A stretch of DNA of 64,000 bases from contig OZ004588.1 of the NCBI GenBank assembly GCA_963924555.1, forward strand, positions 2,418,001 through 2,482,000, in the 5' to 3' direction. This DNA is from Crambe crambe. Its lineage: Eukaryota; Porifera; Demospongiae; Poecilosclerida; Crambeidae. The translations under genes were made by a program, and so were the position numbers. The notes under the pieces are model-generated. The model did no database searches and was not told where the DNA came from. It saw nothing but the letters and a program-made list of their open reading frames with translations. This document shows, one piece after another, positions 1-64,000 of this stretch (position 1 is its first letter; each line of letters opens with the position of its first letter).

Positions 1-237
1 TCAGCCCATTGAATGTTCACTAGAAATGAAGAAATGTTCAGAGTATAGCTATGATAAATCTTGAGCCAAGTTCACTTCTGTTAGAGAGTCTTGTAGAGGT
101 AGGAAGAGATTAAGGATGTCTATCATAGCTAGTCGAAGGAGAGGAAGACACTGGAATTAGAAGATTATTATAAAGAGGATATACATGATCTATTATTATT
201 CCTGTTGGTGTCCATTATATTTAATGTGCAAAATTTT

Positions 238-243
238 TTTATT
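238..243 (-). terminator. Poly(A) signal of the death-domain/GTPase gene
   Basis: TTTATT on the plus strand reads AATAAA on the minus strand, about 75 nt past the TAA of the last exon. The rest of 1-316 shows no coding signal. Confidence 0.4.
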
Positions 244-316
244 GAACAGTGCTATAGCTAGTATGAGTACAGAAGTAAAATGTACACACAGAATAAAGAC
301 AGATACAATAATGTGC

Positions 317-636
317 TTATTGCTTGACTTCTGCTATCGATTTTGCTAGTTCACTCAATCCAATGTCTTCAAGTACAGCAATTAGAGTCTTCCATGAAAC
401 AGGCTTTTTCCCATCCCCACTCAGCCATTTTCTGAAGATTTCGCAATTGATATCTTGTGCATTATATCTCAACTCTTTTTGCAAGGCACTAATACGAGCA
501 CCAGTGGCATCTTCAAGCAAGAAAGTTCCTAGTTTGAAATATTTAGTTCCAATTTCTTCAGCCAAATCAACTTTGGAATCTTTTAGAGGGAAGCAAATGA
601 TTTCCATCATAGTAGGAGTTGAAGAGGCAGGAGCTC
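317..636 (-). CDS. C-terminal death-domain exon
   Basis: The exon begins after acceptor TTTCATTTGCAG and ends at TAA (319-317), about 106 codons. It is separated from the GTPase exon by a 128-bp phase-1 intron (764-637). It encodes a short linker (APASSTPTMMEI) and then a death domain: VDLAEEIGTKYFKLGTFLL, ARISALQKEL, FRKWLSGDGKKPVSWKTLI and VLEDIGLSELAKSI. The PVSWKTLIxVLxxIG pattern is the classic helix 5-6 signature. A C-terminal death domain after a Roc/COR-like module is a familiar layout in invertebrate signalling proteins. An AATAAA on the minus strand (243-238) lies about 75 nt beyond the stop. Confidence 0.8.
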
Positions 637-764
637 CTGCAAATGAAAATTCCATGATAAAGATAAGACTAAAATTATCAAAAGTCAAAGCAGTGAAGGA
701 AGACACTAGCTAAATTAATAATAATAAAACTAGACAATAAGTCAAGGATGTAAATTTGACCAAC

Positions 765-2911
765 CTTTCATAGGAGAATGATCTGGTTGATCACACCACA
801 GCAGGTGTCTAGGAGTGAGATCTCCAAATACTTTGTTATCTCGACTGCATATCCAGAGACCATCCCCGAAAGTGGCAACATGGGGATCTTTAGCCCCACA
901 AGGACAAAGAAGTGCTTTCGAAGGGATCGAGTTGTTGTACCCAAGAACTATCATGGCTTTCTTTAGACCTGCAAACACAGCCTGAGAGACAAAAGAGCAG
1001 AGCTTGCTACAAACTTTCTCGGCAGTGTCATCCACATGGATCTCAACATGAAAGAATGTGTCAATCAGAGTGACTGAGCCAGGAAAGCCAGGTACCATGA
1101 ATTGGGTGCAGTTTCTATTCAGGCAAGCTGGAGTGTTGGAAGGAGGAAGCAACACTATTTTCCAAGGACGGGGAAACTGGTTGTCATTAGAGATAAGAAA
1201 GCAGGTAAGACTGCAGTATGTACCGAGACGAGGACCTCCAAGTGGGAAGTCCAGAGCAAGAGGAGCTACAAGTGAATCATTAGAGACACGATATTTATGA
1301 ACCTTCTCAGTTTCAAGAACAGGAAGGAGGGCAGGCATGATGTACTCTGAAGCACTAAAGTCAGCTATGATGAGCAACTTTCTAAAGAGCTTGACCAGAT
1401 CAACAGGAGTAAAGATATCAGGCACATAATGCTTATTAAACTCTTTCTCTTGCAGAAGCTCTAAGCTAACAATGCCATGATCTTTAAACTTCTTCCAGCC
1501 TCCAGAGAGTGCACGAAGTGCTTTTCCACCAACCTTTTCTCTCAAGCAATAGGTGATCTCCACTAACTCGGTTACCTTATCCAAAAGGACTTGAGGGTTA
1601 GTGAATACAACACCATCCAGAACCTCGGGGAAATAAAGACTGACGAAATTTCATCTAGGAACTGGAGAGCTGCATCCAGTGTATGCTCATCAAAGAAAAG
1701 CTTATTTGCTGCTCTAAGGCATTCTTCTTTGCTCAATACCCCTCTGTCTAAAGAAAGGCTGACTTCTTCAAGGATAATTTCCAAAGAGAAATACTGAAGG
1801 GGCACATTAATGGGATCAGGCATACACTTTGTTAGGACTACACTTTGGATATCTCTAGCTGTACTCTTATCAAGCTCTTCAGGATTTTTGGCATTGACTG
1901 GAAAGATCACCTCATTTTCTGCCAGGTTGTAATAGACGACTTCCTCTTGGAACATCGGCAGTAACAGCTCTTCTAACTTCTTGTTCTTCTCCTCTCTTGT
2001 CTCGGTCGTGCACAGGTGTTCTTCGTCCCTGTGGGTCCCTATGATCATGATTTTAGAGCACTCACCTTTAGTATCGGGAGATGATCTGTGGGTGTGCAAA
2101 GTGCGAAGGCAGTGCTTCAATAGCTGCTCGTTGGACTGAGCTGATTGGTAAGGTGTCCCCACACGTTTCCCATCCTCCCCAAAATACTCTACCATGGGCT
2201 TGGTGGCGAGTTCTTCTGACAACTTGAAGACGAATATGTAGAGGGACATGCGACGAAGAAATACAGGTAACACCTCATGAAATTGCGGTTGTCCACCAGA
2301 ATCGATTAGTTTAACTTTCCGGAAGACAGGTAAAGCTTCAAGATCATCTGATTTGGAAATTTCATCCAATAATTTTGTTAGTTCATCATGTGTGCCAAGG
2401 GATGGCAGTGAAATCTTTTCCTTCGAATGAGAACCTTTCTTTGGTTTGCTAGCAGATGTTGGACTGGAAGGAGTTGCCAGGTGTACTCGTGGATGTACGT
2501 CACGTGTCGACTTATCCTCTTTACTACGAGCTTCTTTATGCTCAGGAGTCGTTAATATTTCATCAGAATCAGAACTCTCACCAGAATTAGCTGATGACTC
2601 ACAATCTTCACCTGAATTTGTGTCGTTGACATGAAGCTGAGCATATATGGCCCTTGCTAGAATTTCTTTCCGTTCTTTTGGATGAAGCTTTTTCCACTCC
2701 TTTGATGTTACTCCCATTTGAATCATTGTAATTGGACGAGCAGCTAAAGGAGTGCTTATTCTGGCTTGTCTTGGAGGGTTACCAACAAAAAGGTCCATAG
2801 AACTTGATTTTCCGGTTCCTGGAGCCCCATAAAGGAGGGCTTTGTTGATCTGGGACTTTACGTGTCCCTGCTTCATTGCTTCGTTATACAGTCGACGTGA
2901 CTCAGCGGAAC
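765..2911 (-). CDS. Roc/COR-like P-loop GTPase exon, frameshifted
   Basis: The exon starts after acceptor CCCGTAG (2914-2912), reading SAESRRLYNEAMKQGHV, and ends at donor GAAAG|GTTGG. GTPase motifs are visible: G1 GAPGTGKS, G3 LIDSGGQPQFHEVLP, and IIGTHRDE in the G4 position (THRD rather than NKxD). A Ser/Glu-rich insert of about 100 residues lies between G1 and G3. The second half (FTNPQVLLDKVTELVEI onward, ending CPCGAKDPHVATF and PRHLLWC) resembles the COR-like tail of invertebrate Roc/COR death-domain proteins, a recollection rather than a search result. The frame breaks near 1637: translation reads to 1572 in one frame while the homologous continuation lies in another. The exon length, 2,147 nt, is one short of a multiple of three, so a single missing base explains it. 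Mutation, assembly error or pseudogene cannot be distinguished from sequence alone. Confidence 0.75.
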
Positions 2912-2914
2912 CTA

Positions 2915-4245
2915 CGGGTAGTCAATGAAACAAAAAATAGACGAATGTCATTGTGCATGTATAAATTATATTACTAATATTTAATACACCCACTCAAATT
3001 TAATTTTTTTCTACTTGGTATGTGTTACACACACAACAGACATAGAACATCATTGCATACTATCCTGCAATTTTTTCTTGGACATTACATATTAGTTTTT
3101 TTGCATGCACATGTAAGGACATTCTACTATATTCCAGATATGATAGTGGAATGATAAACAAAACAATTTCTTCTTTCTTTATGCTCACTAGCTGCCAAGT
3201 GAGTGCTGATCATGTTAGTGGTAGCCAGCTCCAAATTACGTAAGGTCAAGAATCAATCAGCAATCAAGAATTTGCTAGCAATTGACAGGATAGCTAGCTA
3301 CCTAGTACCACTTTAGTCAGCCAATGGTGGAGAACCTGATAATGCCAATAGTGCAACTAATAACATACAAATATTTATACTTATCACATTCCTGAAAAAT
3401 AGTAGCAGTAAAAAAATATACCGTATTCATATAAATTTTCGATGGGATTTTATTTTTGTTTTTTTCGTAGTCGATCAGAATCCTTGAAAATAATTAGTAC
3501 TATGACATCATAATGATAACGATGTGCATGCGTGCGTGATGCGGGATCATGGCCATTACCTGTCTCTCTTCTACAATGAAGTGTCTCGCTTTCCGTAGCA
3601 GTCCAGATTTTAGTCTGGCATCGCCAGCCCAGCTTTTCTTCTTTTTGGGGGACTATCTAGGTTTCTCTGTAGTAGCCACAAATCACGAGAAGGTAGCCAT
3701 CATGCATGTCACTCAGCCCCAGCAGCAGGCAATGATATAGCTATTATGCGCATGCATTATTTTCCATGTGTAAATTAGATCTGCAGAAATTCTTTATTAT
3801 AGGAACAGCTCCGGAAATCATGAAATTTTAAACCTCTGAAAATTTATACGATTATGGTATTTACACTGATTCCATAAAGAGCTAATTGGTTCCAAGATGC
3901 AATTTGAGACCTTGTTAATTCAATATCATATAGCTAGTGCTTCATCATATAAACCTTATGAAAACTAAATGCTCAAATTCATCAATCTAAGGAACAGGTG
4001 ATTCTTTTCTATGAGGTGATAGAAAGCTCATTATAGATGGTAAGCCTTCAATGTGTCCAGTTGAATATCTATTTCTTCTTTGTTTTCTATTTATTGTACG
4101 TAAGTCCTGGAGCTGACATGACTGAAGTTTCATCAATGATCTGAACTAGAAGTAGTTCTTGGCTTTTGTTGGGTTTGGATGATGGCCTTGCCTTGATATC
4201 AACTCCACGAACATAACTCTTTGAATCTTCCCCTAACCTTTCAGT
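2915..4245. other. Intron or intergenic stretch with a possible non-coding 5' exon
   Basis: No clear gene is visible. A GC-richer patch at about 3555-3720, read on the minus strand, ends in a donor-like GAGACAG|GTAATGG near 3558. Spliced to 2911 it would keep the frame, but a TAG lies about 35 codons upstream and there is no ATG. It could therefore be an alternative 5' untranslated exon of the GTPase gene. The remainder is AT-rich sequence without recognised features. Confidence 0.25.
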
Positions 4246-4249
4246 TGCT

Positions 4250-4346
4250 TCCTGTAATCACATTACAAATGGCTTGTAAATTTGCATGCATATGCTTGTA
4301 ATGTGCTTGTGAATATTGAGGTATGTGGTTATGTAATGCTGTTAAC
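4250..4346. repeat. About 100-bp dispersed direct repeat (copies at 4250, 4943, 7500, 8428, 10255)
   Basis: The block contains CTTGTAATGTGCTTGT followed by ATTGAGGTATGTGGTTATGT. It recurs at about 4943-5050, 7500-7606, 8428-8507 and 10255-10350, with a worn piece at about 5960-6020. All copies are in the same orientation and all lie within the intron between the GTPase exon and death-domain exon 3. The family was probably spread by local duplication; no coding content. Confidence 0.75.
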
Positions 4347-4385
4347 TAGCTCAAGATAAGTCATTTGAGACAAAAAAGCAAGTGA

Positions 4386-4500
4386 GACTGCAGTAAGTAC
4401 CAAGACGAGGACCTCCAAATGAGAAGTAAGAACAAGAGGAGCTACAAGCAAATCATTGGAGACACGATACTCATGAAATTTCTTAATTTGTTCAAATAAT
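4386..4500 (-). pseudogene. Broken duplicate of the COR-region segment (copy A)
   Basis: The sequence matches 1211-1310 of the GTPase exon: both contain GTACYRAGACGAGGACCTCC and the same following bases. Read on the minus strand it gives EYRVSNDLLVAPLVL, corresponding to KYRVSNDSLVAPLAL in the parent, and then shifts frame before the GGPRLGTYCSLTC counterpart. Only about 110 bp of homology is retained. It is a non-functional exon fragment carried by a local duplication. Confidence 0.7.
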
Positions 4501-4717
4501 TCAAGTTTGAAATCATTCAAGGATCAATAGGCAAAAGTTTTATAGATTTATATATGCACATGATGATAGTACCACTAGCACAAAGTTGGTTCTTATGTTG
4601 TTGCTGGACGGAAAGTTGATGATTTTGGAGTGATTCATACAGGCTAGCTTGCAGTAGTTGATTGAAGTATATAGATAGAAATACTATGACCACAATTTTA
4701 GCTCAGTTGGATTAAAC

Positions 4718-4814
4718 CTACACATGCATGTTACCATAGAGATAAGTGTTTAAACTTTGGGTGAGACATGCTGGGTGGATACCCATGATGTTTGAATCAC
4801 GAGAAACTGGACAT
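4718..4814. repeat. Inverted repeat arm, partner at 7157-7253
   Basis: The 97-bp arm contains GTTTAAACTTTGGGTGAGAC and its reverse complement is found at 7157-7253 with few differences. The 2.5-kb interval between the arms contains the COR fragments and part of the direct duplication. It could be the termini of a composite element or an inversion footprint. Confidence 0.7.
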
Positions 4815-4859
4815 AATCCTGCCTTAATAAACAGTGAAAATTTCAGACTATAATAATGC

Positions 4860-5660
4860 TACTAACCACTATTTAGGGCTCATTGTAACTCAACTGAGTA
4901 TATAATTCCAAAGAACTACTTCTTGCATCTTCTTCATATGATTTCCTGTAATCTCATCGCAAATAGCTTGTAAATTTGCAAAATTGCCATGCATATGGCT
5001 TGTAATGTGTTTGTAGATATTGAGGTATGTGGTTATGTAATGCTGTTAACATGTCCATGAGTAAATCTTCCTTTCTAAATAGGCATGTTTGGATGATTTC
5101 AGTAGCACATGGAAGTTCTTTATTCAGTCATCCTAAGAGAGTGAAGATGTAAGTTACTGCATCCAGATTCCTGAGGCTTATACCTTAGACGTATACGTTA
5201 CTGAGGCCACTTTACTTAATATCAAGGTACATACTTGGCAACATTAAATTTGTGAGTGTTAAATTTAGTGGTTTAGTGGGAGTAATGGAAAGAAGATATG
5301 AACTATAAAAATACCGTTAGACATACTGAGTGATTGGCAACTCGGGCGAGTGAAGTGTGAGCTCATACAAAGTAAGTAACGTATACCCAGTTAAAAATGG
5401 GTATGGGTCAATCAATCCATTGATTCAAGGTCAGTATCACACTCTATCTCTTGAAGGTAGAGCAGGCCACTCAACTTGTTGGGTTAAAATTGAACTCAGG
5501 TGGACATGACTTAAGCAAAACATGAATGTTATGTGCTATTGTGTGCTAGCACATGCAGAATTGTTGTATAAACAAGCCTGAAAGTTAACTATTTAGCCGT
5601 TTGTGAAGGTAACTATGCCTAAAGGCAGTAGTCACTCTATCCAACCAATCAGGTGTAGTT
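4860..5660. repeat. Direct duplication with 7395-8160
   Basis: Several landmarks occur in the same order in both blocks: TTTAGGGCTCATTGTAA, then the ~100-bp dispersed repeat, then GAGGTATGTGGTTATGT, then TTAAATTTAGTGGTTTAGTG, then CCTAAAGGYAGTAGTCAC. Indels of tens of bases separate them. The blocks carry no gene. Confidence 0.7.
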
Positions 5661-5722
5661 ATTTGGAAGTTATGACTGTGAATAGCCTTGTCCTCAGCCT
5701 GAATACTCAATCGTTGATATTA

Positions 5723-5792
5723 ATGAGGTCTTTACCATATGCAGGGTAACTTACCATGACAGTAGCAATAAATTTGAAGGCTCTCAATATAC
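5723..5792. repeat. Inverted repeat arm, partner at 10433-10502
   Basis: About 70 bp including CAGGGTAACTTACCATGACA is repeated almost perfectly in reverse complement at 10433-10502. The 4.6-kb spacing and near identity suggest a recent shared mobile sequence. Confidence 0.75.
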
Positions 5793-6049
5793 TATACGAT
5801 AATTGCCAAACTGCGAAATAAAATTCTCCACCAACATTTACAGCCATATGGTATTACCATATAGCGCTCTATTTTTGAGGCATTAATATTTCGAGGATAG
5901 TTATTTCTAAATATTTCGCGGAATTATTTTCAAGGATCCCGCCTACAATAATTATAGCATGCACTCAGAATTGTAAAGTGCCATGTATATTTGTAATGTG
6001 CTTGGAATGATGCTGTGAACTACCTCATGTTTGTCATTGGAACAAGAAA

Positions 6050-6310
6050 TTGCAGCAAGTACCAAGACGAGGACCTCTTGTCAAGAGCAAGAGAAGCTAC
6101 CAGCAAATCATTGGAGACACGATACTCATGAACTTTCTCAGTTTGTTCTGAATGATTACAAATAGTTTGAGTTTGAAATCATTCAAGTGAGAAGTACAGA
6201 GCAAGGGTAAATCATTGTAGACATGAACTTTCTCCATTTCTGCTTTAAATGACTGTATTTCAAGTTTGAAATTATTCAAGAATCGACGAAGATCAGCAGG
6301 GAAAGTTTCA
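6050..6310 (-). pseudogene. Broken duplicates of the COR-region segment (copies B and C)
   Basis: The positions 6055-6150 again carry the AAGTACCAAGACGAGGACCT motif and the ATCATTGGAGACACGATACT stretch. A second, more worn piece follows at about 6188-6245. Both are fragments of the same exon segment as copy A, with internal deletions. The flanks, including a TTTGAAATCATTCAAG motif, are also shared with copy A near 4.5 kb, so the fragment was duplicated together with its surroundings. Confidence 0.6.
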
Positions 6311-8505
6311 TGGTTATGCACATGATAGTACCACTAATGGTTGCTAGGTAGAAAGTGGATCACTTTAGAGTGATTCATACTGGGTAACTTGCAGTAGTCA
6401 GTTGTATAAATAGAAATACTATGACCAAAATCTCAGCTGCACTCTTCACAGGAACATGGCTGTGTAATGCATTATTGTATTTTGCGTGGGTGGATCAAAG
6501 GAGCAGTACTGTACTATATCCGTCATACAGCACCGTTTTTGAATAGGCTGTGCTGTATGAAACTCATATAGTTCACCCCATACAGCACAATGCTGCATGC
6601 ATGCAATGTGCAATGAATTGCACGAAGCACAACTGATCCAGCTATGCACCAATTGGAACACACTAGAACAGTTACAAAACAAGCACGAAAACTCTTACTT
6701 TCATAGTATCCACAGTTTTACAGGATGTGTGGTTTCCAAACAATGTGATTATTGAATATCATTAAAATTGTAAAAATTGACTAAAATTGATGAGGAGAAA
6801 GTTACACCTCCTATAATGTACCTATATTCTTGGATTCTCAGGAAATTAGTCCAACTGTACCATGAACATTAACTTGATTGACAATATACCATTTACAGTA
6901 TTAATTATTAATTTTTTATTTTTATTTTTTGGTGGGGGGGGGGGGAGCTTAACATTCCCTATCAACATTATCAATTATAGTCATCAAGATTGATTTGTCC
7001 TCATAGATATAGTGTGGTACAGCTCCTTTGTAAATCCACCCATGCAAACTACAATAGAGCACTGAAGGGAGTGCTATAACTATTATGTAAAGGCCAAGCT
7101 CAGTCAGCACTTAGGTAAACAAGGAGAAAACTAGCACCCTCACACATTTCTGTAAGATGTCCAGTTTCTCATTATGCAGATATCATGGGTATTCACCCAG
7201 CATGTCTCACCCAAAGTTTAAACATTTATCTCTAAGGTAACATACATGTGTAGTGTTATCCTAGCCTGTGCATATGAATTCTAACATTTGGTAAGTTTAT
7301 ATTGTGCTGAAGTATACTGACTAGAACTTTGTGTTGGATTTGAAGAGAATCAGTACACAAAACATAATTATGGTTCACATTCCAATTTTTGTTAAACAGT
7401 AATAATGCTATTTAGGGCTCATTGTAATTCAACTGAGTATATAGTCCAAAACCATTGAAGAACTCATAATTATTACTTTTTTTAGCTGCTTCATATGATT
7501 TCCTGTAACCTCATTGCAAATAGCTTGTAAATTTGCAAAATTGTCATGTAATGCTTGTAATGTGCTTGTAGATATTGAGGTATGTGGTTATGTAATATTG
7601 TTAACATGCAATGAGTAAATCTTCCTAATAGGTACACTGTAAAAATGAAAGTGTGCTGTGGACACCATTGGTGTCCGTATTGGGACATTTTGTCCCAATA
7701 TGGACACAATTCACACACCAAAATGTCCTTGGACGATTTCAGCAGCACATGCATGGTGTCCGGAGCAAGTTTTGAGCTCTTTATTCAGTCATCCTAAGAA
7801 AGTGAAGGTGTAAGTTACTGTATCCTTATTCCTGAGGTCACTTTGCTTAATATCAAGTTACATACTTGGCAAGTATTACCTAATAATGACAACATTAAAT
7901 TTGTGAGTATTAAATTTAGTGGTTTAGTGGGAGAAGAGAGTGAAACAAGCTCATACATAACTTACACCCTGTTAAAAATCAGTATGTGGTCGATCAAGCA
8001 AACCGAAATGAGGTCAGTGTTGCTTGAAGGCAGAGGTTATTCACTTGAGAAGAAAACTTGCTGGAAGTCTGGTGGGTATGATTAATGCAAATCATATTTA
8101 TGTGATATGTGAAGGTAACTTCGCCTAAAGGTAGTAGTCACACTATCCAGCCGATCAGGTGGAACATATAAAAAGTTATTCGGTTTTCGTGGAAAAAGTG
8201 CCCTTCTCGGCTTCCATATTAAGTGACTCTGTTCAAACTACTTTGATTCTTATAGCAAATTCTGCTGTAGCCAATAAAGTGCTAATAAATTATAATTATT
8301 GTGCTGAAGTTCCATTATCGTATAGTGTGAAATTTTGTGGGGCATGGAATTCATGAAAATTAGTGCATAAAACTTTTTTTACTCACAAAAATTTGGGCCT
8401 GGTTCACAAACTGACATCTTGGGGTCCTTGTAAAATAGCTTGTAAATTTACCAAAGTGTCTTGTAATGTGCTTGTAGTTGAGGTATGTGGATATGTAATG
8501 CTGTT

Positions 8506-8614
8506 AAGAGAGTGAACTTCAGTCAAGTAACCAACAATATTACCAAACTACGAGCTAACTATTCCTACTTCACTCCCTTTATATTTTATCTTATCCTATG
8601 AAGTTCACTCTCTT
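8506..8614. mobile_element. Small hairpin, MITE-like
   Basis: AAGAGAGTGAACTTCA at 8506-8521 is mirrored by TGAAGTTCACTCTCTT at 8599-8614, giving a ~109-bp unit with 16-bp perfect terminal inverted repeats. No target duplication is obvious. Confidence 0.45.
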
Positions 8615-8712
8615 GTTGCTGAACTTTTTGAACCACACACGGCCATCCCTACTTTCCTTTTTTAATATTTTTCCTTTACTTGTAAATGAATCTAGCTCAG
8701 TTATAGCATCCT

Positions 8713-10238
8713 AAAAGCACTCCTCATCCAACCTTGAAGCTGAAGTAGTCAAACCACTATAACCTCAATGTCTGTTAACTGGCTGCAGCAATTAGGCACT
8801 GAAGACTGTGGAATCAGCTGACAAAGTTTGGAAACCAGCTTCATGTCCAAGCTGTACTTGTCTTATTTCAGCTGATGTGGATATAAAACCATGAATTAGG
8901 TATGCAGAGAAACACAATCTTTAAATTTATATGACTGTCAATGGAGTAGTACAGCTAGAACATTGTTCTCTTGTTGAAGGAATATAAAACTATGAATTAG
9001 GTATGTAGAGAAAGAATTCTATCAATCTTTAAATTTATATGACTATTGATGGAGTAGTACAGCTATGCTAGAACATTGTTCTCTTGTTGAAGGCTCATTC
9101 TTGAATGTAAGTAGCTACCATAAGTTGGGAAATTTTCAGTTAAGTAATAATTCATGCTTCCAATTTTCATGTTTATTTTCTTTGTTACAGCTTAAGCTTT
9201 TACTCCATTTTGTACAAGGCATGTGATTAATTTTAATGACCATGAAAATAAATCAAAATCGAAAATTTATCTTGTCTTCCGGCACTCCTTTTAATTATGA
9301 TTGTGGAGGGCCTGGTACTCGAAAATATCGCCAAACCATAGGAACCCATAGTGTGGGTGAGTCCAAGGAAACGCATTCATAATGCATACATCACCATGAC
9401 GAATTGGTGCTACAACCATGCACGAGCACATGGCTAACGAGGCCTAACAAAGAGAAGCTGCCACTGAATACGGGTGTTGCTATGCTTTGCTAGCCTAGCA
9501 GCAGATAGTATCGGAGCTGCCTATCATTAGATAGTAAAGCTATCAAGATTTTAGGCTTAGCTGGATTATAAATAGATTGGCCTCAGAATTCTTCATGAGT
9601 TTTAGCAAATCCTTGATTTATGGCCATAGCAAATTGGTTATTAATTTTTGTTGTAGCAAATCAGCAAAAGTTCTTTTGGTGCCTTTAGGTCAATCCTTTA
9701 GCCACTTCAGTGCATAGCCCAAATAAGTGGGCATGTCATTATGCTCTCGTATACTGCCCACGCCCAATTAGATGGTTCAACCCCCCAGTGACTTCGCGTA
9801 CCAGGCCATCCACAATCATAACAAAAGGAGGGCCTGGGGGACGAGGCTAAACAAGACTCCATCTTTTCATGAGGACTATTACTACAAATGGTTCCTTTAT
9901 TCTTCTTTCCTAAAAACAGAGTGGGCAGAGGATTCATATGGATGGCAGAAGAGTATTGTATTTTTATACGCAACTTCTTGCCAGTACTTTAGCCATAGCA
10001 GATGTCTAATATATGACATTCATACAACCTACCCCATGAATCAAAACAAATATTTATAACAACAACAATCACAATAATAATAATAACTAACAACAATCGA
10101 TTATGAGAGAACCGATTTAAACTTTCTTTAATAACAGTGGCATAAAGGAAGATGCTTTTACTTCTTTGAGGACAGGAGAGAAGACTCACATGCAAATCAA
10201 CAATTCCAGTAATCATCACAGAGAACCAGACTCACCTT
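8713..10238. repeat. Tandem duplication, copy 1 (copy 2 is 10642-11303), with a 0.7-kb insertion
   Basis: The block starts with AAGCACTCCTCATCCAACC and ends at GAACCAGACTCACCTT. It aligns in order to 10642-11303, including ATCGATTATGAGAGAAC and the splice-donor region of death-domain exon 3. Copy 1 is interrupted at about 9115-9840 by a segment carrying inverted arms of about 38 bp at 9285-9323 and 9793-9830. The donor is copied but the exon is not, so copy 1 is a dead flank. Confidence 0.75.
9285..9830. mobile_element. Inverted-repeat-bounded insertion inside tandem copy 1
   Basis: The arm CTCCTTTTAATTATGATTGT... at 9285-9323 is reverse-complemented at 9793-9830 with about five differences. 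The segment is missing from the paralogous copy at 10.9 kb. It has no coding capacity and is likely a non-autonomous DNA element; its exact ends are not resolved. Confidence 0.45.
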
Positions 10239-11300
10239 GACTGACATCTTGTATCTTCTTGTAATCTCATTTCAAATAGCTTGTAAAAGTGTCATGCATG
10301 CTTGTAATGTGTTTGTAGATATTGAGGTATGTGGTTATGTAATGCTGTTAATGAGTTAATCTGCATAGTCTGATAAGAAGGTATTCAGAGGCCCAATAGC
10401 TGTTTTCTGCCAATTTGCAATGCTTTCAGAGCAGTATATTGAGAGCCTTCAAATTTATTGCTACTGTCATGGTAAGTTACCCTGCATATGGAAAGACCTC
10501 ATGTAGATTTGTTAATCCACAAACATACAACAAATATGGCCCTCGGAAAATGACCGATCGTCTCACAATATATATAGCACTTAGTATGTAAAGATGTTTA
10601 ATATAGTTCAGTTAGAGCCCATGATGATCCTCTGCTATGTACAAGCACTGCTCATCCAACCTTGAAGCTGAAGTAGTCAAACCACTATAACCTCAATGTC
10701 TGCTAACTGGCTGAAGCAATTAGGCACAGGCTGACAAATTTCGGCAACCTACTTCATGTCCAAGCTGTACTTGTCTTATTTTATTACAGCTCTGCCTATA
10801 AGACCATGAGATAGGTACGCAGAGAAAGAATTTTATCAACTGTCAGTGGAGTAGTACAGCTATGCTAGAACACTGTTTTCTTGTTGAAGGCTCATTCTTG
10901 AATGTAAGTAGCTATATCAGCAAGACTGCATCTCTTCATAAGAACTACCATTTTCTACTACAAATGGTTCCTTCATTCTCCTTTCCTAAAAACAGAGTGG
11001 CTTAACCAGCAGAAAATAATATTTCTGCAAAAAGAGTATTGTATTTTTATATGTAACTTCCTGCCAGTACTCCATAGCAGGTGACTAATACACGATATTC
11101 ATATCATCTACCCAATGAATTAAAACAAACAAAAATAACAACAATCACAACAACAACAATAACAATAACAACAACAATCGATTATGAGAGAACAAATTTA
11201 ATTAATAACAGTGGCATATAGGATGATGTTTTTACATAGTTGGGGACAGGACACATGCAAATCAACCATTCCAGTAATCATCACAGAGAACCAGACTCAC

Positions 11301-11564
11301 CTTTAAGGTAGCGACTCTTCAACACTTCTAGCACTCCATGCTCCCTTTCCATATACAGAGCATTAGCAATGTGACGCCATGAAGGGCATGGGTGGTTGTT
11401 CAGGTACCACTCCCAACAAGCCTTCCTACGTTCAGACCCACTGGACTGTTGTGTGTCTATACTATTACGCACTGAGTAGGGGATGTCTAGATGATAAGAC
11501 ACACCAAACCAATTCCTCACATCCTCCAGCAGCTGAGTGAGATTAGTGAGGGTGAGGGAGGGGT
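11301..11564 (-). CDS. Death-domain exon 3
   Basis: A 264-nt symmetric phase-1 exon has acceptor TTCTCTCCCACAG and donor AAAG|GTGAGT. It encodes about 88 residues beginning DPSLTLTNLTQLLEDV, then GVSYHLDIPYSVRNSI, KACWEWYLNNHPCPSW, RHIANALYMEREH and a final helix VLEVLKSRYLK. The helix pattern and the HPxPSWxxIAxAL motif are those of a death domain. Its phase-1 donor fits the GTPase exon acceptor at 2911. The 3' flank, including the donor, was duplicated to about 10.2 kb, where a donor survives without an exon. Confidence 0.75.
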
Positions 11565-11845
11565 CTGTGGGAGAGAACATAACATGACCTGAGCAACAAA
11601 AACAAGTCCATTCAACAAGTAACAGGAACAAATGGAAATAGTATGAGCATGTATTACTTCAGTCAACTATAGTTTATGCTCTAAAGACAATATGAGGTGT
11701 ATGCATGCACTTAATGTTAACATCAAGAGATTAATGACAGGTACTGTATATAGTGGGAATTGCTTTGACATAAAAAGACTTGTGTTGCACATTTCAATAA
11801 TAATAATAATGAAATAATGCCTTCCATAAACTTTCAGCTGTTACC

Positions 11846-11847
11846 CC

Positions 11848-11878
<31 letters not shown>

Positions 11879-11889
11879 ACACACACAGA
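11846..11889. repeat. Poly-C tract followed by (CA)n
   Basis: A run of about 22 C is followed directly by a CA microsatellite. It is a simple-sequence tract in the intron upstream of death-domain exon 3. Confidence 0.9.
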
Positions 11890-11999
11890 TGCACAACCTT
11901 ACCTATCCTGGTTCACACCCTCTAGCCATATGTACACTCAACAAGGAGTGCATAATTGGACTTAAGTGTAAAATAGAAAAAACACAAAAAACCCTCCGA

Positions 12000-14140
12000 A
12001 AAAATCAGTTGTACTAAGAACTGTATCTGTTGGCAAAAGAATCAATGGAGTGATAGATATGACACCTTTAATACACAAATACACAAAAAGAAAAGAAGAA
12101 AAACTGAACTCCTATAGTTTGAAGATTGCCACCAACATTAGATATCCGACCTTTGACCCCTGTTGTAGTATGCATGCTCTGACCTTGATGTAGGTATGTA
12201 TCATTTCCATATATAGTATCTAATAGCCATGACTATAGAGAAGCTTATGCCACTTTAATGAAACAGATAGGAACAATCTAACCACCCCCCTTAATAATGG
12301 ATGTTCAAAATATCACAATTCCCATATATTAAAACCTCCATCAGGTATCTTCATTGAATACAAAAAGGTGAAATAGTCATCCAAACAAGGAAATCATATG
12401 AAAACAAAGAAACTATGAAATGAAATTAAAGCACACTTGCCTAGATATTCTTGACCAATAGCAATACGATGGATCAAGTCAGTACTAACAGATATATGCC
12501 ATAGAGATTGTTTATACCTGACCAACCACACAAGATACCACTGACAATCTACAGTATTTATGATAGTCATCAACATTTTCCCCTATGTATAGGTTAGATC
12601 ATGACAGTGAGTGATTACAAGGTTTACAATAGATACTGAGGCAGAGCCGAAGTGTCTATTTTAAACCAAGTAGTCACTCACTGGAGTGATCTAATGACTT
12701 AGACAGTAGTATAAACTGTGTATATATAGTCTCACAGGTTTCTAAGTTGGTCTCTAAGTAGACACTTAGATACCTGATCACTTGTATGCCGAACAAGTGG
12801 TTACTACATGATATAGTTACCTCATTATATCAAAGGCAATTATTCATGTTATTGTCTAACAAATGAATATATGCTAGCTAATATATGGGCAGGAAACAAC
12901 ACAGAGCACAAAAAGTATCTTCTGTGTAATACACATTAATTCCACTGCTATTTAAAAGTACACTGGGACCTCAGTGGACTAAAATCACTCAAACAAAATT
13001 ACTATCAGTTGCACTAACAACTGTATCCGTTGGCAAAAGAATTCATGTGGTCATATACAATAATCAGATATGCCGTACAGATTACATAATTCCTATAAAT
13101 AAGGACCTAAATTACAGATATCTTAATTAAGTGAGTGAGTAGAGTGAGCGAGCTGACTCTCAGGTCATGACTCATTGAAATTGTAATATATATGTCTACA
13201 ATACAAAATGCCCCAGGCGTACGTATGGTGCCATACGTGTGTGTGCATAATGCACATGCTCCAATTGTAATTGAGCTAGATTGTTTTCTACAGCCTTTTG
13301 CATAGGCCATAGATAATATAGATACTCCATATGGATGTGAAATGTCAGCGAACACGGAATAGTATACAGAATTTCCTGGAACAATCACTCACTTAATTTT
13401 GTGGTTGCTTACTAAATTGTATTGTGGTATATTTCACGTGTGAAAGTTAATGGATAGTCATCAGGTAAGTAGTACTTTAATAAAATTAGTGGAAATAACC
13501 AACCAGTCAGCAATGGGAACTGTTACAATATTGTATCAACACTAAAAACAACTTTTGGTTAGATTTACTGAAAACCAATGCACTGCATTGGGAAAAAAAG
13601 TAATACAGAGGCAACAGTACATTATGTTAGACTGGGAGAATGTGAAAGTTCATGTCAAATAGGAATGTATAGCATTGTAGAGCTGAAATTTGGGCATATT
13701 AATATAGTCCACTTTGGTTAGATTTTCTTCAGGATGACTACGTATTGTGAACACTAAGACTACATGCCTTTACTGGTGTTATGCATGTACCTGATATACT
13801 TGATTAGAATGTCGTGTCAGGTTGTTATTTTGATCACTACACTACTATTGCGTAACTTCCTGATTGCTTATTTTCTTGGCTGAATGGAACATCCCCTATG
13901 TACTAACTCTTCCCCAAAAGCCTAAGATTCTTCCTTATACACATTACAATTGGAACCCTGGGATATCCACAATGGCACGCATGCTTAATGTCAAATAGGA
14001 ATGTATAGTTACAAGATCATGCCATAGAGACTGTTTACATTTGATCAACAACACTACATGCCACAGACCACATTTATGTAGTTCTCAAAACTTAAACACA
14101 TTTCCTCCAAATGAACATAATTATGAGTAGACAACACATA
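12000..14140. other. Intronic sequence with scattered short repeats
   Basis: No gene is visible. A motif containing CGTTGGCAAAAGAAT occurs at about 12010-12055 and again at 13011-13060. TGTCAAATAGGAATGTATAG occurs near 13655 and 13990. A 275-bp unit at about 13124-13398 is bounded by AATTAAGTGAGTGA and its reverse complement, which is MITE-like. Confidence 0.5.
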
Positions 14141-14636
14141 CAGAGTTTTGCAAGTTGCTTGTCACATTGCAAAATGCTAATACAAAAGTTGTGACAACTA
14201 AATCAACAATGTAGTAAGCTGAATAGAAATAGATCTGTGAATCTCATGCATAATCAGGGTTATAATTTTATGTTGAACTTGTTTAATAATTACTAAAATT
14301 ATCATGGTCCCCATGGCCCAGATTTACATCATATAATTGTAAGAAACTATGTTCTCAGGACTTCTAACCCAGGAACCCAGGACTTCTACTTGTAGTGCAT
14401 GATTTGGTTTCGGCAGCTAAAATCTGCACTTTGCAGAAATTCCCATTCCATTCAGTAGCAAATTTTAACTGCAAACAAGAATGAATTTTAAGACACCAAT
14501 ATATATAGTGTAGTGAAATTCAGTAGTACCATAGCCCTTGTGTACACTGTATGTACTATCTAGCTAGCAGACACAGGTGAGCATGCTCAGAATTCAAATT
14601 CAAAATAACTAGTGTACAGTACAAGAAGCAGTCAAA

Positions 14637-15586
14637 ATGCCAAAAGGATACTCAAAAGACCTTAGATGGCGGATAATTTGGAAGTATCTTCTACAAAAGA
14701 AGACAATAAAAGAGATTTCTAGGGAACTGTATGTAAACATCAGGTCAATTGAGAGATACATCTATCTTTTTTATACAACTGAGGATGTATCACCTAAATG
14801 CCAAAGGCATGGTCCATTACCACAAATGAGTGAGTTTGAGGAAATCACCATTTTAGAGACGCTGCTGAGTACACCCAGCATGTATCTTCGTGAGATACAA
14901 CAAAAGCTGTTACATATAACAGGATCCCGGTATGATTGTGCTACTATTTGCCGTACCATCAAAAGACTGGGTATGACTAGACAGAAAATGCGTCTAGTAG
15001 CAAGACAAAGGTGTGATGTTCAGAGAGCAAAATATATCTCTGAAATAATGGGATTTAACCCCAAAACTTTAATTTTCATTGATGAAACAGGATCAAACCA
15101 CCATAATACAATACGTAAATATGGATATGGTCTTCAAGGCATGACACCTGTTTCCCACAAATTTACTTTATATGGTAAGAGGTTGTCGGCCATAGGGATA
15201 CTGACTTTTCAGGGAATAGAAGATGTTTATATGTGAACTCGGATGTTTTCATGAATTTTGTACAATGGTGCTTACTTCCTATACTACTTCCATTCGATGG
15301 TGGCGACAATCCCTGTTCTGTAGTCATACTTGATAATGCATCTATCCACCATGTAGAAGCAGTAACTCAATTGATTTCAGCCACTGGTGCTTTAGTACAA
15401 TTTTTACCACCTTACTCCCCTGACTTGAACCCCATTGAGGAAGCATTTAGTCAAGTGAAGTCATATCTTAGAGATAATGAACTAAGTTATCAATCAACAA
15501 ACACACCTAGAATCATATTCGCTGAAGCATTTGCTTCAATTACTCCACTAGATTGTGTAAGGTTATATGTAATGATATATTTTTAG
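14637..15586 (+). pseudogene. IS630/Tc1-type DDE transposase, frameshifted
   Basis: The reading frame begins MPKGYSKDLRWRIIW, a helix-turn-helix DNA-binding region. It continues through QQKLLHITGSRYDCATICRT (second HTH) to the catalytic core: TLIFIDETGSNHH (first Asp), SVVILDNASIHH (second Asp) and QFLPPYSPDLNPIEEAFSQV (Glu), the DDE triad context of the IS630-Tc1 superfamily. The frame stops at about 15234 after GIEDVYM and continues in another frame with NSDVFMNFVQWCLLP. One missing base near 15228 accounts for this. The total of about 316 residues is normal for the family. The protein would cut and paste the enclosing element; this copy is not intact. Confidence 0.9.
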
Positions 15587-15838
15587 AGACTGATATTCTG
15601 ACGTAGCATTATGACCAGACTGAAGTTGCAGGATCATTTCAAATTACAGCTAGTCTAGATCTTGCCAGTTTTGGGTAAAACCAAGCAGTTCTTCAATAGA
15701 ATAGTGCATAACAAATTAAGACCCCTAATTTATTCTTTCCATTTAAGCAATTACTTGCTCCATAATCTTAGTGGGTGCTAAGATTAGAATGTATGGTAAT
15801 ATCAAAAGCAACATAGCCTTACAATTTATCCATCAGTT

Positions 15839-16741
15839 CTAAAAAACTTTTTGAAAGTCACCATCTGTCATAGCCCAAACCTCGAGCAACGAATAGAGTT
15901 CTTTAATTTGAGATATATAAATTGTCTTCAATTCAGCAGCTTTAACAGGGGTAATCACAGTAGTGTTTCCTCTCTCAAAATTTACTGATGAAAGATCACG
16001 TGATGGTAGAATTTTGGATTTCTTGAAATATGAGGATTTTCCATAGATGCATGCCTGCCTCCAACAATTGTTTCAGCCCATACACGATACTGTAGGTTAC
16101 TGTACATATGCCCATGTTTTTCTCTCAAGTTGTCTGTTATATCATCAACTCTTGACATTCTGTCATCACTAGATCCTTTTTTTTTTCTTTTTTGTTCCGT
16201 TAGATTCATCTTCAGAGCCTGAGGAGTCCTTCTTTCGTTTCTTGCTGCACCCTTCACACCATACAGTTATAGTACTAGATTTTGTTTGAAGTGATTGGAT
16301 CAGTTCATCAAAATCGTGATCATTTCTAACCCATATTCGCTTAGTTCCTTTGTAGAATCTGAATCAAAATCGTGTCCATCACCAAATTGGGTAAGTATCT
16401 CTTTTCTAAAAGCCAATATTGAGCTCACTTCCCCCATATCAAGGTCACGTAACATGAATGTCTTGTGTTCAGTCCTTTTTTCATTGGGACGAATTATTTT
16501 CACACTAACTGAAATTAGGCTCAGTTACACTTGAGTCATGATCAGAATCTTCAACTGTACTCTTCGATGGACTAATGAGAATAGGGCTGTTATCACAGTC
16601 TTGCTGACTTACACCTGCCCATTCTTGTTGATAAAGAGGCTGTGACCAAGGGTGGTAATAGGGAGTCATCTGGCCATTACCAAAGAATGCTGGTAGTAGG
16701 ACATAGTTAGCTACACAGACTTGTACACAGTACCTGGCCAT
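15839..16741 (-). pseudogene. Second ORF of the Tc1/IS630-type element, multiply frameshifted
   Basis: Minus-strand reading pieces follow one another in changing frames: MARYCVQVCVANYVLLPAFF from 16741; KIIRPNEKRTEHKTFMLRDL; DELIQSLQTKSSTITVWCEG; RVDDITDNLREKHGHMYSNL with QYRVWAETIVGGRHASMENP; and finally VKAAELKTIYISQIKELYSL ending in TAG at 15839. At least three frameshifts separate them. The REKHGxxYxxxQYRxWAE block and the C-terminal QIKELxxLLE helix resemble an uncharacterised family I associate with invertebrate transposon accessory proteins; no function is known to me. Its location inside the terminal repeats, convergent with the transposase, implies it is an element-encoded accessory gene. 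Confidence 0.6.
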
Positions 16742-16904
16742 TTTTTCAAATCTGGCTGATGCATGACAGTCACATGATGGTAAATTTACATGTAAATGCC
16801 CTTTCTATTCAGCTATACTACATTATTGATTTAGTTGTCATAACTTTTGTATTAGCATTTTACAATGTGACAAGCAACTTGCAAAACTCTGTACACATCA
16901 ATTC

Positions 16905-17665
16905 CACCTTCCAAATAGTGGTGGACACACTGGGACCTCAACATAGTGGTGGACACACTGGGACCTCCACATAGTGGTGGACACACTGGAACCTCCACAT
17001 AGTGGTGGACACACTGGGACCTCCACATAGTGGAGGACACACTGGGACCTCCACATAGTGGTGGACACACTGGGACCTCCACATAGTGGTGGACACACTG
17101 GGACCTCCACATAGTGGTGGACACACATAGTGGTGGACACACTGGGACCTCCACATAGTGGTGGACACACTGGGACCTCCACATAGTGGTGGACACACTG
17201 GGACCTCCACATAGTGGTGGACACACTGGGACCTCCACATAGTGGTGGGCACACTGGGACCTCCACATAGTGGAGGACACACTGGGACCTCCACATAGTG
17301 GTGGACACACTGGGACCTCCACATAGTGGTGGACACACTGGGACCTCCACATAGTGGAGGACACACTGGGACCTCCACATAGTGGTGGACACACTGGGAC
17401 CTCCACATAGTGGTGGACACACTGGGACCTCCACATAGTGGTGGACCTCCACATAGTGGTGGACACACTGGGACCTCCACATAGTGGAGGACACACTGGG
17501 ACCTCCACATAGTGGTGGACACACTGGGACCTCCACATAGTGGTGGACACACTGGGACCTCCACATAGTGGTGGACACACTGGGACCTCCACATAGTGGT
17601 GGACACACTGGGACCTCCACATAGTGGTGGATACACTGGGACCTCCATACTGTGGTAGACACACT
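16905..17665. repeat. 28-bp minisatellite (about 26 units)
   Basis: The unit reads GTGGTGGACACACTGGGACC followed by TCCACATA, repeated tandemly with few substitutions (GGAGG for GGTGG) and some truncated units. Because 28 is not divisible by three and the unit lacks stops on the minus strand, all three minus frames stay open for hundreds of bases. This creates artificial open frames. The array sits 14 bp beyond the right end of the Tc1-type element. Confidence 0.95.
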
Positions 17666-17749
17666 GGGCAGGTTTCATACAGGAATTTGGATACATGGTG
17701 GACTATGCATATTGGCATGCCTGTGTGAGAAAAAAGTAACCACACCCAC

Positions 17750-18097
17750 TTTAATTACTTTTTACAACTGTCATGTACACTTAAAATTCAAAGCAAAGTT
17801 GTGAGTGTATTATGAATCCACTTCATGTACAATTACCTGTGGAAGGGAAGATAGTTTCCTTTTTAGGATTACTATTTTTAAGACACATTAAGTAATTATT
17901 TGTTTAGGGGGAATTTTAATCAGAGGGGGGTTTCTCCCCTTTCCCTCTCTGCTGTATGAAACCCTGGGATTACCACATATTGGCAGATACTGGTAAAACT
18001 TTACTTTATAAGGAGCGTGTTCTTAACTTGGAAAAGTGTATTTTGGAGTGTGTACACTCTGGTAGTGCCTTGCCTCACTTAGTATGTACACACTTAC
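17750..18097. other. Intronic sequence, nothing recognised
   Basis: AT-rich sequence between the minisatellite and death-domain exon 2, with no gene, repeat or hairpin seen. Confidence 0.4.
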
Positions 18098-18331
18098 CTT
18101 TATCAGCTGTAACATTCCCCTTCACTTTCTCAAGAGCTGTCTGTTGTTTCACGCAGAGAAGTAACCCAGCCAGGTGATTCCATCCAGCGTTTGGATGAGT
18201 GTCGATGTAGTATTTTATACTGTCATCACGTGACCTCCACTCCTTCCTTGGTATCTCAAGTACAACATCCAAGTCATAGTCCCCCACAGTATCCAGAGCA
18301 GCCAGCAAACTGTGAGAGGTGAGGCTGGGGT
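18098..18331 (-). CDS. Death-domain exon 2
   Basis: A 234-nt symmetric phase-1 exon has a strong acceptor (GTCCTCCCCAG) and a consensus donor (AAAG|GTAAGT). It encodes about 78 residues beginning DPSLTSHSLLAALDTV and containing DLDVVLEIPRKEW, then THPNAGWNHLAGLLL and a short last helix. The layout matches the death-domain fold, with the Trp of the conserved xxGWxxLA position. The DPSLT start is shared with death-domain exon 3, which suggests those two are sister duplicates. The domain is a little short at its C-terminus compared with a full death domain of about 85-90 residues, so the sixth helix may be degenerate. Confidence 0.7.
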
Positions 18332-18339
18332 CTGGGGAG

Positions 18340-19715
18340 GACACAAACACTTCTATTACCTCAGATAAGACACACCCACAGAATTTACAGTACTAGTCAA
18401 GCACCATGGAGGGTTCCATATAGAGAGTGAGGTACTGGGATGTTTGTGTGTGGGTGTGTATATGTTTGAGGATAATACAATTAATAATCAATGTGGGAGG
18501 GGAGGGGAAGTTTATGCTATCAATGGATCTATTAGGCTATTTAAAAGGTGAGGTTCCTACTTAGCTAAAAGCATGATCCCCTCACTTCCATGTCTTGTGT
18601 AGCCATTCACTTGATTGCAGAATAGCATCACTAACATGCAAGAAATGGGTTTGGTCAAGTTCATTGCACAGGAAACAAATTATGCACTCATATTGTATGC
18701 CATTTTTGTGACTTTGTATGCTCAGTAGGTGAATCTAGAAAAAGTGAAGGCATGTGATTCCTCTTTGAGGAGGAACTAAAATACTCCTCCCATAACCACT
18801 CCCATTTCCCACTCAATGATTTTAAATACAAAATCAATTATAGACACACATAATAGTTTCTGTACAGGTAAGAGCATGTAAGGGTGGATCTAGTCTGCTG
18901 AACTGACAGTCTTCCAATCATGAACCACATATTCTATGGTGTATATGTAAAATAATCATCACATGCAAATGCTCAGCTCAAACTCTCAGAGACACAATAC
19001 CTAATTAAAGTAGCTGTGGATGGTCCAGCTTTTCCAAAGGTGGCTCTTTCATAATGTACCAAAGCATACAGATAAGAGGATTTTCGACTTAGAGGGGAAG
19101 TTACGAGGTCAAACATTTAGAAGTCACTGTTAACCATTGCATGGAAATCTCAAACTACCTAATTCTTGTGTCTAACTAACCATAAGGGGGGAGGTGTAAA
19201 GGAAATTTCATCCCCTAGATGTTGTCCAAAATAATACTAAACTTTCCCCCAGAATATAGAATACAGCAAGTCTCTTACTACTATACGTAGTTTGTTCACA
19301 TTTCTTGAAGCTCTCTTCAATAGGACTGACTGACCTTATTATTAAAATTTAACATTTTGCATGACTATTGCTATCCAAGAAAAAAGAAAGAAATTGTATT
19401 AGAGAGCAAGAGTCTAATTCACTCAATCACACCTCTTCTGGTCCTAGGGACAAAACCTCTACGATAGCCTTTCCTAACATATGCTAGTGATCTCAGTGTT
19501 GTAATCAAGAGGCTGGTTATGTGAGATAACTCATGTCCATACATTACAGAATAACTTCAGTTACATAGAACCTCTTTGTTGTCCTTTCAGTGACTATTGG
19601 ATTTCTATAATGCTCTTTGCTCTCTTTCTGTATGTGCAGTGCATTCACCTACTAACCCCAAGATCTAGATAGCTCTGAAAAATCTACTTAGCACTTAGAG
19701 TATTGATACTAGTTA
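18340..19715. other. Intronic sequence, nothing recognised
   Basis: About 1.4 kb with no long frame, splice-bounded exon or repeat that I can support. Confidence 0.4.
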
Positions 19716-19853
19716 CTGTAGTTCCAGAAATATTCAAAAATTAAATATTTTCGGAAGTTGGAAGTATTCCGAAATTAAATTGTCTACTTACCAGAAATTA
19801 TATTTGTATGAAAATTGAAATTATGGTAACACGTGGCTCTGACATACTCGAGA

Positions 19854-22251
19854 CATGTCTTTACGGAAGTATTTCAAGGCTATGGATGGACTTCCAAGCC
19901 CCAATGGATCTTTATCCAACATTATGACCTTGAGGGCAGTAGCGCTCGCTAATAAGGAAGTGGACAAAGTGATGGTTGAAGCTAAGAAACAGAAAAAACA
20001 TGGTCCATATATGAAGTATATACTTACGTAGGTAGCTAAGCTAGCTTAGGAAAAAGATGACAATTCTATTAATATAGTCCTAAGGATTGTGCTGATATGG
20101 GCAGATATGCAGTCAGCATGGAGTTTCAGCAGCTGCTGCTGCTGCACATTTCTCTTGAAAGTTGAGGGTGAAAATCAACAGTAGTACCATCTCGATCAAG
20201 GACTACCTTGAAAGTGTGAGAGAGAAACGGAAAACAGATAATAATGAGTGGAAGAGCTTCCTGAAAGAAAGCGTGGTAGGCCACTTTTGCTGGGGGACTA
20301 TTTAGATATGGTGTTGGAGGGTATAGTGACCCCCGGTCATTCTACCCTAGGGTGTAGTGACCCGGAGGTCACTCTAATCTAGGGTTAAATGACCCCCCTC
20401 AGGGTCAAGTGACCCCCACATAAGTAAAGTGTACATGTGAGTTGCGCATGCTCTAATAAGTATTCGGCACTTCATGATCACAGAACAATATTTCTTTACA
20501 GTTTTTTCTTTACAGTTTTTTTAGCAGCCCCTGGCTAATTTAATATCAACAGTTTCCGTTGATATCAGTGCGGCGGGAGGTGTATTTTGGTAAAGGATTG
20601 GCCCGCGAGACTATATTTATGATATCAGACAGCGGGGGGGAGAGGGGGGGCAGGAGGGCCACTGCCCCCAATACTATAGATGGAGAGGCCCCCCCCCCCC
20701 CCAAAAAAAAATATGAACAGTATATTGAAAGTAAGACCAAGCACCAAGCAATTACATGTCATTGCAGTGTGATGTCAGCAATTTCACTGCTGCTTGCTGA
20801 CTGTTATCTAATGCAATTTAATGACAGAAGGATTGAATTTTGTTGCTATTACTGTGATTAACTTATTATTGTCCCTGCCCCCCTCCCCCAGATAAATTTC
20901 CTATTCCTATTCCACTGGATATATGTTTCGTCAAAGTACAAAAATTCAGGGTAATGGCAGTGATTGTTTGCTCTGTTGCATATATTACACAAGTTTCGGA
21001 AGCATCTTTTCAACTGTTAGAAAATCGGCACTGACATCATTTCCACAGCAGAAAAACCAGAAAAAAGCTCAAGTTTGGCAGCAATTACCTTTGAGATTTT
21101 TGTTACTGATTATCAGTTGCAGCTCATGCCAAGACTCAGTGATTTCATAAGCAATGTGTCACAGCACCAGCAGCAGCATGGAAGAAAAAAAAAGTATCAA
21201 GTGGTTTTGATGTTCACCGAAGTAATTGATTTGATTGTCTAATTCCACATCCTATGTAGAGACGGGGAGGGAGGGGTCAATATACCCTAGGGCTGAGTGA
21301 CCCAGGGGGGTCATTCCAGCCTAGGTTAGAGTGACCCCAGGTCACTTCACCCTAGGGTAAAATGACCCCCGGGTCATTCTAAGAGGGGGACATTCCACCC
21401 TATGACAATGGTTGTGCAAGCATATTTGCTGAAACTGAGAGAAGCTGGAGGTGTTGTATCTGCATGTATTGTTGTTGCTGTTGCTCGAGGTATTGTGATG
21501 GCATATGACAAGTTCAAGTTAGAAGAGTTTGGTGGCTACAGACCATGGGCAAATTCACTTCTTGTGTGGATGAATTTGTCCAGTGAAAAGCCACCACAAC
21601 AAAGAACAAATTTAGTGTTGCCAATTTTTCACATTTGAATTTCAGTCACTTCCACTGTCAAGATAAACCGTTGTCACCCTCATTCAACACACCCATTTCA
21701 AATTTCCAAGTGACTGGGATATTACACATTCACCCAAACATTGGTCAAAATAATGAAGAAACGATGTTTCAATACATCAAAGCCATAATCATTCCATATG
21801 TTGAAAAGCAAAGAGACAATTTGGGGGAAGACAAGTCTGCCCTTGTGATTATGGATAATTTTAAAGGTCAAATCACTCCATGTGTTAATGCTATTCTTGA
21901 AGAGAATTCTATTCATGTTTGTTTGTTGCCTGCTAATACCACAGATTTATTACAGCCAATGGACATCTCTGTTAATAAGCCTGTGAAGGATTTTCTTCGG
22001 CGAAAATTTCAAGACTGGTATTCAAGTCAAATAGCAGAGCAGTTGGATCAAGATTGGAACCTGCTGACCTATGTTTACCAGCTATGAAAGAACTTGGTGC
22101 CAAATGGCTTGTCAAGAGTGTTCAGCACATTGCTGATAATCCGTCATTCATAGTGAACGAAGCTGGAATATGTCAAGCACTTGATGTTGACAATAAAGCA
22201 CTTGGTGTGGAAGATTCAGAGATAGAAGAAGTGGATGTGAACGGTGATTGA
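19854..22251 (+). pseudogene. pogo/Tigger-like (jerky-type) transposase, interrupted and frameshifted
   Basis: The gene begins MSLRKYFKAMDGLPSP at about 19854 and reaches KKHGPYMKY, the usual N-terminal HTH context. An apparent short intron follows (about 20020-20085). The reading continues in pieces: DCADMGRYAV, then in another frame QHGVSAAAAAAHFS, then DYLESV and RPLLLGDYLDMVLEG. There it is split by the insertion 20325-21400. Reading resumes exactly with MTMVVQAYLLKLREAGGVV from 21404. Further on, ALVIMDNFKGQITPCVNAIL and PANTTDLLQPMDISVNKPVK are the DDE_1 core, followed after another frameshift near 22050 by EPADLCLPAMKELGAKWLV. The central part with the first catalytic Asp is damaged or missing. 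It cannot encode an active enzyme. Confidence 0.85.
20325..21400. mobile_element. 1,076-bp non-autonomous element nested in the pogo-like transposase
   Basis: The flanks read GAGGGTAT before and TATGACAATGG after, so deleting the segment plus one TAT (or TA) restores an open frame (DYLDMVLEG then MTMVVQAYL). Both ends, for about 100 bp (20325-20420 and 21285-21400), are built from GTGACC/GGTCAT motifs separated by CCTAGGGT. They match each other in inverted orientation, for example TTAGAGTGACC near both ends. The interior has no recognised gene; it includes a C-run/A-run at about 20690-20710. Confidence 0.8.
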
Positions 22252-23100
22252 TTGATGTACTTAATGTGTACCTTACAGTGGGATAATCTTGGTGGGAATA
22301 AAAATTCGGTAATTTCAGTAATCAGTCCACCGTTTAGCCACATGTAGATGTTCGTACATTCAACTACAGCAAGCACTATATGTAACTTACATAACCTTCT
22401 GGTCCACTTTCTTCTTAGCTAGCTAGATTCCATCACTTAAGAAGTCGCCACGATTGCGAAGAGGGCTATACCTGAAGAAATGAAGGCAAAGAATAGTATG
22501 CAAGCCAGTGAAAAAGCAGCTGTGAAGCGAAGTCCATAGATATTGTTGTACATGCGCTAAAATAATCGTACCATACCGAATAAAAGACTACCGTAATTCT
22601 TTACGTAATTCTTTACGTAACGAAATATTTTTTTAAAAACCGCTGTACGGTAGTAACTTTTATAATATAATTTTAGCAGATGAAAACAATGATTTAAGTA
22701 CTGATTATGAATTGAGATTGGGCATGTATTTTTTTAAGCGTCTTCTCAAAGAATTGATCCCTTCAAAATGCAAAGTACTAATCCACCTTGAGGGAGGTCT
22801 GCGGAATATCTCCTGGTGTTGGTGACTATACAATATTTATTATGGTACCTCCTCTCCTCAAAAAAAGTGAGCAAACTCTTGAAATCTTCTTAGGCTAATG
22901 TCCAACAACTAGTCCACTTCTAATTACAGCAACAGCATATTGATCTATTGTATTAGTAGGCTCCCCTAATACAACAAAGAGACTCTCCAATAGCTGCTGT
23001 CCATATTGCTCTGTATTCATGATAGCCTCTGATGCAGGAATCCACCTCACATTGTGACTCAGCCACGGACTCTGCCATTACATACGTACATGCGGTAACT
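22252..23100. other. 3' portion of the pogo-like element, no gene
   Basis: After the last transposase piece there is AT-rich sequence, including a duplicated TTCTTTACGTAA near 22598-22620. No coding potential is recognised. The terminal repeat lies at 23231-23246. Confidence 0.4.
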
Positions 23101-23369
23101 AGTCGAACTCTAATTCACGCACATTTGATGCAATAACAATTCGTTGTTTAAAATTTTCAGATGTTGTATATAATATTTCCGAAATTAAATTTCATTGAAA
23201 AATTAAAATGCAAAATATTTAAACTTGGAAATTTCTGGAACTACAGTATAACTTTGTTGATTCCTGACTGATTTCAGACATCAGCAGAGAACTGATCACA
23301 TGACTCATTAACTTCAAGGTGTCAGAGTGAATGTAAATAGACTATAATAGGGTTTGTTGGAATAGTGCA

Positions 23370-23774
23370 ATGAAATTGACAAACAAAAAATTAAACTTTG
23401 TTACATGTACTACAGACTTTGAGTCTCTACTCTTAACAACTGGGCATGGGTCTCAGCATGTGCAGCAGTCAAGTAGTTACAATCAACTCCAAGATATAGC
23501 TGACTCAGCAGATATAGAAGTTAGACTCTCATGTCCTTATATGTTTATGTGCTGCCAGTCAAATAAATACAGATTACCTAAACTAACACTTAGAGGAATT
23601 AGAGATAATACACGAGCTGCAACTGAATCTAATCTAAAAGGAACAGTCTATGCTGATAGAAAAGAATGTAGGATCCATAGATTGACTGACCACCGACTTC
23701 TAGAATTGAACTGCAGCATGCTGAACCTGTCCACGTACTATATGTTAATGTACATATATTTCTTTCCTCACTAA
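23370..23774 (+). CDS. Unrecognised 134-aa open frame
   Basis: An uninterrupted frame starting MKLTNKKLNFVTCTT and ending in TAA lies in the intron just beyond the pogo-like element. I do not recognise the protein. It has several Cys residues (CPYMFMCCQS) but no clear motif, signal peptide or membrane helix. The length is near what chance could give in this base composition. It may be a random frame or an exon piece of something else. Confidence 0.15.
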   Translation: MKLTNKKLNFVTCTTDFESLLLTTGHGSQHVQQSSSYNQLQDIADSADIEVRLSCPYMFMCCQSNKYRLPKLTLRGIRDNTRAATESNLKGTVYADRKECRIHRLTDHRLLELNCSMLNLSTYYMLMYIYFFPH

Positions 23775-23840
23775 TACAATTAGTGTGTGGGCTCAATTAC
23801 ATTATCACATCTCAGCATCTGAGTAATGATACTCACTAAC

Positions 23841-24107
23841 CTGTTAGTTTCTCTGCATACTTCCGTATCCTGTCCGCTATATCTGACATATTCCACTGGT
23901 CAAGCTGATGTATAAGTTTCCTCCAGGATGCCCATGGATCATTAAAGATCCAATACTTGATGAGTTCTGCCAGTCTTTCCTGGTCTGTGTGATATTCGGA
24001 TTTTATAGAATCATACTTGGAGTCAGGGATACGCAGGCAGACACAAATATTGTCCAATGAAAGTGTCTTTAGGACTGCCATAATGTTGTTGATACTGAGG
24101 GGAGGAG
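23841..24107 (-). CDS. Death-domain exon 1
   Basis: A 267-nt exon (multiple of three) is flanked by acceptor TTTACAG and donor ACAG|GTTAGT, both phase 1. It encodes about 88 residues of a death-fold domain: an N-terminal helix with LSINNIMAVLKTL, then ICVCLRIPDSKYDSI, then the characteristic DPWASWRKLIHQLDQW and a last helix IADRIRKYAEKL. The Trp in the PxxSW motif and the hydrophobic spacing are typical of death domains (six-helix homotypic interaction modules). Death domains recruit partners carrying the same fold; no partner can be deduced here. It is one of four such domains in this locus and is clearly diverged from the others, so it is an old duplicate. Confidence 0.75.
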
Positions 24108-24691
24108 CTGTAAATATTGCAGAATTATTAAAATGAACTAGTCTATGATACACTAATTAAAAGATATCAGCAGGGACCTACCCACTTCACTTCAGTCAAT
24201 ATGAATAAACATGTACACATTTAGTGGTGAGAGAAAAGTGAGTCCCTTCATAGGGACTCTATTTGTCCTTGCATAAAAATGTGACGTCATTATAAGTGAA
24301 TATGTCTCTGCTAATATCAGGACTGATTTCCCCTTAAAAATGATCCACATTATTTTCACATAATGTTGTTGAATATTAGGAAATTTGCAAAGCTTGCATT
24401 CTCAACTATTGGTCTCATTGGAAATGTCACTCTTCTGACATCAGCAGGTGAAAATCCTACACATTGAGTTTTGGAATCCCCAAACTGACTCAGCAGCTCC
24501 TATAATAGACAGGAAAGGGACCCACAGCTGTTTAATTTGGCACACCTAACACACCCCACAGTGGAGATTATGGTGAATAAGATGATGTCCACAAAAGGTA
24601 TTAACCAGTTCTATTTAGTGCATAGCTACCAACACTATCGATTTGGCATGGACACTCAGAATATTATAGCTCTTGTCCTGGTCCCGCCTGA

Positions 24692-25248
24692 CCATAGATT
24701 GTATAGACTACGTGACCGGGATTGGAAACGCGATATAAACTGCCTGGCCATTCCTTATTGCACATGCCCCCATTAATTAATACAAGGAAAAAGGATTATT
24801 ATCAAATATATGGGTATCAAGTGTGCAGCCATTGATCCTGGTAATTTATTTCAGTTTGCAAAGACACACCCAGCTAATGTGAACTATTGGCAAAAATTCT
24901 TGAATATATGCAAAGTTCACGTATGAGGGCATGAAGTAGAGTATATACTAAACTCTGAAACTGTAAGCTGAATATTTATTCTTTCATGAGATACAGGTAC
25001 ACAAAGCCAAAAAAGGCTAAAACAGGCTGGTATGGATGTCTTAGCAGCCAAAAATTTGCTTTTTGCACAAGTAAGGTAGTGAAGTTACTACCTATGCTAT
25101 GGACTTACTTCTGAACTTCGAGTGGTCGATTCCTCCATGTTAAGCTTTTCAGCTCTACCACGCACCGCAATACGGATCGTACCACGCAGATTGTATTGTT
25201 GCTATGGGGCGTTTCCAATCCCGGTTACGTAGTCTATACAATCTATGG
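24692..25248. mobile_element. Non-autonomous DNA element with 40-bp terminal inverted repeats
   Basis: CCATAGATTGTATAGACTAC... at 24692-24731 is mirrored at 25209-25248 with a single mismatch (GTGACC versus GTAACC). The 557-bp interval has no coding capacity. Flanks CCTGA and CCTGG may be a worn 5-bp target duplication. The superfamily is not determined. Confidence 0.7.
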
Positions 25249-25249
25249 C

Positions 25250-27395
25250 CTGGAATAGTGCTTTAACAATGACTTGTCCCAACAGATAGAGCTACATGGA
25301 GCTAAAAGTAGTTACTATAGTTCAGCTGTAGCATTATTATGAACGCTCAGCACACATCATGTGATCTGACCAATGACATCATCTTTTCTTTGGTGGAGCT
25401 GAAGCTTAATCTAATGGGCATGTTTAATAAAAAGTGGGTGTGGACAAAAAATTTTTGTGTGTGCCATAGGCACGTATAGACTGTCACTATTATTTCCAGT
25501 AGTTAGCAACTACGTTAGTGGCTTGTCCCTACATACTCACTTACTTAAGGGATGATCATGCTTCCAGGGTTTGGGATGAAGAGTCATCCCCCCAACACTT
25601 ACTTGTATGAATGAAGAAACAGTCTATGTATACACGACACATCCATATTGCACTGTACTTTGACTTGGTCACACATTTTATAACTTAGTGCATACAAACT
25701 GTGATTTCCTTATTGATCACACCTGTAACCACTTCAAAGATGTCATAATTTTGGTGTGCTTCACCCCTTACCTACACAAATGCTAGCATATGACTGACCA
25801 CACAGCACACAAAGCATGCCATTTAGGGGGACACCATAGACGCTGAATAGTAACAACCCCTTGAATGTAAGGACCAATTTTTATAATACCCTTTTAAGCC
25901 ATACAAATGTAACACCAGTCGTTTACATTTAGCTGAGGTACTTTAACCCTTGCTTTCATCAGGAGAAATCCAGAGTATGAAATGTGAAGTTAATGGATTG
26001 AGCAAGGAAGCTACAGAAGGTGTCTGGGTCTAAGGTGGTGGAATTGTCATATCCTGGGGAAGAAACTGAACAAGACTAATGTTCATGACTAACTGAAGAA
26101 GTGGGGAAGGACCCATGATACTAATACTCATATGAAGAAGGAGAAGCTGGAAGAAGTCAGCAAAAATAACTGCTACATGCAGACATTATTAGGGATAGTT
26201 GGTATAGGCATGCAGCTCAATGTTATTATGTATTGAGGTTACAAACCATTAGTTTATAACAACCCACAGGAATGTAACACCATACACAAATGTATCTATG
26301 GTATAGGAGACTACTCTACTTGGATTCAATTGTATGCACATGAAAAGCAAACTTTAAAAGCTCAAAATGTGGCAAACTATCAGTAAGCCAACATACATGG
26401 TCCTCCAAATAATTCCCAAGCCATGTGCCCTTTCCCACACCCTCCCCCATGGTCCAGTGTGTGTACCCCTAGTCATACAACTCCATCTATTTAATAATCT
26501 GAATCCAGCCCTGTTGTCATATAGCTATGTATAAGAGAATCTTTGGGAATAATTGAGGGGCTAGAGTGAGGATCTCAGAATAGAATCTTGTGTATAAATT
26601 TGAGCATAATCTGCAGGAGCCTATTAATTCCAGGCAATATATACAGTATGATATTTCTGTCCTCTCAGTTCCTATAGAGAGGTTGCAATAGGTGTGGCTT
26701 TCTATAACGTTGGACTTGTCCATATTGGTGTACATGGTATAGGGGAAATGTACTAGTTTGCCTTTAGGAGTCCTTTTGCTGGTATGTTAGATCATGTTTG
26801 TACTGGGAGAACATGTAGAGGGTATTTGTCTTGACCAGAGTAAAAGAAAAGCCAGCTATTGAAATGCTTGTGTGGAAATGGCAGACAGTAATACAATGTC
26901 TCCCATAAAGATTACGTGGAGTCATTACAGCTCGATCAGGAATGACTGCGGAAGTCATCAGTCATCCATGTCTGAGCAAGATGACTGCCGGATATACAGT
27001 ATGATATTTCTGTACCCTAAGATCCTATAGAGAGGCTGCAATAGGTGGTGGCTTACTATAATTTAACAGCTATGTCCATATTGGTGTATTTGGCATAAAT
27101 TGTAGTACTTAAATTGGTTTGCACTTTTGGAGGCTCCTGCTGCTGTTTATGCTACAAAGAAGACCTTATCATTTCCTCTAACTCCATCAATTTAGCATTT
27201 AGCAAAGTTAGTTTTGGGACAAAGGTGAGATAAGTTGATGATTTGGGCTGCATCATGTTAGCAAAACTGTCTTGAATTTACATTGGAGGTCAGACACATG
27301 TATAGACAAACCCTCCAGCAGTAATAAACCACAGCCATTATAATCCCTCTATACTCCTATGGACAAGTCACAGGTATGAGTGTGTAACTAGATAC
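25250..27395. other. Intron 1 with repeats, no gene
   Basis: Contains a block (25833-26294) homologous to the left interior of the large transposon, and a direct repeat: CAGTATGATATTTCTGT with about 130 bp following at about 26645, and again at about 26997. Otherwise nothing is recognised. Confidence 0.5.
25833..26294. repeat. Dispersed repeat shared with 47179-47500
   Basis: It begins ACCATAGACGCTGAATAGTA and ends with CAACCCACAGGAATGTAACA, as does 47179-47500 inside the 9-kb transposon. Central parts match in patches with indels. It is probably an independent repeat family with a copy in each place, or a fragment captured by the transposon. Confidence 0.6.
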
Positions 27396-27972
27396 CTTTG
27401 AACTTGCGTTTCGCCCTTTCTGCTCGTCGCCTCTCCTGCCGTGATACTTTCTCTGGAGGACTTGACTCAGTCTTAAATGCTGGTCTGCTCTTACTCCCAG
27501 TGTCCAGAGGAGGGTCTGGATGATCAGAGGGAGGCTCACTCCCCTTATTTGACATGGGAAGTTCAGATGATTTATCAATGTTCAAAGGATGAGGAGGGGA
27601 GGAGGCAGCTTCAGGGGTGCATAAGGGACTGGAATCTGAAGGAAGATCACTCCCTGCAGACTTAGATTGATCTGCAGTCTTAAATGCTGGTCCACTCAAC
27701 AAACTTTTACTCCCTGTATCTATGCTAGGAAGGTCTGGAGGATCAAAGAACTCATCAGGGGAAGGCTCACTTTCCTTATTTGGCCTGGAAGGTCCAATGT
27801 CAATGTTTACAGGAGGGGGAGGGGAGGAGGCAGCTTTATGTGTCTTTTTTTGGCTTACTTCACAGGTTAGGAGGTTGGAATCTGAAGAAAGATCGCTCCC
27901 TGCGGACTTCGAAGGAAAAGAGTTTGGCTCGGGCTCGGGCCCATGCTTCTGTTTATTCGTCTTGTTCCCCAT
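27396..27972 (-). CDS. First coding exon: low-complexity, Ser/Pro-rich N-terminus
   Basis: The frame opens at 27972 with the first in-frame ATG (MGNKTNKQ); upstream only a TTG is in frame. It runs about 192 codons to a donor AAAG|GTATC, phase 1. The protein is hydrophilic and disordered, with repeated Ser/Pro/Asp blocks (SKSAGSDL occurs twice, plus related AASSPPPP and AASSPPHP blocks), so the exon is internally duplicated. It ends in a very basic stretch, RQERRRAERAKRKFK. Gly at position 2 would permit N-myristoylation, but the context is not diagnostic. No recognisable domain. The phase-1 donor matches the acceptor of the next death-domain exon at 24107. The role is unknown; a flexible linker or localisation segment is a guess. 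Confidence 0.55.
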
Positions 27973-29140
27973 GTCTTTCTTTTCACATCCTGGTGCCACG
28001 CCCAAAATTAAGGGTAGTCATATCTAAACTCTATATGGTAAAGGGTAGTCATATCTAACTCTATATGGTACAGGGTTTGCATATACTGCATGCTTCAGAT
28101 CAGACTAGATTCTCTCCCCTGTATTTGAGCTGGCTGTGGCATTCACCTGCCAGCTAATAGTGAGTTCTGGTCTTCTGGACAGGTAAGTGTGATGAAACTC
28201 TCAAGCAGTTGTATGAAGTGTTTGTGGTGATGTAGTTATGTAGTATTGAGACATGATGATAACCAGATGATCAGCAAGGGGAGCAACTACCAGTCAGGGA
28301 TGATTGGTCCTGTCTCCCTCATCTTCAGTTTGATTGTGTATATACAGACCCTTAATCCGATCTGTTCTTTTTTTCTCTGGCTTGGAAGCTCTATATTACA
28401 TGTAGTACTGATGCCCTAGTCCTAGTCCCTAATCCCTAGTCAGGCTAACCCACAAATATGTAATGTTTTGATACTCTTTATCCGCTATTTTGTTTCTTTA
28501 CAGCTCTGGGAGTGTGGCATTGAGTTGTGCCAGAAAATTGCCCCATGGTCCACTTATTGAAGTTATCCAATCCACTCCTAATAGGATTCTTCCTATCCAG
28601 GTGTCCTAAGGCAAGCTCAGTGAGAATGGAAATCTCATGGAATAAAAAGGTAAAACCTTGCTTGATTTATGAATACTAACAAAATAGTCTCTTTATGACA
28701 ACCTCAGTAAAATACATGTACATGTAACACTAGAGATTTCTGTCATGTAAAATCTGTGGTGCAAATTTTCATGGGTTAATTTTTGAGGTATATACCTTTT
28801 TAGTGTACATTCAAAATCATAGGGAAATATTACCCCAGCAAAATCTCCTCTCTGTATCTAGACATCCCATGTGTGTACATATGTAGCATACCCAGTAACA
28901 CTTAATGACCCGGTATTAAGTGCTGTATCTAGAACTGCTCTCACCTATCAATGCATTGCCAAGAATAACATATATCTCTTTGAATGTTGTACTGAGTGCA
29001 TTTGTGTGTGTTAACTTCTAGGTTCTATCAGCAGATTCATGCTTAAAAGTCCATTTCACAGTCAGAAAACAAGACAATGAGTACCATTTCTGACTGTATC
29101 GCTGTACTAATATTTAATATCTTTTCTGCACTTATTGCAG
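27973..29140. other. Upstream region between divergent genes
   Basis: Includes a tandem 30-bp direct repeat (AGGGTAGTCATATCTAA.. at about 28012 and 28042). On the plus strand there is a consensus donor GGACAG|GTAAGTG at 28182/28183 and an acceptor TTTCTTTACAG ending near 28510, followed by an open stretch (SGSVALSCARKLPHGPL). These may be 5' exons of the small plus-strand gene below. Their coding status is uncertain because no ATG is in frame. Confidence 0.35.
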
Positions 29141-29771
29141 ATGTCCCAGTCATCTCTTCCATCCTTCAATGGAGTTGTAAGAAACACTAAACAGGAAGCC
29201 ATGTTCAAGTCTAGGTCCTTCCTCCACACCAAGGGTGAGCACTTGAACTGTGGAATGTAATGTGACAGAAATTAACTCTGAGTTACCATTTCCTCTGACC
29301 CTTGATCTAGTAGCTACTAAGAGAAATTTTTTATTAAAATTAATAGATTTTTAAAGAAAATTTAATACAACATTCAACTTATAAGTATGAAGTGGGAGTG
29401 AAGGAAGAAGAGGGATCAATCTGTGATTTGATGTACATTGAAATTTCATGCAGGATGGGAGCACACCTGTGAACCCACATAGAGGATGTTGACTCAGAGC
29501 AGCTGGACAAGTCTTCCAAGTCCTCTTCCCCTCACAAAACAAAGACTCATAACTCAGGTACATACATATGTACTGCACATCAATACAAGTCCTACGAAGT
29601 CTAAAGACCCTCATCCCCACTTGGCCATACCATCTGATGAATCTACCTCATTCATCATGTATTGCACTGGACCTCTTCAGACCAACCATTCAAGAGTTTT
29701 TCTTCACCTTTTTCACTACAGATATCAACACTGGTTTACTCTGGCCTAGGGAAGATGTGCACCCAACATAA
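29141..29771 (+). CDS. Putative small three-exon gene, unknown protein (about 72 aa)
   Basis: Three AG/GT-bounded pieces join with matching phases: 29141-29234 (acceptor CTTATTGCAG, starts with ATG), 29483-29557 (acceptor CCCACATAG, donor CTCAG|GTACAT) and 29722-29771 (acceptor TTCACTACAG, ending TAA). Both introns are phase 1. The product starts MSQSSLPSFNGVVRNTKQEA, has a Ser/Lys-rich middle (EQLDKSSKSSSPHKTK) and ends INTGLLWPREDVHPT. I do not recognise it. Possible upstream exons are noted in 28.1-28.6 kb. The consistent phases argue for a real gene, but the small size and absence of homology keep confidence low. Confidence 0.4.
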
Positions 29772-29811
29772 TTAGATCTTGGAGAAGGAACAGCAGTGTT
29801 ATCAGGAATGA

Positions 29812-30905
29812 TGACTCAACTGGTCACATGATACTGAACTCTCTTAACCCAATATACATACACACACATAATAGAATTAAAGATGATACACTGTAAAAAC
29901 AAAAGGCAAGACATAAGTGGGTGTGGTCCTGTAGTCGGACTCGTGGAAGTGGAACCTCCATCACTTTCTGAAGTGTCCTCTCCTTCAGACTTGTGACAAT
30001 ACATCGACAAACTTCACATTCATCTTTTCTGTTCCCTCTCCTATGCACATTGGAAAGGTCAAAAGGTCATTCATGGACTGATACCTATTCACACCCCATA
30101 GTTTAGATCATAGTGATTGGGAGCATTATGTAGGGATCATCTCATCCATCAAAGGGTAATTAGCATTCCATTAACCACATCAAGGTCAAATATTCAAAAG
30201 AAACATGTCCAAGATAACCAAAATAGTCCAAACTATGAAGTGAGTTTTCTGCATACCTTCAGTGAATGCAAGTGCTCTTTAATAAGGACCAGCTTCATTG
30301 GGGAGGCAGTTGTGGGTATTGTATCAGAGGGAGGGGAGAGGAGGTGGAGTCAACAAAACAAACAGCACCCAGTTCTAGGAGTTTGCAGATCACCACAGAA
30401 CATTGTCTTTACATTCCTTAAGCTGAAGCATCTACATGGAAAACAGAGGAAACACTTCATATGTATGTACATTATACAACAGTCATTGAACCACTTTATT
30501 ATGGTAACTGAGGGCAAAGCTTGAGGTCATTATAGCAGTGGAACTCGGCACTTACAGTATAATGTAGACTCTGTCAAACCTTCAGCAGTCTTGTTGGGTT
30601 TCTGGTGGTTTAAAGAATGTAATTATTTGATCATGAATAATAATAATTATGTGATATCACTATTAAAGTTAATGAAAAATAATTGCATTCTTTTAAAACC
30701 ACAAGAAACCCAATGACACTAAAATGAGTCGAAGCTGGTACTTATGGAGCCCAGACAGGTATTGGTCATTTATCCGTTTTAAAGACCTCATTAGAGACCT
30801 CATTAAGGTAGAAACTTCAAAGCATATTATGGATGCCATAGTCTTATAGTAATTAGTACATAGTGTGTCAGGGTTCGTCAATATCTTTTATCTGACCAAA
30901 TCTCT
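29812..30905. repeat. Segmental duplicate X1 of a ~1.1-1.3-kb module (others about 34055-34890 and 61315-62610)
   Basis: The three blocks share, in the same order and orientation: ATAATAGAATTAAAGATG; a minus-strand exon-like piece; GGAAAGGTCAAARGGTCATT; CCATCAAAGGGTA; CATGTCCAAGATAACCAAAA; GAGAGGAGGTGGAGTCAA; AAGCATCTACATGGAAAACA; ACTGAGGGCAAAGCTTGAGG. X1 and the 61-kb copy also share a 3' tail (GACACTATAAAATGAGTCG-like), which the 34-kb copy lacks. On the minus strand each has an acceptor (GGGAACAG or TATAACAG) followed by a terminal-exon-like frame. The best preserved are VDVINVFSPESEDDTSE near 34.25 kb and NVKVVNVVSQESEDNTLE near 61.53 kb. Confidence 0.8.
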
Positions 30906-33679
30906 AGACAACTGCTATTGTCCTGTAGCCACTTCAAAGGCATAGGACATTGTATTGCAATCCAATGATGTGATTAGGTACAATTGGTCATGTGATTGGG
31001 TTTGAATGTACTATGTGTATCCATCAGTATACCATAGAAGCTGAAGAATAACATCGAGTGTTATTTTTGTTAACAGTGACAGGAATGGGATGTATGTGCA
31101 GAGTGCTACTTTTATAGGATATAAAATGTGGGAAGTCATGGTAGTTGTACTTTCAAGTTTCATCTTTTTTTAAATGCATTCTCTCAGAGGAAATTGCTTC
31201 CATTATCATTTGTTACTGATGGAAGCAATGATCCACATCAAGGGACCACTATAAGACTATAGTGAAGTCTGTAGTGGAAGTAGTGCCAGTAGTGCATGAC
31301 TATGGACTATTTGAATTCTGACTCAGACATGATACCTTCACCTTTAAGGGGTTCATGACCATGAAAAAAAAAATTTTTTTTTTTAAACCTGAAATTATTC
31401 AACTTCTATAGATTTGCTTGTACATACTGGTAGAACCTTTTTACCACTAAAATGCAGCTTTTTAATTCAAGAACTTTCCAATGGTTGGTCTATTCAAAAA
31501 CCCATAAAAGGGACCATAATGAAACTGAAAATAACAATCATATCAACTAATATGACAACTTCTGGATACACACTTCACCACTCTATACACATTAACTAAG
31601 GTAAAATGGGTAAAGGGTCTCAACATCGAGTACATGTCAACTGTCTAGAACGACAGGGATGGGCCATGTGTTCAGGTCTACAAACTCAACATTATCCATG
31701 CTAGGGACAGAGTGAGATGGTACAATATATAGGGGGAGGAGCAATCAGAGATAGGAGGAAGGGTTTTGTTCGATATTATCTCATTATCATGCACTCCCAG
31801 CACATATGAATACATAAAATAAATAAATAATAAAAGTGAATAATCATATTGACTGAAATAAAAGTGCTAATATAATAACCTAGACACCTGAACTAGAGTG
31901 GGTAAAGGGTCTCAACATTAGAATGACACAAGTGTCAATGTCAACCATTGAGAATAACAATGAGGTGCTCAGGTCTATAAATCACCTCCCAACACTACCC
32001 ATGTGTCACTATCCATGCTAGTGATGATAAAATGAGATAGGACAAAGGTCAAAGGGTCAATCCACTAATCAATTCACATACAAGTCATAGTGATTGGGAG
32101 ATGTGAGGGAAGACCCTGGAATTAAAACAGGCTGAGGTAATAATACATAAGAATTATCTCACCAATCAAAGGCATTCCATTAACCACATAAGATGGAATA
32201 TTCAGATATGGAGGTAATTGCACAGAATACAAATGTAACCTTTCTGTACCCAAATAACTCTAAAGTATGTACCATTAGTTGATCAAGAATCCTTGGGTGA
32301 AGATAGTGTCGTTCCAGCTGGATCATTTCATCAGGGGAGGCAGTCTCTGTTGGTATCGTACAAGGGGGAGGGGAGAGGAGGTGGAGTCAATCAAATAAAC
32401 CACACCCACCAAGCAATCATGTAACTCATACTAGTATGTATAGACCCAACTACTCTTCTCTAGAAGATTGTGAGTTATTAATATATCACATGTTGTATGG
32501 AATATAAAATTAAATGCTCCCAATGCAAATACTCTCAAGAGTATTATCATTCCCCCAAGTAATGACCACATGGTTAACATACCCATAGGGACCCTTTACC
32601 TGGACTTCAGTCTAAAGTTCATAGTACAATTCTACCCAAAAAAATCAGTCCCTAGTTCCTAAGAAATTATGCGCATGGTATGCTATTGCCACACAGATAT
32701 TAGTCAAGCCAGTGGATGTGCATGCATGTACATATGTGGTATCCAGAGGAAATTAACATGTGATAGTGTGCATAACGAAACACATAACAGGATCAGTTAG
32801 TACACACAACACTAATTTAGGGGGTCTCCCCCTTCATTATGATGTGGTTGGAGCTATCTGCTGTGGAAAGGTAATCCCACCAGTTCTGAATAGACCAATT
32901 ACATTATGTCAGAGGAACAGAGCCAGGACAGTACTTCTAATTGAAGGTCTTTAAGTAGTGCGCCAGTGCTACCTGGTCTTATGGAACACTGAAGGGCTTG
33001 GAGCAGTCCACAGCTTGCCAGTACCAGTACGATGGTACCACCTGTCCATACACACAACTTGTATGGCTATGTAGATTTAGTGCAACTGCTCTAATCCTAA
33101 TACTCACCAACTTAAAATGTAAAATACTGGCAAACTTAACAGCAACTCAGCTCTCCATAGGCAACCAGTATTCAAAAACTATACAGAGTAGTTTATGAAA
33201 GACAGACTCACTCAGAACGAGTGAGCACTGGGTGAAAGGTCTTCAGTAACATGCTCAGATTATTCTCCTCTTTGCTAAATACAATCAAATTCATACAATA
33301 TACTCATGGGTTAATAGTTGGATGATAGAAAGGGGACCATAGTGAAACAAAAAGTGAAAAAAGTAATTTCTTGCTAAATTTAAGTGGGTAAAGGGTGTCA
33401 ACATTTAGAAAGTACTACGTACATTGGGTAAAGGACTTGTCAATGTCAACCATCTATAATAACAGGGTGGTGCTCAGGTCTACAATCCTCTCAACACAAT
33501 CCATGCTAGGGACAAGGTGAGACAGGACAACCATTATATATGACAGAAGTTTTGGACTGTTTCATAATTATAAAGCATGATTTGAGGAATGATGTGCTGA
33601 CTGGGACTGTCACATATAATGCCCACCATATGTATGTAGCAACTGGCTCTTATTTGGACATGTCAATCAGACACCTACA

Positions 33680-33787
33680 GGTGAAACATGCCTTTTTCTA
33701 AAGATAGGTGGATCAATGGATGATGTTTACAAGTTGGACGCTATCACTGATTCAAGACTTGTAAACCTAAATGTCCAAAGGCTGCAG
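33680..33787 (+). pseudogene. Exon-like module GGSMDDVYKLDAITDSRLVN (relatives at 44960-45020 and 60910-61022)
   Basis: The piece near 33.7 kb ends at CTGCAG|GTACTTAC, a good donor. The 60.9-kb relative reads KMGGSIDDLYKLEAITDSRL and ends at the same donor; the 45-kb relative is truncated after EAIT. Conservation of the coding frame among diverged copies suggests an ancestral exon. The protein family is not recognised. Confidence 0.45.
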
Positions 33788-35827
33788 GTACTTACACAGA
33801 TGCCAGTTATTAATGCAGAACACTTCCATCCGAATGAATGAAACCTCGTTCAATGGCGCCGACTGCAGACACTCAACAAGCAAGCTGTCTCCATCTCGGT
33901 CAGAATATTCAATGCATGTGCTATCACTGATGCAAATAATGCCCACCATGCAACCAGCCTGCCCCACCCCCTAAAATCACAATGCCCATGCGCAAAATTG
34001 ATTAACAGCCTAGGAGTGGAGGATATTATCAAGAATGATGATACAACTGATCACATGACCAACAATGATACTGAACTCTCTCAACCCAACATACACACAT
34101 AATAATAATATTAATATGTACACATAATAGAATTAAAGATGGTACATTTTAAAAAGAAGTGGGTGTGGCCCTAGGCCCTGTAGTCATCACTGTATGGGCT
34201 GGCAGAAGTGTTTCTGAAGTGTCATCTTCAGACTCTGGTGAGAATACATTGATGACGTCCACTTCTGTTCCCTCTCCTATGTACATTGGAAAGGTCAAAG
34301 GTCATTCATGGACTAATTACAGGGAGACCCCATAGGTTTAGGTCATAGTGATTGGGAGTGTTATGTAGGGATTATCTCATCCATCAAAGGGTATTAACAT
34401 TCCATTAGCCACATCAAAGTCAAATATTCAAAAGACACATGTCCAAGATAACCAAAACAGGAAACTGTGCAGAATAAGAAAGGAACTTTTCTGCATACCT
34501 TCAGAATCCGATAGTGAGTGTAAGTGGTCTTAAATAAGGAGCAGCTGGATCCCTTCATGGGGGGATGCAATCTCTGTGGGTGTCACATCAGGGGAGAGGA
34601 GGTGGAGTCAACAAAACAAACAGCACCCAGTTCTGAGTTTGCAGATCACCACAGAATGTTGTGCTTTGCATTCCTTAAGTTGAAGCATCTACATGGAAAA
34701 CAGAGGGAAACACTTCATATGTATGTACATTATACAACAGTCATTTAACCACTTGAGTATAAAAGTCATTCCACAAAGTCAAGGAGTTTCACTAGTTTAG
34801 GAACCTGAGAGTTGTTGCTATTACGGTGACTGAGGGCAAAGCTTGAGGTCATTATAACCGTCCTATGTGGAACTCCGAGGCTGAGGGCATTAACCAACTA
34901 TGTGATAATTAATATTATGATTCATGATCAATAATTCGATTCCTATAGATCCCACTTAAAACCACCAGAAATGATTCAAAAGCTTTCCAATGGTCTATTC
35001 AAAAACCCCATACAGGAACAGAAAATAAACAATCATATCAACTAATATGACAACCTCTCTGGACACACACCTCAACATTTTACCACTCTATACACATTAA
35101 AGCTGAAGTGGGTAAAGGGTCTCAACATCAAGTTGATATCAACTGTCTAGAATGACAGGGGGGCATGAAGTGCTCAGGTCTACGAACTCTTAACATTATC
35201 CATGGTAGAGACAAAGTGAGATGGTACAATATATAGGGGGAGGGGGAGGAGCAATCAGAGACAGTTCATAACCAGAGGAGGGGTCTTCATGGTTATGTTC
35301 GACATTATCTCATATCATGCACACTCAGCATATATGAATACATAATCAGGAATAATTGGCAGCAAAATTGGAATACTTGAAACATAAGTTACGTTATGAT
35401 GTCATATGACAACTGTGTTGCATATGGGCGGTACACATACTTAATCCTTTGCATAAAATGTTGCATAAATGTTAATTTCTTTTTTATTTTCTCTTAAAAA
35501 TCCTCACACACACACACACAAACAGCTTCTTAGGCTTTCTAATCATTGATGCTACCAGACTCCATTAGTGGGAGTGGTCCCTCCCTTTCCGGGAGCTAGC
35601 CAATGGGTCGGGAGATTAATGGGACCGAAACCCATGGTTTAGTGTTGATCGGATTGGGTTCTCCCCTGATGACTGGTATCAAATGCTGACTAACTCAGAT
35701 CAAGAGTATTAGGCTTTACTATATAAATAGGCTGTAACTTGGTCCCAATCAGCAGTGCAGTGGACAAGATCATTTCCAAAGTTATATTTTTTATTTTCAT
35801 TTTTTGTTTCTGCTTAAACAACCCCCT

Positions 35828-35830
<3 letters not shown>

Positions 35831-35872
<42 letters not shown>
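35831..35872. repeat. (CA)n microsatellite
   Basis: About 21 CA units. A shorter CA run is at about 35505-35520. Confidence 0.95.
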
Positions 35873-35876
<4 letters not shown>

Positions 35877-38709
35877 CTGGGACATTCACTTCTCCCGGAG
35901 CATTATTAGGTAACAACAGGATGATGGATGATATGAAGGAGTGCGTAGAAAATGTGAAGATGTATTGAGGCAGGGTTCTGTCTTCAGCATGGAAAGGGGT
36001 TGATTTATCCACACCTTATTGGTGTGAAAAAGGAATACTGATACCTTTTGAGCCATGGAAAGGTAATGTACTGACACCTTCTAAAGGGGGAAGGTGGACA
36101 GGATACAGGCATATTAACCTACTCATAGAAAACTGCATTGATTATGTTTAATACACACACAGTATGTGTCCACACACACTTGACAAGTCCAACACACAAC
36201 ATGACAGACTGCTGGAGAGTTGGTAAGTGTGTAGGGTGCATGGATTGATATTAGAGCACACCCTCCATAAATAAATTCATACTGGCTTGATAATAGAAAG
36301 GGAGCCATTATGAAACAGAAAGTAAACAATCATATCGACTGAAAGTGCTACAACTTCTCTGGAGAGACACCTCAACATTTGAAGTCAAGTTCCTGTACTG
36401 CCACTCTATACACATTAGCTGGGTAAAGGGTCTCAACATTAGAAAGTCATAATAGAATGACAGTGGTGGGCCATGAGGTGTTCACATCTACTAACTCCAT
36501 CAGCACTTCCATGCTAGGGACAAACTGAATGTATAGGGGAGGGAGAGGGGATTACAATTATACCAATCAGAGAGAGTCCTTCCTTCATGCAAGCAACTCG
36601 TATTCACCCCACTACTGACAGAGATGGGAAAATATATAGGGGAGGGGCAATTAGAAGATGTACCGACAATACCGAGTCCTTCCTTCATGCATGCAACTCG
36701 TACTTAAGGGGTAAAGGGAGTTGAATTTGCATGTGGGTAGGATCCCAGACATTCAGACCCTATCAAGGGAGAGAGGAATTAATCAATGTGACACTGATGT
36801 CAGTACAGAGGTGCAGATAAATTTTCCAACCTGGAGAAGCTAAAGTCATAATTATGATGCACAGATTTCCATGTGGATGGATAATTTGGTGGTTTGCAAT
36901 TATGCTACCAAAGTTCATTATATAATGTCACAAACGACTACATGAATTTAAGTATGTAAAGTATAAGTTTATGAAAGACAGACGCACTCAGAACAACTAT
37001 AAAATAGAGTGAACACTGAGTAAAAGGTCTTCAGTAACATGCTTGGATTATGAATCCATATTGTAGCACACCCTCCCCTCTACCCTCATACCATACTATG
37101 GTAGTTGGATGATAGAAAGGGGGCGCATTGAAACAGAAAGTGAAAAATTGTATTACCTGACAGTTTTAATAAGGCAACCTCTCTGAATCAACATTTTTGA
37201 AGTCAACTTCACGCTAGTGGGTAAAGGGTCTCAACCTTAAAAGGTCCTAAAAGTCAATGACACTGGTAGGCCATGAGGTGCTCAGGTCTACAAACCCCTA
37301 CCTGATAGGGAAGTTTGGGACTGTTTCGTAATTTTAAAGCATAATTTGAGGAACGATTAATCTAAAGTGCTGGCTGGGACTGTCACATATAATGCCCACC
37401 ATATGTATGTAGCAACTGGCTCTTATTTGGACATGTCAATCAGACACCTACAGGTGATTTGATGTGCTGTCAGGCACCTACAGATGATGTGGGTCTGCAC
37501 ACACACACCTTAGGGTAACAATTTAGCCAAACTGATATTGTGACATTTACGATGCAGTAGAATACACACAGAGTATTGGGACAAGCATTCTCCTGGGATA
37601 TTAACATGTGTAATTAACATAATATTATGTGACAATGAGACGGTGGATGATGTGGTGGATATGAAGGAGTTAGTAGTGAACCTGAATATAGGACAGCATG
37701 CATATCAACACCTTGTTTAGCATGGAAAATTGATATCTTTTGAGCCATACAAAACATTATGTACTGGCTCCTTCTAAAAGGGAAGCAGGATAAGAGTATG
37801 ATTCCATATGCTAGTACATACAACAACAAAGAGGCTCGAGGAGGGAGAAGGTGCAATAATAATGCTCTAAAAAAACACATCAAAAAGGAAATCACATGTG
37901 ATAACCAAGTAAGGGTCGCTGTCACACATCATTTTGCCACACATGCACATCCTTTATAGGATCCAATTGACCTTAAAGAAACTATTACACAGTACAAATA
38001 TAAGGTGAGAAGGATTGATGGTTACCTGTAAAGGTTTGTTCTCTTAGAGGGATGATTGTGACTGCTCCTCTTTCTTGAGGGGTTCATTATCTCATTCTGT
38101 AATTGCATACACAATATACAGTACTTAAATAGAACGATGCAAAAGATGGGGGGTGGGGGTGTGTATGGCAAAAAACATACATACTACAAGTGATAGCAGC
38201 AACACATTATGTGTACGTATTGTGTTGAGGGGAGGGGGGATCTCAGACATTATCTCTGACCCCCAGATCTCCAGAAATTTTTTGACATAGACATTCTAAC
38301 CACTTCCACTTCACTACTAACACACATCAATTGAGGAAGGTTCTATACAAAGAGCATACAATTTACTGCTGATTGTGTATAAAAAACTGCAATGTCTCAG
38401 AGCGGGAAAAAGTGGCTTTTCAGATATACTTTATTCCTCAGCTTTGTAGTCTTCTATGGAATAACATGGAACTGAATTTTTCACATTATGCATGGATGGA
38501 ACCACTGCACAAACACTAATTGGGAGAGTAGAAAAGGTGGTTCCTTTTCAATGTTCTAAAACATGATAAGTACATAGCAACACAACTAATTTGGGGTCCA
38601 CCCCCAACCCTTCCTTCATTAGAGCAATCAACTATGGAAAGTAATTTCATCAGTTCTGAATGGACTACAAGTCAGAGGAATAAAACATTAATTCACCACA
38701 ACATAATCA

Positions 38710-38718
<9 letters not shown>

Positions 38719-38766
<48 letters not shown>
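38719..38766. repeat. (AC)n microsatellite
   Basis: About 24 AC units inside the module array. Confidence 0.95.
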
Positions 38767-38771
<5 letters not shown>

Positions 38772-41700
38772 GAGAGTATTGGGAAATATACTCCTCCTGG
38801 GGCATTATTGTGGAATTTGTGGAAATGTATTGAGGCAGAGTTCTATCTTCAGCATGAAAAGGGGTTGATCGTCTAGAATGAGTGGAAGGTAATATGAGGT
38901 GCTCACATGTGCAAACTCCCCCTCAGCACTATCCATGCTAGGGACAAAGAAAGATGGGACAATATATAGGAGGAGGGGGGCAATCAGAAGACGTACTGAT
39001 TATACGTACCTAATGCACTGCACATAGGTGGCATATCAACACCAAACATGAAAAGTGATGTCTTTTGGGTCAGTTCCACATAAAGTACTGGCACCTTCTA
39101 AAGGGGAAAGCTGGATAGAGGACATGATTCCATACACATGCTAGTACATACAATTATAACCACAATACAACCACAAAAAGGCTAAAGAAGGGGAGGGGGA
39201 GGTGGTTGATACGGTCTGAAACTACATCAAACAGAAATCACACGTGAAAGGAAAGTGACCAAGTAATGGCTGCTTGAACAGATAAAGGTGAGATAGATTG
39301 ATTACGATGGTTCTTCTTTCTTGGGCTTCGTCATCACATTATATAATCACATGCACAACATATGTGATAGTACTTGAGAAAAGGGGTCTTATGGAGCAAA
39401 AATTCAAAAAAAAGTTATTGGTATCATTCTAAAGCTCTTAATCTGGAGATTTTAAACAACACAATATTATGCACAATAGGACGTCTGATATACTACCCTA
39501 GTACATTGCACTTCTGACACATGGAAGAGCACTTAGTCACTATTTTTCAACATGACAGTACTGGCTTGGATGGATGGAAGGTGGTCATTGATTAAACTTA
39601 TACATGTATTGATAATGTTGATACAGTATCTAAAGATGACAAGTTTCACTGTATAATACACCAGCATCTAATACTAAAGGTTCTAAATAATGCACAGTAA
39701 TTACATTCCAGTTTAAGGCTAGTTGAAACATGCTAAGACTATGCATGGGATTCATATTAGACCACACCCTCCTAAAATAAAGGTATTCCCAGTCTAAAAA
39801 ACACATATTGGCTTGACACTGGACAATAGAAAGGGAGCGATCGTGAAACAGAAAGTAAACAATCATATCAACTGAAAGTGCTACCACCTCTCTGGACGAC
39901 ATTCAAAGTCAAGTTCCTATACTGCCACACATAAGCTGGGTAAAGGGTCTCAATATTAGGTCATAAGTAGAATAGAATGACATGTCTACCATCGGCAAAC
40001 TGAATGTATAAGGGAGGGGGGGTGGCAATTAGAAGATGTACCAATTATATTAATCAGAGAGTCTTTACTTCACGCAAGCAACTCGTATTCACCCATAACT
40101 TGTTCAGCAGGGAGGAAGGGGTGGAGGAAGTTGAATTGTGTATGTGGGTAAGTTCCCATAGATTCAGATGGTACAAGAATCCTATCAAGGATGAGAGAAA
40201 TTAATCGATGTGAAACTGATGTCAGTACAGAGGTGCAAGTTTTTCCAACATGGAGAAGCTAATGATGCACAGATTTCCATGTGGATGGACAATTTGGTGG
40301 TTTGGTAAATAAGGACTTAAACTATACCAAACTTATGCAAGAATAATTACACTTTAGATTAATTGGTAAGGATCAATAAAGTCACAAGCGACTATATGAA
40401 TTTAAGCAAGAGAAGGTTCAAAATGAGTGTACGTCTGAAAAATAAAAGACAATCACTAACATGCTCGGATTGTGAATCCATATTGTAGCACACCCTTCTC
40501 AAATCTCTATCAAAGCTAAGCTCATGTTTTACAATACTATATAAAGGAGAACTGAAACAGAAAGTGAACAATCATATAGACTGAAAGTGACATCAACTAG
40601 AGTGGGTAAAGGGTCTCAACATTAGAATGACGTGACACAACCAACAATTGAGAATAACAATGAGGTGCTCAGGTCTATAAACCACTATCCATGTCATGCT
40701 AGTGATAAAATGAGATGGGCCAAAGGTCAAAGGGTCAATCCATTAAGGGCCATAATCAATTCACAGCTATAAGTCAGTGATTGGAAAGTATGAGGGAAGA
40801 CCCTGAAATTGAAACAAGCTGAGGTAAGTGTGTGGGGATTATCTCACGCATCACCATTAACCATATCAAGATGAAATATTCAAAGATATAGAGGTAAGAG
40901 GTCTAAATTGCACAAAATATGAATGTAACCTCTCTGTACCCAATTGTGATGCTGGGAAAGGTGGTGAGCATCAATGTAATAGTACAGGAAGGTGGGTGAG
41001 CAGCATTCAATGTATTATGTACCTCTAGTGAGCATCATTAAGAACCAATATGTAATATGGGAAAGGGGGTGCATGAACATCATCCATTGTATATTACTAT
41101 CATGGGTGAGCCCCTCCCTCAGTATATAGAGCATACAATTTTAAGACCATTGATTACATATGGATAGAGAATAAAAACTGCAAGGTCCACTATTGATTTA
41201 CTCCACTACATGGTTGACAACAATTACCATGAAACTACCATGGGGAAAAGGCCATCAGTAACATGCTCGTATTATGAATCCATAAAGTAGCACACCCTCC
41301 TCAAATCTCTATCAAAGCTACTACTCCAATTAATTTTAAATGGATGATATAAAGTCTCATATAATCAATAGAAAGTTAAACCATCTAGAAAGAAAAGGGT
41401 GGGGCATGAAATGTTCACTATCAATGCTATACAAAGTGATGCTAGGGACAAAGTGAGATGGGACTATGTAATTATTGGGGGAGGGAGGGACAATCAGAAG
41501 ACATATTGGACTGGGATAGAGATTATTGCAGTGGAACCTGACACACTTGGGACCCAACCTTTTGTAGAGAGGTTATGCAACCCACCTGTCACATGATATC
41601 TTAACACTATGTCATACTTTACGTATGTGCTGTAGTCATTAATTGTAACAGTCTCAACCTGGCAGGAATTTCACATACGTACATACCAACCAATGGGGGA

Positions 41701-42784
41701 TATGCTCTAAAGGGCTGTGTCCAATCTGTCTGGGGCAGTCACACACACTAGTATCATAATACTCAAACTTCTAAATAATGGACAGTAAATATGGTACACA
41801 TGAGAGTGCTGATCAAGACATTCAGACAACACTTACTAAGTGCAGCATATTTTCCCATTCCATTCTCAGACACTTTAACATTTGAAGTCAAATTCCTGCA
41901 CAACTGCTCAATACAATAGAGTGGGTAAAGGGTTTCAACATTAGAAAATCACGAGGTTGATGTCAACCTCTAGATCCACAGGGATATGCCATGAGATGTT
42001 CAGGTCTACAAACCCCCTCTCAACACTATCCATACTAGTAAGTAAGTAAGATTGGGGGAGGGGTATACTAATATCCTGTCATCCTGTCATAGTGATTTGT
42101 GAGGGAAGACCCTGGAATTGAAACAGGATGAGGTATAAGACACTCCCTTTTTTTAAGGTCGCTGGATAATATACCTTCTAGACATACTGTATATGCATTG
42201 CCCAGTTAGTAAGAACTTCCACACACACACCAGTGGATGTGCATGTGGTATCCAGAGGAAATTAACAGGATTGTGATTGGAAACACATGACATGATAAGG
42301 TACATAATACACAGCAACACACAACTAACACTAATTTAGGGGGTCTCCCCATCAATATGATGAGGTTAGCTGTGGAAGGGTAATTTCACTAGTTCTGAAT
42401 AGACCAATTACATTTCGCCAGAGGAAAATGGAACACTCAATGGCTTGAGCATAACCTGTACACAACTCACTGGCTGATTAACAAATTACACTTTTCACTT
42501 TGTTGTTCTGCTGGAGAAAAAGTAATTCTCTAGTTGTGATGTACTTGTGCACACTCAGTGGAAAAGCTGTACCGTGAAGTGGTTGGTGTTATTATAAGTA
42601 CAAGTGACAGTTGCACAACACACACAGTATACTGCAAATTTCACTTCCGTTTGAACATCGAGTTTTGCATATGACCTTTGACCCTCATTGCCACTGTATA
42701 AAATTGCAATACAAAACATGCGCAGTAGCCCACGCAATTTTCAAACGCAAGTGAAATCTGCAGTAGTGGATTGCAGTAATCTTG

Positions 42785-42910
42785 CAACATGAAATTCAGA
42801 ATACCAAACCAAAATTTACATAGCCTCCTTTCAAAGGAATTTATAGTTGGGCTACTTCAAAAGGAAGCTAGCTAAGTAAATTTTGGTTTGGTATTCTGAA
42901 TTTCATGTTG
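42785..42910. mobile_element. 126-bp hairpin MITE
   Basis: CAACATGAAATTCAGAATAC... at 42785-42818 is a perfect 34-bp reverse complement of 42877-42910. The inner part (TAGCCTCCTTTCAAAG / TTCAAAAGGAAGCTA) also pairs imperfectly, so the whole unit can fold back. No target duplication is evident. Confidence 0.8.
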
Positions 42911-43798
42911 TAATACAGTAGCATTTCTCCTGCATGGGATATTATGTGACAACAGGATGTTGCTGGATATGAAGGAGTTAGTAGGAAATGTATTGAGGTT
43001 GAATATAAAAGACAGCATGGAGGAAAGGGGTGGCATATTAATATCTTTTGAGCCATGGAAACATATCGTCCTAAAGGTGAAGCAGGATAAGAGTATGATT
43101 CCACATGCTAGTATATATACAACCATAAAGAGGCTCGAGGAGAGGGGAGGTGATTGAAATACAATAACAGTTAATGCTCTAAAAAACCACATCAAAAAGG
43201 AAATCACGTGATAACCAAGTAAGGGTCACTTGCTGCCAGCTGTCACACAACATTTTGCCACAACATGCACACCCTATATAGGATCCAATTGACCTTAAAG
43301 AAACTATTACACAGTACAAGTATAAGGTGAGAAGGATTGGTGGTTACCTCGAAGGATTTGAACGACTATAACTGCTCCTCTTCCTTGAGGACTTCATCAT
43401 CTCATTCTGTAATTGCATACACAACATACAGTGATTAGTTAGAACAATACGTGGAGGGGGTGTGGTGGGGGTGTGTTTGTAAAACCGTATAAAACATCAA
43501 CTACTAGTGATTGCAGCAACACATTATGTGTACGTATTGTGTTGAGGGGAGGGGAGGGATCTCCCACGTTATCTCCAACCCCCAAATTCTGAAACTTTTT
43601 AAAAACAATGTAGTGACCAGCTGAGCATACAATTCTGGAGGAGATTCTAACCATTTCTGGACCATATTCAGAGATGTTTCCATTTCTAAGTATAGCTGCT
43701 TAGCCTACTAACAAAAACAGTACAGAGCATTGATGACACATATGCACAGTTATTGTTATATGTCACAATGCAGAGAACACTAAGCAATATTTAGTTCA

Positions 43799-44312
43799 CT
43801 CTTTTCTAGCTCTAAGTGTTTTAATGCACCTGCACGAGCATTATAGCATCATTCGAGTGCACCATGCATTAAAACACATGGAGCTAGAAGAGTGATCTAA
43901 ACATTTTAGTGCTGATCACATGACTCGTGACCAATCAAATTCCAGTTGGTCCTTACAGAACCCTAGCCCTAGCCTAGCCCTAGCAAGCTCTGACACACTT
44001 TGGTTCAGCAAGAATGCTCTAGTTAATAATATTCAAAAAAATAAATGAGGTAAATTCCTGAGGTTTTCCTGTTTGAAACCCAATGTAACAGGTGAAATGC
44101 TGAAGTCTATAAAAGAAGACATTGAGATATTGATTTACTGTAAGCACTAGCTGGAAGGTCATAGTCCTAGTGGATCTTCCACTAGGCTCTTGTGTACCTT
44201 CAGTTCCTAATGCGCACTAAATATTTAGTGCACATAAAAGTGTGCTTTATGAGATTTAAAGCACACTTTTCAGAGGATCTGATTGGTCACGAGTCATGTG
44301 ACCAGCACTAAA
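43799..44312. repeat. Nested inverted repeats
   Basis: The arm TAGCTCTAAGTGTTTTAATG (43807-43829) pairs with 43866-43886. A second, outer arm, ATCACATGACTCGTGACCAA near 43917-43940, is mirrored by TTGGTCACGAGTCATGTGAC near 44284-44303. Between them, AAAGTGTGCTTTATG..AAAGCACACTTTT forms another hairpin at about 44238-44272. No coding content. Confidence 0.7.
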
Positions 44313-44383
44313 TAGAACCATAGCAAACACTTACTCGATTCTTTTTATTATTTCAGGGAAGGGGAGAGTGAGTGAGTAAGAGA

Positions 44384-44398
44384 GAGAGAGAGAGAGAG
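44384..44398. repeat. (GA)n microsatellite
   Basis: A short AG/GA run following GTGAGTGAGTAAGAG. Confidence 0.8.
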
Positions 44399-45467
44399 GC
44401 TAAATGCTGACTAAGAGTGTTAGCTCAGGGGAGGTGAAATTATTTACAGAGGGCAAATAAACACTGGTTACTGGAGTCATAGGTTAAGTTACAGAGGGGA
44501 CTTACAAAGGGAAACTTGAGATAGGGACATGCAAATCATGCTGGCATAGATTTTCAATGCCAGCAGTTGAGTGAGAAGCATTTTAGTGAAGAAATAATAG
44601 GAAAAAAATTTCTGTGAATCATTGGCTGCTCTTGCTACATATGATGGTATCAGGCAGGGTTTCATACAGCGCAGGGGGGAAGGGGGAGATCCCCCTTTGA
44701 TTGAAATTCCCCCAACCAATTACTGAAACCCTGTCAGGCATGTGTGTTAGTGAAGTGGAAGTAGTAGCAGAGGCTTTGTATTTTGATGGATCAATGTACT
44801 CCATGGTTGTTCATGGACTGTATATATTTAGTATGGAAAACTTCAGAGTAGAAAAAGCTTATCAGATATCATACACTTTATTCAGCTTTGCAATCTCCTA
44901 GTTAAATGTACTATCATCATAATTATCATCATACACACTTTAACTCCAAGAAAACACATCTTTTGCTCCAAGATGGGTGGATCAATGGATGACCTTTACA
45001 AACCGGAAGCTATCACTGGACTATGCACACCCTCCTAGGGCTAAACTCAATTGATATGGTCTGATACAGGACAATAGAAAGGGATCCATATTGAAACAGA
45101 AAATGAATTATCATATCAACTGAAAGTGTTAACATGATAAACTCTGGATATGCCACTCTATATACATTAGCTAGGCCAGAGTGGGTAAAGGGTCTCAACA
45201 TTAGAAAGTCACAAGTCCAAATCATCTCTAGAATGAGAGGTGGGCCATGAAGTGCTCAGGTTTATAAACTACTCAGCACTATGCATGTTAAGAGATGGCA
45301 CGATATATAGGGACAATCAGAAGACGTACTAAACTGGGAGGATATGTGGCATACCTCATTGAAAAAGATACCTTTTGGGCAAGTTCCACACACCTTCTAG
45401 AGGATATCACATCATATTGCTTGAATCCAAAAGATAAAGGTGACAAGGTCAACATTACTAATACTAC

Positions 45468-45745
45468 TCAATGGTTGTTCAGTATTCAGTATACTACTCC
45501 ATGGTTGTTCAGTATTCAGTATACTCCATGATTCTTCAGTATACTACTCCATGGTTCTTCAGTATACCACTTCATGGTTGTTCAGTATTCAGTATACTAC
45601 TCCATGGTTGTTCAGTATTCAGTATACTACTCCATGGTTGTTCAGTATTCAGTATACTACTCCATGGTTGTTCAGTATTCAGTATACTACTCCATGGTTG
45701 TTCAGTATTCAGTATACTACTCCATGGTTGTTCAGTATACTACAA
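45468..45745. repeat. 30-bp minisatellite (about 9 units)
   Basis: The unit is CTACTCCATGGTTGTTCAGT plus ATTCAGTATA. The first units are irregular, the last five nearly identical. The unit length is a multiple of three, so the plus frame stays open (MVVQYSVYYS repeated); this is not taken as a gene. Confidence 0.9.
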
Positions 45746-46077
45746 ACTACACATACAGGCTAAATCAACTGATACAGGACAATAGAAAGGGATCCATATT
45801 GAAACAGAAAGTGAATGTTCATATTGACTGAAAATGCTAACCTTTCTAGATATGCCACTGTATATTAGCCATGGGTAAAGGGTCTCAACATTAAAACTCA
45901 CAAGTGCAGAATAGTCATCTGGTTGGCCAAGAGGTGCTCAGGTCTACAAACTCTCCATCGATTAGTACTATCCATGCTAGAGACAAGTGAGATGGTACAA
46001 TATATAGGGAGAGGGTGGGGTGTGTGTGTGTTCATCAAAAACAGCTCTATCTATAAACATCAGTGCTTCAGTGATCT

Positions 46078-46085
46078 CATGAAAA
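46078..46085. repeat. Target-site duplication, left (right copy 55152-55159)
   Basis: CATGAAAA on the left and CATAAAAA on the right, one mismatch, immediately outside the terminal inverted repeats. Confidence 0.75.
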
Positions 46086-46164
46086 GGTTATTTCCCTGTA
46101 TAAGCAGTCACGAAACATGCTTACTCAGCAAGCTATATGTAACATGCACATAGTTGCTGGTTGG

Positions 46165-46991
46165 CAATGGTGTAATAGTCATACTAGGTGTATCAGTTGT
46201 GTGTAATGGTTGTGCTAGGTGTATCAGTTGTAATGGTAGTGCTAGATGTATCAGTTGTAATGGTCGTGCTAGATGTATCAGTTGTAATGGTTGTGCTAGG
46301 TGTATCAGTTGTAATGGTCGTACTAGGTGTATCAGTTGTAATGGTCGTACTAGGTGTATCAGTTGTAATGGTTGTACTAGGTGTATCAGTTGTAATGGTC
46401 GTACTAGGTGTATCAGTTGTAATGGTTGTACTAAGTGTATCAGTTGTAATGATTGTACTAACATCAGTTAAAATGGTTGTACTAAGTGTATCAGTTGTAA
46501 TGGTTGTACTAACATCAGTTATAATGGTTGTGCTAAGTGTATCAGTTGTAATGGTTGTGCTAGGTGTATCAGTTGTAATGGTCGTACTAGGTGTATCAGT
46601 TGTAATGGTTGTACTAGGTGTATCAGTTGTAATGGTTGTGTTAGGTGTATCAGTTGTAATGGTTGTGTTAGATGTATCAGTTGCAATGGTTGTGCTAGGT
46701 GTATCAGTTGCATGGTCATACTAGGTGTATCAGTTGTAATGGTTGTGTTAGGTGTATCAGTTGCAATGGTTGTGCTAGGTGTATCAGTTGCAATGGTTGT
46801 GCTAGGTGTATCAGTTGCATGGTCATACTAGGTGTATCAGTTGTAATGGTTGTGTTAGGTGTATCAGTTGCAATGGTTGTGCTAGGTGTATCAGTTGTAA
46901 TGGTTGTGCTAGGTGTATCAGTTGTAATGGTTGTGCTAAGTGTATCAGTTGTAGTTGCAATGGTTGTGCTAGGTGTATGCTAGGTGTATTA
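46165..46991. repeat. Left terminal minisatellite, 27-bp unit (about 30 copies)
   Basis: The unit is GTGTATCAGTTGTAATGGTT plus GTGCTAG, with A/G variants (GTACTAG, GTGTTAG). It is the reverse complement of the right-end array at 54247-55050. The 27-bp length keeps frames open (MVVLGVSVV repeats), which should not be called as protein. It lies just inside the terminal repeat, where transposase-binding arrays are found in other transposons. Confidence 0.95.
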
Positions 46992-47905
46992 GTTATTAGG
47001 GGTTATGCTAGTCACAAGGGTTTGTCTGAAAAACAAGCATGAGTATAATGGTATAAGGGATGACCTCTTACAGTGGGTGTGACCATGAAGCCACTTGATA
47101 GCTATGCACAAGGTGTTCATGGAGAATGGGAAAATTCCCCAAATTACATAATTATAGTCTATAACTAGTAATATGTGTACCATAGACGCTGAATAGTAAC
47201 GACCCTTATAACACCCTGTCACTGATTTACCTACTTTGCATTTAGCTATAGCAACCCATGTAACACCAGTCGTTACATTTATTGAGAGGAAAATCGGAAT
47301 AACGTTAATAGGAACAGAATAACTGTTCACTATCATATGCCATTATCTGAGTCCAATTCAAAGAGACCATGATAATCAAGCAAAGAATTGCTACAAACAT
47401 TATTATGAATAGTTGGTAGCAATGTTATCATCATGGTTACAAACAACAGTGACCAATAGTTTATTACAACCCACAGGAATGTAACACTGTACACAATTGT
47501 AGCAACCCATATGTTTTGCTAAATGTTACAACAGAGTGGAATGTGATTTTTATCATTTCCATAAGCTACTTTGAATACTATTCATAGCTTGACATAATTA
47601 TTACTGCTTGCATGAATCTGAATGCAGTAAATAGGAAAGATGAACTCTCATGAATGAAAACTTCATGTTGATATTATGTCAATAAAATTTTGAATGGGGT
47701 AAAGTAGCAGGGTTCTTATTTTGTTAATTGGGATATCAGCAAGCATCCAGAATTATTATTTTAACAATGATTATGGAACAAAAAAAAAAGAAAAAAAAAA
47801 GGAAAGTGCAGTACACTTTGTAATTAATTATGTAGTACACAGTACTGGTGTATGATAGTGTGTTGTTTTTATTTCTTATTATAGCATGGAAAGAACCCAC
47901 AATTC
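46992..47905. other. Left interior of the transposon, non-coding
   Basis: Contains the repeat block 47179-47500 shared with 25833-26294 and an A-rich tract at 47779-47801. No gene is seen between the left array and the transposase 3' end. Confidence 0.5.
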
Positions 47906-47911
47906 TTTATT
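47906..47911 (-). terminator. Poly(A) signal of the transposase gene
   Basis: TTTATT on the plus strand gives AATAAA on the minus strand, 15 nt beyond the transposase stop codon. Confidence 0.5.
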
Positions 47912-47925
47912 ATAAACTTCTATTT

Positions 47926-50923
47926 TTATTTGAATAACTTGAGTTTTGATTGAACTTGGGATGAGTTTTTCTCTCTAAAAACCACAGTTTTTGGGAGTTG
48001 TTCAGTACACACTGGACTTTTTGAGTACATCACCAATTTGTTGTAGATACGTGTAACATTTTCAAATGAATCCTTATGGATGCTATAAATCTCCCACAAT
48101 ATTATTGCCTCAAAATCTGACCATACTCCTTCATTTAGAGGTTGGCCCCTTTCTTGTGCAAAACGCTTTGGTGTAGGAAGTTCCATCTGAGAGGAATGTG
48201 GTTGTCTATTCCTTTTCATCGTTTTTTTACTGGGTGGCCTCTTTCCATTGGAATTATTGCAATTCTTACAACGGCAAAGTGAATTGCATGGCTGTGACAG
48301 ATTGAAGCATTTACATCTTGATGAGTAAATAGGTGAAGGACAGCAGGATTTTGTATCATCTTTTTTATTTATTCCACAGCTGCAATGAACTTGCAAAGAC
48401 TTGTTTGGTGAACCAGAGCTTGGGCTTGTATTGTAGACCTTTACAACAGCATCATAATGACTTAATTGTGCCTGATAGAGTACAAAAATGCTGGCTTTAC
48501 TTGTGATGATATCAGGACTTGTAAAATAAAGTGCCTCTTTTGACAATTCTGAAGAAAATACTATTACTGGTGCTTGTAGTACTGCTGCCATTGCTGTTGG
48601 CATCAAATCTCCAAGTGCTCCAACAAAAAAACCGTCCTGCAAAAATTTTTTAGCTTCAGCATTGTAATTTTCCATAACACCGTCAACGAAAAATGGTTGA
48701 TACTTTGAACTATTTTCAAGCAATTCTCGAACAAAAGCATTCCTTAGACACCTCACAAGGCCACTGAGCCCCTCCTCTTCTTTAAACCCTACTTTCTTCA
48801 GGCAGTTAGACCAAGAAGTCACAGAATGGAGAATACCAACTGCTACTGAAGAAAAGAAACAATTTCCATCAGGTGCAACTTGTTCAACAGTGAGGCCACT
48901 TGCTATGAGCTTCTTCTCCACATCATTGGTGACTATATTTGGAGGTTGACTGAGCTTTGGTTCATCAGCAGTTAACAATTTGAACAAATGTAATTGTTTA
49001 GATAGTTGATTAAGCTTCATAAATTCCAGTGATTTTGTTAATGCAAGTTTGGCAATACCATTCTTATAAAATTCCAGTGATGGTACTTCTTCAATGGAGT
49101 TATCTTTTCCCCATTGATTTGCATTTACAAATGTATCCCGATGATTAACCTGATCTGCTGCCTGTGGATAGATTCCTACAGGTGCATGACCTTTACCTGA
49201 GCAAGAACATGTGACAAATGCATTAGTGGCAACAAATTTTTTGCTAGCCAGGTTTTCTGAATTGTTATGTGCATGAATCAAAACAGTTAATAGAGCATAA
49301 GCAAGAAGAATGCCAATGCGTGTACGATCCATTAATGATTTTAAGTGCCGGTGAAAACGCTCGTTTCTGTTAGTACCCATACCAGGAGGAATATCAGATA
49401 GGCAGCCTGATTTAACATGTTTATCTAGATTATTAATAGCTTCCATTGATGAAGATGTCAGGATATGATTTCCAAATCCATCAGTAGTGCCTTTCCATCG
49501 TTCTCTAAAGGATGCTAATTTAGAAGAAATCGTTTCTTTAGAAGCAGTGTGTGTCTGTCTTTCATGACTCACATCACCATCTCTTCTAAAAACTAGCCTG
49601 AGATCTCTTATACAGTTATGGAACTGTGGATGTTTTTTTGACATTGCTTTTGTGATTCTCTGGACGGCATGAAAAAGGTCTAATTTCACTGTAGTTTCAG
49701 CCCCGAAGACATTCTGGATAGCTTTTCTGAGCTTGCAGCAATCATCCACATACACATACTTCACTTTTCGCTTCTGTGCAGCTGCTCTGTCATTGAGGTC
49801 CTGAAGTAGCCTAGTAATCTTGCTAAATGATGTTCCTTTCGTGAGCTGCCAAGTAAGCACAGACCCTTGAGAATTTAATACCAAAAACAAGCTATCATAC
49901 TGTGGAACCCAGATTCCATCTGGACGCAAATGACCAATATTCGTAGCAACTTTGAAAGTGTGGTCAAAACTGATCGATTCACTGACTTCTAAGGAATGTA
50001 GGTTACAAAGATAGGAACTTTCTACTTCTAGAAAGGAGGACAAAAAGCATTTAGAAATTATGTTGTCACTTGGGCTGATATGTTCCTTTCTGAACTTATC
50101 TGACAATTTGGATACCAATTGTGTACAATCTCCAAGGTCAGCCTTGTGTTGCAGTGTTAGTAAATACATTTGTTGACTGAAATGCTCCCATCTTCTCTCC
50201 AGTATTATTGACTCTATTTCATAAAAATTCAATCCTCGCCTGCAAAAAAGGAATAAGTTCTCGGCAAAATCTCTTGTGAACCCTGTCTTATGCAAAAGTT
50301 TGAAAGGAATCATTATTGGCGATGGAAAACTTTTCAAAATGCGCTCATCATGTGCTATTAGTTTGTGTCCCTTCTTGCATATATAGACTGCGCTGACCAA
50401 TAATACTATGTCTTCCATTGAGTGAAGCTTTCTTGGCTGCTTACTTGGTGACGAACCATCATTATAGGATGTAGAACATATCTCCTCCTTACATGTCATG
50501 CAATATTGTATTTGCGAATTTACTATACTTGGGTGAGTCAATAAAGGGTTCCATATAATTAATGGAGGTAGAAAAGAGAAGTCATTTTCCATGTTTACAT
50601 CAATATTGTAGGTTGCTGGAGGGATAATTATGCCATGAAATCCATCTCCTAATAATATTAACAAATTGAATTTGATGGATATACATGGAGGCTGTGTCTA
50701 GAAGACAGCTACATGCATTTACTAGCTAAACATTATAGTGAGTGTCTTCAACTATTTTAACGTATCTATGCTATTAGAAGTCTTGGAATTTACCTTTATT
50801 TTCTTCAAAATATTTTATGATTTTAGCAATGTAGTCCTTTGTCTGGCCTGACAGTTGCCCAGCATCAGCAACTGGGTTAAATAGCAAACTGAGTAAACTA
50901 CTAGTGAATACTATAACCTCCAT
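47926..50923 (-). CDS. MULE-like DDE transposase with OTU protease and CXC domains (two exons, about 950 aa)
   Basis: Exon 1 (50923-50794) starts MEVIVFTSSLLSLL and ends AAAG|GTAAAT, phase 1. Exon 2 (50648-47926) follows acceptor TTATTAG, and the join keeps frame (2,853 nt total). Residue numbers below count from the exon-2 open frame of 912. A Cys-rich N-terminal region (CMTCKEEIC, then CKKGH) is probably zinc-binding. The DDE core has SISFDHTFK (D234), VYVDDCCKLRKAI (D307/308), KLDLFHAVQRI (H332) and GTNRNERFHRHLK (E435), the MULE-type arrangement. An OTU-type cysteine protease follows, with APDGNCFFSS (D599, C602) and SHYDAV (H736). Then comes a CXC zinc motif (HCSCG... SSRCKCF... CRCKNCNN, about 760-803), a basic stretch and a helical tail. 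It would bind and cut the element ends; OTU domains cleave ubiquitin-type conjugates, their role here being unknown. This gene appears intact. Confidence 0.85.
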
Positions 50924-51077
50924 ACAGTGAATCATCTTTGCAATCTCAGCATGTGCTTGTCACATGGCTATGTGCATGGTCTCTGCACATGCTCAGATAA
51001 TTATTTCTTGTGGTTTTTCAAGTTAGCAGACATTGTATGCATGTTAGCTATAGCTGTGATTGACCAAGAAACCAGTC
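50924..51077. promoter_or_regulatory. Divergent intergenic region of the transposon
   Basis: About 154 bp separates the ATG of the transposase (minus) from the ATG of the ATPase (plus). Both transcripts must start in or near it, so it is the likely bidirectional promoter. No specific box is claimed. Confidence 0.5.
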
Positions 51078-53734
51078 ATGTCTTCTGTGACAGAAAGGAA
51101 AGGGACCATTGGAACTACTAAAGGATCAGGTGAAAATGAAGTTTTCCAATCCAAAGCGAACTTTAGTTTAAAAGTAGTGGCCAAGGTTGAGGGGATGAAG
51201 GATGGTTACATTGCGCGTGTGACAAGGGCTCCTGACAATGTGACAAGGTAATTTGAATGTACATGTAGTTCACACTTGCAAGCCATGCAATATTTTAGAT
51301 TTTCATGTAACTTTATAGGGATTGTTTTTTCTGTGCATCAAGTGCTATGCACAAAAATGAGTTTGTTCAAGCAATTAACTCTGGATTCAACTGTGGCGGG
51401 ATGTTTTGTACATTGTCAGACGTTGATCTTGGGAACTACCTTCTCAAAAAGGTCATGGAATTTATGAGTGAAAATGAGCCGCACACCCTGATAGCTGTGA
51501 GAAACGTAGGACAACAAGAATTTAAACCTCCAGTGTTTGTTATTTCACCTGAGGTATGTTAACCACATAATTAGTTCCTAACACCACCCATGGTGGTCTG
51601 GTTCAAACCACTCACCACTCATGGTTTCTGATAAACCCACCTCAAAACCTTTTTTTTTCTTTACAGCTTCATATTGATGAAGATGGATACACCATAGACT
51701 CTAATAGTCAAAGGACCTTTTTTGATCACCAGCACATTGAGCCACGCATCGTTCCTACCATCTTTACACCTTATCGACGTTCATTACAACCATTGGTCGA
51801 ATTGTGGAAAGCTATGGAAATATGTTCTCAGCATAATAGTGGATCTGCACTCTTCACGTTTGGTGCTGTTGCAATGAATATGCATTTTAAAACATTAGTG
51901 GAACTTAAGGGAGGTGCTCCTGTTGTGGTTTTATATGGTGAACCTGATGTTGGGAAGACTACTATTGCTAATGCAGCCATGAGTGTAATTGGCATCGAAT
52001 CGTGCAGTTTCAGGGGGACTCGTAGGGAGTTTTTCGTTCATCTGGCATCCCAAACGTCTTTGGGACTAATGTATGATGACCCCAACAAGATACAAGAAGT
52101 AGAAAACATCATTATTGATTTCTACAATGGCATGACACGTGGTTCTTTTAAGCGTGGACTTGAGACTCCTAAATGTGGGTTCCTTTTAGCATGCAACTTT
52201 TCCTTGGGAAAGATACAGCGGTAAGAGGAGACAATTATAATTTCTTACTAATTACATAATATTATTTTCTCTCTCTGTTTGTAGACTATTATCACGGGTG
52301 GTCATAATTCCTTTTAAAGGCCCCTCAATACAGGCACGCAATGCAGAGCAAAGACATGCCTTTTCTTCACTTAATCGGCTTAAAGAAGAAGCGTCATGCA
52401 GCATTGGATATTATATAGCATTGGGAAAGCTTTACAGAGAGAGGGGTGTTTTTGAAGTTGACGAATATGAACGAAAACTTCTGCAACTCCTCCCAAATTG
52501 TGGTGGCCGAACTATAAAAGGATATGTGACAGTCGAGGGTAGAAATCAAACTTTATTCACGTTTTAGTCAAACTTTCCTTTTGTCATGACTGATGCTTTA
52601 CAATAGAATTTTCTGCCTTTCGAACTTTTTTTTTCGAAAGTAGAAAGCGTGAATAAAGTTTGATTTCTACCCTCGACTGTCACATATGCTAACTTGATTT
52701 GGTTTACTGAGCAGGTTAGAAGATAAGCTGTAATTATGTATACATTCTGTATCACCTAAACGAAAAAACTGCAGGTAGCCGATTTGGTTGGTAAATCGAG
52801 TGAGGATGTTTGGGGAATAGCTTCTAAGTTCTCCCCTCAATTGGACATGCTTCAACACAAAGGAGACACCATCAGTAACGAAGCACCATTGGATCCAAAT
52901 GTGCTCTGTGCTCAGTACTGGAGTAAAGTGGGCGAAAATCTTATTGAATTGGCCAAAAAACTTGACAGCACGAACAAGGTTAAATATAAGCTAAGTATTT
53001 AGTTGTGTACCAAGATAATGAAATTTTGGTTAGTCAGAAAATTGTAACTGGATAAATTATGGTTTAATAGTCGCCCATTATTTCTATTATTAGGTACGAG
53101 CATTCATCCAATTGGGTAAGAGTGCAGGACACGACAGCATCAGCATTGCTGTTGATGTTGCGACTGAACTCATGAACCGAAAAGGAATTACTCCGAAATT
53201 TACCCTTAATGATCTCAGAGATAACATCACTCAGTTCAAATGTGGAGCTAGAGGTCAAAGTAGGAGATTCCACAAACTTGATGGAAACCTTGTGTGGAAT
53301 GGCACTAAAATTCCTCTAAAAGTACCAGTGGTTTACCTTAACATATTCCCTGAGGATATTCAACTTCCTCTTGCTAGATGTAAGCAGCTACATGTATTAT
53401 TATTATTATGAACTTCATTTATTCAATGTATACAGGTGTTAACCCCCAATATAAAGCTCACACAGCAGGACATAGCAATACCAGGCAAGAAGAGGACACT
53501 GATAATGGAACTAGTGAAGGAATTGCTAATCCTGTAAATACTGGAGACAGTCAGCAAGAAGAAGTCCAGGAAGACCCAGAAGAAGCATCAGGAATCAATC
53601 AAGTCCTAGATGATAGTGGAATTGGAGGTGATACTGTTCCCACCTTCAACAGAAAGCGGCCGGTAGATGCACTATTTGATTCTTTACACCAAGGGTTTTT
53701 ACCTTCTGGAACTCGACGCCGACAAGATTCATAA
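51078..53734 (+). CDS. DUF927-like P-loop ATPase (seven exons), disrupted by a MITE
   Basis: Exons 51078-51247, 51319-51553, 51667-52220, 52285-52714, 52775-52978, 53094-53379 and 53436-53734 join with matching phases (2, 0, 2, 0, 0, 1). Without the hairpin insertion in exon 4 the CDS is 2,016 nt, 671 aa. Motifs: LFTFGAVAMNMHF, VVVLYGEPDVGKTTIANAA (Walker A, about residue 226-234), LGLMYDDPN (Walker B-like, about 272), CGFLLACNFS (sensor-like) and RVVIIPFKG. The GAxA...GEPxxGKTT...SVIG context resembles DUF927-type helicase/ATPases of bacterial mobile elements; that link is from memory and moderate. The C-terminus is acidic and disordered, ending RRRQDS. The start is the first ATG after an in-frame TGA. 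Being inside the same terminal repeats as the transposase, it is an element-encoded ATPase, perhaps for DNA unwinding or replication. Confidence 0.75.
52526..52683. mobile_element. 158-bp hairpin MITE inserted in exon 4 of the ATPase gene
   Basis: GTGACAGTCGAGGGTAGAAA... (36 bp, 52526-52561) is a perfect reverse complement of the end at 52683. Flanks are ATAT on both sides; the palindromic context also allows a TA duplication with ends TGTGACAG. Removing element plus one duplication (162 bp) restores TIKGYANLIWFTEQ up to donor CAG|GTTAGA. The insertion does not shift frame but brings an in-frame TAG (FTF then stop). Confidence 0.9.
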
Positions 53735-54107
53735 TTGTTATAGCTAGTTAGAATGCAATCCTGATTTTCCTTCTGAATAATGACTTCAAAAGAATAATGA
53801 TCAACCATAAAACAATGCACCATATTATTATTCAAGACCCAGATTGAGTTAAGGAATTATTATTCATGTGTCTTGGATGCTAGAATTTGTAGCCAAGACA
53901 CATTATGGACTGTTGTCTATGAAATCAGGAGTAGAAATTCCAAGTGACTAATCATAAATGTACATATTTAAGTATGTACTAACCAGTTGTACGTATTTTG
54001 ACCTCGTCAAGTTGAAAACTTGAGTGGCGCTAATAGAACAAAGCATTTACCTTGGGCATGAATTTATTTTTTTCCTACACCTGATATAGCTATATACAAC
54101 ATATGTA
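53735..54107. other. 3' flank of the ATPase gene, no feature
   Basis: Non-coding sequence between the ATPase stop and the nested MITE. No gene is seen. Confidence 0.4.
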
Positions 54108-54113
54108 CAATCT

Positions 54114-54240
54114 CAGGGCTCACAATAACAGTCAGTCACAGGACATTTGCCAGTGAAGTTCTTCATTTGTCTGGTCATTTTCTGCCTTTGTCCAACCAAT
54201 TTTTATGTCTGGACAATAAAGAGTGTTACTGTGAGCCCTG
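54114..54240. mobile_element. 127-bp MITE nested in the transposon's right interior
   Basis: The ends CAGGGCTCACAATAAC and GTTACTGTGAGCCCTG are inverted repeats (one mismatch in 16). Both sides carry CAATCT (54108-54113 and 54241-54246), a perfect 6-bp target duplication. Confidence 0.8.
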
Positions 54241-54246
54241 CAATCT

Positions 54247-55050
54247 AGCACCATTAGCTACAACCGATACACCTAGTACAACCATTACAACTGATACACC
54301 TAGCACAACCATTACAACTGATACACCTAGTACAACCATTACAACTGATACACCTAGTACAACCTTTACAACTGATACACCTAACAACCATTACAACTGA
54401 TACACCTAGCACAACCATACAACTGATATATACACCTAGTACGACCATTACAACTGATACACCTAGTACGACCATTACAACTGATACACCTAGCACAACC
54501 ATTACAACTGATACACCTAGCACAACCATTACAACTGATACACCTAACACAACCATTACAACTGATACACCTAACACAACCATTACAACTGATACACCTA
54601 ACACAACCATTACAACTGATACACCTAGTACGACCTTTACAACTGATACACCTAGCACAACCTTTACAACTGATACACCATACCTAGCACGACCTTTACA
54701 ACTGAGACACCTAGCACAACCATTACAACTGATACACCTAGCATGATCTTTACAACTGATACACCATTACAACTGGTACACCTGGCACGACCTTTACAAC
54801 TGATACACCTAGCACAACCTTTATAACTGATACACCATTACAACTGATACACCTAGTATGACCTTTACAACTGATACACCATTGCAACTGATACACCTAG
54901 CACGACCTTTACAACTGATACACCTAGCACAACCTTTACAACTGATACACCTAGCACGATACACCTAGTATGACCATTACAACTGATACACCATTACAAC
55001 TGATACACCTACAACCTTTACAACAGATACACTTAGCACAACTATTAACT
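54247..55050. repeat. Right terminal minisatellite, 27-bp unit, inverted relative to the left array
   Basis: The units read CTAGCACAACCATTACAACT plus GATACAC, the reverse complement of the left-end unit. There are about 29 copies, with more interruptions (for example CTTTACAACTG variants and partial units after 54700) than in the left array. Confidence 0.95.
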
Positions 55051-55243
55051 AGCAACTAGCAACTGTTGCATACTATGTACATGTTATGTAATATATAGCT
55101 ATTACTTGTTGAGTAAGCACATTTCGTGACTGCTTATACAGGGAAATAACCCATAAAAATGCAACACATTATGTGTATTGTGTTGAGAGGGGAGGGAGAG
55201 GGGAATATCCCACATCTTCTCCAACCCCCAGATCCATATAATA

Positions 55244-55386
55244 GTTAGACACCGAGACCAAGGGGTCTACTGTATTTAGACAACCCGAAGGCCCTGGGCT
55301 GTAGCGTCCCGAGCGCAGCGAGGGCGCTGCTAAGGGCCTGAGGGTGTCTAAATACAGTAGACCCCGTTGGCCAAGGTGTCTAACTG
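55244..55386. mobile_element. 143-bp GC-rich hairpin, MITE-like
   Basis: GTTAGACACC at 55244 pairs with GGTGTCTAAC at 55386. Inside, GGGGTCTACTGTATTTAGAC pairs with GTCTAAATACAGTAGACCCC. The loop (GTCCCGAGCGCAGCGAGG) is far richer in GC than its surroundings. Confidence 0.75.
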
Positions 55387-55393
55387 ATTTAGA

Positions 55394-55899
55394 ACTTAGC
55401 AACGCACTAACCGTTTCCAAGGAGGTAGCTGTAGCGCTTCAAAATGCTGAGATTTTATGACAAGAACAACGTAGTCACAGATGAACTCAACAACCCCAGC
55501 GTATTCTGTGGTAAGCCAGGCTGCCTAGGTGAACCCTGGTGCAGCTCCTGGGGTATTTGTAAAGAAGCTAGCATGGCAAGTCCAGACCATGAGGACGAGC
55601 TATTCTATCAACTGAGTCAGCAACTAGATTCAAACTCTACCCTCCTTGAAGAGCATTCCAACTCCACCTCTCCTGTCACCAGCTCCACCCTCCCCAATGC
55701 ATCCACCTCACTTTCCAGCTTTGCAGTCAAGCCTGCTCTCTATCCAGCTCTACTGTTCCAGTCCAGCTCTACTGTTCCACAGAATACGCTGGGGTTGTTG
55801 AGTTCATCTGTGATGTCTACGTTGTTCTTGTCATAAAATATCTCAGCATTTTGAAATGCTACAGCTACCTCCTTGGAAACGGTTAGTGCGTTGCTAAGT
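55394..55899. repeat. Foldback element: ~120-bp inverted arms around a 265-bp loop
   Basis: The arms at 55394-55511 and 55777-55899 are near-identical reverse complements (ACTTAGCAACGCACTAACCG at one end, AACCCCAGCGTATTCTGTGG at the inner end), differing by small indels. The loop keeps an open plus frame (starting GKPGCLGEPWCSSWG and rich in Ser/Thr, 130 codons in total), which could be a captured exon piece or chance. The element abuts the hairpin at 55244-55386. Confidence 0.8.
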
Positions 55900-57660
55900 C
55901 CTTAAAGAAAGTGTTTATTAATGCCCTGAGAGCAGGTAGTCTATATGTAGACTACCTGTACCAGGTAGACTATGAGAATAAGAAACCTGTAAGTGACCAA
56001 TCAGATTGCTCAATTCAAACTAGCTATGATGCTTGGAAACTTGACATTTTCTTTAGAAGGTAATGATCTAGTGACCAGCTGTGTATACAATTGACACAGT
56101 TCCACTTTGTCTAAAACTAAACAAAATGAGCAGCATGCAACAAAGCAGCATGAAACAAAGGTGCATGAAACAAAGGTATGCACTGATGAAGGAGTGTAAA
56201 CGAGTCAGGAATAACTTATAGAGGTGGAGGGGGTGTGCACTGTAAGGATAAAATGAATCAAAAGGATGCCTGTCCTATTACCCTACTCGTACAATGTACT
56301 TAAGAGTTGATCACACATATGTAAGGTTAATAATGACCATTCAAAAAGCATGGACTAGCAAACTATGAAGCCATAGCAACTCCCTAACACCTGCAAAGAC
56401 CAAAGAACCTGTTACTGTAATTGTGATTGGTCTTTGGTGGTGAAGGGGAACTTGAGAGGACATTGTATGCATCCACACACACACACTGGTCCACTAACCT
56501 CTATGAAAGAACTTAGTCATTTCTTTTGGTCATGCATTCAACATGTACCTACAACACTGGCTTGAGAATGCATGGAAGGTGGTCTTAATACATGTATTGA
56601 GTCCTGTTAATAAAATATGTACATTTCAAGACTCTCAATCTGATGCTCAGCATTATCTCATTATGATGCACACCCAATGAGCAAACAAGCTTCATTGTAA
56701 GTTCACATCACATTATAAGACAACAGTGTGTACTCTGTGTAGACAATGGCTAACAAGGGGTTACGTATACTGCCAGCTGTCACATGACATCCCAACCTGG
56801 TGATGGGTAATGGTGGTACATACTCCATACACCTCTATACCAATAGTGCTCCAAATAACATCCAGTCACCCGTTAATTTCCAGTCAAATTCCAACCACTA
56901 AAAGTACAACTTTTTAATGTACGTCACATGTACAATCAGATGAATGATCCCCAATATTAATCCCAGTACTGGGCATTTTGCCATTTAAGGGTGGCAGGTC
57001 AAAATACATTATCGGGACATCATAGTAGGACACATTGAAAAACTGTGAAAGGTCTGAGTCCAAGGGTACAGTTACTGACACTAGGTAGAAGGATGACAGA
57101 AAGGGGGGCATAGTGAACAGAAAATGAATAATCATACAACCACTCAATCTGAATAGCCACTTCAACATTGGAATTCAAGTTTCTGCACTGTCACTCTATA
57201 AAGGGTCTGGCAGTGATAGGCCATGTGGTCTATAAAGTCTCCCTCAATACTATCCATACTATAAGAATAAGGTAAAGATTGACACAGTCACAAACGACTA
57301 CATGAATTCACAAGCAATAGAACGATTGTACAATATCAAGTATATCAAATGGGTCTCAAGACTAGAAAGTCATACAGTAGAACCTCAGTTATCCGAACAG
57401 CTTTGTCCTCAGAAATTTGTTTGCTGTTGAAATAGTGTGGATAACTGAAGTAGTAGTAAGCTTTTACTAGCTGCTTACCAGTTGCCACCTTCTCATTAAC
57501 AGTCACACTACTCTCTTCTGTTTAGCAAAAGCCAACCACTAGCCAGCAAGACAAGCAACAACAACAAAAGCTACCTGATCGCTAACAGCTGATGTTCTAA
57601 TTAAGTGAAAATGGGGGCGTGGCTGGTTGAATTCTGAATCCGGATAATCGAGGTACTACT
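55900..57660. other. Module-array sequence, no intact gene
   Basis: Contains worn module copies (for example the CTACGACCC/AAAGGGTCT landmark near 57195), an ACACACACAC run near 56476, and sequence also found near 58.45-58.75 kb in the same orientation (GTCTTTGGTGGTGAAGG; CATTATAAGRYAACAGTGTG). Nothing coding is supported. Confidence 0.45.
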
Positions 57661-58360
57661 GTAGTCAATATCAAAACACACCATCTAGATCTAGATTGAC
57701 AGTGGTGGGCCATGAGGTGTTCAGGTCCATGAACTCTCTCACCACTATCCACTCTAGGGACGAAATGAGATGATAGGGAGGGAGGGGCAATCAGAAGACG
57801 TACTGATTATACGTACCTATGAAAATGTGATGCATTGCACCATATCAACACCTTATTGCCCAGCTTGCCATATTCATTCCTCCTGAGCCAGTTACACAAA
57901 AAGCACCAGCAACATTCTAAAGGGGAAAGGACATAGAGGACATGAATCCACACACAAAGAGGCTTGGGGGGAGGGGAAGGTGGTTGAAATACAATATCAA
58001 TCCTCAAAAACCACATCAAAAGGAAATCACATGTGAAAGGAAAGTAACCGAGTAAGATCAAACAGACAAATATGAGAAGAATTGATGGTTACCTGTAAGA
58101 GTTTGGTATTTTAGAGGGACAATTACGACTGCTCCTCTTCCTTGAGACTTCGTCTCATTCTGTAATTGCATACACAACATACAGTGATTAGTTAAAACAA
58201 TGAAAGAAGATTGAGTAGAGGGGGTGGGGTGTGTGTTTGTCAAAAACTGCTCTATCTACAATGAATATGAATATCAGTGCTTCAGTGATCTCATGGAGAT
58301 GCAACACATTATGTGTATTGTGTTGAGAGGGGAGGGGGAGGGGAATCTCCCACATCATCT
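57661..58360. repeat. Inverted duplication arm, partner 60055-60775
   Basis: About 700 bp aligned in reverse complement: GTGGTGGGCCATGAGGTGTT, CATCAAAAGGAAATCACATG, the NEMM-type exon-like module and ATCAGTGCTTCAGTGATCTC occur in both arms in mirrored order. The arms enclose about 1.7 kb that includes a pogo remnant. The arm also holds the paralogous empty site of the 9-kb transposon near 58.28 kb. Confidence 0.85.
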
Positions 58361-59625
58361 CCAACCCCAGATCTACCAGATGCTCTTAAATTATCTTAGG
58401 ATCTAGTGACCAGCTGTGTACAGTATACAGTAAATACGTAATTAGTCTTTGGTGGTGAAGGTGAATTATGTGTCCTCACACACTTAATAAGTCTGACCCG
58501 CTAACCTCTGAAAGCACTTAGTCACCAACCACCATTCTTTTGGTTGTGCATTCAACATGTACCTTCAACACTGGCTTGAATGGATGGGAGGTGATCTTGA
58601 TTAATTAACTTAATACATGTATTGATCCTGTTAATACATTGTCATTTCAAGACTCTCAGTCTGATGCTTGAAGGGCTCTATAAATCTGACATTATGATGC
58701 ACACCCAACAAGCAAACAGCTTCATTATAAGCTCACATCACATTATAAGGTAACAGTGTGTACTCTGTGTAGATTTTGGCAACACAAAATTAAATATTCA
58801 AGAAAGTGATACATTAAATGAAATTTCCAAGTAACAATTGTGAGATAGAATTGCTAAAATGCAAACAGAATTTAAGAATAAACTAATGTTCAAATGTACT
58901 TGCTTTCAATCTTAGAGGATACTCAAGGAAAGTGAATCCACACATTGCTAATAAACAACACAATATTATGCACAAAAGGATCGATGGGCATAATATTAGG
59001 GCACACACATACTAGCATCTAATGCTCAAGGTTCTAAATAATGCACAGTAATTACATTCCCGTGACTTCAATAATCCTGGATTTAAGGCTAGTTGAAACA
59101 TGCACAGACTATTAGAGCACACCCTCCCGAAATAAAGTTATTTCCAGCTTAAAAACATATTGGCTTGATACAGGACAATAGAGAGGGAGCCATTACGAAA
59201 CAGAAAGTAAACAATTATATGCTACAACCTCTCTGGAGAGACACCTTAACATTCAAAGTCAAGTTCCTGTACTGCCGCTCTATACACATTAGTTGGGTCC
59301 ACATTAGAAAGTCATAACTACAGAATAGTGGTGGGTGTGACATCTATCAGCACTTCCATGCTAGGGACACATGGAATATGTAGGGGAGGGAGGGGCAATT
59401 AGAACATGTACCAATTAGACCAATCAGAAGTTATAATTATGATACACAGATTTACATGTGGCTCTTCAACTACCTAAGTTCATTATGCTGAATAATGGAA
59501 TAATTGGTAAAGATTTACAAAGTCACAAACAACTACAAGAGAATAACTACAATATCAAATACATTAAATGGGTAAAGGGTCTCAAGACTAGAAAATCAAA
59601 AAAATTCTAATTATGAGGAGATAAG
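58361..59625. other. Module-array sequence between the inverted arms
   Basis: More worn copies of the array modules (GAAACAGAAAGTAAACAAT; GGGTAAAGGGTCTCAAG near 59570). Position 58440-58750 repeats 56430-56740. No gene is supported. Confidence 0.5.
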
Positions 59626-59979
59626 AATCCTTAGGACTATAATAGAATTGTCATCTTTTTCCTAAGCTAGCTTAGCTACCTACGTAAGTATATACTTCAT
59701 GTATGGACCACGTTTTTTCTGTTTCTTAGCTTCACCCATCACTTTGTCCACTTCCTTATTAGCGAGCGCTACTGCCCTCAGGATCATAATGTTGGATAAA
59801 GATCCAAAGGGGCTTGGAAGTCCATCCTTAGCCTTGAAATACTTCCGTAATGACATGTCTCGAGTATGTCAGAGCCATAATTTCAATTTTCATACAAATA
59901 TAATTTCTGGTAAGTAGCAATTTCGGAATACTTCCAACTTCCAAAAATATTTTAGTTTTGAATTCTTCTGGAACTACAG
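59626..59979 (-). mobile_element. Truncated second copy of the pogo/Tigger-like element (5' end and first exon)
   Basis: The reverse complement of 59626-59979 matches 19716 to about 20090: the terminal repeat CTGTAGTTCCAGAAG, the ATG and MSLRKYFKAKDGLPSP (from 59856 leftward), KKRGPYMKY, and the following intron up to CCTAAGGATT, where homology stops. About 20 bp outside the terminal repeat (AGAGTATTGATACTAGTTA) is also shared, so the locus rather than only the element may have been copied. Confidence 0.8.
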
Positions 59980-60054
59980 TAACTAGTATCAATACTCTAC
60001 TGCTGAGTCCCATGTGAAAGAAACCCATCATAGAGCCATAGATAATCTATGATG

Positions 60055-60775
60055 TAGGAGATTCACCTCCCCATCCCCTCTCAACACAATACACATAATA
60101 ATTTGTTGCATTTTTGAGATCACTGAAGCACTGATGTTCGTATGGATTGCAGATTGAGCTGTTTTTGACGAAAATACCTCTCACCCCCTCCACTCTTCTT
60201 TTTTTTTTCTTTTTCATTGTTCTAACTAATCACTGTATGTTGTGTATGCAATTACAGAATGAGATGATGGAAGTCCTCAAGGAAGAGGAACAGTCGTTAT
60301 CGTCCCTCTAAAATACCAAACTCTTATAGGTAACATCAATCCTTTTCATATTTGTCTGTTTGATTTTACTCGGTTACTTTCCTTTCACATGTGATTTCCT
60401 TTTGATGTGGTTTTGAGCATTTCTATTGTACTTCCCCTCCCCCCAAGCCTCTTTGTGATTGTATGTACTAGCATGTGTGTGGATTCATGTCCTCTATGTC
60501 CCTTCCCCTTTAGAATGTTGCTGGTGCTTTTTGTGCGACTGGCTCAATGTGCAAGCTGGGCAATAAGGTATTGATATGCCACCTCTGTGCAGTGCATCCC
60601 AGTTTTATAGGTACGTATAATCAGTACATCTTCTGATTGCCCCTCCCTCCCCCTATATATTGTATCATCTCACTTTGTCCCTAGAGTGGATAGTGCTGAG
60701 GGAGAGGTTATAGACCTGAACACCTCATGGCCCACCACTGTCACTTTAGATCTAGAATTTGACATTGACTGTTCT
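60055..60775. repeat. Inverted duplication arm, partner 57661-58360
   Basis: Mirror copy of the arm described at 57661-58360. It includes the reverse complement of the empty transposon site at about 60095-60130 (CTTCAGTGATCTCAAAAATG on the other strand). Confidence 0.8.
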
Positions 60776-60800
60776 GTTTTTGATTAAGGTCACATCATAT
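60242..60800 (+). pseudogene. Best-preserved plus-strand copy of the exon-like modules
   Basis: Three AG/GT-bounded open pieces occur in order. The first is 60258-60330, NEMM... with one extra base relative to other copies, restoring SSRKRNSRYRPSKIPN. The second is near 60514-60568, NVAGAFCATGSMCKLGNK, ending AAG|GTATTG. The last runs from CCCTAG near 60685: VDSAEGEVIDLNTSWPTTVT then LDLEFDIDCSVFD and a TAA. They suggest the ancestral gene had small exons encoding a protein I cannot identify. The frameshift in the first piece argues this copy is dead. Confidence 0.4.
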
Positions 60801-61314
60801 TCAGTAAGGCAACAGTACCGTATGAGTAGACATTGGCAAGCAAGGGGTTGATGCATACACAAACATGACAACATATAGGAATACTATGGAAGAGCACATC
60901 ATCATATCTGACTCCAAGAAAACGTGCCTTTTGCTAAAGATGGGTGGATCAATAGATGATCTTTACAAGTTGGAAGCTATCACTGATTCAAGACTTGTTA
61001 ACCTAAATGTCCAAAGACTGCAGGTACTTACACAGATGCCAGTTATACAGAACACTTCCATCTGAATGAAACCTCGTTCAATGGCGCCGACTGCAGACAC
61101 TCAACAAGCAAGCTGTCTCCATCTCGATCTTCAAACAGATCTCTCGGTCAGAATATTATGCTAATCACTGATGCAAATAATGCCCACCATGCAACCAGCC
61201 TTCCCCACCCCCTAAAATCACAATGCCCATGCGCAAAATTGATGAGGAACACGGCCTACATACAGGAGTGAAGGATGTTATCAGGAACGAGGACACAACT
61301 TGTCACATGACCAA

Positions 61315-62610
61315 CAATGACACTGAACTCTTTCAACCCAACATACACACATAATATTAATATGTACACATAATAGAATTAAAGATGATACACTTCAAAA
61401 AGACAAAAAAGATGAGACATAAGTGGGTGTGGTCCTGCAGTCACCACTGTATAGGCTGGTGGAAGTAGAACCTCCATCACGTTCTAAAGTGTTGTCTTCA
61501 GACTCTTGTGACACTACATTGACAACCTTCACATTCATCTTTTCTGTTATATACATTGGAAAGGTCAAAGGTCATTCATGGACTAATCATAGGGACACTT
61601 ATTCATACCCCATAGGTTTAGGTCATAGTGATTGGGAGTGTTATGTAGGGATCATCTCATCCATCAAAGGGTATTAACATTCCATTAACCACATCAAGGT
61701 CAAATATTCAAAAGACACATGTCCAAGATAACCAAAACAGGTGCAGAATACCTTCAGAATCCGATAGTGAGTGCAAGTGGTCTTTAATAAGGACCAGCTG
61801 GATCCCTTCATTGGGGGACGTAATCTCTGCGGGCGTAACATCAGGGGGAGGGGAGGGGAGAGGAGGTGGAGTCAATTAAAAAAAAAAACACCATGAGTTT
61901 GCAGATCGGCACAGAATGTTAGTGCTCCATTATCTTTGCATTCCTTAAGTTGAAGCATCTACATGGAAAACAGAGGGAAACACTTCATATGTATGTACAT
62001 TATACAACAGTCATTCAACCACTTGAGTATGCTATTTTAGGAACTTGAGAGCTGTTGCTGTTATGGTGACTGAGGGCAAAGCTTGAGGTCATTACAACAA
62101 CAGCTAGAAGGTCCTAAAATAGTGGAACTCCGAGGATGAGGGTATTAACCGACTTAGTGAAAAATCCTATAATTAATATTATTATTCATGAACACTAATT
62201 ACATTCTTATAAATCCCACTTAAAACCACCAGAAACCCAACAAGACTGCTGAATGTTTGACAGTATAAAAGGGACTCATTGAGTCTACATTATACTGTGA
62301 GTGATACTATAACATTTAGCCTGCCATAGTTTTGATATCACTATTAAAGTTAATGCAAAATAATTGCATTCTTTTAAAACCACAAGAAACCCAATGACAC
62401 TATAAAATGAGTCGCAAGCATTACTATGGTGCTTATGGAGCCCAGACTGGCATTGGTCATTTATTCCTGATGGCTGTTCTAAAGACCTCATTAAGGTTGA
62501 ACCTTCATAGCATATTATGGATGGTCTAATAGTAATTAGTACATAATGTGTCAGGGTTCTGGTCAATATCGCAGAGTCCTTTTATCTGACCAAATCTCAA
62601 TAGAGTACAT
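61315..62610. repeat. Segmental duplicate X3 (see 29812-30905)
   Basis: Same landmarks and orientation as X1 and the 34-kb copy, with the full 3' tail (CACAAGAAACCCAATGACAC; GTGTCAGGGTTC). The minus-strand terminal-exon-like frame NVKVVNVVSQESEDNTLE lies at about 61490-61550. Confidence 0.8.
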
Positions 62611-62719
62611 GCATGGGTACTTAATGAATGATTGAATGTTGCATTGGTTGTACACCTCTACACCAATACCTCGGCTACTCCTGGATGTAAGACTCACGAC
62701 GCATGAATATCATTATCTT

Positions 62720-64000
62720 GTCTGGCTGTTGCTCACTGTCTCTCTGAGTTGCTCACTGTCTCTGGCATGTTGCTCACTGTCTCTCTTAGTTGCTCACTGT
62801 CTCTCTGAGTTGCTCACTGTCTCTGGCAGTTGCTCACTGTCTCTGGCAGTTGCTCACTGTCTCTCTGAATTGCTCACTGTCTCTGTCTCTCTGAGTTGCT
62901 CACTGTCTCTCTGAGTTGCTCACTGTCTCTGGCAGTTGCTCACTGTCTCTGGCAGTTGCTCACTGTCTCTCACTGTGTCTGGCAGTTGCTCACTGTCTCT
63001 CTGAGTTGCTCACTGTCTCTCTGAGTTGCTCACTATCTCTGGCAGTTCCTCACTGTCTCTCTTAGTTCCTCACTGCCTCTCTGAGTTGCTCACTGTCTCT
63101 CTGAGTTGCTCACTGTCTCTCTGAGTTGCTCACTGTCTCTGGCAGTTGCTCACTGTCTCTGGCAGTTGCTCACTGTCTCTCTGAGTTGCTCACTGTCTCT
63201 CTGAGTTGCTCACTGTCTCTCTGAGTTGCTCACTGTCTCTGGCAGTTGCTTACTCTCTCTCGCTGTCTCTGGCAGTTGCTCACTGTCTCTCTGAGTTGCT
63301 CACTGTCTCTCTGAGTTGCTCACTGTCTCTCTGAGTTGCTCACAGTCTCTCTGAGTTGCTCACTGTCTCTGGCACTGTCTCTGGCAGTTGCTCACTGTCT
63401 CTGGCAGTTGCTCACTGTCTCTCTAAGTTGCTCACTGTCTCTGGCAGTTGCTCCTGTCTCTGGCAGTTGCTCACTGTCTCTCTTAGTTGCTCACTGCCTC
63501 TCTGAGTTGCTCACTGTCTCTCTGAGTTGCTCACTGTCTCTGGTAGTTGCTCACTGTCTCTGGTAGTTGCTCACTGTCTCTGGCAGTTGCTCACTGTCTC
63601 TCTGAGTTGCTCACTGTCTCTGGCAGTTGCTCACTGTCTCTCTTAGTTGCTCACTGTCTCTGGCAGTTGCTCACTGTCTCTGGCAGTTGCTCACTGTCTC
63701 TCTGAGTTGCTCACTGTGTCTGGCAGTTGCTCACTGTTTCTCTGAGTTGCTCACTGTCTCTCTGAGTTGCTCACTGTCTCTCTGAGTTGCTCACTGTCTC
63801 TCTGAGTTGCTCACTGTCTCTGGTAGTTGCTCACTGTCTCTGGTAGTTGCTCACTGTCTCTGGTAGTTGCTCACTGTCTCTGGTAGTTGCTCACTGTCTC
63901 TGGCAGTTGCTCACTGTCTCTCTGAGTTGCTCACTGTCTCTGGCAGTTGCTCACTGTCTCTCTTAGTTGCTCAGTCACTGTCTCTGGCAGTTGCTCACTG
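62720..64000. repeat. 20-bp minisatellite reaching the window end (over 60 units)
   Basis: The unit is TTGCTCACTGTCTCTCTGAG or TTGCTCACTGTCTCTGGCAG, with minor GGTAG and CTTAG types. The unit types are interspersed in runs, and the array continues past 64000. Open frames across it (for example 63336-63566) are artefacts. Confidence 0.97.

What the first reader, a model, noticed from the sequence alone, without database searches (positions are those of the whole stretch)
46086..55151. A complete, apparently undescribed two-gene transposon: DDE-OTU-CXC transposase plus DUF927-like ATPase
One pair of terminal inverted repeats and an 8-bp duplication enclose two divergent, spliced genes. A transposase with an OTU deubiquitinase-like domain and a CXC domain is unusual. 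Pairing it with a replication- or helicase-type ATPase suggests a mobile element with its own DNA-processing ATPase, in contrast to ordinary single-gene cut-and-paste transposons. I do not recall this combination as a named family.
Basis: partly seen in the sequence, partly recalled or inferred. Interest (0 to 1): 0.92.

Follow-up and report, generated by a model that had tools for sequence, protein, structure and literature searches.

The report
Two-gene transposon with helicase-like ATPase
This is a 9-kb animal DNA transposon that carries a cut-and-paste transposase fused to deubiquitinase-like and DNA-binding-like domains, together with a second gene for a helicase-like ATPase, and the same pairing recurs at other places in the genome, so the ATPase looks like part of the mobile machine rather than a passenger.

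Summary
The element at 46086-55151 is real: 30-bp perfect terminal inverted repeats (5'-GGTT), inverted subterminal minisatellites, a 7-of-8 target duplication; a 449-bp derivative elsewhere has an exact 8-bp duplication. The transposase has an invariant D-D-E with DxxH (IS256/MuDR/hAT/P/Kolobok/Dada signature), an OTU domain with conserved catalytic residues, and a CXC domain. The second gene is a DUF927-like, SF3/AAA+-type ATPase; a 160-bp MITE interrupts its exon 4 here, so "complete" holds only structurally. The pairing is not chance: 9 of 24 ATPase loci in the 143-Mb genome lie within 5 kb of a related transposase. One family has two copies on different contigs, one 9,872 bp with perfect ends and an exact 8-bp duplication. 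A sister family with three near-identical copies carries a different ATPase, DUF3987. I read this as an unnamed lineage of two-gene DDE transposons with exchangeable helicase-like ATPases. Ten paper searches (capped listings) showed no description; Repbase and Dfam were unavailable. The ATPase's role is inferred. Against: 14 of 24 ATPase loci lack a detected transposase within 20 kb, 12 of 25 transposase loci lack a detected ATPase, and three relics of this family lack it.

The parts
46078..46085 (.). left copy of the target-site duplication, CATGAAAA
   Evidence: differs from the right copy at 1 of 8
46086..46180 (+). left terminal inverted repeat (inner limit approximate); first 30 bp identical to the right end
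46184..46953 (+). subterminal 27-bp minisatellite array, about 28.7 units
47926..50648 (-). transposase exon 2 (DDE with DxxH, OTU, CXC); open throughout
50794..50935 (-). predicted transposase exon 1
   Evidence: splice sites by eye, not tested with RNA
50936..51077 (.). 142-bp stretch between the two divergent genes
   Evidence: from the predicted gene starts
51078..51247 (+). ATPase exon 1 (predicted)
51319..51553 (+). ATPase exon 2; relative P0128 reads from this exon into exon 3 without an intron
51667..52220 (+). ATPase exon 3: Walker A GEPDVGKTT, Walker B-like LGLMYDDP, sensor-like CNF; 91 relatives
52285..52524 (+). ATPase exon 4, part before the MITE
52525..52684 (.). 160-bp MITE with TA duplication inserted in ATPase exon 4
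52685..52714 (+). remnant of ATPase exon 4 after the MITE (relative P0136 reads through this place)
52775..52978 (+). ATPase exon 5 (predicted)
53094..53379 (+). ATPase exon 6 (predicted); single DNA match in the genome, itself
53436..53734 (+). ATPase exon 7 and stop (predicted)
54259..55047 (-). right subterminal 27-bp minisatellite array, inverted relative to the left array
55057..55151 (-). right terminal inverted repeat (inner limit approximate)
55152..55159 (.). right copy of the target-site duplication, CATAAAAA

Best explanation
The element is a cut-and-paste DNA transposon of an unnamed lineage. Its transposase joins a DxxH-type DDE nuclease of the IS256/MuDR/hAT/P/Kolobok/Dada group to an OTU domain and a CXC domain, and the lineage makes 8-bp duplications. 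It carries a second gene for an SF3/AAA+-type ATPase that moves with it. Shown by sequence: termini, duplications, conserved catalytic residues, co-mobilisation of both genes in at least one family, and a different P-loop ATPase (DUF3987) in a sister family. Inferred: the transposase binds the long inverted arrays and ends (the CXC helping DNA contact), cuts and pastes; the ATPase is a helicase-like, ATP-driven remodeller that opens or clears DNA at the ends or the gapped product; the OTU domain removes ubiquitin from the transposase or from repair or chromatin proteins. The DUF3987 partner in one sister family suggests that an ATP-dependent step is kept although the ATPase can be replaced.
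For: Ends and arrays. A 449-bp derivative with the same ends and exact 8-bp duplication ACTAAAAC at C11:5973161-5973609. D245, D318, D340, H343 and E446 in 87 of 87 aligned transposases; OTU C613 in 85 and H747 in 87 of 87; CXC cysteines in 86-87 of 87. Profile matches to OTUD3 (E 4.4e-9) and the MSL2 CXC domain (E 1.5e-4); IS256 model in 6 of 42 members, best E 9.5e-6; phage transposase family E 7e-5. ATPase: phage primase and clamp-loader families in 31 and 40 of 45 members, best E 1e-4. Pairing: 9 of 24 ATPase loci, the window's included, within 5 kb of a transposase locus; for 8 of the other 23, binomial P 1.6e-16, loci treated as independent although some are related copies. C11 and C20 copies 94.6% identical over 5,591 bp spanning transposase and part of the ATPase, each bounded by the same exact 22-bp ends, C20 with exact duplication CCCCAATC. 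Sister family: C3 and C1 copies with exact duplications GGGACCCC and CACTCTGT and a DUF3987 gene (E 1.4e-14). Five contig lengths shared between the two environmental protein lists against 0.04 by chance.
Against: 14 of 24 ATPase loci have no transposase match within 20 kb; a second transposase query added three weak loci, none near an ATPase locus. Of 25 transposase loci, 12 have neither ATPase detected within 6 kb, and 11 of 14 merged DUF3987 loci have no such transposase within 15 kb (positions). Three relics of this same family (C8:7126300, C3:2639979, C3:3166137; longest pieces 72-75% identical) have no ATPase match in the genome-wide searches, and profiles found none in the stretches held around them. 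The C11 two-gene copy shows only a 6-bp direct repeat (ACAAAT). The transposase is split over three frames in the C20 copy and two in the C11 copy, by introns or decay. The ATPase of the window copy is interrupted. No helicase activity is shown: the best solved-structure match, a helicase, has E 0.71, and DUF927 is below its cut-off wherever a score was shown. The ATPase piece gives no usable dN/dS (1 synonymous, 4 nonsynonymous changes).
Confidence: 0.62

Rival explanations
1. The ATPase works like TnsC, MuB or IstB of bacterial transposons: an AAA+ protein that polymerises on target DNA, chooses the insertion site and licenses the transposase, rather than a helicase.
For: A DDE transposase paired with a separate AAA+ ATPase has this bacterial precedent (recalled; not tested here). 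phrog_168 clamp-loader ATPase matches 40 of 45 members. IstB_IS21 matches only 2 of 45, best E 0.2.
Against: Matches to primase families are of similar strength (phrog_1139 in 31 of 45), and the sister family's partner is DUF3987, a family I associate with primase-helicase proteins (recalled). No IstB-type match above noise.
Confidence: 0.25
2. The ATPase is a passenger or a self-standing selfish gene that was captured several times and is not needed for transposition.
For: 14 of 24 ATPase loci without a detected transposase within 20 kb; relics of the same family without an ATPase; gene order varies between divergent, tandem and convergent (positions).
Against: Co-location at 9 of 24 loci although most transposase pairs compared are only 27-45% identical. 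Transposase and ATPase distances correlate across 7 loci (r 0.74; 3% of permutations reach it), but this probably rests on the near-identical C11/C20 pair (without C3 r 0.88 and 5%; without C3 and C8 r 0.96 and 8%). In five environmental pairs the ATPase exon 3 is 81-87% identical while the transposase is 39-44%; this compares a core exon with a whole protein, but suggests strong constraint.
Confidence: 0.2
3. It is an ordinary MuDR/hAT/P/KDZ element already catalogued in Repbase for a sponge or another animal.
For: DxxH DDE core and 8-bp duplications fit the hAT/P/MuDR range (passages of PMC3706591 and PMC9587614); Zisupton also makes 8-bp duplications (passages of PMC12730594).
Against: No hAT, MULE, P-element or KDZ (PF18758) model in the full Pfam list for the window protein at E up to 1, in five relatives or three other transposases of this genome at E up to 0.1, nor among the 25 of 36 families shown for 42 members. 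OTU plus CXC plus ATPase was not seen in the paper listings.
Confidence: 0.2
4. The grouping in the window is accidental: a one-gene transposon inserted beside a host ATPase gene.
For: In this genome the ATPase of the window has only distant relatives (23-33% identity) and its exon 6 has a single DNA match, itself.
Against: Both genes lie between the same pair of termini, and an independent family repeats the arrangement between its own termini.
Confidence: 0.03

Closest known systems
Ginger1 DNA transposons (PMC2836005, passages seen)
   Same: DDE transposase with a C-terminal OTU or Ulp1 protease; often intron-containing; terminal inverted repeats
   Different: Ginger1 is Gypsy-integrase-like with 4-bp CCGG/CCGT duplications; here 8-bp, DxxH type, CXC domain and a second ATPase gene
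Kolobok lineages with accessory proteins (PMC9587614, passages seen)
   Same: DxxH group DDE transposase; several lineages carry an accessory DNA enzyme (RecQ helicase, nucleases)
   Different: Kolobok duplicates TTAA (4 bp); no DUF927- or DUF3987-like ATPase is named in the passages seen
MuDR / IS256 and Dada (PMC3706591, PMC10045372, passages seen)
   Same: DDE with DxxH, long duplications; IS256 model is the best bacterial match
   Different: no MULE domain match; Dada inserts in small RNA genes with 6-7 bp duplications, and OTU or CXC is not mentioned in the passages seen
KDZ (Kyakuja-Dileera-Zisupton), Zisupton (PMC12730594, PMC9297572, passages seen)
   Same: Zisupton makes 8-bp duplications, multi-exon; KDZ elements can carry an extra enzyme gene (TET/JBP)
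   Different: PF18758 was not found in the scans run
Tn7 TnsC, Mu MuB, IS21 IstB (recalled)
   Same: separate AAA+ ATPase partner of a DDE transposase
   Different: bacterial; only IstB was represented in a scan, with no match above noise
5dgk_A, 'active helicase' in the PDB (that it is a DUF927-type helicase of a staphylococcal cassette is recalled; the paper is not held)
   Same: best solved-structure alignment over the Walker A and B region
   Different: E 0.71, not significant; bacterial

Membership tests
DDE transposases with C/DxxH (hAT, P, MuDR, Kolobok, Dada, IS256 group) | D, D, E triad with C/DxxH between second D and E | tested here: met
   D245, D318, D340, H343, E446 in 87 of 87; definition from passages of PMC9587614 and PMC3706591; fold not tested
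cut-and-paste TIR transposon | terminal inverted repeats and target duplication of fixed length | tested here: met
   exact 8 bp at 4 of 6 insertions examined, 7 of 8 in the window, 6-bp repeat at C11
KDZ / Zisupton | KDZ transposase domain PF18758 | tested here: not met
   absent from the full list for the window protein at E up to 1, from five relatives and three other transposases of the genome, and from the 25 of 36 families shown for 42 members
Ginger1 | Gypsy-type integrase with 4-bp CCGG/CCGT duplication | tested here: not met
   8-bp duplications of other sequence; no integrase model for the window protein
Kolobok | TTAA duplication | tested here: not met
   duplications are 8 bp and not TTAA
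MuDR (MULE) | MULE transposase domain | tested here: inconclusive
   no MULE model shown; Transposase_mut in 2 of 42, best E 0.0036, IS256 in 6 of 42, best E 9.5e-6
hAT | hAT dimerisation domain and BED finger (recalled) | tested here: not met
   no such match for the window protein at E up to 1, nor among the families shown
DUF927 ATPase | Pfam PF06048 above its gathering score | tested here: not met
   18.8 bits against 22.6; 40 of 45 relatives match at E up to 1, best E 0.0012
DUF3987 ATPase (sister family only) | Pfam PF13148 above its gathering score | tested here: met
   54.5 bits against 27 for L056:901-1533
OTU cysteine protease | OTU fold with catalytic Cys and His | tested here: met
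   profile E 4.4e-9 to OTUD3; C613 in 85 and H747 in 87 of 87; activity untested; window protein alone is below the Pfam cut-off, C11:2490599 and L056 transposases are above it
SF3 helicase | strand-unwinding activity and SF3 motifs A, B, B', C (recalled) | tested here: inconclusive
   Walker A, DD and sensor-like N visible; no significant structure match; activity not testable here

The most novel reading that the evidence does not exclude
A new superfamily of eukaryotic DDE transposons in which transposition depends on a co-encoded, replaceable SF3-like helicase ATPase: an ATP-driven, two-component cut-and-paste system, possibly with a replicative step, whose OTU domain counters host ubiquitin signalling. 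One branch replaced its DUF927-like ATPase by a DUF3987 ATPase.
Probability: 0.33. Interest if true: 0.82.

Novelty: new variant of a known kind. Interest (0 to 1): 0.62.

Why it matters
Eukaryotic cut-and-paste transposons usually work with one protein, whereas several bacterial DDE systems need an AAA+ partner (both recalled). A eukaryotic lineage with a conserved helicase-like partner would be a natural system for asking what an ATPase adds to DDE transposition. The DUF3987 sister family gives an evolutionary control: the same transposase lineage with a different ATPase. The OTU and CXC domains also make the link between transposition and ubiquitin testable.

Tried and rejected
The full-length ATPase search found nothing at E up to 0.001, probably because of its introns; the exon-3 search found 91 relatives. 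Scans of viral contigs and of GTDB genome contigs found no relatives; Rfam and tRNA scans of the window found nothing. The phage collection gave one weak clamp-loader match at 29% identity. KDZ, Ginger, Kolobok and hAT membership were rejected as in the table. I first thought the sister family L056 lacked an ATPase, because my DUF927-like profile found none; reading its ORFs showed a P-loop gene that is DUF3987. Checkpoint notes 4 and 5 call the sister pair divergent; its coordinates show it is convergent, and this report uses that. Note 3 calls several frames intact from the search table; a later check shows the C20 transposase in three frames and the C11 one in two. A first search for the left end of the C11 copy failed because that end lies further out. 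Structure prediction was never available, so the DDE and ATPase folds were not tested.
Full report
THE OBSERVATION. The element runs from 46086 to 55151 (9,066 bp). Its two ends are identical over 30 bp (GGTTATTTCCCTGTATAAGCAGTCACGAAA) and similar beyond. A 20-bp core of the end has one exact match on each strand of the window and no other with up to 3 mismatches, against 0.01 expected. The flanking octamers are CATGAAAA and CATAAAAA, 7 of 8. Inside the ends lie inverted arrays of a 27-bp unit: about 28.7 copies on the left, 18.6 in the period-27 row on the right, where a period-54 row reaches 55047. On the minus strand an open frame of 923 codons with a predicted first exon makes a 955-aa transposase; on the plus strand seven predicted exons make an ATPase.

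A CORRECTION. The ATPase gene of this copy is not intact. A 160-bp MITE with inverted ends and a TA duplication sits at 52525-52684, inside what relative P0136 reads as uninterrupted exon 4. It belongs to a high-copy family: 40 of 374 candidates were scored and are 95-100% identical over nearly the whole 151-bp query, one elsewhere in the genome identical. A splice that skips the MITE stays in frame, so the gene may still be expressed; this is untested.

THE TRANSPOSASE. The search returned 200 relatives, 120 of them listed. In an alignment of 87 (86 of the 120 plus the window; partial ones were left out), D245, D318, D340, H343 and E446 are present in 87 of 87, with D-D spacing 69-77 and D-E spacing 120-133. 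[quoted passage not shown] Weak matches point the same way: IS256 in 6 of 42, best E 9.5e-6, and a phage transposase family at E 7e-5. The profile of 42 sequences matches OTUD3 at E 4.4e-9 and the MSL2 CXC domain at E 1.5e-4; at E up to 1, Pfam OTU was matched by 28 of 42 and MSL2-CXC by 26 of 42. The OTU catalytic cysteine is kept in 85 and the histidine in 87 of 87.

THE ATPASE. Exon 3 has 91 relatives, 40-92% identical. It carries GEPDVGKTT, LGLMYDDP and CNFSLGKIQ stretches. DUF927 is the best Pfam lead but below cut-off (18.8 against 22.6 bits). Phage primase and clamp-loader families match 31 and 40 of 45 members weakly. The best solved-structure alignment of a wider profile is to a helicase at E 0.71, which is only a lead; the narrower profile and the spliced protein gave nothing significant, mostly Walker A-region matches to GTPases and AAA proteins.

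DO THE TWO GENES BELONG TOGETHER? In the environmental protein lists, five contig lengths are shared exactly between 91 ATPase and 120 transposase entries (5,705; 18,309; 28,987; 35,460; 93,964), against 0.04 by chance for contigs over 5 kb, of which there are 45 and 75. This identifies contigs by length only. In the window's own genome (143.1 Mb, 119 contigs, unnamed) the window transposase matches 60 stretches, which I merged by eye into 25 loci. Three ATPase queries give 24 merged loci. Nine of 24 lie within 5 kb of a transposase locus and a tenth at 5.5 kb; for 8 of the 23 loci other than the window's, the binomial probability is 1.6e-16, treating loci as independent, which related copies are not. 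Orientation varies: divergent in the window, C11:5116061/5117891, C20 and C3:2431226/2437006; tandem at C10 (two loci), C8, C16 and C3:2589564; convergent at C11:2485092/2490599.

A SECOND TWO-GENE FAMILY. The C11 (5109496-5122876) and C20 (4281959-4291830) copies each have the same exact 22 bp at both ends. They are 94.6% identical over 5,591 bp covering the transposase and part of the ATPase, with 97.4% transposase and 97.0% ATPase amino-acid identity over 836 and 132 positions. C20 is 9,872 bp with an exact 8-bp duplication CCCCAATC; C11 is 13,381 bp and shows only a 6-bp repeat ACAAAT. The transposase reads in three frames in C20 and two in C11, by introns or decay, so neither is claimed to be active. 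The first transposase frame shows dN/dS of 0.24 over 451 codons (9 synonymous, 8 nonsynonymous changes); the ATPase piece has 1 and 4 changes, and the pair of frames over the transposase's C-terminal part gives 1.38 over 101 codons. Two copies with these ends on different contigs are direct evidence that the pair moves as a unit.

A SISTER FAMILY WITH ANOTHER ATPASE. Copies on C3, C17 and C1 are 98.9-99.9% identical over 6.3-7.0 kb, and a C6 stretch shares 4.2 kb at 98.5-98.8%. The C3 and C1 copies have exact 8-bp duplications GGGACCCC and CACTCTGT. Their second gene, convergent with the transposase, is DUF3987 (E 1.4e-14), found 2.2 kb from the transposase in the C3, C17 and C1 copies but not matched at C6. 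In a tree of the transposases (midpoint root, decayed and partial sequences included) this family groups with C10 and C3 loci that have DUF927-like partners (support 0.996), and DUF927-like partners occur on both sides of the root. I infer that the DUF927-like partner is older and was replaced once.

WHAT SPEAKS AGAINST. Fourteen of 24 ATPase loci have no transposase match within 20 kb, 12 of 25 transposase loci have neither ATPase within 6 kb, and 11 of 14 merged DUF3987 loci have no such transposase within 15 kb (from positions). A second transposase query added three weak loci, none near an ATPase. Three relics of the window's own family (longest pieces 72-75% identical) have no ATPase match. 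The searches are exon-by-exon and score only the best candidates, so some absences may be missed matches; others may be deletions. Transposase and ATPase distances correlate over 7 loci (r 0.74, 3% of permutations), but this probably rests on one near-identical pair.

MECHANISM. Shown: termini, duplications, conserved catalytic residues, joint movement in one family. Inferred: cut-and-paste by a DxxH DDE transposase acting on ends with long subterminal arrays; an ATP-driven helicase-like remodelling step; ubiquitin removal by the OTU domain. The bacterial-style target-selector reading of the ATPase is the main rival.

NOVELTY. OTU is known in Ginger1 transposases and in proteins of some Helitrons (passages of PMC2836005). 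Accessory helicases and nucleases are known from Kolobok (passages of PMC9587614). The combination DDE(DxxH)-OTU-CXC with a DUF927-like or DUF3987 ATPase was not met in ten searches of the open PMC library, of which up to 15-20 papers each were listed (up to 313 held the terms). Only listings were seen, except for passages of PMC12730594 (also its outline and abstract), PMC2836005, PMC9587614, PMC9297572, PMC3706591, PMC10045372 and PMC4455052. Repbase and Dfam were not searchable, so 'undescribed' remains open.

Noticed in passing
G000:C11:2485092-2493208, about 3 kb beyond the end of the window: A second ATPase and transposase pair (convergent, transposase 37% identical to the window's, open frame of 907 codons) lies close downstream of the window. 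Whether both lie in one element was not tested.
   Followed up: partly
window 52525-52684: 160-bp MITE of a high-copy family with TA duplication; one copy elsewhere in the genome is identical over the queried 151 bp.
   Followed up: partly
window 14613-15236: Tc1/IS630-like transposase fragment, weak matches to HTH_Tnp_IS630 and DDE_3.
   Followed up: no
window 742-2921, minus strand: Open frames, one with a weak Roc (Ras of complex) match, possibly a Roc/COR-type gene.
   Followed up: no
window 16852-17754 and 45425-45763: Minisatellites open in several frames and unrelated to the element's 27-bp unit.
   Followed up: no
window, C11:5109496-5122876 and L056: The window element and the C11/C20 family have unrelated subterminal minisatellite units in inverted orientation at both ends, and the sister family shows yet another repeated unit on both sides.
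   Followed up: partly
P0122/P0006, P0144/P0025, P0145/P0031, P0151/P0052, P0173/P0044: On contigs apparently holding both genes, ATPase exon 3 is 81-87% identical to the window's while the transposase is only 39-44% identical. A core exon is compared with a whole protein, but the accessory gene looks more constrained than the transposase.
   Followed up: no
G000 C3:3148012, C3:3988100, C13:1199815, C15:4184523, C5:2271636 and others: Eleven of 14 merged DUF3987 loci have no match to this transposase lineage within 15 kb; they may belong to other mobile elements.
   Followed up: no
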